From Desulfobacteraceae bacterium (GTDB lineage: Bacteria; Desulfobacterota; Desulfobacteria; Desulfobacterales; Desulfobacteraceae), in contig PIVS01000007.1 in NCBI GenBank assembly GCA_003353855.1, positions 1-34,725 on the forward strand: a stretch of 34,725 bases of DNA, given 5' to 3'. The notes under the pieces were generated by a model. The model was not told the origin of the DNA and made no database searches. It saw nothing but the letters and a program-made list of their open reading frames with translations. A program made the position numbers and the translations under genes. Below, in pieces: positions 1 to 34,725 of the stretch. Every line of letters begins with the position of its first letter. Position 1 is the first letter of the stretch.

Positions 1-119
1 CTGTCCCACGCAACTTAACCTGAAGTTTCTTTATTTCTAATCCCTGAATTTAACCTGACAGGTAAGCAAGTGTGGGATTTTTAGCTGGATTTGAGGTTGA
101 TCTGCGGGCTTCTCTACAA

Positions 120-1508
120 TTAATCCCCATACTTCATCAGATCGTAAACACAGAGCAGTCGTCTATAGAGTGTATTGGTCTTATTTTCCATCTTGATTAA
201 GAAATCCTTAATATCATACAATTCCACTTGTCCATTATAAACTGCCCAAAATATGGCGTTTAGTTTATTGCTCAACGTAATTTTATCATCCTCAATTATA
301 CTTTTTGTATCTTTGTGTTCAGATTGGCAGGCATGATTAAGATTTTCAAGATGAGTAGCAATTTTTTTTCTTTGTTGATCTTTAAGTTCTTCTGCTTTAA
401 GAATATCTTCGCAAATATTGCTAAAGGCAAAAATCGGAAACCATTGAGAGCTATTAATTGTTATTTTATTAATCAGTTTAAGAAGTTGATCATTGGATTC
501 GTCAATTATACTGAAGTAATTAGACATCATTTCAGAGGAGGATTGGAATTGATAAGTAATAGTCTTTTTGGAGCCAATTGCAATTATCTTTTCATTATTA
601 TCAAGGGAGTCGAGATCTTCTGTGATATTTACCTTTATATTACCACCAGAATAAATTTCCTTAACTATGCTCTGAACTTTACGTACATCCATAGCGGAGA
701 TTGGTAGAGTTAGATCAGAAAGGGCTTTATAGACCTCAACAAAATCATCTGTCTTTACTTTGTTAATTCTGATTGTTGCAAAACCTTCGAGATCGATATC
801 ATGTTCACAAATTTCATGTGAAGTTGATCCCTTCTCATGCTCAATCAAAAGAAAGTTATTACGGATTCTTTCAGCATCTTCTGAATTTGGTTCAACATAA
901 GTAAAAATAGTCTTCAGTAAACTCTTGATATTTTCATCTCCAATCGCATATCCGATGAAAATAATGGGGTTATGAATGAAGATTGATAGTAATTGAGCCC
1001 GAATCAATTCATATTTTTCATTGAACTTAACATAATCATCCGAAGTTATGATAATTTTTAACGGTTGAGAATTGCAACCATGAATTTTGTAAACTGAGCC
1101 ATAGGGGTTGCTAAGTAGAATATCATTGCCTACTAATGGTTGGAAGCCAAAAACGTTTTCAATAAGGCAATCATAGTTTGTTGTAATAATTGAACCAATG
1201 TTCTTTCTAACTTTTTTTAATTCTGCAATTTCTTCTTCTTTTTCTTCTCGAAACTCCAACGCCCCTAATAATTTTGATATATAGATTTTTAGTCGGCTTA
1301 AATTGTTATTAGCCTCCATTTCCTGATAGAAGACATCATTAACATCCTTGAACTTGCCATTTCTATCATCCAAAAGATCGTTATTAAATTCTTCCTCTAA
1401 TAGACGTGCAACTTTGGCAAAATCATATTTTCCATTAACTTCACATTTTGATTTTATATCAAAATAAAACTCAGCATTTCCTTTTAAATCACATGAAATT
1501 TTTTTTAA
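120..1508 (-). pseudogene. SIR2-family protein, C-terminal part (gene split by IS element)
   Basis: This is the 3' part of a SIR2-like gene; its 5' part lies at 5808-5924 beyond the insertion. Visible NAD-binding-fold motifs are TTNYD, KIHG and GYAIGD, at about residues 145, 177 and 222 of the reconstructed 498-residue protein. The remaining roughly 250 residues have no motif I recognise. A TTG-initiated ORF begins at 1373, but the frame stays open upstream to the insertion junction and that extra stretch (for example DLKGNAEFY, LLEEEFN) reads as genuine protein, so the TTG is not the native start. SIR2-like proteins of this build often act as NAD-consuming abortive-infection effectors in bacteria (family knowledge). 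As it stands the gene should be inactive, because it lacks the N-terminal GTG glycine motif. Confidence 0.88.
1501..1508. repeat. Target-site duplication, left copy (TTTTTTAA)
   Basis: The 8 bp TTTTTTAA directly precede the left end of the IS21-like element and recur directly after its right end at 5809-5816. Deleting the element plus one copy rejoins the SIR2 reading frame without a shift, which fixes the duplication length at 8 bp. That lies within the 4-8 bp range known for IS21-family elements. Confidence 0.9.
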
Positions 1509-1827
1509 CCCTGGCGCTCAAGCAAAGTTCCCCACCATATGCTCACAAGACTCCCCCCCCCCAGTTTTTTAAAGTCTCAGACATTCTGTCATAAAGTCTA
1601 AAAACACCACCCATAGCAAAAAAAACATTAATCATTCAAATCACGATTAGGTGTATTTGAACGGCTTTTGTATGTAATGAAGATGTGATATGAAAAATGT
1701 CAAAAGAGGGAAAGCCCGAAACAGCCATTTCGGGCTTTCAAATGAACTTCGGCCTTAACCGATAGCACAACAAAGCGCTAATTAGCATAATCTGGCTATC
1801 GGTAAAAATCAAGAGTGTAGTCAAACG
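1509..1827. other. Left-end non-coding region of the IS21-like element
   Basis: These 319 bp carry no gene. They hold the left terminal repeat, a run of ten C (1553-1562), a short repeated AAAGTCT motif (around 1575 and 1604), a perfect 12-bp hairpin (1710-1739) and a 9-bp inverted repeat ACCGATAGC/GCTATCGGT (1758-1766 and 1795-1803). Such ends normally contain transposase binding sites and the element promoter; which of these repeats does that is unknown. Confidence 0.6.
1710..1739. terminator. Perfect 12-bp stem-loop near IS left end
   Basis: GAAAGCCCGAAA (1710-1721) pairs perfectly with TTTCGGGCTTTC (1728-1739) around a 6-nt loop. On the minus strand the 3' side is T-rich (TCTTTTGACATTTTTC), so it could stop outward minus-strand transcription. 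It could equally insulate the element from incoming transcription. There is no clean U-tract on the plus strand. Confidence 0.5.
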
Positions 1828-2193
1828 ATGCTGCTTATTTCTATCTATTGCCATTGGTGTACGACTCCTTTTTTAATTTGCCGTTCCTGCTACCGCGGGC
1901 ATGTTTACTGCAGTGATGCCTGCCGTGAAGCTGGTCGCCGTGAGTCCCTCAATAAAGCCCAGCGCCGCTACCGCAAAACCAAAAAGGGCAAAAAATCGCA
2001 TTCTGATTCAGAAAATCGGCGCCGATACGGAAAAACCCAACCTCAAGTAAAAAAAATGGATGATCAGACTACTCGGTTGCCGGATTTTATGTCATCGATA
2101 GAAACGTATAAACCCTTTTCCACCGAGAAATGTCATTTCTGCGGGCGGAAGGGGACGATTGTGAGCGTTTTTCCATGGCGTGATTACGGCTGA
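1828..2193 (+). CDS. Small Cys-rich zinc-finger-like protein of the IS element
   Basis: A 121-residue protein with regularly spaced cysteines at residues 8, 11, 18, 21, 28 and 32 (CHWC, CRSC, then CSDAC), and a further CHFC pair near the C-terminus. A strongly basic Arg/Lys stretch follows (RRYRKTKKGKK). This arrangement suggests one or two zinc-binding knuckles followed by a DNA- or RNA-binding tail. The ATG at 1828 has no clear ribosome site. It is the first gene of the element and is followed 15 bp later by the winged-helix-like gene. I recall similar short CxxC...YCSDAC proteins near IS21-type transposases, but no function is established that I can name; a regulator or a transposition cofactor is a guess. 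Confidence 0.72.
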   Translation: MLLISIYCHWCTTPFLICRSCYRGHVYCSDACREAGRRESLNKAQRRYRKTKKGKKSHSDSENRRRYGKTQPQVKKMDDQTTRLPDFMSSIETYKPFSTEKCHFCGRKGTIVSVFPWRDYG

Positions 2194-2208
2194 CAAGGAG
2201 GTTGGGTT

Positions 2209-2610
2209 ATGATTATACCGCTTTTACCGAAACGGGTTAGGAAAATAAGGGGAAGTTTTGCATTTGTCGAGCATCGTTTTTTAAGGGCTGGCTTCATGGC
2301 CAGCCTTGGTAAGGACGAACTGTCGTTGTATTTTTTCCTGGTGATGGCAGGCAACCGAGAGGGCCTGTCCTATTATAGTTATGACAAGATATGCCTGATG
2401 TTGAAGATGTACCTGGATGACTATATACTCGCCCGGGATGGTCTTATTGACAAAAATTTGATCGCCTTTGACGGGTATCTGTTCCAGGTATTGTCACTGC
2501 CTGACCATGTGTTGAAACAGGAAGTATTACAGACACCAGAACGTATGGCCATGCACGATCCGGCCACGATAAGACAGTTTATCAAAAAGTCATTAAACGA
2601 TGCGGATTGA
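2209..2610 (+). CDS. Winged-helix-like accessory protein of the IS element
   Basis: A 133-residue protein preceded by a strong ribosome site (AAGGAGG, 8 bp before the ATG). The middle part (ELSLYFFLVMAGNREG, then a helix-rich DKICLMLKM segment and DGLIDKNLIAFDG) has the pattern of a winged helix-turn-helix: a helix, a recognition-helix-like segment, then a beta wing. The last 11 bp overlap the start of the ParB-like gene, which implies translational coupling. It probably binds DNA, perhaps the element ends or its own promoter. The domain call rests on pattern reading only. Confidence 0.68.
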   Translation: MIIPLLPKRVRKIRGSFAFVEHRFLRAGFMASLGKDELSLYFFLVMAGNREGLSYYSYDKICLMLKMYLDDYILARDGLIDKNLIAFDGYLFQVLSLPDHVLKQEVLQTPERMAMHDPATIRQFIKKSLNDAD

Positions 2611-3607
2611 CGTTAAAGAAATAGAAATTGCACATCTGAACCTGGGGTATGCCCATACACGGATCCGGAATATCCTCTCTGAAAGGCGTCTTAGCGAATC
2701 CCTGGAGTGCCATGGGCAACTCACACCGGTTATGGTCGTGCCGCAGGACCCTTTGGGATATGTTCTTCTGGACGGGTATCTCCGGGTAGCAGCATTGAAG
2801 CGCCTGGGACAAGACCTGGTCAAAGCTGAGATTCATGAAAGAGAGCAGGAAGCGTTGATCCAGGTTATGTGTCGAAGCCAAGCCCGCCGGTGGGAAATTT
2901 TCGAACACGCTAAACTCATCAAGGAGGCGATGATTCGATTTGATTACTCCCAGATGGATATGGCGCGGTTTCTTGGTAAATCCGAAAGCTTCGTATCCAG
3001 ACGACTTCTGGTATTAGAAAGCTTGGACGAGGAGATGCGCAATCATGTTCAAAAGGGCCGGGTGTCAATTTGGAGCGCCACCCGAATCCTGGCGCCCTTG
3101 GCGCGCGCCAATGCAGGACACGCCCGGCAATTAGTGAAGCATGTCATGGCGCATCCCTTTACTACGCGAGAACTGATGGCTTGGTTCAACACCTACCGCA
3201 GTGCCAACAAAAAGAACCGGTCCATCATGGTCGACAATCCGCGCATGGTGTTGAATGCCCTGAAAGTCACCACCGAAACCGTTGAAGCAGACAGTATACG
3301 TGAAGGAGCTGAGGGACGCTGGGTAAAGGATATCAAGATTGTCACGCAGATGCTCAGACGACTGGCCCGGAACGTTGGGGTGGTTTTTTTCGAACATCAA
3401 TCAACCTCTGACCGCCGTTTGTTGCTTGCCGCCCTTGGGGGGGCGGAGCGTGAATTTAACGAACTCATGGAAAAAATAAGGAGGAACAATGCTGCCAGTC
3501 AAAACAGAGGACACCATCCGGCAACTGCATGCCCGGGGGGTGTCCATCCGGGAAATCAGCCGTCTTTTGAAGCACTCCCGGAAAGCGATTCGGCGTGTCT
3601 TGAGTAA
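2600..3607 (+). CDS. ParB/Spo0J-like protein carried by the IS element
   Basis: A 335-residue protein. Residues about 1-85 resemble the ParB N-terminal nucleotide-binding fold (GQLTPVMVV, then LLDGYLRVAALKRLG). The usual GERR CTP-binding box is replaced by DGYLR, so classical CTP-switch activity is doubtful. Residues about 105-170 match the ParB helix-turn-helix (MDMARFLGKSESFVSRRL, followed by GRVSIWSATRIL). The C-terminus overlaps istA by 119 bp, and the final 35 or so residues (Gly/His/Pro-rich) look like readthrough in a second frame rather than a conserved domain. A ParB-like factor could recognise element ends or guide target choice; that is inference. Confidence 0.8.
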   Translation: MRIDVKEIEIAHLNLGYAHTRIRNILSERRLSESLECHGQLTPVMVVPQDPLGYVLLDGYLRVAALKRLGQDLVKAEIHEREQEALIQVMCRSQARRWEIFEHAKLIKEAMIRFDYSQMDMARFLGKSESFVSRRLLVLESLDEEMRNHVQKGRVSIWSATRILAPLARANAGHARQLVKHVMAHPFTTRELMAWFNTYRSANKKNRSIMVDNPRMVLNALKVTTETVEADSIREGAEGRWVKDIKIVTQMLRRLARNVGVVFFEHQSTSDRRLLLAALGGAEREFNELMEKIRRNNAASQNRGHHPATACPGGVHPGNQPSFEALPESDSACLE

Positions 3608-4877
3608 CACCACGGCACCATTGAAAAACAACGGGTCCAGTTATGATGAGCTTGTCCCCGTAATCCACGAGCAACTGAAGCGATGCAATGGGAATGCAGT
3701 ACGGGTGAAGGAGGAACTCAAGGCCCTTTATGATACGGATATTCCGTACAGCTCACTGACACGTGTAATCCGGGAGATGATGCTCAGGGAACAGACGCGG
3801 AACAAACGTAGCGGGGAATATAACTTTGCTCCGGGTGAAGAAATGCAGCATGACACATCGCCTCACCAGGTGATCATTGGAGCAAAGCGCGTTAACGCCC
3901 AGTGTGCCGGTCTCATTCTGGCCTACTCGCGGAAAATTTATGTCCAGTATTACCCCTGTTTTAAACGGTTTGAATCCAAGGTTTTTCTGGATGCGGGCTT
4001 GCGTCATTTTGATGGGGTTTGTCCAAGCTGCATTATTGACAATACGAGTGTCATTCTGGCTGGCGGGGCCGGAAAAAATGCTGTGATTTCTCCAGAAATG
4101 AAGGCGTTTGCTGACTATTTTGGTGTCACTTTTAATGCACATGAAATTAACCATGCTGACCGAAAGGGACGAATTGAAAGGACCTTTCGTTATGTGGAGG
4201 ACAATTTCCTAGCAGGACGTGAATTTACCGACTGGAATGACTTGAATACTCAAGCTCTTTGGTGGTGTGAAACGATTGCCAACTCCAAGCCAAAACGGTC
4301 TTTAAAGGGCAAAACACCAGAGATGGTCTATCTGATGGAAAAACGGCATCTTCGAAAACTGCCCATTTATCTGCCACCGATTTATGAAACCCGGTATTGC
4401 ATTGTGAATATGTCCGGCTATGTCACTGTGGACACCAACCGTTATTCTGTACCCGAGCGGCTGGTGGGCCAGACCGTGGAAGTTCACAAAGAATGGATGT
4501 ATATACGCGTATATCATAAACGTAAGAAAGTTGCCGAACATTCACGTGTGGTTGATAAACGCGACACCCGTGTTAGAACTCCGGAGCATCATCCTCCCTT
4601 ATTTACGCGCAAATCACCATCATTAAAAGAGGTGACCGTACTTACGGGGCACTCTGATGTTCTGGATCAATATGTCAATGCGATGAAAAAACGTGTCCGG
4701 GGCCGTGGTGCACGAAAGTTCAAGCAGCTGTTGGACCTGAAACGAACCTATCCCCTGGAAGCGTTTATCAAAGCCATAAAAACCGCTTTGCACTATGGGC
4801 TTTTTGATCTGAACCGTCTGGAACGTATTATTTTATCAAATATTGCCGGTGATTTTTTTGATCTGGAGGAGCCATGA
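3489..4877 (+). CDS. istA: IS21-type transposase IstA
   Basis: The DDE recombinase of the element, 462 residues. An N-terminal Hin/resolvase-like helix-turn-helix (TIRQLHARGVSIREISRLL, about residues 9-27) is followed by the RNase-H-fold catalytic core. Candidate catalytic residues are D122 (MQHD), D184 (CIIDNTS) and E230 (KGRIERTFRYVE). A C-terminal beta-rich Mu-type domain region (VTVDTNRYSVP) follows. A strong ribosome site (AAGGAGG) lies 6 nt before the ATG. The stop codon overlaps the istB start (ATGA), the usual istAB coupling. The length agrees with IS21-family IstA, and no frameshift or internal stop is present. Confidence 0.95.
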   Translation: MLPVKTEDTIRQLHARGVSIREISRLLKHSRKAIRRVLSNTTAPLKNNGSSYDELVPVIHEQLKRCNGNAVRVKEELKALYDTDIPYSSLTRVIREMMLREQTRNKRSGEYNFAPGEEMQHDTSPHQVIIGAKRVNAQCAGLILAYSRKIYVQYYPCFKRFESKVFLDAGLRHFDGVCPSCIIDNTSVILAGGAGKNAVISPEMKAFADYFGVTFNAHEINHADRKGRIERTFRYVEDNFLAGREFTDWNDLNTQALWWCETIANSKPKRSLKGKTPEMVYLMEKRHLRKLPIYLPPIYETRYCIVNMSGYVTVDTNRYSVPERLVGQTVEVHKEWMYIRVYHKRKKVAEHSRVVDKRDTRVRTPEHHPPLFTRKSPSLKEVTVLTGHSDVLDQYVNAMKKRVRGRGARKFKQLLDLKRTYPLEAFIKAIKTALHYGLFDLNRLERIILSNIAGDFFDLEEP

Positions 4878-5599
4878 GACAAAAAATAGAACAGATTTTG
4901 AATGAACTGCGGCTTAAAGGAATGTCCACGGTCTTGGATAATGAACTGGATGATGCGGAAAAAAAAGGTTCTCCGGTTACCCAGGTTCTATATCGTCTGC
5001 TCCAGGAGGAACTCAAACACCGTAGGGAACGCAGCATGCTCTACAGAATCAATAACGCCAAAATTCCTTGGTCATGGACACTACAGACGTTCCCGTATGA
5101 CCTGCAGCCTGGTGTCCGCAAACACCAGATCCAGGCACTTGCGGAACTTTCGTTTGTGGCTAAAGCGGAAAATATCGTTTTTATCGGTCCACCTGGAACC
5201 GGCAAATCCGGCCTGGCTTCAGGTCTCCTACGGCAGGCCTTAATCGAAGGATATCGTGGACTGTTCTACAATGCCCAGGACTTGCTTGATGAAGTGTATG
5301 CCTCTCTGGCCGATCAAAGTACACCCAAATTCATCAAACGATTGTCAAAATATGATTTGCTGCTTATTGATGAGCTCGGCTACCTGACACTCAAATCAGA
5401 ACAGATAAACGCCTTCTTTAAATTGATGGGTGAACGTTATAATCGAAAATCAACGATAATCACTACTAATCTGGATTACTCTGAATGGTACGATCTGTTT
5501 AAAAAAAAGGATCTTGTTGACGCCATGCTTGACCGTCTCAAGCATAAATGTACGACCATTAAAATCGACGGCCCTTCTTTACGTACACCTTCTGAGTAG
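4874..5599 (+). CDS. istB: IS21-type transposition helper ATPase IstB
   Basis: A DnaA/DnaC-like AAA+ ATPase of 241 residues that helps IstA with target selection and strand transfer (family role). Walker A is GPPGTGKS at residues 105-112, Walker B is DLLLIDE at about 161-167, and a sensor-1-like TTNL follows. The N-terminal 60 or so residues are helical and charged, as in IstB. It overlaps istA by 4 bp. Length and motifs indicate an intact protein. It is the last gene of the element; a long hairpin follows 14 bp downstream. Confidence 0.95.
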   Translation: MRQKIEQILNELRLKGMSTVLDNELDDAEKKGSPVTQVLYRLLQEELKHRRERSMLYRINNAKIPWSWTLQTFPYDLQPGVRKHQIQALAELSFVAKAENIVFIGPPGTGKSGLASGLLRQALIEGYRGLFYNAQDLLDEVYASLADQSTPKFIKRLSKYDLLLIDELGYLTLKSEQINAFFKLMGERYNRKSTIITTNLDYSEWYDLFKKKDLVDAMLDRLKHKCTTIKIDGPSLRTPSE

Positions 5600-5612
5600 A
5601 AGCATCAGAAGT

Positions 5613-5658
5613 AACAACATTTAATGCCCAGCCTTCTAGCAGGGTATTAAATGTTGTT
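5613..5658. terminator. 17-bp stem-loop after istB
   Basis: AACAACATTTAATGCCC (5613-5629) pairs with GGGTATTAAATGTTGTT (5642-5658), with one non-canonical position and a 12-nt loop. It lies directly after istB and would end the element's transcript or protect its 3' end. No T-tract follows, so classic intrinsic termination is uncertain. Confidence 0.55.
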
Positions 5659-5807
5659 CACAGTATGACAGACTTGCCCTATGCCACCTCCAAACTTCAT
5701 AAAAGTAGATGAATAAAATTCAAATCAAATATAATTTTTTAAATTATGCGCATTTGACGGGCACTTGGCTGATGATTATGTCCGGTATCCTTCCTGTTAG
5801 CGCCCAG

Positions 5808-5924
5808 GTTTTTTAATAGACCATCCCATGTATATGAGTTGGAGAGGTATCTTAAACTAAAACCTGTACCTATAAAAAGAACAGGATGATTTCGGTACTT
5901 TGAGATAAACTCTCGTATATCCAT
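5808..5924 (-). pseudogene. SIR2-family protein, N-terminal part (39 codons before the IS element)
   Basis: The 5' end of the split SIR2 gene. The ATG at 5922-5924 has an AAAGG ribosome site 7-8 nt upstream. The protein begins MDIREFISKYRNHP and contains the Rossmann-type glycine motif GTGFS at residues 19-23, then TWDGLL. After residue 39 the frame runs into IS sequence (the next 22 or so codons of the ORF down to 5739 are element DNA). Joined at the TTTTTTAA repeat to the downstream part, it continues LLKK-ISCDLKGN without a frame change, giving 498 codons. Insertion is therefore recent enough that neither half has decayed. Confidence 0.88.
5809..5816. repeat. Target-site duplication, right copy (TTTTTTAA)
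   Basis: Second copy of the 8-bp duplication, directly after the element's right end (GCGCCCAGG at 5800-5808). It is in the correct orientation and identical to 1501-1508. Confidence 0.9.
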
Positions 5925-6680
5925 AAATTTTACCTTTATTCTTTTACAATAAATGTTTAACTATTTTATCGATCCAATCCCTAAAAACTAAGAACACTAT
6001 CACCTTAAATATAAATAGAGGTTTTTTAACTGCCTTATTTAATGATGAAAGCATAGGCAAACAAAAACCACTACTTTTTTTTGTTATTAAAAGAAAACTT
6101 ATTCAAAAAACACACAATCGTTACAAGAAAATGCAAGAATAGCAACTTTCTTTTTGAGAAAACATCATTTTCAAATAGCAGAATAAATTAGAGGGATAAA
6201 CATATCCTGGATATATCTGATTTTCAAAGGAGGTATCGAACAAAAAAGGTTAAATGGCTATTACCCTTTTTATATAGAAATTATGCGATAACTATTTTGA
6301 TATGGTACTGATTTTATTTATACGATACGTCCACGCCCGCCCCACATTAAAAAAACAATAAAGTGACTTGTTGAAATTTTAATGACAACTCATTTCTTTC
6401 ACATTCAAGATTGCTTTTTCAAATAATATACCTGATCGATCATGACTCAGTAACCTGCTTTTGTACATAAACTAAAAATCACAGATTCGAAATCAAAAAC
6501 CATCTGCAAAAAAATTTGTACCAAAAATCCCGCAATATATCCTCCAAACACCCCAAACTCCTTGAAAATCCGCCATTTCAACCATTATATAAACCGATAT
6601 CTATATATATAAATAATTATAGGAACCTATAATCCGTAACGTTTTTAACCCAAAACCCAAACAAAAAAGGAGATCCAATC
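5925..6680. other. AT-rich intergenic region without a convincing gene
   Basis: About 750 bp with no ORF above 60 codons. It should contain the (now useless) SIR2 promoter on the minus strand and the promoter of the plasmid-like block on the plus strand. It holds a 13-bp palindrome ATATCCTGGATAT (6202-6214), an orphan AAAGGAGG (6226-6233) followed only by very short frames, and an 18-bp palindrome (6616-6633). A lone TTTTTAACC (6642-6650) resembles the sites flanking parA further on. Confidence 0.6.
6616..6633. promoter_or_regulatory. 18-bp perfect palindrome upstream of the island gene block
   Basis: ATTATAGG-AA-CCTATAAT: two perfect 8-bp arms. It lies about 50 bp upstream of the first ribosome site of the plus-strand block. 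Each arm also contains a TATAAT, a possible -10 element. An upstream TTGAAA (6562-6567) with TATATA (6586-6591), spacing 18, is another possible promoter. The palindrome is a likely operator for a dimeric repressor; the regulator is not identified. Confidence 0.4.
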
Positions 6681-6899
6681 ATCGATTTTTTAACAAACCC
6701 CTGGTTCATTGCAACCATGGCAATCAACATCTTGGCGCTGATCTATCTGGCCATTAAATTTTATTACAGGAGTAAAAAAGAACCCACACTCTTCGAAAAA
6801 CTTCGAGATGCAGGTATCTTTCCAACGGTCAGAAAACCAATTAAAAAGAATGACCTGAAAGGAGGTGACACCGACTGCAATCAAAACAATAACCCTTAG
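6681..6899 (+). CDS. Small single-pass membrane protein, possible ATC start
   Basis: A short protein with a hydrophobic stretch (NPWFIATMAINILALIYLAI) followed by a basic, soluble tail. The first ATG is at 6717 and has no ribosome site. An excellent one (AAAAAAGGAG, 6663-6672) lies 8 nt before an in-frame ATC at 6681, which would give 72 residues starting I/M-D-F-L-T-N-P. Either the rare ATC start is used or the start codon has mutated. It opens the plus-strand block and the next gene follows after 21 bp. Function unknown. Confidence 0.5.
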   Translation: MDFLTNPWFIATMAINILALIYLAIKFYYRSKKEPTLFEKLRDAGIFPTVRKPIKKNDLKGGDTDCNQNNNP

Positions 6900-6920
6900 C
6901 CAAAAAAGGAAACACGCCTA

Positions 6921-7583
6921 TTGAAAATATACTTATTTAACATTGTAAAATATCCATTTTTAATGCTCTTGATTATCACATCGGGTACAGCATTATATAG
7001 TCAAATTACTGGATCTTATTTCATTGATCCCATTCAAAAAATCAAAGATTTACATTCCCAGCATAGAAGAGATGAAGCACTGGATTTGGTCCAATTTTAT
7101 GAAGAAAACAAAACCATTGATCCTCAAGAACTAAAAGAAATTAAAGCTGATCTTGAATATACAGCTATTGAAAAATTTAAAGCAATTGCAGTGGGTGCAG
7201 TAACAGGAAAAGTTTGGGATACTTTTTCTGGGATAGGTGCTATTGCTTCTGACTTTTTCGTTTGGGGGGACATCAGGGACCTTGGAATACAGACATGGCG
7301 ATTTTTGAAAAATGAGAAGACAGATGCAATAATTGCTGTTTTATCAGGTGTCGGAATATTTCTCTCCATTCAACCCTATGCGGATGTTTCGGTATCATTT
7401 GCTAAAAATTCATTTAAATATTTCAAAAGGATTTTAAGCTTTGGCGGCAACAAGAGTTTCCTTAAACGAATATTGGAGGGAAAATCATCTTTGAAAGAAA
7501 TGAAAATGATTTTCAACCTATTAAAAAAAACAAATGGTCCATACCCAGAACAGCATCTATTCTTTCAAATGTTCGTAATATAA
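6921..7583 (+). pseudogene. Membrane protein, N-terminal frame (frameshifted with the next ORF)
   Basis: A TTG start at 6921 follows AAAAAAGGA. The frame encodes an N-terminal hydrophobic segment (FLMLLIITSGTALY), a charged helical stretch, and a second hydrophobic segment near residue 135-160 (AIIAVLSGVGIFLSI). The last 18 codons after the A8 run (7523-7530) are probably out of frame. Re-reading one A there continues in the other frame to 8011, giving 363 residues with a hydrophobic C-terminus. Causes could be a true indel, a sequencing error in the homopolymer, or programmed -1 slippage at A-AAA-AAA. No known family recognised. Confidence 0.6.
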
Positions 7584-8011
7584 AGCATCTTGAAGCAGCT
7601 ACTGAATTAATCACAAAATTTAAAAATAATGGTCGTGTATTTATTTCATTGTCAGGTGATATGGGATTATCCTTTTATTCAACTCTGCCAAAAGCTGCAA
7701 GAACTATATATTTTAAAAGGATTTTTTTAAAAAATCCTATGAGTATTATAGGTCTGACAAAGATACATCTGTTCATTCACTCAGCAAAAATTTTAAAGAA
7801 ATATAACCTTGTAGAATTGCTTACCCCAGTTCTTGGAATATCAATTTTGCTTTCCGCACTCCCGCCATATGTCGTTGCAGCCATTTTCATATTATCTGCT
7901 GGATATCTGGCATTCGTCATATCAATGAAATTCAAACCAAAATTTAAAAAAGGAGAAGCAAAAAATGTTGAATCAAGCAGTATTAACCGGAAACATAGGA
8001 CAGGACCCTGA
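7529..8011 (+). pseudogene. Membrane protein, C-terminal frame (continues the 6921 gene by a -1 shift)
   Basis: This frame is open from 7466 to 8011 in AT-rich DNA and reads plausibly (for example ILSNVRNIKHLEAATELI and LSGDMGLSFYSTLPKAARTIYF). The only nominal start, a TTG at 7649, lacks a ribosome site, so it is best read as the second half of the gene starting at 6921. It ends with two likely membrane segments (LLTPVLGISILLSALPPY and a following AAIFILSAGYLAFVI) and a basic tail. It overlaps ssb by 47 bp. Confidence 0.6.
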
Positions 8012-8306
8012 GATATTCTTCACATCTGAAGGTAAACCCATTGCTAAGTTTTCAATTGCATTCAAAGGATCAAAAAAGAAAACCTGCTGGATAAAAATTG
8101 TCTGCTTTGGTCGCTTGGCTGAATTGACAGAACAGCATCTTCATCAGGGCGCCCGAGTTGGAATTATTGGAACCTTGGATGAAAATAAATGGGAAACGGA
8201 TGAAGGGGTTAAGAAAAGTAATTTTCAAATCCTCTGCAATTCCTTGGAGTTCATCAAAACAGATGGGCGTGGATTTGAAAATAATGGGAATGACAATCAA
8301 TATTAA
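7965..8306 (+). CDS. ssb: Single-stranded DNA-binding protein
   Basis: A 113-residue OB-fold SSB. It begins MLNQAVLTGNIGQDPE and contains KFSIAF, WIKIVCFGRLAE and GARVGIIGTL, the standard SSB signature. The C-terminal tail is very short (NGNDNQY) and lacks the acidic DDDIPF-type tip that recruits partner proteins in chromosomal SSBs, which is common in plasmid or phage versions. The ribosome site AAAAGGAG is well spaced before the ATG. It overlaps the end of the upstream membrane-protein frame and precedes the SWIM protein by 27 bp. It likely protects single-stranded DNA during transfer or recombination of the element. Confidence 0.92.
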   Translation: MLNQAVLTGNIGQDPEIFFTSEGKPIAKFSIAFKGSKKKTCWIKIVCFGRLAELTEQHLHQGARVGIIGTLDENKWETDEGVKKSNFQILCNSLEFIKTDGRGFENNGNDNQY

Positions 8307-8333
8307 AAACAATTATCAAAGGAGAAATGAACA

Positions 8334-9335
8334 ATGACCGCAAAAGAAATTCAAAAAAGAAATGTCAAGGCAAACCAGTTGCGGGTTATGCAAAGCGAAG
8401 ATGGACAAATATTTGTTGAGTCCAGCAAAGGCAAGATCCTATATAATGTTGCCATCGGTGAAAATGAAAAGTCCTGTACCTGTGGAGATTTTGCCAAGAA
8501 CCATAAGAAAGATGCTGCATTTGTCTGCAAGCATATCCTTGCTGTTGAAAATTCAGTTCCGGAAGATGGTATTGGTTCTGCAAAATTTCTGGATAAGAAT
8601 ACCCCGAAACTGAAAGATAGTTTTGTTAAGGATATCAAAGGAAAACAGTTTTGCTTATACGCTGGGGTTCTGGATCTGGCCAATCAAAAAGGACTTCTGA
8701 AGCTTGAAGTGGAGTTGCTGCAGTTCCCGACAAAAGAAAATGGGAATGAAGCCATTTGCCGAGCTGTGGCTGAAGGTAAGAATGGAGAGGTCTTTTCAGA
8801 TATAGGTGATGCAAATCCTGGTAATTGTACTCCTCTGATTGCAAAGCACCTGATTCGTATGGCGAGTACGAGGGCAAAGGGGAGATGTCTTCGGGATATG
8901 TGTAATATTTCCATTGCCTGTCTTGAAGAGTTGGAATCCATGGATGATGTTATTGGTTCTGGTGCCGCTAAAAAGACCACCAGGAAACCGACAACCGCCA
9001 CCAATGCGAAACCCAAACCTGCAACGCCTAAAAAGGAACCGGAGAAAAAGAAACCTGCTGCAAAAACTGAAACGACATCAACACCAGCTAAGAAGGTAAA
9101 TTCAAAAGCATCAAATTCAACTGGTGCTAAAACAACAAAGGATTCCAAATCAAAGCAAGAAACTCCTGCCATGAGTGAAGCCCAGCAACGTGCTATTCAC
9201 AATTTGAGTCGGAGAAGAGGAATTTCAGTTGAAGATCTGGGGAATTTGGTGATGGAAGATTTTGGTACCACGTTGGAAAAATTATCTTCAGCAGATGCTT
9301 CAACTTTTATCCGGACTCTCCAGCAAGCCGCCTAA
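8334..9335 (+). CDS. SWIM zinc-finger protein with Lys/Pro/Thr-rich linker
   Basis: A 333-residue protein. A SWIM-type zinc motif (SCTCGDF, then VCKHILAVE) lies at about residues 47-73, giving the CxC...CxH pattern of a DNA- or protein-binding zinc finger. The middle (about 110-205) is a compact domain resembling the double-strand-annealing accessory proteins seen on plasmids. Residues about 215-275 are a low-complexity K/P/T/A linker, and the last 55 form a helical domain (SEAQQRAIHNLSRRRGIS). It sits between ssb and a RecB-like nuclease with an intact ribosome site (AAAGGAG). The neighbourhood suggests a recombination mediator; the exact function is not known. Confidence 0.75.
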   Translation: MTAKEIQKRNVKANQLRVMQSEDGQIFVESSKGKILYNVAIGENEKSCTCGDFAKNHKKDAAFVCKHILAVENSVPEDGIGSAKFLDKNTPKLKDSFVKDIKGKQFCLYAGVLDLANQKGLLKLEVELLQFPTKENGNEAICRAVAEGKNGEVFSDIGDANPGNCTPLIAKHLIRMASTRAKGRCLRDMCNISIACLEELESMDDVIGSGAAKKTTRKPTTATNAKPKPATPKKEPEKKKPAAKTETTSTPAKKVNSKASNSTGAKTTKDSKSKQETPAMSEAQQRAIHNLSRRRGISVEDLGNLVMEDFGTTLEKLSSADASTFIRTLQQAA

Positions 9336-9357
9336 ACATAAATCAATAACAATTCGT

Positions 9358-9403
9358 AAAGGGACAGATTCACTGTGGATTGGTGCGTCTTGTCCCTTTT
9401 TTT
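9358..9403 (+). terminator. Intrinsic terminator after the SWIM gene
   Basis: AAAGGGACA (9358-9366) pairs with TGTCCCTTT (9391-9399), followed by a T run ending at 9403. The loop is long (24 nt) and contains a smaller CAC/GTG pairing. The next gene's ribosome site follows at once (GGAGG), so this could be a partial terminator or attenuator within the block. Confidence 0.65.
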
Positions 9404-9419
9404 ATGGAGGAACTTAAAA

Positions 9420-10247
9420 ATGACTTTGAGTGAGTTGAGGAAAACAGAACATTTGAGCGCCAGCAGTATAGGGACATACGTTGAATGTTCCCTGATGTAT
9501 AAATTTGCCAAAATAGACCATATGCCCATGGAGCAACGATCTTCAGCTATGGAATTCGGGTCAGCTATTCATATTACACTGGAGCATTATTATCGGGAAA
9601 AGATGATAGGTGAAAAACTTTTGTTGAAGGATGTCCACGAAGTTTTTTCAAAAGCATGGACTAACAGAGCTGAAGATAGAACTGACATTCAATTTAACAA
9701 AGGTCATGATTTTAAATCCATGCTCATGATGGGGAAGGATCTTCTTTCTGTTTGGTATAATAAATTACCAGACACCGACTACAACATCATTGGAATTGAA
9801 GAATCATTCAGCTTTTTTATGCCAGGTATTCCCATTGCCTTTATTGGCGCCATGGATCTTATTGAAGAAGATGAAGCAGGCACCATCATTGTAACAGATC
9901 ATAAAACCAGTGGAAAAGCATATTCAATAGCTGATGTGGATCAGAACCAACAATTAACCCTTTATCAATTGGCGCTCAAATCGATGGGATATGTGGATCG
10001 GGAAATTCTTTTGAAATTCGACACCTTGATCAAGACACTAAAGCCAAAGTTTGAGCAGTATTGGACCACCAGATCTGAATTGGATGAACACAGATTAATT
10101 CGAAAGTCAGTCCAGGTATGGGAAGGAATACAAAAAGGGGTATTTATCCCGAATGATATTTCATGGAAATGCAAAAATTGTTCATACAAAATAGCCTGTG
10201 ATTCCTGGTTTAGCGAAAAATTCAAACAAAGGAGATTAGCATCATGA
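9420..10247 (+). CDS. PD-(D/E)XK exonuclease, RecB/Cas4-like with Fe-S cysteines
   Basis: A 275-residue nuclease of the RecB/AddB/Cas4 superfamily. The ATG at 9420 follows GGAGG at correct spacing; the frame is open further upstream but that part overlaps the terminator. Motifs: GTYVECSLMYKF near the N-terminus, GSAIHITLEHYY (motif with the active His), then FIGAMDLIEED and VTDHKTSGK, carrying the catalytic Asp and DxK, then QQLTLYQLALK. A C-terminal CKNCSYKIAC, together with the N-terminal Cys, makes the four cysteines of an iron-sulfur cluster like that in Cas4/AddB. It overlaps the next gene by 4 bp. It likely resects DNA ends together with the helicase downstream. Confidence 0.9.
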   Translation: MTLSELRKTEHLSASSIGTYVECSLMYKFAKIDHMPMEQRSSAMEFGSAIHITLEHYYREKMIGEKLLLKDVHEVFSKAWTNRAEDRTDIQFNKGHDFKSMLMMGKDLLSVWYNKLPDTDYNIIGIEESFSFFMPGIPIAFIGAMDLIEEDEAGTIIVTDHKTSGKAYSIADVDQNQQLTLYQLALKSMGYVDREILLKFDTLIKTLKPKFEQYWTTRSELDEHRLIRKSVQVWEGIQKGVFIPNDISWKCKNCSYKIACDSWFSEKFKQRRLAS

Positions 10248-10537
10248 GTACAAAAGAAATTCAAAATATTCAAAACTTTCTGACAATTTATAAAGAAGAT
10301 GAAAATAGACGGCACCAGATTGTTAATGTGGAATTGATGTTGAGAAAGCACCCACCAGTAGCTGTAATAGGGTTTCTTGATGGACTTCACAAAGAATATG
10401 CCAAGAAATTACAAAAAATAATCCGAGAGGATAAGACCTCTTCCCAGTTGAATAAAATTCTTGGAACGAAATTCCGGATCAAGATGGCGATCAATTGCAT
10501 AAGAAACGCTCATAAAGAAGGAGGGCAAGCCGCATGA
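10244..10537 (+). CDS. Small helical protein between nuclease and helicase
   Basis: A 97-residue, charged, mostly helical protein with no motif I recognise. It overlaps the nuclease gene upstream and the helicase gene downstream by 4 bp each (ATGA junctions), so the three are surely co-translated. The position suggests a subunit or adaptor of the nuclease-helicase pair; that is inference from gene order only. Confidence 0.72.
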   Translation: MSTKEIQNIQNFLTIYKEDENRRHQIVNVELMLRKHPPVAVIGFLDGLHKEYAKKLQKIIREDKTSSQLNKILGTKFRIKMAINCIRNAHKEGGQAA

Positions 10538-12393
10538 GTGATTTAACATCTGAGCAGTTAAAAGCCGCTGAATCAACAAATAATATAGTTGCTGTCATTG
10601 CCGTGCCTGGGAGTGGAAAAACTCGGACGATGATGGAACGGATAGGTATCCTGGTCAATAAACATGGAATAGCGCCAGAGAATATACTCGGACTCACATT
10701 TACCCGTAATTCTGCGGATGAAATGAAATCCCGTTTGGCTGAAGTATTGGGTGATAGATCTGAAAGGGTCCATTTATCCACGATTCATTCCTTTTGTTAT
10801 TTCCTTTTAAAAAGGGAGGGTATGACATTTGGAATTATTTCTGGAAAGGAACAGCTCATCCTCATCAAACAAGTAATGAAACAACTAAGGATAAAGGATC
10901 TGACCATTGGAACTGTTCTTCGGGAGATATCACTTTCTAAAAACAATTTGATTTTTGTGGATGAATTTCGAGATCTATTTGCCGGTGATAAAACCATGAT
11001 GAAAATAGCAGACATCTATGAAACTTATGATGAAATTAAATTCAAAAAGATGCTCCTGGATTTCGATGACCTGCTTATTCAAACTTATGAGCTGTTAAAG
11101 AATGAAGATGGGATCAGAGAAAAGTATCTTGAAATGTTCAACAGCATATTGATTGATGAGTTCCAGGATACCAACCCTTGCCAGCTCAGCTTGTTAAAAC
11201 TTTTGATCTCAGACAAACAGGAGAATTCAAGTTTTTGGGTATGTGGAGATGATCACCAGAGTATTTATGGATTTGCCGGCGCTTCAGTTGGAAATATTTT
11301 GAATTTTAAAACGCTGTTCCCAATGAGTGAGCAGTTCATCCTTGATTTGAATTTCAGATCCACAAAGAAAATAGTCCAGGCGTGCAGTGATCTGGCCAAT
11401 CATTTTAAAAGACAGATCCATAAAGAATTCAAAACCGATAATGTTGAGGGAGATGATGTTATTGTTCTGGAGAGTTCCAATGAAATGACAGAGGCACTGG
11501 GCTTGGTGAATGAAATCATCGATCTGAAAGAAAGGAAGGGGTATGAATACAATGAGATTGCTGTTCTGTACCGAGCAAATTTTCAATCATTGTATCCAGA
11601 GGAAGCATTCCTCCAAAACAAGATCCCTTTTTATATTCAGGGTGGCAGTAATTTTTATAACAGGCGTGAAATTAAAATCTTATTGGATTATCTTAGGGTA
11701 ATAAATGACCCAGATTCAAATGATGCAGATGATAGTCTTTTGAATATTCTTAATGCACCGGTCCGATATATTTCAAACAAATCAAAAGCTGAATTAAAAG
11801 AGTTCTGTGGAAAAAAGAGTATACATCTATACCAGGGATTAAAATCCACCAGATTTGATACTCCCTTCATCAGGAAAAATATCAGGGAATTTATTAACTT
11901 CATGGACCCTCTGATCCTGTCGGTTGATACTTTTGCGCCATCAGAGCTACTTAAATTACTGAGAAACAATCTTGATTATGATCGATTCATATTGGATGAA
12001 GATATGCCGACGATTGATGACATTGTAATTGAAAACCTTAATCAATTGGAACTGTCCGCCTCCAGGTATAAGGATATAGGATCATTTCTGGAATATACAG
12101 ATTCTTTCAGGGACAGCAGTATCAGTGAAGATAAGAATGGAGTGTCGTTGATGACCATCCACAAGAGCAAAGGATTGGAATTTCGGGTGGTTTTTGTAAT
12201 AGGACTCGTTGAAAATCTTCTCCCGAGTGCAAAAGGTCACATCGAAGAAGAGCGCCGTATTTGCTTTGTTGCTATTTCAAGGGCTATGGAACTGTTATTC
12301 CTGAGCTATCCCTTATCCTATCTGGGTCAATCTTCTAAGAAATCAATATTCATCGATGAGATCCTTGGTGTCAAAGAACCTGATGCTGAATAG
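10534..12393 (+). CDS. UvrD/Rep-family superfamily 1 DNA helicase
   Basis: A 619-residue 3'-5' DNA helicase. All SF1A motifs are visible: Q-motif LTSEQLKAAES, motif I AVPGSGKTR, Ia LTFTRNSADEM, Ib STIHSFCYF, II LIDEFQDTNP, III CGDDHQSIYGFAGA, IV LDLNFRST, V TIHKSKGLEF, and VI FVAISRAMELL. It is shorter than chromosomal UvrD (about 720) and lacks the C-terminal Tudor-like tail. It is translationally coupled to the upstream small protein and nuclease, and together they resemble a minimal AddAB/RecBCD-like end-processing machine carried by the element. Confidence 0.95.
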   Translation: MSDLTSEQLKAAESTNNIVAVIAVPGSGKTRTMMERIGILVNKHGIAPENILGLTFTRNSADEMKSRLAEVLGDRSERVHLSTIHSFCYFLLKREGMTFGIISGKEQLILIKQVMKQLRIKDLTIGTVLREISLSKNNLIFVDEFRDLFAGDKTMMKIADIYETYDEIKFKKMLLDFDDLLIQTYELLKNEDGIREKYLEMFNSILIDEFQDTNPCQLSLLKLLISDKQENSSFWVCGDDHQSIYGFAGASVGNILNFKTLFPMSEQFILDLNFRSTKKIVQACSDLANHFKRQIHKEFKTDNVEGDDVIVLESSNEMTEALGLVNEIIDLKERKGYEYNEIAVLYRANFQSLYPEEAFLQNKIPFYIQGGSNFYNRREIKILLDYLRVINDPDSNDADDSLLNILNAPVRYISNKSKAELKEFCGKKSIHLYQGLKSTRFDTPFIRKNIREFINFMDPLILSVDTFAPSELLKLLRNNLDYDRFILDEDMPTIDDIVIENLNQLELSASRYKDIGSFLEYTDSFRDSSISEDKNGVSLMTIHKSKGLEFRVVFVIGLVENLLPSAKGHIEEERRICFVAISRAMELLFLSYPLSYLGQSSKKSIFIDEILGVKEPDAE

Positions 12394-12497
12394 ACTTATC
12401 TTTTAAACGAGCAAAAATATAACAAATTTTAACCTACCGTGAAATCGTTACCCCTTATAACGAAAAATCAAAACAACTGAAAAAGGAGATGACAACG

Positions 12498-12983
12498 ATG
12501 AATTTTGAAATTATTCATTTCAGGGATGCGGAAAAAGTCCTGAAAGAAAAGAGAATGCTTAAAGATGTAACAATTACCTGTGAATATCTTTTTGAACAAT
12601 TGGAAGGCACTTTATATCGGAGAGAACTACTTCGAGCTGCATTGGATACTATGGGATGGATGGAAGAGAGGGTGGATCTGAATATTTTGCCTGGACGAAG
12701 GTATCGGTATAAGGGGGTGAAGGGAGATCTCGCTATGGATGGCAGCTTTAGTTCATATGAATACCTTCATACTGGATTATTCAGATTACAATTGGGATAT
12801 GATAAGGGAACTGTTGAATCCGGAATCCTGCTACTGCCCTCAACTCGCAGTGAAAAAAGTCCATATGGGAATACTGCTGATATGCTCAAAGAAGAAATGG
12901 AGATGCTGTTTCCGACTATTTCATTGCCAGTTACAATCTGTCTTTTTGATTTGGGTGAACCTTTTGTCCCAGAAGAGAACTAA
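12498..12983 (+). CDS. Hypothetical protein, 161 residues
   Basis: The ATG at 12498 is 9 nt after AAAAGGAG; the earlier in-frame ATG at 12489 sits directly on the ribosome site and is unlikely. It is a mixed alpha/beta, acidic protein with no recognised domain (segments such as RRELLRAALDTMGWMEER and a C-terminal ITICLFDLGEPF-like strand). The 100-bp gap upstream holds TTTTAACC (12427-12434) and the small inverted repeat TCGTTA/TAACGA. Such proteins are common as unannotated cargo of plasmid/ICE maintenance blocks. Confidence 0.65.
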   Translation: MNFEIIHFRDAEKVLKEKRMLKDVTITCEYLFEQLEGTLYRRELLRAALDTMGWMEERVDLNILPGRRYRYKGVKGDLAMDGSFSSYEYLHTGLFRLQLGYDKGTVESGILLLPSTRSEKSPYGNTADMLKEEMEMLFPTISLPVTICLFDLGEPFVPEEN

Positions 12984-13012
12984 AATTCAAAATCAAAAAG
13001 GAGAAACAAACT

Positions 13013-13204
13013 ATGTCCCATCCATTTCGAAGATTAACGACTGAGAAGTTGAAAGACTACTTCAAAAAAATTGTAGAAAGAAACTGTGGATCTCAAGATA
13101 CAAACCAGTGCCTTAAGAAACCTTCTGGCAAAAAAACAGGAAACAAACTGATTCGTCCTGGCAGGAGACTGAAGACCTGGCGACAGAAACATATAAATTC
13201 TTGA
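13013..13204 (+). CDS. Small basic protein, 63 residues
   Basis: A short, strongly basic ORF (SHPFRRLTTEKLKDYFKKIV..., ending RPGRRLKTWRQKH). A clear AAAAAGGAG lies 9-10 nt before the ATG, and the gene follows the preceding one by 29 bp. Basic composition suggests nucleic-acid binding. No family recognised. Confidence 0.55.
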   Translation: MSHPFRRLTTEKLKDYFKKIVERNCGSQDTNQCLKKPSGKKTGNKLIRPGRRLKTWRQKHINS

Positions 13205-13534
13205 CCCTCATATAATACAGAAACCATCTCAAACCATTTTAACACCCTCAGCAAGCTTCTCAGCAACCCTCAGTTTCAAACTAAAATCAAAAATCAGTAA
13301 CAGAATCGAACCCATCTGGGAGCCACCCGTCCGCTTTTATGGATACGCATCCTGTTTAGAGTCGTCAGGGGAAATATAATATGCCTGGTGGTGAAAGGTA
13401 TATCTCCCAGAAACAAACTCAAATCATTTTCAATCAATTAAATTTTTGGGCGCCTAAGAATGCAACTCATGTGTTATCGGAATAAAACGCATAGGTCGGT
13501 GCTTTTTAGAATCAAACTAAAGGAGAATAAAATC
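13205..13534. other. 330-bp gap upstream of the DUF932 gene
   Basis: No convincing gene. It contains the candidate structured RNA at 13315-13411 and, just before the DUF932 gene, a GC-containing segment around 13450-13510. The long leader for a single gene suggests post-transcriptional control or an independent small RNA. Confidence 0.5.
13315..13411 (+). ncRNA. Candidate structured RNA upstream of the DUF932 gene
   Basis: The 97-nt segment closes with a perfect 8-bp outer stem TCTGGGAG (13315-13322) / CTCCCAGA (13404-13411). Inside it CCACC (13323-13327) pairs with GGTGG (13387-13391), then GCAT (13347-13350) with ATGC (13381-13384), and CCTG (13351-13354) with CAGG (13366-13369). The nested pairing and an unpaired purine-rich 3' bulge (TGAAAGGTATAT) look designed. 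It matches no riboswitch or ribozyme consensus I know. Strand is chosen from the surrounding genes. Confidence 0.4.
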
Positions 13535-14461
13535 ATGCAGCAAGAAACCACACTTGAAAAAGTTTATGATCGAGTTGATGCAATGTCAGCTAATTGCGTT
13601 GATAATAATGTAGATGTCAAAGAAATAGAATTTGACAGCTTGGATCTTATCCGGATCTCTGGTGAATCTCATACAGTTAGACCCGTTGCCCAGAGATCCA
13701 TTTCAAATAGATTGGGAATTCCTTACAATTATTTGCAGAAGTGCCCCCAGGATATTCAAGCTGAGAATCTGAACTATTGGTTGCAGCACGAAAGAAATGA
13801 CCAGTTGTTTTTCAGATTCGATGGAGATGATATCCGTGCAATATTTACCCCAAGATATGTTCCCGTTGATAATTTTGAAGCGTTATTCAAGTTGGATTCT
13901 ATGGGATTTAAGCCTGAAACGAAAGTCCAGTGTTCAATTGACCCTGAATTCATGAGCTTGAGTATACCTGATGGTCCCAGATCCTTTGATATTGATGGCG
14001 ATAAGTTTACGCCTGGAATCTCTATTTCAAATTCTGAAGTAGGATTGGCATCATTGAGTATATCCGCTTATATCCTTCGCCTGATCTGTACCAATGGGCT
14101 CATATCCACATCGGGTGTATCAGCATCATACCGCCATGTATCCACCAAGATCCTGGAAGAGTTTCCGAATGTCCTGGAGAAGGTATCTGCAGAGCTTGGG
14201 AACAAAAAGGATCTATTCAAAATTTCTATGGATAGTCCAGTTGATAATCCTGAATCTTCAATAGCCAGTTTCAACAGGCAATTCCAGTTGAATAAAATCG
14301 AGCAGGAATCTGTGGCATGGGGATGGGCGCATGACGTTGGAGAAAGCATGTTTCATATCATCCAGGCATATACCAAGGGTGCCCAACACAAAGACCTCTC
14401 TGCTGAATCCTCATATAAACTTCAGCGAACCGGCGGTAATATTCTGGCGATGGTCAATTAA
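13535..14461 (+). CDS. DUF932 phage/plasmid-like protein
   Basis: A 308-residue member of the DUF932 family, widespread on plasmids, ICEs and phages; biochemical role not established. The ATG at 13535 has AAAGGAG 9-10 nt upstream; the longer frame from 13460 lacks a ribosome site. Family-typical features are a central RSISNRLGIPYNYLQKCP segment, a beta-rich middle (IRAIFTPRYVPVDN) and a C-terminal IEQESVAWGWAHD...GESMFHIIQAYTKGA helix pair. It has its own terminator and a long leader, so it is an independent transcription unit. Confidence 0.85.
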   Translation: MQQETTLEKVYDRVDAMSANCVDNNVDVKEIEFDSLDLIRISGESHTVRPVAQRSISNRLGIPYNYLQKCPQDIQAENLNYWLQHERNDQLFFRFDGDDIRAIFTPRYVPVDNFEALFKLDSMGFKPETKVQCSIDPEFMSLSIPDGPRSFDIDGDKFTPGISISNSEVGLASLSISAYILRLICTNGLISTSGVSASYRHVSTKILEEFPNVLEKVSAELGNKKDLFKISMDSPVDNPESSIASFNRQFQLNKIEQESVAWGWAHDVGESMFHIIQAYTKGAQHKDLSAESSYKLQRTGGNILAMVN

Positions 14462-14490
14462 CGAATTGCTGTTAGCAAAATCAATTTAAT

Positions 14491-14527
14491 AAAACCCTCT
14501 TTGAATGATCATTGAGGGTTTTTCTTT
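14491..14527 (+). terminator. Intrinsic terminator after the DUF932 gene
   Basis: AAAACCCTC (14491-14499) pairs with GAGGGTTTT (14514-14522), with a loop that itself contains the palindrome AATGATCATT, followed by TTCTTTTT. It is a strong bidirectional-looking intrinsic terminator 30 bp after the stop codon. Confidence 0.85.
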
Positions 14528-14544
14528 TTATAAGGATCAAAGAA

Positions 14545-15033
14545 ATGGAGAAAAAACAATTCTGGGCTGCTCTTAAATCGGGTGAGTTTGCTTCAATGGT
14601 CAAGGAATCTTCGAAAGGTAAACAGCTCTTTTCACCAAAAGATGTCTTTAATGTGATGAAACCCATCTTCGCTGAAAAGGATGATGTTGAAAGTATGTAT
14701 TGTGTCTTTTTGAATACTAAAAACAGGGTCCTTGCCATTGAAAAAATGTTTGAAGGAACCATTAATCATTCAATAATTTATCCCAGGGAAATAATAAAAC
14801 TGGTTATCCTGCTCAAAGCAACTGCTGTCATTTTGATTCATAACCATCCCACAGGAGATCCAGAACCTTCAAGTGATGATAAAAAAATTACAATGAAGGT
14901 GGGCATATCTCTTTGGGGTATGGACGTAACGCTGCATGATCATATAATCGTCGGTGACAGTTATCATTCCATGGCTGATTCCGGATATATCAGCACTATT
15001 AATACTCGGATGAAGGAGAGCCTGTTTGAATAG
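14545..15033 (+). CDS. RadC-like JAB-domain protein
   Basis: A 162-residue RadC/MPN family protein. The zinc-metalloprotease-like JAMM motif is intact: HNHPTGDPEPSSDD, with upstream Glu-containing strand and LHDHIIVGD downstream. It lacks the N-terminal helix-hairpin-helix of chromosomal RadC, the usual state of mobile-element RadC proteins. The ATG at 14545 follows AAGGA by 9 nt; the longer frame would start inside the terminator loop. RadC proteins were once linked to repair, but their substrate is unknown. It follows the DUF932 gene and precedes the partition locus. Confidence 0.88.
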   Translation: MEKKQFWAALKSGEFASMVKESSKGKQLFSPKDVFNVMKPIFAEKDDVESMYCVFLNTKNRVLAIEKMFEGTINHSIIYPREIIKLVILLKATAVILIHNHPTGDPEPSSDDKKITMKVGISLWGMDVTLHDHIIVGDSYHSMADSGYISTINTRMKESLFE

Positions 15034-15056
15034 TTCAATCCAAAGTCTGGATGGAT

Positions 15057-15123
15057 GTTTTTAACAGATAATAACTGTCATTAACCTTTTTAAAAGTTTC
15101 TAACTGATATGGAGGTTTTTAAC
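15057..15123. repeat. TTAAC array upstream of parA (candidate centromere/operator)
   Basis: Five TAAC-type motifs end at C15065, C15075, C15085, C15104 and C15123. The spacings are 10, 10, 19 and 19 bp, that is one or two helical turns, so all face one side of the helix. The last site (TTTTTAACC) lies between the GGAGG ribosome site and the parA ATG, suggesting autorepression. A matching array lies downstream of the RHH-like gene. Confidence 0.65.
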
Positions 15124-15125
15124 CT

Positions 15126-15710
15126 ATGAAAACCACTATCTACAATTTCAAAGGAGGTGTCGGAAAAACTCTTCTATCACTGAATCTGGCGCTTACCATG
15201 AAGTATTCAATTGTCACAAATGATATATATTCTCCGATTGAAAAAGTGCTTGATGAAAATAGAATCCTTAAAATTCACCATGATGAGATCCTTCCTGCAT
15301 TTCCTGACGACTACAATATTATTTTTGATTTGGGCGGTCATATTGATAAGCGTGCAATATCAGCAATCAAACAATCAGATTTTGTCCTGATACCGGTGAT
15401 CAAAGGATTTATCAATATCCAGGTTTCAATTGATACCATCACAGAGTTGCTGGGATTAAATCAGAATGTGATCATTGTTGCCAATCAGACAACGCCTGGG
15501 GATATGGATGATATTAGAACTGCTATGGAACGATTCTTTGATCTGCCTGTCTTTGAAATCAAGCAATCAAAATCCTTGCCCAATATTTTTAAAGAAAAGA
15601 AGTCTGTTCGTGCAATGGTATCTGAAGGTGGATTAAAAAAATATCATTTCAATGCTGTTGCTGATCAATTTGATTTGATCATTGGATATATGAAAGAGAG
15701 GGGATCATGA
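15126..15710 (+). CDS. parA: ParA-family partition ATPase
   Basis: A 194-residue small ParA/Soj ATPase without an N-terminal DNA-binding domain, that is the type Ib layout. The deviant Walker A KGGVGKT is at residues 9-15, a Walker-B-like IIFDLGG at about 64-70, and VLIPVIKG and IIVANQTTP follow as in MinD/ParA. GGAGG lies 10 nt before the ATG. It overlaps the downstream RHH-like gene by 4 bp (ATGA). It should position the element's DNA by ATP-driven binding to the nucleoid; short ParAs of this type autoregulate together with the partner. Confidence 0.9.
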   Translation: MKTTIYNFKGGVGKTLLSLNLALTMKYSIVTNDIYSPIEKVLDENRILKIHHDEILPAFPDDYNIIFDLGGHIDKRAISAIKQSDFVLIPVIKGFINIQVSIDTITELLGLNQNVIIVANQTTPGDMDDIRTAMERFFDLPVFEIKQSKSLPNIFKEKKSVRAMVSEGGLKKYHFNAVADQFDLIIGYMKERGS

Positions 15711-15937
15711 CAGATCTTTCGATATTTAAAAAAAATAACCGGCAGGTTCTAAAGAAATTGTCAGGTAATGAGGGTGGACGTCCTGTTAAAAAAGGTTCTG
15801 AAAAACTTTCTCAAAAAGTAACAATTAATTTTACAATTTCGGAAAAGGTGGCGTTGGTTAACCGGTCAAAAACATTGGGCGGTGTGCCTATCACCACAAT
15901 GATCCGGAACCTGTTGTTCGAAAATGGCTACATCTGA
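15707..15937 (+). CDS. Probable RHH centromere-binding partner of ParA
   Basis: A 76-residue basic protein directly coupled to parA. Its C-terminal half (KVTINFTISEKVALVNRSK, then TTMIRNLLFENG) has the strand-helix-helix pattern of ribbon-helix-helix proteins such as ParG or omega; the N-terminal half is basic and probably disordered (GRPVKKGSEK), as in ParG, where the tail stimulates the ATPase. The TTAAC arrays on both sides of parA and this gene are its likely binding sites. The assignment rests on position and pattern. Confidence 0.75.
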   Translation: MTDLSIFKKNNRQVLKKLSGNEGGRPVKKGSEKLSQKVTINFTISEKVALVNRSKTLGGVPITTMIRNLLFENGYI

Positions 15938-15950
15938 ATTTTAGCGGATA

Positions 15951-16021
15951 TTAACTGTTATTAACTGGCTGTAGGTTATTAACTTCTGATGGAGTTTTTA
16001 ACTTTCAGACCGGTTATTAAC
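15951..16021. repeat. TTAAC array downstream of the RHH-like gene (candidate centromere)
   Basis: Five TTAAC motifs end at C15955, C15965, C15983, C16002 and C16021 (spacings 10, 18, 19, 19 bp), almost the same register as the array upstream of parA. Typical sites read TTATTAAC or TTTTTAAC. The pair of phased arrays bracketing parA and its partner fits a two-part parS. Confidence 0.65.
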
Positions 16022-16078
16022 CTTTAAAATTATTCCTGTAACAAACAATAAATCATATAAAATCTGGAGATAAAGATC

Positions 16079-16279
16079 ATGACAGAACCCAAAATTAAAC
16101 CAACTGTAAAACTCATTGACACCAATGGTAATGCATTCGCCATAATCGGTCGTGTGAAAGAAGCTCTTCGTAAAGCTGGTGCCGACAAGGAATATATTTT
16201 TAAATATCAGGATGAAGCCATGGCGGGGGATTATGATAATTTGCTGTGCGTGACTATGGATTATGTTCATGTGACCTGA
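16079..16279 (+). CDS. Small conserved-looking hypothetical protein, 66 residues
   Basis: A short acidic protein containing DTNGNAFAIIGRVKEALRKAG and a C-terminal GDYDNLLCVTMDYVHV. I recall proteins of this pattern as frequent on phages and integrative elements, without known function. The ribosome site is TGGAGATAAAG, suitably spaced. It lies between the downstream centromere-like array and a strong terminator, so it probably belongs to the partition transcript. Confidence 0.68.
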   Translation: MTEPKIKPTVKLIDTNGNAFAIIGRVKEALRKAGADKEYIFKYQDEAMAGDYDNLLCVTMDYVHVT

Positions 16280-16312
16280 TCTGAGAGTTTTGGCGATGGT
16301 GATTAGTTAAGG

Positions 16313-16350
16313 AATAACCCCTCTTTGTAAATGGAGAGGGGTTATTTTTT
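16313..16350 (+). terminator. Intrinsic terminator ending the plasmid-like block
   Basis: A perfect 11-bp stem AATAACCCCTC (16313-16323) / GAGGGGTTATT (16336-16346), followed by TTTT. It separates the maintenance block from the toxin locus. Confidence 0.9.
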
Positions 16351-16382
16351 CTCAGATAGATAATTACGAATTCATAAATTGA

Positions 16383-16423
16383 CTTACAAAATTTGGCATT
16401 TATTCTTACAAAATTTGGCATTT
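16383..16423. repeat. Two 19-bp direct repeats, 22-bp period
   Basis: CTTACAAAATTTGGCATTT occurs at 16383-16401 and again, identical, at 16405-16423. The 22-bp period is two helical turns, the usual layout of a tandem activator or repressor site. It lies about 150 bp upstream of the toxin-locus coding region. Confidence 0.7.
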
Positions 16424-16492
16424 GTTCGTTTTATATCTCTTTGATATTTTAGAAATGTTATAAATTCAATGACTTGTGTTTGAAGGATTGAC

Positions 16493-16509
16493 TTGGCATC
16501 AAAAATGCA
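16493..16509 (+). promoter_or_regulatory. Possible sigma-54 promoter (-24/-12)
   Basis: TTGGCATCAAAAATGCA: GG at 16495-16496 and GC at 16507-16508 are exactly 12 bp apart, with TGGCA and TGC elements matching the sigma-54 consensus. A transcript would begin near 16520, 55 bp before the ATG. The direct repeats 70-110 bp upstream would suit an enhancer-binding activator. Moderate chance of coincidence in AT-rich DNA. Confidence 0.3.
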
Positions 16510-16575
16510 TTCTCGTGGGGAATACTACCTTTTTTTTGTAATTTTTATTTCAAATAAAAACCTTTTGGGGGAATT

Positions 16576-17817
16576 ATGGATAAAACAGTTACAACTGAAA
16601 TTATTGATAACGATTCAGATCAAAGAATATCGCCTCTAAAAGAGTCAAAATTCAAATCATTTTTTATTAAATTATTCACAGTTGCTTTGGTTGCAGGTGT
16701 TTGTGTGAATGCTTATCTTCTTTCTGAATTGCTTCATCAAACCAATCGTATGGAAAAAAAATTACAATCAGAAATTCAATATACCCACAATACGCAGAGT
16801 AACCTTCTCCGATTATCAAATGATGTTAAACAAGTCGTAGCCACCAGGGATCAGTATTTGAATTTGTTAGATGAAAAATTAAATCAACTATTTTTAAAAA
16901 CAGATACTCAATTAAATCAGTTTAATTTGAAATTAAAAGAAAATGTAATTGCAATAGAGACAAAACTTATTCATGTGGATACAACGCTAAACAGTACTAT
17001 CAATGAAAATAGTGATAGATTAAATGCTCAAGGTGAAAAACTACAAGAACTCATTTCAAACACTGAAGAGAACGTTCTCTTTGTTAAAGAACGTATCGAG
17101 AGTATAGAACAACCGATTAAAGAACTTGAATTCCTTCTTGAAGAAGAATTCAATGATTCAGTTTCATCAGCATCTTCAGAATTCGTTCGCAATATAAATA
17201 AAGAAAGAATGCTTGCCAAAAATAAAATTGGAAAATATTTTGAAACTTTTCCTGAAAAATTGGAAAATGAAGTGAAAGATTTAGATGGTTATATTTCTCG
17301 AGGGGAAAATGATTTTCAGCAAACGAACAACGTACTCATTTCTTTTATAAAGAAAGAAATGAATCAAAATATAAAACCAATAATATCCCAATTCCAAGAT
17401 GCATATATAGGTGAATTAAGCACACTTAAAAACAGATTGTTGATAGATGAACTTCAGCAATTAGATATTAAGACCGGTTATGCCAATAAGGATTTATTTC
17501 AATTTTATAGAACGAATCAACTGAGTAATAAGCTAAATGATGGTGGTGTATTAAAAACGGTTGAAGAAGCTGCGACATGGATTCCTTTTGTTGGAGATGG
17601 CTGGGATCTTATGAGATCTTTTGTTTACGACCCAAGATTTAAATATGAATTTGAAGATAAGATTCAGCAATCATCTAATCGAATTCAAGAGGATGTCCAA
17701 AATGTCATCTCACAAATGGTAGACAAGTTTTACTCTGGAGAAATTGAAGAATTGTGTAAACAAAACTTTGATAAAAAATATGCATTAAAATCATATTTTA
17801 GGAGAATCTATGGATAA
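16576..17817 (+). CDS. Membrane-anchored coiled-coil protein preceding the toxin
   Basis: A 413-residue protein with one N-terminal membrane segment (FFIKLFTVALVAGVCVNAYLL, about 29-49). A long, heptad-like charged helical region (about 55-300) follows, then a globular C-terminal part (TWIPFVGDGWDLMRSFVYDPRFK). It is probably anchored in the inner membrane facing the periplasm. GGGGGAATT precedes the ATG at a rather short spacing. It overlaps the toxin gene by 8 bp, so the two are made together; it may deliver, tether or chaperone the toxin. No family recognised. Confidence 0.7.
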   Translation: MDKTVTTEIIDNDSDQRISPLKESKFKSFFIKLFTVALVAGVCVNAYLLSELLHQTNRMEKKLQSEIQYTHNTQSNLLRLSNDVKQVVATRDQYLNLLDEKLNQLFLKTDTQLNQFNLKLKENVIAIETKLIHVDTTLNSTINENSDRLNAQGEKLQELISNTEENVLFVKERIESIEQPIKELEFLLEEEFNDSVSSASSEFVRNINKERMLAKNKIGKYFETFPEKLENEVKDLDGYISRGENDFQQTNNVLISFIKKEMNQNIKPIISQFQDAYIGELSTLKNRLLIDELQQLDIKTGYANKDLFQFYRTNQLSNKLNDGGVLKTVEEAATWIPFVGDGWDLMRSFVYDPRFKYEFEDKIQQSSNRIQEDVQNVISQMVDKFYSGEIEELCKQNFDKKYALKSYFRRIYG

Positions 17818-19120
17818 ACTAAAATTTTGTATGATTTTCTTAATTGTTTTTATAATCCCAATTAATGCAAATGCTGGATTTGGATCTAAAGCACTAAGAC
17901 TTGTAAAAGAAGCAACTACTATATCATTTCAGTATGCGCAAAAAAAATGGGGAAAAGAAATAATTACGAAGGGCGGGGAGAAGGTCGTTAAAAGCAATAT
18001 CGATGAAGTAGGGCTTAAATATGGAACTCATGTTACAAAAAAAATTGACAATGTTTTTTTTAAATCAGATTTATCGAAAGCACAAATTGGGGATGAAATT
18101 TTAAGATTTGGTCATATATATAAAAAATCTGGTTTTGCTGAAGATGCTTTGGTTTTTGAAATTAAAAACAAAAAAGCTGGTAAACATCTTTTGGGAAAAT
18201 TTGATTATGGCAATTTAAAAGCTGCAGGTCTTTTGGAATCAAATTCTAAATCTGCTGTTCAAGCAATGTGGAGACTATCTGATGATATTGCTATAGGTGG
18301 GTCAAAAACAAAATTTAAAAAGGCACTAAAAAACTCAAATATTTCTGTTGATGATTGTATCCCATGTAAAAAACTTCTAAATAAACAAGACAAATATTCC
18401 AAGATATCATTTAAAAAAATCTCAAAAAAACCAAATACTAAATCAAGATGGCGCCCACAACCTTATAATGAAGAGGATATTGTATTTGATGCAACTTGGG
18501 GAAATTAGAGTAGACGTAAATATGTGAATAAATCTTTTCCAAAAGTAAGCAAAAGAAATAATATAAATTCCAACGGCGATAAATTTAAAAAAGTGTACAA
18601 TAATGGGACAATAGAAAATATATCGAAGCAAAAAAATAAAATTCATAATAAACCTCAACCAAACAAATTAGATAATCATGAAACATTACAGCGTAGACGA
18701 GCAAGAAGTGAAGCAAATGATCTCCAGGTAAATAAAAAGTCCAACTCTAATACAAAACCAAAAGAGAACAGATTAAATGAACGCAAAATAATAAATGGTG
18801 AGTATGCAGGGAAAAAATATCCATCCGAAAAACTTCGTCCTGATTTGCAAAAAAAATACCCTCGTAGTGTAAATTTCGATAAAAATGGATATCCAGATTT
18901 TTCGCCTTATGCAAAAAAAAGGGTTGAAGTGAAAGAATTAAATGGTAATTACGCAAATGATTTTACATTGGCCAACAAACAAGCTGGCTTTGATAGGACT
19001 CCTGATGGTTATACATGGCATCACCATCAAGATGGGAAAACCATGTTATTAGTACCAAAAGATTTGCATGGTGCAATACGGCACACAGGGGGAGCTTCAA
19101 AATTAAGAAAATCAAGCTAA
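17810..19120 (+). pseudogene. Secreted WHH-type HNH nuclease toxin, interrupted by one in-frame TAG
   Basis: The signal-peptide ORF (17810-18508, 232 codons) and the nuclease ORF (nominal GTG at 18524, 198 codons) are in the same frame, separated only by TAG at 18506-18508 and five sense codons. Read through, it is a 436-residue protein: signal peptide MDKLKFCMIFLIVFIIP...ANA, a central region of unknown fold (KAGKHLLGKFDYGNL), a basic low-complexity linker, and a C-terminal HNH/Endo VII nuclease of the WHH type (FSPYAKKRVEV, GYTWHHHQDGKTM, VPKDLHGAIRHTGG) carrying the catalytic histidines. A SUKH immunity gene follows 10 bp later. The GTG has no good ribosome site. Alternatives: recent nonsense mutation, sequencing error, or amber readthrough. 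Confidence 0.8.
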
Positions 19121-19130
19121 GGATTTTAAA

Positions 19131-19577
19131 ATGACAGCAAAAATTTTAGATTCAAAACCATTAGATACGAAAACACTAAGACGACTTGAAAGTGATTACA
19201 ATATAAAATTACCAGAAGAATATAAAAATTTTTTATTAAAGTTTAATGGAGGTTATCCTGAACCGAATATTTTCAGTATGACGATGAATGATCAAAATAA
19301 TGATGGAATGATTCATCGATTTTTAAGGGTAAATCATGATGAAGTCGATGGGATTTATTATTACCTAGAGCTATATAAAGAACGAATTCCGGAAGAATTT
19401 TTACCTATAGCGTACGACCCCGGTAGTAATCTAATATTAATTGGTATTTCGAAAAGCAACCATGGAAAAATATATTTTTGGGATCATGAAGATGAAGGAG
19501 AATTGGTGTCCAATAATAATGTTTATTTTATTTCAAATTCAATAAATAAGTTCATTGGCAGTCTTAGAGAACTTTAA
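19131..19577 (+). CDS. SUKH (SMI1/KNR4) immunity protein
   Basis: A 148-residue cytoplasmic immunity protein of the SUKH superfamily. Typical features are LRRLESDYNIKLPEEYKNFLLKFNGG at the N-terminus, FLPIAYDPGSNLILIGI in the middle and IYFWDHEDEGE near the C-terminus. SUKH proteins neutralise HNH/WHH nuclease toxins encoded next to them (established for polymorphic toxin loci). AAGGATTTT precedes the ATG. It lies 10 bp after the toxin frame and converges with the NUC1-like gene 13 bp away. Confidence 0.92.
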   Translation: MTAKILDSKPLDTKTLRRLESDYNIKLPEEYKNFLLKFNGGYPEPNIFSMTMNDQNNDGMIHRFLRVNHDEVDGIYYYLELYKERIPEEFLPIAYDPGSNLILIGISKSNHGKIYFWDHEDEGELVSNNNVYFISNSINKFIGSLREL

Positions 19578-19590
19578 ATCATTCTTTAAT

Positions 19591-20337
19591 TTAATCAGGA
19601 TCAATAAGCTCCTCCAACCCCAATCCCCGCTTCTTGCTCTCCAAATTTCTTTGCTTTACGACACTCAAATCAGGAAAAAATTCCAATCCAGTCAGCTTTT
19701 CAATTTCATCAATGGTGGTTACATAATCCATAAAGTCATTAGTCTCAGGCGCCTGAGGGAAAATGAACGAGACCGCTTTTAACGTGCTTAAATATCCTTT
19801 TTTGAATGAAATTATTTTATAAAATTCATCAGGGATAGCAACCCCAGATTCTAATCTGTCAGGTGGATTCTTTGTGAAAATGGGACCAGTGATAACATAA
19901 ACACTATGGACCTGTTTGTTTGTTGTATCATCTTGAGAAATTTCATCCCTGATTTTCCCTTCAAGACTCTTCCATATCCCTCTATTCAATGCTGGGGTAT
20001 ATGTATCAGTTAGTAACTCATTAAATTTATAAAAATCTCGATTAAAATTGATAACGGGAATAGGGTTGGCCAAATCGTCTGGGTTGATTCCTGTCTTTGC
20101 AAAAAGAGCATCGCCAGTTGAAAGTCCTAAATTCCCAACTCCTATGTAAAGAGTCTTTGATTCATTATCCTTTTTAGAGAAGTTAGCAGATTGTTCTGGT
20201 GTATATATTCTTGGTCGTTCTTTTTTATTTGAAATGGGTGAAAGATAGGACAACCCTTCATGAATATTTCCTACTATATTTAACGTAGCAGCCAAGCTTA
20301 TCTTTTTTATAAAATTTCGTCTTGATAAAGTAATCAT
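19591..20337 (-). CDS. Tat-exported DNA/RNA non-specific endonuclease-like protein lacking DRGH
   Basis: A 248-residue protein with a twin-arginine-type signal (SRRNFIKKISLAATLNIVG). The C-terminal part matches the NUC1/NucA fold: ALNRGIWKSLEGKIRDEI with the metal-binding Asn (about residue 118), VYVITGPIF, AIPDEFYKII and a following AVSFIFPQ, then FMDYVTTIDEIEKLTGLEFFP. The catalytic DRGH motif expected roughly 25-40 residues before NRGIW is absent; that stretch instead reads GDALFAKTGINPDDLANPIP. It may be a catalytically dead binder or use another catalytic residue. It is the last gene of the minus-strand operon, 50 bp after the MraZ fusion gene. Confidence 0.82.
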   Translation of the reverse strand: MITLSRRNFIKKISLAATLNIVGNIHEGLSYLSPISNKKERPRIYTPEQSANFSKKDNESKTLYIGVGNLGLSTGDALFAKTGINPDDLANPIPVINFNRDFYKFNELLTDTYTPALNRGIWKSLEGKIRDEISQDDTTNKQVHSVYVITGPIFTKNPPDRLESGVAIPDEFYKIISFKKGYLSTLKAVSFIFPQAPETNDFMDYVTTIDEIEKLTGLEFFPDLSVVKQRNLESKKRGLGLEELIDPD

Positions 20338-20387
20338 AATTTTTCCCGTGAATTAGGTTGTTTGCATACATCATCTCAATTTTAGAA

Positions 20388-21425
20388 TTATATTAAATCT
20401 CTTATGTCATCGTTTTCATCATCCGATAGTTCGTCTTCCATCATTTCATTCTCTTTATTCCATTTCTCTTCATCCCAGATTTCAAACTTAGTAAGGTTTC
20501 CAACAAAATAAATTTTTTTGTGAAGTTTTGCATATTCTATGAGGTATTGAGGAATCTCTATTTGATTTGAATTGATTATTTTGCACAAAAATGCACTGCT
20601 AATAAAAATGGTTCTAAACAGTCTTGTCCCTTTAGAGTAACCAAGTCTCCGGGTAAAGTCACTTTCAATACTTTTCCATCTGCTTAAGGTATAGGCGTGG
20701 ATACATCCATCTCTTTTGGTTAATATAAGCTGGCTATCGCTTTCATTAATTATGATTTTTAGAAATCGTTTTGGTAATCGAACTTTCCCATTGTGGTTCA
20801 TTTTTCCTATAGATGTTGATCTGAAAAAACCAGGATGCATCGAACTTTTCAAATTTGAATATACGTTCTCAAACTGATCTATTTTTTTGTTTAATGATTC
20901 TGAATTATCCGTTTTTTCATGCGAACTTTTCCTGAATTCACCTTTTGCAATCTTTTCTAAAACAAACTTGGGAGTTCGATCATTTAATATTAATTCCAGG
21001 CGAACATCAGGGTTGTTCTGGTTAAGCAATATGTCATATAACCATTTTTTTTCACAAATTTTATGTGTGTCTGTTAATTTGTTTAAATTTTCTATAATTG
21101 AGATCATAATCTCAGGATTATTGATTTCAATTATATCTTCAAGATCGTCTTCGTTCATCAATTCCATGAAACTTTCATTTTTAATTATAGACTTCAAGAC
21201 CTGTGGATCTTGATCATTAAGAAGAATTTGAATTGTTTCAACATGCAAGTTCTCCATGGAAGCAACCTTTGATCTGATTAAAGCGAAGTCCGATTTAGAA
21301 AGATAATGAAATATATCCATATTTTTCTCAGAATCACTTAATAAATTTATAAGACTGCATAATTCGTTAATATCAAGATTGATTACTTTATCCTTCAATA
21401 GAAATTTTATGAATTTAGGTCTCAT
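20388..21425 (-). CDS. HEAT-like repeat protein fused to a MraZ-type (double AbrB) domain
   Basis: A 345-residue protein. Residues about 1-165 are short helical repeats (LLSDSEKNMDIFHYLSKS, LNDQDPQVLKSIIKN, NNPDVRLELILN) paralogous to the whole of the neighbouring 192-residue protein. Residues about 205-320 resemble MraZ: IGKMNHNGKVRLPKRFL, LTKRDGCIHAYTLSRW, a helix pair, then a second copy IEIPQYLIEYAKLHKKIYFVG and KFEIWDEEKW. The DNA-contact Arg of the first AbrB motif is kept, but that of the second copy is replaced (NSNQIEIP). The C-terminus is acidic. I know no such fusion; it may be a DNA-binding or ring-forming scaffold. Confidence 0.8.
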   Translation of the reverse strand: MRPKFIKFLLKDKVINLDINELCSLINLLSDSEKNMDIFHYLSKSDFALIRSKVASMENLHVETIQILLNDQDPQVLKSIIKNESFMELMNEDDLEDIIEINNPEIMISIIENLNKLTDTHKICEKKWLYDILLNQNNPDVRLELILNDRTPKFVLEKIAKGEFRKSSHEKTDNSESLNKKIDQFENVYSNLKSSMHPGFFRSTSIGKMNHNGKVRLPKRFLKIIINESDSQLILTKRDGCIHAYTLSRWKSIESDFTRRLGYSKGTRLFRTIFISSAFLCKIINSNQIEIPQYLIEYAKLHKKIYFVGNLTKFEIWDEEKWNKENEMMEDELSDDENDDIRDLI

Positions 21426-21570
21426 TTATGAGCTCCCAGGAATTTGGTGAGTATTATTGGGTTTATGGAATATTTAGGATCGTTTTATTTAAACCCCAGC
21501 TCTTTAAATTTGACCAACTTGAGGTAGGATGCCTGTTACGATTAAAGTTGCTTGAATCGTTTCACCTATA

Positions 21571-22149
21571 TCAATCATAAAAGTCATCATCTGAATCCTC
21601 ATCATAATCGAACTTTATATCTTTTATTTTATCCAAAGTTTCTTTAGCTGCTTGAGAAACATTACTATCTGGATCATCAACTAATTTTTTAAGAAAGATT
21701 TCAGGGGTTTCTTCACTGGCTGCCAACTCATATCTAACCTGTGGATCTTTTGCTCGATAAAGTTGTTCACACAACCAGTCTTGTTCACATACGCTATATT
21801 CTTCAATAAAATGATCCATGTTATTTGCCATAATCGTCAAGACTTCGGAATCCCCGTTTGTGATAAATCTTTTAACGTCCTCTTTGTCCATTAATCGTAT
21901 GAATTTTCTTTTTGAAATCACAGCTCGCATAACTTCAATCTGGGTGTCTGATAGAAGCATTTTGACAGTCTTGTCGTGGAGATTTTGGTAAGATCCTATG
22001 TGAGATCTTACATCTGTTGCTGTAGATTTTGCTAATTCATGGAATATATCTTTTGCTTCCTTACAATCGTCCAAGACATAAGAAATTTCAATTAATTCCC
22101 TGTGACCCAATTCCAAACTTTTGTTGTTAATGATAAGCTTTGCTTTCAT
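21571..22149 (-). CDS. HEAT-like helical repeat protein, paralogue of the MraZ-fusion N-terminus
   Basis: A 192-residue acidic protein of helical repeats (DIFHELAKSTATDVRSHIG, LSDTQIEVMRAVISK, KDPQVRYELAASEETPEIFL, DDPDSNVSQAAKETL) ending in a run of Asp (DEDSDDDF). It shares order and key residues with the first 165 residues of the downstream gene, including the conserved CE.WL (CEQDWL/CEKKWL), so it is a duplication with or without the MraZ domain. It starts within the stop codon of the upstream gene (4-bp ATGA overlap). Such repeats usually bind protein or nucleic acid. Confidence 0.78.
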   Translation of the reverse strand: MKAKLIINNKSLELGHRELIEISYVLDDCKEAKDIFHELAKSTATDVRSHIGSYQNLHDKTVKMLLSDTQIEVMRAVISKRKFIRLMDKEDVKRFITNGDSEVLTIMANNMDHFIEEYSVCEQDWLCEQLYRAKDPQVRYELAASEETPEIFLKKLVDDPDSNVSQAAKETLDKIKDIKFDYDEDSDDDFYD

Positions 22150-22619
22150 AGTTTGTCCGCCTTTGATTTTTTATGGTTTTTTGAAGGATCAATATCCTTT
22201 GTCTCAATATCAATATTTTTATTGAGCATTTTGGAATCGGTATAAGGGAGAATAATGAAATGATTTTTACCGCTGTTAGAATGTGTTTTTTCCAGAGATA
22301 AAGTGACCGCCTGGTACGAGTAAGCAAACAAAGTTATATGGTCATATTTCATATCTATGTGATGTTCTCCCGTGATCAGCCACGATGAACCTGGGATGAC
22401 AGTTGAAACGAGTTCATCAACATACTGTTTTTCATTCTTTTTATACAAATTAACAATTTCTACACTATTGCCTAATGCAAAACATTCTCCATAAAAGGTA
22501 ACTTGAAATCCATTTGAATGTGAAAAGTCATCATTAATTGCTCTGATGGAGACTACTGTAGAAATCTGTTCCAGTTTCGGATCAAAAACAATCGCAGTTT
22601 TATTGATTATTTTTTTCAT
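22146..22619 (-). CDS. Hypothetical protein, first gene of the WYL-linked operon
   Basis: A 157-residue, predominantly beta-strand protein (VVSIRAINDDF, FQVTFYGECFALG, WLITGEHHIDMKYDHITLFAYSY) with a lysine-rich C-terminal tail. No domain recognised. AGGGA precedes the ATG. It leads the minus-strand operon, is translationally coupled to the HEAT-like gene, and lies 105 bp from the divergent WYL regulator with a palindrome in between. Confidence 0.7.
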   Translation of the reverse strand: MKKIINKTAIVFDPKLEQISTVVSIRAINDDFSHSNGFQVTFYGECFALGNSVEIVNLYKKNEKQYVDELVSTVIPGSSWLITGEHHIDMKYDHITLFAYSYQAVTLSLEKTHSNSGKNHFIILPYTDSKMLNKNIDIETKDIDPSKNHKKSKADKL

Positions 22620-22677
22620 TTTTCCCTAATTTAATTTGAAAACAATTCATTTTGTATTTGATAATATCTTATGAATA

Positions 22678-22692
22678 TTCCATATTATGGAA
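22678..22692. promoter_or_regulatory. 15-bp perfect palindrome in the divergent promoter (likely WYL operator)
   Basis: TTCCATA-T-TATGGAA is a perfect inverted repeat located between the WYL gene and the divergent operon. It overlaps a plausible -10 (TATTAT) of the WYL promoter, with TTGATA at 22658-22663 as -35. Its position inside the longest possible WYL frame argues that translation starts at 22725, not further upstream. Confidence 0.6.
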
Positions 22693-22724
22693 CGACTTTT
22701 CATTTTTTAATAAAAGGGGTCTCT

Positions 22725-23726
22725 ATGCCTAAAAAGATTCAATCTGATAAAGATCACGGACAAAAAATAATCGAATTATTTTTTAAATTATTCTTCTCGC
22801 CTTATGAATATTCGTTGACTGAACTTTCAAGAGAATTGGAGTGTTCCAAGCAGACGGTTGGACGTATCGTTGATAAAATAAACAGTTCCATGAAAGGTAT
22901 TAAAATAGAGGACTTCACTAAAAATAGGAGACGATATTTTAAGATTAGAAAAGATAAAATCCCATCAAAAGCTATAAATTTGAGTCAATCAGAATATGGT
23001 CTTTTGCAGATGTGCTGTTCTTTTACCCAACACTTGATTGGAAAAGAAACTTTTGATCAGGCAGCTAATGCTCTTGGGAAGAGTCAGATTTTAATAAAAA
23101 ATAGAGAAACAGTATCAGGAAAACACTTTGGTGCATTCCTTCCTGGTACAATTGATTATTCGAGTCACCAGGGGATAATAAAAGATTTGATAGCCGCCAT
23201 GGAAAAAAGTAAGGTTTGCAAGGTTGCTTATAAATCTATCGGGAATAAGGAGGCGAAAGTATTTCATATCAAGCCATTAAAGCTCTTTTCTAAAGGTGAT
23301 ACTATTTATTTACATACTCAGTTGTCAAAGACTCCAGGGAAAGTATTTAAGGCACCAAGATTTGATCCTCTACTGGCCATTCATAGAATTGATGAAATTG
23401 AAATTACCGAAGCTTCCTTTAAATATCCTGATAATTTTGATTTTGAGAAGAGCTTTAATCAAACCTTTGGTGTTATTAAAGAGGATGCTTTTCAGGTTAA
23501 AGTAGAATTCTCTGGTTATGCTGCAATGTATGTGCGAGAACGGATATGGAGTCAGGACCAGGAAATTGTTGAGAAGAAAGACGGAAAAATCGAATTAAGA
23601 TTTACCGCAACTTCTGAGGAAGAGGTTTTGTCCTGGATATTATCGTATGGCCATGAGGCACGAGTCCTTGAGCCCGATTGGTTTTTGAAGGAGGTGGCGT
23701 TAGAAATTAAAAAAATGAAACTCTAA
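22725..23726 (+). CDS. WYL-domain transcriptional regulator
   Basis: A 333-residue regulator with an N-terminal helix-turn-helix (YSLTELSRELECSKQTVGRIVDKI, about 29-52), a central WYL ligand-sensing domain (KVCKVAYKSIG, FHIKPLKLFSKGDTIYLHTQ, FDPLLAIHRIDEIEI) and a C-terminal WCX extension (FQVKVEFSGYAAMYVRERIW, EEVLSWILSYGHEARVLEP). The ATG at 22725 follows AAAGGGG; the 18 extra codons upstream cover the palindrome. WYL proteins are frequent regulators of phage-defence loci and sense nucleotides or single-stranded DNA (family knowledge). It likely controls the divergent four-gene operon and itself. Confidence 0.92.
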   Translation: MPKKIQSDKDHGQKIIELFFKLFFSPYEYSLTELSRELECSKQTVGRIVDKINSSMKGIKIEDFTKNRRRYFKIRKDKIPSKAINLSQSEYGLLQMCCSFTQHLIGKETFDQAANALGKSQILIKNRETVSGKHFGAFLPGTIDYSSHQGIIKDLIAAMEKSKVCKVAYKSIGNKEAKVFHIKPLKLFSKGDTIYLHTQLSKTPGKVFKAPRFDPLLAIHRIDEIEITEASFKYPDNFDFEKSFNQTFGVIKEDAFQVKVEFSGYAAMYVRERIWSQDQEIVEKKDGKIELRFTATSEEEVLSWILSYGHEARVLEPDWFLKEVALEIKKMKL

Positions 23727-23750
23727 CGTTTCCTCTTTTTGTAAATGATC

Positions 23751-24458
23751 TTAATCCGAAGTCTGCTTTTTAATTAAGATAGAACCTGCAGTCCATAAAT
23801 ATGAGTTACCATACTCTTTTTCTTCTTTGTATTTATTAGGGTGTAAATATTCTATATTTGAATTTCTTCGGTATAAATTCCATTCATCATCCTTTACACT
23901 CAGTTCCAATTTTTTAATTTTGGTCTTGATATGGCTTTCTATATCTTTTTTATTATCGAGAAAATCATAATATGCATAAAATGCGACAATACCAAATTGT
24001 AAATTGTTATATGAATCAGCAGCTAACAATTCTGACATTCTACAAATATCATGTCTTAGATCATTACCACACCTCTTACCGTTTTCAGATATTGGTTCTT
24101 CGGCATAGGAGCCATATGCTATATGAGATTTGACCTCTATTATCGCGAAAGGGGCTTCTTCAGCTTTTTTCCAAAGTAGAATGTCAACTTTCTTATGTGC
24201 TTTTTTTTTAGCTTTTAGTAAAAGGGATTTGTTAAGTTCTTTATGATCAGATTTTTCAATCATATTTTTTAGTGGATATTCCAAGGTAACATAACATCCG
24301 AATTCTTCCAGATTATCATTTAATGCGTATGCAATTGATGTAGCCATGAAATATTCTGGCCCACAAAATATTGATTCACCACCCGACATTTTAAGATATT
24401 TTTCATATCCATTATTTAAGCCACAATGAATACTTTTAATTAAACTTTCTTTTTCCAC
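23751..24458 (-). CDS. PD-(D/E)XK nuclease-like protein
   Basis: A 235-residue protein. The core reads KKVDILLWKK...PFAIIEVKSHI: an Asp at the end of one strand and E-x-K in the next, the restriction-endonuclease-like (PD-(D/E)XK) signature, at about residues 89-111. The N-terminal helical part contains a conserved-looking EYFMATSIAYAL. A GTG start at 24458 follows AGGGGA. It lies 12 bp after the HU/IHF gene in the same direction, and converges with the WYL gene 24 bp away. Active sites look intact; whether it cuts nucleic acid is not shown. Confidence 0.7.
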   Translation of the reverse strand: MEKESLIKSIHCGLNNGYEKYLKMSGGESIFCGPEYFMATSIAYALNDNLEEFGCYVTLEYPLKNMIEKSDHKELNKSLLLKAKKKAHKKVDILLWKKAEEAPFAIIEVKSHIAYGSYAEEPISENGKRCGNDLRHDICRMSELLAADSYNNLQFGIVAFYAYYDFLDNKKDIESHIKTKIKKLELSVKDDEWNLYRRNSNIEYLHPNKYKEEKEYGNSYLWTAGSILIKKQTSD

Positions 24459-24470
24459 AATTATTCCCCT

Positions 24471-24767
24471 TTAATTTTTAGTGTCAAAAATATTCAACTG
24501 ATCCTTCAACCCACCAGCACACTTAAAAGTAACAACCCGCCTCTTCCCCAACACCATACTCCGACCAGTAGCAGGATTCCTTCCCTTACGTGGTGCCTTT
24601 TCATTTACACAGAATTTCCCAAATCCTGATACCATCACATCTTCTCCAGATGCCAAAGTGGTTTTGATTATTTCAAGGAGTTCTTCAACTGTATTTTTTG
24701 CATCTGAGGGTGACTGTTCAATTTCTTCTGAGATTTTTTCAATGATTGTTGTCTTGGTACAGGTCAA
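24471..24767 (-). CDS. HU/IHF-family DNA-bending protein
   Basis: A 98-residue protein closest to the IHF alpha pattern: KTTIIEKISEEI at the N-terminus, VMVSGFGKFCVNEKAPRKG, then GRNPATGRSM carrying the minor-groove Pro, and RRVVTFK. The start is TTG at 24765-24767 with AGGAG 11 nt upstream; no ATG is available. It is upstream of, and probably co-transcribed with, the PD-(D/E)XK gene. A DNA-bending protein near the presumed attachment scar could serve integration or packaging of the element. Confidence 0.9.
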   Translation of the reverse strand: MTCTKTTIIEKISEEIEQSPSDAKNTVEELLEIIKTTLASGEDVMVSGFGKFCVNEKAPRKGRNPATGRSMVLGKRRVVTFKCAGGLKDQLNIFDTKN

Positions 24768-25275
24768 TTTGGGCGGTGCTCCTGTGTTGATTATGCTTGC
24801 TGGTATCTGTTTGTCTTACTGGTATGGTATCTGATTGTATTTCAAAGGTGCTATCTATGATTTTTAGAGGGGTATTGTCAAGGGATTGGTTGTGGCGTGG
24901 AGGCTCGGGAAAGTGGAGTGGTTAAAATGGAACAGGTTTCATTGGGCAAGTGACTTGGTGTGTTTTGGGGGGTGGGATGCTCCAATATCGAAAAGCGCAG
25001 TATATACAGGTCAATGATAGCAAAGTATCTAATGCTCGGGTGATATTCTCAATTTTTGAAAAAGGACAGTAAATCTAATAAAAAACGATAGGAAAAAAAT
25101 AAAATTTCAGATTTTTCAAATTGGACTGGAAAATTTGATTCCTCTCATGTTCACTGTTATGAATTCCATTTAAAGTTTGTGAAAACCTAAGAGTTTCTCC
25201 CGATACAGCCCAATACATATGTTGGGAAATGTTGGGCATATTTTTAATATAAGTATCTGATTTTACAGATAGATA
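24768..25275. other. Intergenic region between HU gene and tRNA-Sec remnant
   Basis: About 500 bp without a convincing gene. It should hold the HU promoter (minus strand). Short repeats GGTATCTG occur twice near 24801 and 24825. The rest is featureless AT-rich DNA with scattered short inverted repeats. A minus-strand 104-codon frame runs through it and across the tRNA remnant but has no coding character. Confidence 0.5.
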
Positions 25276-25343
25276 TGGCGGAAGTGCATGGGAATAGAAC
25301 CCACCCGGGACGGTTATAGCGGCCCACATGGGATTGGAACTCC
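25276..25343 (-). pseudogene. 3' fragment of a decayed tRNA-Sec (selC-like) gene
   Basis: On the minus strand the segment reads through a degenerate anticodon arm (GGAGTTCCAATCC; TTCCAA where TTCAAA is expected), a long variable arm with GTGGGCCGC...GTCCCGGG, a T arm GTGGG-TTCTATT-CCCAT, the 3' acceptor strand GCACTTCC and GCCA. The layout and many bases agree with bacterial tRNA-Sec. The matching 5' acceptor GGAAGTGC is missing and the T-loop has T in place of the conserved G, so it is not functional. It sits where base composition changes from island to backbone: a likely att-site scar. Confidence 0.72.
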
Positions 25344-25512
25344 TTGCCCTATTAAGGTTTTGCTCCTCACTATAAATTTTCCTCTGCAATTATTCTTATC
25401 TCAACTTCATCAGATCAGCCCCGGGATCACCGTCCCTCCATGAATTGACAACCCTTACCGGACCGATATATGGTAACCTGTATGTTAAACATAAAAAACA
25501 AGACCGAGTATA

Positions 25513-26002
25513 ATGCAGATACTGAATACTAAATTCCATATACCCGCCCCGGATCAGGACACCATGGTCCAAAGAAAAGCGCTGCTGGCAACAATACTGG
25601 CACAATGGATAGAGGCTGGAAAAAGAGGTTTTGAAACCACCTGGATCTCCCTTGAAAAAAGGGATAACACATGGACTTCCTTTTGGACTTATGTAATCAG
25701 GGCCTTTCAAAAAATTGAACCCCATGTTTGCGACCAGGCAAAAGGATTGCTGGAAGCAGGGAGCAAAAACACAGATTCGACTCCACCTTATAGCCTTTAA
25801 ATGGTTTGAGCATGATTTTCTGAAGGAAGCCTTTTCCCATGCGCTTAAGGCAGGCAAAGAGGATTTGGCAGCCGGGGTATTTGCTGCCAATGTCCTGAAC
25901 CTATCTGCGAATACGGTGCGTTGGTATACCGGCAGATTTTTTACAAAACTGGGGTTAAAAGAAGGGGACAAGCCGTATCAGAGGCGGTCCGAATGGAGCT
26001 GA
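25513..26002 (+). pseudogene. Decayed MalT-like LuxR-family regulator
   Basis: Fragments of a large LuxR/MalT-type regulator (normally about 850-900 residues) are compressed into about 490 bp. The N-terminus TKFHIPAPDQDTMVQRKALL is followed directly by WISLEKRDNTWTSFWTYVIRAF; the Walker A segment is gone. After a frameshift near 25790 come a TPR-region fragment (WFEHDFLKEAFSHALKAGKEDLA) and the LuxR recognition helix (NLSANTVRWYTGRFFTKLGLKEG). At least two large deletions and one frameshift have occurred. It lies just upstream of the RND cassette, which it may once have controlled. Confidence 0.82.
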
Positions 26003-26149
26003 TCTGACCCAATGGGTCCGGCACTGGCCCGCCCCCGACCTGATCTGATCTGATCTGATTGAAAATTTCCATCCTTTTGGATGGTGACATCCGGTTTGAG
26101 CCGGTATAATGATAGGCCAAAAGTTAATCTTAATTTTGGGGAGCCTGAT

Positions 26150-28738
26150 ATGGGAGTAACCATCCATAGGATCAACCTGTTTTTTGAGAACATGCCGGGT
26201 CAACTCCGGGCTAAACGTATCTGGGTGGGACTGTTTTTCCTCTTTGCCACTGGTTTTTTGGCTTTGGGGGTGAAAAATGTGGTCATTGACGAATCCCTGG
26301 CTGCCTATTTTCACGAGGATGACCCGGTAAAGCAGGCCTATGATAAATTCAGAAGTATTTTCGGCGGTGACGAATATGTGTACATTGTCTATAAGGCCAG
26401 GGATAAGGATATATTTTCCTATTCATCCCTTACTGCATTAAAGGGTCTCCACCATGCCCTGGCCGATTACCGCCTTGGCCTGCCTGACAATGAAGAATCC
26501 CCCCTGGATCACATGGAAGAGGTGAAGAGTCTCATAAATATCAAATATATGGAGGCCTCGGGCAACACCCTCTATTCACGCAGTTTCATAGGCGACCGCC
26601 TGCCCGGAACCCGAAACCAGGGAGAGCAGCTGCGGGAGGAATATCGGCAAAAAGCCCTGGCCCATCCCGACTTCCCATTGATCTATTTATCCCGGAACTC
26701 CCAATACGGCGGCATTGTCATACGAACAGATTTTAATGCAAAAAAAAAGATGCGGGTTGCAGTTGCCGGCTCAGGAAACCCTGAACCAAACCCGGGTGGA
26801 GGCAGCCGTTTTGATACTGAGGATACCATGTTCCCAGAGAATTCTTTGTTCCCAGAGGATTCTTTATCTGAAGTGAACGGGCCGGCCCTGGGATCAGTCC
26901 TTTTGGAGGCGGAGGAGCTGGCACAAACCGATATACGGGAATATCCCAAATTTATGAAAGCCCTGCGGGCAGTGCTGGCGGACCCGGCCTATACCGATTA
27001 CCTGGAATTTTATCCCGTGGGCAATCCCGTACTCATGGATTTTTTCACCACAGCGGTTATCGAGGATATGGGACGGCTCATGTCCCTGGTGCTCCTTTTA
27101 ATTGTGATCATGCTCTGGCTGCTTTTCAGATCCTTTTCCGCCGTGGCCTGGCCCGTGCTCATCGTGCTTATCACCATTGTCTGGGTGCTGGGAATAATAG
27201 GATGGCTCAACATACCCATGTCTGCCATGCTCCAGGTGATCATATTTTTGTCTCTGTCCGTGGGCATTGCCGATTCAGTCCACATTCTTTCCGGTTATCT
27301 TTTTTTCAGGAACAGCCATAAAACCCATGCCCATGCCCTTAGGGCGGTGATGAAAAAATCTGGCCTGGCCTGCCTTTTGACCAGTTTCACCACGGCTGTG
27401 GGTCTTTTATCCCTTACCCTGGTCCCCTTAAAGCCCATTTCCCAGTTCGGCCTGTTTGCCGCCATTGCCGTACTTTTTGCCTTTGTCCTGACCATTTTTC
27501 TTCTGCCCCTCCTGCTGGATTTGTGGGCGCCGGTATCAAAAAATCTCTTGGAGAAAAAAGATCATTTCATCCAGGGGTGGCTCAAGCAGGTGGAAGGGGT
27601 GGGTATCAACAGGTCCCGGACTGTCATTGCCCTCTTTGCCCTGGCAGGTATCATCCTGTTTTACGGGCTCTTGCAGCTGAAAATAGATTCCAATTTTGTT
27701 GAAATCATCAAAAAAGGCCTGCCCCTGAGGGAAGCATACACCCTGGTGGATGAACACATGGGCGGCACCGGCAACACCGAGGTAATGGTGGATCTTAAAA
27801 AGACAGATGCCTTGAAAGATCCCCGGGTCCTCTTTGCCATGGAAGCGCTCCAGAAATTCATGGAAAATGACAAGGCCAACCGCGTGGTCAAAACCTATTC
27901 CCTGGTCAATGTTGTCAAAGAATCTTTTAAGGCCCTGAACAATGATGACCCGGAAAAGTATGTCATTCCGAAGGATCCTCACCTGCTTTCCCAGGTATTG
28001 TTCATGTTTGAAAATGCCAACCCAAAGGACCGGACACGATTGGTGTCCGACGATTATTCACGGGCGCGCATCAAGCTCAATTCCATTAACGCGGGGTCCA
28101 TTGAAGCCCTTGAAATCCTTGGGAGCATTCAGTCTTTCATTAATGAGCAATTTGCCCCCTTAACAAAGGAGTATCCGGATTTGGAGGTGACCCTCACCGG
28201 CAACATGGCTCTTCTGGCCATCATGCTGGACTATATTGCCTGGGCCCAGATCAAAAGCTTCGGCCTGGCCCTGGTGGTCATATCTCTGATACTATTGGTG
28301 GTACTGGGCTCCTGGAAGGCCGGCCTTGTTGCCCTGGCCCCCAACCTTTTCCCCATCCTGACCACCTTCGGGCTCATGGGGTATTTCAAGATTCCCCTGG
28401 ATGCCGACACCCTGCTCATTGCCCCCATTATCATCGGCCTGGCCGTGGATGACACCATCCATTTCATGACCCATTTCAGGATAGAAATGGAGAAAACCAA
28501 AAGCATCGCAAAGGCTGCTGTCAGCTCTATCCGGGAGGCAGGTCAGGCTATTGCCTTTACCTCCATCATCCTTTCCGCAGGCTTTCTGGTCTTTTTACTC
28601 TCCTTTCACAACGGCTTGAGCAATTTCGGTATTTTTGCCGCCATTGCGGTTCTCACCGCCCTGATATCCGATCTTTTTCTTTTGCCGGCCCTCATCCGGG
28701 TCATCAACCTGAACTTTAATCAAAGGAGTATCCAATGA
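26150..28738 (+). CDS. RND-superfamily (MMPL-type) exporter
   Basis: An 862-residue inner-membrane exporter with the duplicated layout of the RND/MMPL/HpnN group. Each half has one membrane helix, a large periplasmic domain (FHEDDPVKQAYDKFRSIFGGDEY; DEHMGGTGNTEV) and five clustered helices with an SSD-like core (LSLSVGIADSVHILSGYL; IIGLAVDDTIHFMTHF), whose Asp residues are the likely proton relay. The ATG at 26150 has TTGGGGAG 6-7 nt upstream; the longer frame from 26081 lacks a ribosome site. It overlaps the LolA-like gene by 4 bp. It probably moves a lipidic or hydrophobic substrate; substrate unknown. Confidence 0.92.
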   Translation: MGVTIHRINLFFENMPGQLRAKRIWVGLFFLFATGFLALGVKNVVIDESLAAYFHEDDPVKQAYDKFRSIFGGDEYVYIVYKARDKDIFSYSSLTALKGLHHALADYRLGLPDNEESPLDHMEEVKSLINIKYMEASGNTLYSRSFIGDRLPGTRNQGEQLREEYRQKALAHPDFPLIYLSRNSQYGGIVIRTDFNAKKKMRVAVAGSGNPEPNPGGGSRFDTEDTMFPENSLFPEDSLSEVNGPALGSVLLEAEELAQTDIREYPKFMKALRAVLADPAYTDYLEFYPVGNPVLMDFFTTAVIEDMGRLMSLVLLLIVIMLWLLFRSFSAVAWPVLIVLITIVWVLGIIGWLNIPMSAMLQVIIFLSLSVGIADSVHILSGYLFFRNSHKTHAHALRAVMKKSGLACLLTSFTTAVGLLSLTLVPLKPISQFGLFAAIAVLFAFVLTIFLLPLLLDLWAPVSKNLLEKKDHFIQGWLKQVEGVGINRSRTVIALFALAGIILFYGLLQLKIDSNFVEIIKKGLPLREAYTLVDEHMGGTGNTEVMVDLKKTDALKDPRVLFAMEALQKFMENDKANRVVKTYSLVNVVKESFKALNNDDPEKYVIPKDPHLLSQVLFMFENANPKDRTRLVSDDYSRARIKLNSINAGSIEALEILGSIQSFINEQFAPLTKEYPDLEVTLTGNMALLAIMLDYIAWAQIKSFGLALVVISLILLVVLGSWKAGLVALAPNLFPILTTFGLMGYFKIPLDADTLLIAPIIIGLAVDDTIHFMTHFRIEMEKTKSIAKAAVSSIREAGQAIAFTSIILSAGFLVFLLSFHNGLSNFGIFAAIAVLTALISDLFLLPALIRVINLNFNQRSIQ

Positions 28739-29598
28739 AAAAGCTGATCCTAATTTTTCTTTTTCTGTGGTTGTCACCGGCCTTTGTCCAGGCAGAGGAC
28801 GCCAGGCAGATCATCCGGGAGGTATTGGACCGGGACGACGGAACCACAGAAGTTGCCAGGGTTTCCCTTTCAACCTGCGTCGTGGTAAAAAAAAGCAAAA
28901 AGATCATCTGCAAATCCAGGCCCCGGGTCAAGGTTATGGACATGATCAGGAAAGATTACGGACCCAATGAAAAGGACCATAAAACCGTGACCATCCTCCT
29001 GAAACCTGCCGGAGAAAAGGGCATCGGGTTTCTCCAGTATGATTATGAACAAAAAGGCAAAGAAACGGACCAATGGCTGTATTTATCTGCCCTTGGCAAG
29101 GTCAAGCGCATTGTATCAGGCAATGAGAACGAACCTAAGACCGGCAGTTTTTTCGGTTCTGAACTCAGTTATGAAGACATGGAAAAACGACATATAGATG
29201 ATTACACCTATCGCATCCTCGGCAAAGAAACCTATGCCAAAAGGGAGTGCACCGTGATTGAATCTGTTCCGGTACCAAGCCGGGCAAAAAAGAGCAATTA
29301 CTCGAAATCTCTGAACTGGGTGGACCAGTCACGGAGGATTATCCTGAAATCCATCCTCTATAATCGCCAAGGAAAAAAGGCAAAGCGGATCTACTATGGG
29401 GATATCAAACCTGTTGACAACATTCTGGTGACCCACACCATAGTGATTTTCAACATTGATACCCGTCGCCGCACCTATTTTACCTATGACAAAATTGCCC
29501 TGAATATAGATGTTAAAGATGAATTTCTCAGCCAGCGGACCTTGACCGACGGCGCTTTCAGAGGGATGAACCTTAAAAAATACCAGTCCCATTTTTAA
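28735..29598 (+). CDS. LolA-like outer-membrane lipoprotein-sorting protein
   Basis: A 287-residue periplasmic protein with a clear signal peptide (KKLILIFLFLWLSPAFVQA). The mature part is beta-rich with family-typical segments (WLYLSALGKVKRI, SFFGSELSYEDM, LNWVDQSRRIILKSILY, ITHTIVIFN-like strand near the end). This LolA-like family is regularly encoded next to MMPL-type RND exporters and a beta-barrel, as here. It likely shuttles a hydrophobic molecule between exporter and outer membrane. Coupled to the exporter by a 4-bp overlap. Confidence 0.88.
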   Translation: MKKLILIFLFLWLSPAFVQAEDARQIIREVLDRDDGTTEVARVSLSTCVVVKKSKKIICKSRPRVKVMDMIRKDYGPNEKDHKTVTILLKPAGEKGIGFLQYDYEQKGKETDQWLYLSALGKVKRIVSGNENEPKTGSFFGSELSYEDMEKRHIDDYTYRILGKETYAKRECTVIESVPVPSRAKKSNYSKSLNWVDQSRRIILKSILYNRQGKKAKRIYYGDIKPVDNILVTHTIVIFNIDTRRRTYFTYDKIALNIDVKDEFLSQRTLTDGAFRGMNLKKYQSHF

Positions 29599-29608
29599 AG
29601 GATTTTCC

Positions 29609-31081
29609 ATGAAGTCCCTGACGGCACCCCTCGACCCATTGTCCAAGACCCGGCATATCCTTTCTAAACTGGTGCGCCTTTCCCTGGCCCTGTATCTGAT
29701 TTTATCCCTGGGTCTGCCGGGCTCCGGCATCTGCCGGGGACAGAGCCAATTTGATCCTTCCCTTCCAGGAGATGTACAGGTCGAGACAGGGGAACCTGAC
29801 TCAAAATTTGACTCTGACAACATGGAAATGGACGACATTTCCCGGGAGCCCAGTCGATCAAACGAGCCGGGTCAGTCAAAGGAATCGGCCCGAAAATCGC
29901 TTTTTACCACATTTGTGGAATCGGTATGGACCCTGGGTTACAGGGCCTCCCACAGGACAGGAGATGATCCCAAGCTAATCAACAACCATATCTTTTTAAG
30001 ACAGGAGATGGAGACCCTTATTTCAGAAACCTATTTTTTCAAACTGGACTGGAAAGCCAGTGGCTATCCCAAAACAGACCACAGAGCCGAGGCAAAGGAT
30101 AAAAAGTTTTATCTGGAAGCCGATCTGAGGGAAGCCTATCTCCAGGCAGGGTATGACAATTTGAGTATAAAATTGGGGAACCAGATCAATGTATGGGGAA
30201 AGGCAGACACCATGGCCGTCACCGATGTGGTCTCGCCCAGGGATGCCTCGGAATTTATTTTTTCCAAGATAGAGGATGCACGTTTCGGCCAGTGGATGCT
30301 GTCCTCAAATATTTACCATGACAATTCCAGCCTCTTTGTTTTCCTGAGCCCCCTGGCGGAAACAGATAAATATCCCGGGGTCGGAACCCATTATTTTTTA
30401 CCCCCGGGAAGCGAAAATTTCCAAATTGTGGATGATTCTCCTGAATTCGGAGAGATGGAAGCCGGCCTGAAAACCGATCATCTTTTTTCCAAAACCGAAA
30501 TATCTGTAATGACAGGACATTTTCATGCCAATGCCCCGGTCTATGAAACCAGAGGATATACTGTCCATGAAACCTATCTTGCCTATAACATGGTGGGTAC
30601 GGCTATAAGCCATGCCTTTGAACCTGTTCTCATTAAACTGGAACTGGCCTTTAAACAAGGGTTCCCCCTCCAGGGGATGGATGCCAAAGGGTTTTATCTG
30701 TCCATGGAATCAGATATCATGGATGGTGCGGCAGGGATTGAATACAATGCCAATGATGCCTACTTTATGAGCCTTGAATTGTCCAACCGCCATATCTTTT
30801 CTGACAGAACCTCCCTTATCCAGGGACGGCGGGACAGCACCTCCCTGTATTATACCCTTACCAAGGATTTTTGGCATAAAACCCTGGCTCTGGAGTATAA
30901 TTTTTATTATCACATCCAGGATCAAAATCGTTTTCATAATTTCCAGGCAACCTATGACCTCACAGATGCCATTGAGATCCGGGCCCGGTATACCTTGTTA
31001 AATGTCACTGATACCCAGAGCCTGATGTGGGCATACAAGGATGAGGACCGGGCAGCCCTGGAAATCCGGTATTTTTTCTAG
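29609..31081 (+). CDS. Outer-membrane beta-barrel protein (DUF1302-like)
   Basis: A 490-residue protein with a long N-terminal signal (about residues 20-45, LVRLSLALYLILSLGLPG), a short acidic/Ser-rich spacer, then alternating-strand beta-barrel sequence to a terminal aromatic (RYFF), the usual signal for barrel assembly. NQINVWGKADTMAVTDVVSP and YHDNSSLFVFL resemble DUF1302-type barrels seen with RND/LolA-like pairs. It is the third gene of the cassette (10-bp spacing), presumably the outer-membrane exit or receptor. It converges with sixA 13 bp downstream. Confidence 0.82.
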   Translation: MKSLTAPLDPLSKTRHILSKLVRLSLALYLILSLGLPGSGICRGQSQFDPSLPGDVQVETGEPDSKFDSDNMEMDDISREPSRSNEPGQSKESARKSLFTTFVESVWTLGYRASHRTGDDPKLINNHIFLRQEMETLISETYFFKLDWKASGYPKTDHRAEAKDKKFYLEADLREAYLQAGYDNLSIKLGNQINVWGKADTMAVTDVVSPRDASEFIFSKIEDARFGQWMLSSNIYHDNSSLFVFLSPLAETDKYPGVGTHYFLPPGSENFQIVDDSPEFGEMEAGLKTDHLFSKTEISVMTGHFHANAPVYETRGYTVHETYLAYNMVGTAISHAFEPVLIKLELAFKQGFPLQGMDAKGFYLSMESDIMDGAAGIEYNANDAYFMSLELSNRHIFSDRTSLIQGRRDSTSLYYTLTKDFWHKTLALEYNFYYHIQDQNRFHNFQATYDLTDAIEIRARYTLLNVTDTQSLMWAYKDEDRAALEIRYFF

Positions 31082-31094
31082 GTATCCCATGGAC

Positions 31095-31565
31095 TCAGGC
31101 GATATTGGGATTCAGGGTCCATTTGATGAACCAGTCCGGCTCCCGGTTCTCTCCTTGGCCTGCATCAAGGCAGACAATCCCGGAATTCTGGAATTGGTAG
31201 ACCCGGGTCTCCTCCGACCCGGTGGTCAAATAGGATACTAATTTTTCCATGAAGGGCATATGACCCACCACCATCAAGTTGGCCCCGGGATCAATTCCGG
31301 CGGCAAAAATTCTTACATCGTCCAGGGGATTGATACCGGAAATTGCTTCCATTGGATTTTTCAGCCCCAGGGCTTTGTGATAAATCTGTGCTGTCTGCTC
31401 CGCCCGTTTCTTGCCCGAGTGCACAATGGCAGCCACTGGAATGCCATATCCTTTGGCAACCGGTGCTATCGTGTTTGTCTCATCAACCCCAAGTTCGGAA
31501 AGTCCCTTTTCAGGATCCACATCCTTAGGGGCGCTGATGCCGTGCTGAACCAAAAATAATGCCAT
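31095..31565 (-). CDS. sixA: SixA-type phosphohistidine phosphatase
   Basis: A 156-residue histidine-phosphatase-superfamily protein. The catalytic motif is LVQHG (Gln where RHG is usual), followed by LSELG, SGKKRAEQTAQIY (second Arg cluster) and VVGHMPFMEKLVSYL with the second catalytic His. Short SixA proteins dephosphorylate histidine-containing phosphotransfer domains. A GGGAGGAGG ribosome site lies 5 nt before the ATG at 31565, so the longer frame from 31586 is not used. It stands alone, 50 bp after the cytochrome gene's end. Confidence 0.88.
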   Translation of the reverse strand: MALFLVQHGISAPKDVDPEKGLSELGVDETNTIAPVAKGYGIPVAAIVHSGKKRAEQTAQIYHKALGLKNPMEAISGINPLDDVRIFAAGIDPGANLMVVGHMPFMEKLVSYLTTGSEETRVYQFQNSGIVCLDAGQGENREPDWFIKWTLNPNIA

Positions 31566-31616
31566 AATGCCTCCTCCCTTAAACAATTGTGTTTACCCTA
31601 AATAGTTTTCAGGGTG

Positions 31617-33914
31617 TCAGTTTTTTCTCTTCAGCATTTCCACGTATTGGATAATCTCCCGGCCCGTCTTGTTTTTCGGGAATAGGGCTGCCATCTTCCG
31701 GGCCACAACCAATGCATCCTCCAATTTGTTTCGCTTTAAATAATGATCTGCAAGGGCATAGTAAAAATCAAAATTACCGGGTTCCAGAGCAAGTGCCGCC
31801 ATAAGCGATTGTTCCGCCTCTTTATCATTTTTTAAAAACTGAAGCAGAAGCCCCAGGTTATAATGGATTCTGGCCCGCCCGGGCTGGCCGTCGGCAGCCT
31901 TTTTAAGATAAATTACCGCCTGGTCAAATTTTTTATTTTCCACCAGCAAAAGTCCCAGGGAATAGGCAATATCATATAATCCCGGCTGGTCTTCAAGTAT
32001 CTGTAAAAAGAGTTTTTCCGCCTGTTCATTCCGGCCTTGGGCATTGAAAAGCATGGCCAGGTTATTTTTTGCAGGCAAGAACAGATTATCAATCCCAATG
32101 GACTGCTCATAATTTTCAATGGCTTTTCCGGTCTCACCCAGGGCCGAGTACATTAACCCCAGGTTGTATCGGCCGGCAGGAAAATCCGCCGAATATTCCA
32201 TGGCGCTGATGTATTCTCCAATGGCTTTTTCCAATACTTTTTTCTGGGCGGGGGTCAGCGCCAGGTTTTTCTGGGCTGTCACACCCAAGGCGGCCTGAAT
32301 TCTGACCGCTCGAACCGGATCATAGAGAAGGGGAAAAATTAATTTCGCATCCTTGTCAAACTGAAGCTGATTAATGGTGGAGATGGCTGTCTGCCTGACC
32401 AGGGCGGCCTGGTCTGACAAGGCTGACTCCAGGGCATCAAAGCTTTCTTTAACCGGATAAGAAACCAGCAGAGACAGGGCAGATGCCCGGACAATGGAAG
32501 GAAAGAGAGGGTCCTTTGATAATGTTACCAGGCGCTTCAATGCATCCGGGTTTCCCCTGCGGCCCCGGGCAATGACTTCCCCGAAATGGGGCCGTTTCTT
32601 TTGGCCATACCATAGGTCCATGTGTTTATTGGTCCATGAGATGGTTTTATCACCATGACATCCAGCGGCATTGCAGGCATTGGGGGTATTATAGGTTTCG
32701 CTCAGGTCCGGCCGGGGTATTCTGATACTATGGTCTGCCCGTTCATCGATTCCCATATAAACTCTTTGGGGCATATGACATTGGATGCAGTCATCGCCAG
32801 GACTTTCTTTGCCCTCGTATATTTTCTTATGAAAATGATGGCCGGGGGTATCATAGGTATCGGCCCTGTGGCAGGTCAGGCAAAGAGTATTACCCGACTT
32901 TAAAAGTTTCTGGCTGTGAACATCATGACAATCGCTGCAGTTTACCCCCCGGGAAAACATCTTGCTCATCATGAAAGATCCGTAAACATAAACTTCCTCC
33001 TGGATCTGGCCGTCGGAAAAATAAAGATTTTCCGTCAGGAGGCTTGGGATCATGTAATCCATCATATTGTCATGCCCATGGGAAAAATCGTCAATGGACG
33101 CCCTTCTGGAATGGCACCTGGCACAAATTTCAACCAAATCCTTTGAAGCCAGATCCCCTGTATTGACCAGAAGCTCATAATTGTTTACCACACCTCTTCC
33201 CATCTCAGGTGTCCGGGCCCAGGTTAGATGCTCTGACCCGGGTCCGTGGCAGGCTTCACAACCCACATCAATCTGGGACCAGGTGGTCTGAAAGGTGTCC
33301 GTCTTGATGTCATATCCTTTTTTCAGATTTGTGGAGTGGCATTCTGCGCACATCCCGTTCCAATTCTGCCCCCCCCTTGTCCAGTGGAGCCAGTCTTCAT
33401 GATCGTCTGTGTGATTGGGAAGGGCATACCATTGTTTTTTCACATCATCCCAGGCAATGGTCAGGCATTGGAGCCGCCCCCCTTCAAAGGGGATCAAATA
33501 TTGCTGCAAAGGATAAACCCCGAATGTGTGGGTGATCTGAAAATCTTTCAGCCTTCCGTCCCGGCCAATGGTATTGACAAAGAACAGGTCTTGTTTTTTA
33601 AAAAACATGGTGGCAATTCCGTTGTGGACAAATTCGGCATTGTTAAAATCCCCGATCACGGTTGTATTGTCAGCCGGTTCCATGGCTTTATCGTGGAAAG
33701 AATTGAGCCATTTATCATATTGGACCCTGTGGCAGTCTTTGCAGGTTTCCCCCCCCACAAAAACAGCCCTTGGAACAGGATCTTTTCCCAGTCTCTTCTC
33801 CCGAAGATCTCTTGCCCTATACAGGGATAAAGGGATAATCAGCACAATAACAAGGGTGGCAATAATGCCGGTCACCATCCATTTTTGGTTATCATTTGCA
33901 GCATCACCAGACAC
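31617..33914 (-). CDS. Octahaem c-type cytochrome with HEAT and TPR repeats
   Basis: A 765-residue periplasmic protein held by an N-terminal membrane anchor (WMVTGIIATLVIVLIIPLSLY). Seven CxxCH haem sites lie at residues 58, 189, 219, 264, 326, 345 and 376, and an eighth, CNAAGCH at 414, has four residues between the cysteines, a spacing known from cytochrome c3. HEAT-like repeats follow (about 445-560), then four or five TPRs (about 575-750). It probably transfers electrons or reduces a small molecule, with the repeats docking partners. It is followed upstream in the operon by a Rieske gene (3 bp apart). Confidence 0.92.
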   Translation of the reverse strand: MSGDAANDNQKWMVTGIIATLVIVLIIPLSLYRARDLREKRLGKDPVPRAVFVGGETCKDCHRVQYDKWLNSFHDKAMEPADNTTVIGDFNNAEFVHNGIATMFFKKQDLFFVNTIGRDGRLKDFQITHTFGVYPLQQYLIPFEGGRLQCLTIAWDDVKKQWYALPNHTDDHEDWLHWTRGGQNWNGMCAECHSTNLKKGYDIKTDTFQTTWSQIDVGCEACHGPGSEHLTWARTPEMGRGVVNNYELLVNTGDLASKDLVEICARCHSRRASIDDFSHGHDNMMDYMIPSLLTENLYFSDGQIQEEVYVYGSFMMSKMFSRGVNCSDCHDVHSQKLLKSGNTLCLTCHRADTYDTPGHHFHKKIYEGKESPGDDCIQCHMPQRVYMGIDERADHSIRIPRPDLSETYNTPNACNAAGCHGDKTISWTNKHMDLWYGQKKRPHFGEVIARGRRGNPDALKRLVTLSKDPLFPSIVRASALSLLVSYPVKESFDALESALSDQAALVRQTAISTINQLQFDKDAKLIFPLLYDPVRAVRIQAALGVTAQKNLALTPAQKKVLEKAIGEYISAMEYSADFPAGRYNLGLMYSALGETGKAIENYEQSIGIDNLFLPAKNNLAMLFNAQGRNEQAEKLFLQILEDQPGLYDIAYSLGLLLVENKKFDQAVIYLKKAADGQPGRARIHYNLGLLLQFLKNDKEAEQSLMAALALEPGNFDFYYALADHYLKRNKLEDALVVARKMAALFPKNKTGREIIQYVEMLKRKN

Positions 33915-33917
33915 GTT

Positions 33918-34451
33918 TCAGGCGCCCTTGTTAATTATTTTAACAGTTTCGGGATAGACCGACTGGGACCTGTTAAACCTTGGTCGTTTAATGGCCTGGT
34001 TTGTATCAACCCGGATATAATTATTCACAATTTTTATTGGATAGAGGTCCAATGCCCTGGGGGCAGGAGACTCGATCACCGCCCCTGTGACATCAAATAC
34101 AGAGGAATGGCAGGGGCAGATGAATCGCTTTTCATCATCGTTCCAGGGAACAGAACAGCCCAGGTGGGGGCATTTGTTTGAAACCGCCAGAAAACCTCCG
34201 TCTTCAAGCCGGACAAGATAAAATCGTCCACGGATAAAGGTGGATACGGTTCCAGGGCCATAGGAATCCACCCGGCCTGCCTCAATGATTTTATCCCCCC
34301 CTTCCGGGCCCTTACTTTTTTTGGGTAAAAAGAAGGTGATAATCACGTAGATAATTTCAAGAATCCCAATGAACCCAAGGCCGATCCAAATAGTTTTCAG
34401 GAAAGTCCGGCGGGGAAAAGGCCCATTGGCCGGATGTTTTGTTTTATTCAC
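33918..34451 (-). CDS. Rieske [2Fe-2S] protein with Tat-like membrane anchor
   Basis: A 177-residue Rieske iron-sulfur protein. An N-terminal RRTFLK followed by a hydrophobic segment (IWIGLGFIGILEIIYVII) gives a Tat-type uncleaved anchor, as in cytochrome bc1/b6f Rieske subunits. The cluster ligands are in CPHLGC (C94, H96) and CPCHSS (C112, H115), with C99/C114 as the disulfide. The start is GTG at 34449-34451, overlapping the stop of the upstream small membrane protein by 4 bp. It likely feeds electrons from the quinone pool to the multihaem cytochrome in a bc-like complex; a cytochrome b would be expected outside the window. Confidence 0.93.
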   Translation of the reverse strand: MNKTKHPANGPFPRRTFLKTIWIGLGFIGILEIIYVIITFFLPKKSKGPEGGDKIIEAGRVDSYGPGTVSTFIRGRFYLVRLEDGGFLAVSNKCPHLGCSVPWNDDEKRFICPCHSSVFDVTGAVIESPAPRALDLYPIKIVNNYIRVDTNQAIKRPRFNRSQSVYPETVKIINKGA

Positions 34452-34702
34452 CAGCTCCCCCCTAACTTCATGCCCGTACCCCTGAGCCAGACCCCGGTGA
34501 AGGTAAGCACAATAAAGGCAGTTAACACAAAAACTGCAAGGGTTTGGAAGACCTCGTTTCCCCGCAGTTTATATCTTTTTTTCATCCTGTAAATGCAGAT
34601 GAATACAAGACAGGAAACCATGGCCGCCGGAATCAGGCCCGTGGAAATCATTCCGGGCAGCCCGTAAAACAATGCATTAAAATCAAGCAGATATTCATCC
34701 AT
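34448..34702 (-). CDS. Small two-helix membrane protein (start uncertain, may extend past the window)
   Basis: From the ATG at 34702 this gives 84 residues with two hydrophobic helices (GMISTGLIPAAMVSCLVFICIY; VFQTLAVFVLTAFIVLTFTGVWL) joined by a basic loop (RMKKRYKLRG). The frame stays open to the window edge and the ATG lacks a clear ribosome site, so the true start may lie outside. It is translationally coupled to the Rieske gene and is presumably part of the same membrane complex. No family recognised. Confidence 0.7.
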   Translation of the reverse strand: MDEYLLDFNALFYGLPGMISTGLIPAAMVSCLVFICIYRMKKRYKLRGNEVFQTLAVFVLTAFIVLTFTGVWLRGTGMKLGGSW

Positions 34703-34725
34703 GAGAATCAAAGACAGGGTGAGAA

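Follow-up and report, generated by a model that had tools for sequence, protein, structure and literature searches.

A WYL-associated gene cluster encoding HEAT-like and FtsZ-derived proteins in a Desulfobacteraceae bacterium, a candidate accessory module

Organisation and setting of the locus

The window, the whole 34,725-nucleotide stretch of contig PIVS01000007.1 (Desulfobacteraceae bacterium, GCA_003353855.1) analysed here, includes four minus-strand open reading frames (ORFs; genes A to D) that are divergent, according to the ORF list, from a plus-strand WYL regulator gene. The locus comprises the following features:

22725..23726, plus strand: WYL/WCX transcriptional regulator gene; ORF extendable to 22671, conserved start MPKK at 22725
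22678..22692, no strand: perfect 15-bp palindrome TTCCATATTATGGAA, probable WYL operator
22146..22619, minus strand: gene A, 157 aa (ORF call)
21571..22149, minus strand: gene B, 192 aa, overlapping A by 4 nt
20388..21425, minus strand: gene C, 345 aa, separated from B by a 145-nt gap
19591..20337, minus strand: gene D, 248 aa, separated from C by a 50-nt gap

The four-gene operon, the opposite-facing WYL gene and the perfect palindrome described in the initial annotation are all present. No credible terminator was found within A to D, a simple promoter scan performed near chance (29 found versus 23 expected) and no recognisable remnant of a gene lies between B and C. The GC content of the operon is 0.30-0.36, as opposed to 0.48-0.50 in the flanking core genes, and genes characteristic of elements (SSB, RadC, UvrD-like and DUF932) occur in the window, in agreement with the island or mobile location proposed earlier. 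None of the PADLOC models matched a system among genes A to D, which bears out the statement that the combination fits no known system. Together with the WYL gene, A to D look like a real, undescribed foreign gene cluster, and the locus probably represents island- or defence-associated cargo.

The WYL regulator and its predicted operator

The regulator matches the WCX (E 1.7e-17) and WYL (E 7e-5) profiles above their cut-offs, and its HTH match is weak (HTH_11, E 0.0014) and below the cut-off of that profile. With this limit on the HTH, the protein has the HTH, WYL and WCX make-up of a CapW/BrxR-type regulator. The gene probably starts at 22725, 5' of which lies the ribosome-binding-like stretch AAAAGGGG, and the palindrome falls inside the 5' extension of the ORF (22671 onward). 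Within the order of the source, 28 further genomes have homologues of the WYL gene, and the palindrome occurs at the same position upstream of 22/23 homologous WYL genes. The extended operator has the consensus TTCCATNNNAYGGAACG, and the extended palindrome, as the pattern TTCCATNNNNYGGAACG, has exactly one match in the whole 5.9-Mb genome. A conserved, genome-unique palindromic site in the predicted promoter region of the WYL and divergent genes is consistent with WYL control as initially suggested; the palindrome is very likely the operator of the WYL protein, as in CapW and BrxR, and WYL-operator control of the locus may be assumed with high confidence.

CapW, the WYL repressor of CBASS (PMC9122588), and BrxR, the WYL repressor of BREX islands (PMC9122601), both have a palindrome or inverted repeat beside their own gene start, in the promoter region. 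The regulator in the window resembles them in belonging to a foreign locus of putative defence type and in the predicted site beside its own start, but the operator sequence, for which binding is predicted, is distinct, and the genes governed are HEAT/FtsZ-like and not those of CBASS or BREX. A gene for a ~750-aa double AAA+ protein, resembling the IetAS-type AAA+ ATPase (PADLOC IetA, E 2e-40 for the L083 copy), is the divergent neighbour of many homologues of this WYL gene. This partner is absent from the window, where the HEAT-like operon takes its place. In one relative, G024, the WYL gene is interrupted by stops.

Proteins encoded by genes A, B and C

Gene A has no match in Pfam, NCBIfam, PHROGs or PADLOC, and a search of 14 related genomes gave no convincing homologue. 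Its predicted structure is all-beta at low confidence (pLDDT 38.4), so that the original description as an unknown beta-rich protein holds as a weak statement. A weak pairwise signal with the Tat-led 188-aa protein of L028 (E 0.025, probability 2 %) was not used.

The product of gene B is weakly HEAT-like, as noted earlier (HEAT_2, E 7.6e-4), and at 20.2 bits falls below the curated cut-off of 27.7; its C-terminal tail is acidic. The partnership with the WYL gene is a conserved feature of gene B, whose homologues (49-63 % identity) lie divergent to a WYL gene in five further genomes. Protein C, which also has an acidic tail, can be described as the MraZ-fused paralogue of B. Its HEAT-like N-terminus is B-like (30 % identity), while residues 200-337 form a full-length MraZ-like part (TIGR00242, E 2.6e-20, below the cut-off of that profile), and the fusion recognised from the outset is thus confirmed. 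Despite this full-length homology to the MraZ transcriptional repressor, the DxxxR-type DNA-binding motifs that MraZ carries in its two AbrB-like halves are both degenerate in C (DQKGR to NHNGK and DKQSR to INSNQ, with L008 as reference). A further difference is the placement of the MraZ part behind a HEAT-like domain. Relatives of the HEAT-like protein were found neither in viral contigs nor in plasmids, and comparison of the HEAT-MraZ protein with plasmids and phages gave matches to the MraZ part alone, in Listeria records.

Gene D and the Tat-led FtsZ-like proteins

Protein D is a chimera. Residues 1-111 correspond to the N-terminal lobe of a Tat-led FtsZ-like family (E 4e-17, six-protein profile), and residues 113-236 to the C-terminal half of the NUC1 nuclease (DNA-RNA non-specific endonuclease, as in Serratia nuclease; PF01223, E 1e-17), the match spanning only positions 113-220 of the 223 in the profile. 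The two parts are joined in frame near 20004-20007. A twin-arginine motif (SRRNFIK) at the start is followed by a moderately hydrophobic stretch, by which D is a predicted Tat substrate. The N-terminal half of NUC1 is absent from D, as is the DRGH catalytic motif, which is present in the full-length family members L132 and L134. The initial annotation of a Tat-exported NUC1-like protein is thus retained for the Tat motif and the second-half NUC1 match and not for nuclease function, and D was rejected as an intact exported nuclease for want of the active site. The FtsZ-derived N-terminus, overlooked in that first reading, is the more unusual part of the protein.

The Tat-led relatives of D are homologous to FtsZ, as the six-protein profile finds cellular FtsZ (E about 1e-20), and they match the FtsZ C-terminal domain at E about 1e-20. 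A five-member profile had a match in 228/242 genomes from the order, and the matched protein was nearly always cellular FtsZ. In 7/7 relatives the GTP-binding T4 loop is absent, while the T7 motif of the D-F-A-D type is mostly retained, and the seven share similar Tat leaders, recognised by motif alone. By sequence comparison, the Tat-led last protein of the relatives is homologous to FtsZ/tubulin but lacks the GTP-binding T4 loop. An FtsZ relative with an export signal and a lost nucleotide site would be unusual in its own right. Structure prediction of a Tat-FtsZ protein was too poor to confirm the fold (pLDDT 43.5), a fold search with the model gave nothing meaningful, and no relatives of the Tat-FtsZ proteins were found in plasmids and viral contigs. 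Compared with cellular FtsZ and the FtsZl1/FtsZl2 families (PMC2875224), which they resemble in the C-terminal domain and the mostly kept T7 motif (DFAD), these proteins have lost the T4 loop and gained a Tat leader, and their neighbours are HEAT and WYL genes in place of vWA/kinase genes. Protein D itself retains only the N-terminal lobe, without the complete GTPase domain, T4 loop (GGGTGTG) and C-terminal domain of FtsZ. Because the latter domain is missing and the attached half of NUC1 is catalytically dead, the window copy has probably decayed in its putative Tat-FtsZ function, or been repurposed.

Distribution and neighbourhoods of related loci

The recurring core consists of the WYL gene, an operator-like palindrome and an acidic-tailed HEAT-like gene, often with a twin-arginine-led protein. 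The divergent WYL-HEAT pair occurs in the window and, with HEAT-like proteins of a close clade, in G024, G027, G040, G043 and G744. Co-occurrence of WYL and HEAT-like genes is thus conserved, but the exact four-gene set is not: the source genome was the only one in which gene A, the fusion of HEAT and MraZ parts and the NUC1 piece were found in such a setting. Tat-led FtsZ-like genes lie near HEAT in four genomes (G040, G043, G744 and G194), and in G154 the FtsZ-like genes near HEAT are non-Tat (PF00091, E 8e-37 and 5e-10). In G151, WYL is directly divergent from Tat-FtsZ. The WYL-HEAT pair of G027 has no FtsZ-like gene nearby, G084 combines a HEAT family member with only a distant WYL gene nearby, and family members without WYL or FtsZ-like neighbours occur in G133 and as second copies in G040, G043 and G154. 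The spread is patchy (6/86 genomes of the family and 8/291 of the order). A phylum sample of 395 genomes yielded none except the source genome, and a wider HEAT profile added no genomes across the phylum. Restriction-modification or Gabija genes adjoin several relatives, in line with the defence-island surroundings originally envisaged. These include Gabija and a type I REase (L023), a type III MTase (L049), and a type I MTase with its specificity subunit (L050).

Possible function of the module

The functional anti-phage system first proposed, in which D would degrade incoming DNA in the periplasm, draws on the Tat motif, the significant NUC1 match, WYL control and the defence-island setting. 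Nuclease action on incoming DNA is unsupported because the DRGH active site is absent from D, and, with half of the fold missing and no NUC1 piece in any other WYL-HEAT locus, this explanation is highly improbable. Protein D might also be an artefact fusing two genes, given an assembly in 1269 contigs with 6.7 % contamination and the failure to find a close relative of D, but the in-frame fusion within an otherwise normal operon makes this very unlikely.

The homology to MraZ and FtsZ would suit a regulatory or housekeeping cell-division module with no role in defence. Such a role is improbable, considering the patchy spread, the low GC and mobile setting, the restriction and Gabija genes near relatives, and the normal ftsZ and mraZ genes also present in the source genome. 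A less remote alternative, which remains the less favoured one, is that the locus is decaying cargo, the functionless remnant of a once-complete WYL-HEAT-FtsZ-like module in which D arose by deletion or recombination between FtsZ-like and NUC1 genes. The missing FtsZ C-terminal domain and nuclease active site of D, the broken WYL gene of G024 and the lack of convincing relatives of gene A point in this direction, whereas all four ORFs are open and the operator, WYL gene and gene B are conserved and undamaged. The explanation favoured, with moderate confidence, is that the locus is foreign and forms a WYL-autoregulated accessory module belonging to a mobile element or a defence island.

In the mechanism proposed for this accessory module, the WYL protein would keep both directions repressed and be released by a ligand that arises upon infection or DNA stress, in the way suggested for CapW and BrxR. 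B and C, the HEAT-like proteins, could then serve as cytosolic adaptors, and the Tat-led FtsZ-like protein might act at the membrane or on the division machinery. Having kept the T7 face but not the GTP site, it could halt division as an abortive response by capping or poisoning FtsZ filaments. In the window variant, the MraZ fusion of C may provide its own route to the division programme. The sequence features leave an anti-phage or anti-element function about evenly balanced, while action through cell division is a tentative suggestion. More speculative still is the specific model that in some bacteria an exported or membrane-targeted pseudo-FtsZ of WYL-controlled defence islands and its HEAT-like partners block division, or detect when phage disrupt it, through docking on FtsZ via the retained T7 face, with HEAT-MraZ and the FtsZ-NUC1 chimera replacing the original partner in the window.

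The acidic-tailed HEAT-like and GTP-site-less Tat-led FtsZ-like proteins form an undescribed, patchily inherited family pair tied to a WYL regulator with a well-defined operator-like site, and modules of this type make good candidates when new anti-phage or anti-element systems are sought. The predicted operator consensus can be used to find more WYL-controlled loci.

Organisation and genomic setting of the operon

The proposed four-gene arrangement divergent from a WYL regulator was recovered, with all four operon genes on the minus strand, the WYL gene on the plus strand and the palindrome located between them. The features of the window are as follows (G and L numbers below denote compared genomes and loci from relatives, respectively):

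22725-23726, plus strand, WYL regulator gene
22678-22692, 15-bp palindrome TTCCATATTATGGAA, between the WYL gene and the operon
22619-22146, minus strand, gene A (157 aa)
22149-21571, minus strand, gene B, HEAT-like (192 aa)
21425-20388, minus strand, gene C (345 aa)
20337-19591, minus strand, gene D (248 aa)
18524-19577, WHH-family (HNH/Endo VII) nuclease toxin gene, then SUKH/SMI1-KNR4 immunity gene
120-1373, minus strand, SIR2-like gene, PADLOC PDC-S25 class (E 1e-134)

There is a 4-nt overlap between A and B, and gaps of 145 and 50 nt separate B from C and C from D, respectively. No credible terminator was found in a scan within the operon, and A-D thus likely form a single transcription unit. 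The setting of the operon is foreign. Its GC content is 0.30-0.36, compared with 0.48-0.50 in the core genes past 26 kb, and the initial 15 kb of the window carry element-type genes (ParB-like, SSB, PD-(D/E)XK, UvrD-like, DUF932 and RadC), three of which also occur in the same order beside a related locus of G151 (L094). Fragmented genomes are the source of much of the evidence. The minus-strand ORF listed at 15998-16270 is likely a shadow ORF opposite a plus-strand homologue of p83, a small protein that adjoins second HEAT copies in L023 and L024.

The WYL regulator, its probable operator and its HEAT-like partner

The WYL gene product incorporates both WYL and WCX domains. A start is possible at 22671, but 22725 is favoured on the basis of homologues and a ribosome-binding-like stretch. 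Alignment of the regions upstream of 23 WYL genes, comprising that of the window and 22 homologues (about 41-77% identical), revealed the motif TTCCATNNNAYGGAACG at a roughly constant distance from the start codon in 22 of them, with 9 to 12 of the 12 fixed positions matched. The extended pattern TTCCATNNNNYGGAACG occurs once in the 5.94 Mb window genome. A TTGACA / TATCGT-like promoter, read by eye in L091 and L092, terminates exactly at the motif. The geometry is that described for CapW (PMC9122588), with palindromes that overlap a divergent promoter at its -10, and is similar to that of BrxR, where inverted repeats are located between promoter and gene (PMC9122601). The conserved motif, its single genomic match and this geometry argue that the WYL protein very probably represses through the palindromic, operator-like site; repression would then be released by a ligand.

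In five genomes (G024, G027, G040, G043 and G744), homologues of B (49-63% identical) are paired divergently with the same WYL gene. Sequence comparison thereby shows a WYL-HEAT pairing, its co-occurrence taken from the listing of loci. The HEAT-like proteins may act as adaptors. Their distribution is patchy (6/86 genomes of the family; 8/291 of the order), and a B-family search of 395 genomes of the phylum returned none except the window's own. A related WYL gene is found in 28 other genomes of the order, many of which have a gene of ~750 aa in the divergent position instead; the one copy examined (L083) encodes an IetA-like double AAA+ ATPase. This arrangement was seen in L078, L080, L081, L083, L085, L087, L089, L090 and L092, and on both chromosome and plasmid in G133. 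No protease partner was noticed.

FtsZ- and MraZ-derived proteins

Genes for twin-arginine-led proteins occur in the vicinity of B-like genes in four genomes (G040, G043, G744 and G194); in G151 such a gene is itself directly divergent from WYL. A profile of six such proteins (G040, G043, G744, G151, G006 and G192) matched the cellular FtsZ C-terminal domain (E about 1e-20), while a five-member profile including the G194 protein found matches in 228/242 genomes, nearly all to cellular FtsZ. On these profile matches the Tat-led proteins are classed as FtsZ homologues (Tat-FtsZ). The GTP-binding T4 loop GGGTGTG is absent from all seven examined (L023, L024, L028, L094, L127, L129 and L049), and most retain a D-F-A-D-type T7 motif. 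The L049 protein is more distant, without a significant match to the six-member profile and with a tubulin-domain match of its own (E 3e-7) at 31.3 bits, below the cut-off of 33. Tat-FtsZ proteins may act at the membrane or division machinery, possibly capping FtsZ filaments via the retained T7 face. G154 and G192 additionally encode short FtsZ-like proteins in which the T4 loop is intact but the C-terminal domain is missing. Short proteins of this kind without a C-terminal domain map to L050:7728-9492 and L129:463-1053, adjacent to HEAT or Tat-FtsZ genes; the T4 loop is intact in two of them, and they may represent a split FtsZ-like pair.

Tat-FtsZ genes are adjoined by DnaB_C-only ATPases (L023:7033-7920, E 7e-80; L024:4119-5027, E 9e-62), a replicative-helicase motor without its N-terminal domain. 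A second family of small Tat-led proteins (188 aa) accompanies WYL genes at L028:4058-4624, L083:16801-17400 and L086:1342-1713; the L028 and L083 members share 52% identity, and that of L086 has the leader in common.

Within the window, the six-member profile had no significant match besides residues 1-111 of D (E 4e-17). Residues 113-236 of D correspond to the C-terminal half of NUC1 (PF01223 positions 113-220; E 8.5e-10 against Serratia nuclease), and the catalytic DRGH motif, present in full-length NUC1 proteins from this bacterial family (L132, L134), is absent. By these matches D is an in-frame chimera that lacks both a complete FtsZ domain and a nuclease active site, its N-terminus being of FtsZ ancestry and the active site lost. 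The initial annotation read D as a Tat-exported NUC1-like protein that might act on incoming DNA, for example; such an exported nuclease is now highly improbable, and D is probably decayed or repurposed.

Its description of C as a HEAT-like/MraZ fusion holds, with residues 1-160 sharing 30% identity with B and residues 200-337 forming a full-length MraZ homologue. No other case of the two parts in one protein was found among the genomes and records searched. DNA binding by MraZ requires its DxxxR-type motifs, both of which are altered in C relative to L008 (DQKGR to NHNGK; DKQSR to INSNQ). FtsZ-derived and MraZ-derived parts at the same locus hint, with low probability, at cell division as the target.

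Defence-related neighbourhoods

Defence genes surround several HEAT loci. L023 carries Gabija (GajA, 1018 bits; GajB, 779 bits) together with a type I restriction enzyme; L049 has a type III methyltransferase, and L050 a type I methyltransferase plus specificity subunit. In the window, the SIR2-like and WHH toxin genes are of this type. These neighbours support, short of proof, a defence role. Convergent with the operon, the WHH and SUKH genes constitute a polymorphic toxin-immunity pair. Just downstream of the WYL gene, and convergent with it, 23751-24458 (minus strand) has weak PADLOC Tin (E 7e-5) and Cas4 matches. Second HEAT-family members (L023:12610-16461, L024:11829-16101 and L051:7929-9468) lie in another recurring block, which includes a C39-peptidase-like protein, a DUF2958-like protein and an integrase, and in L023 and L024 additionally a histidine-kinase-type ATPase and a DnaJ-like protein (all named by eye).
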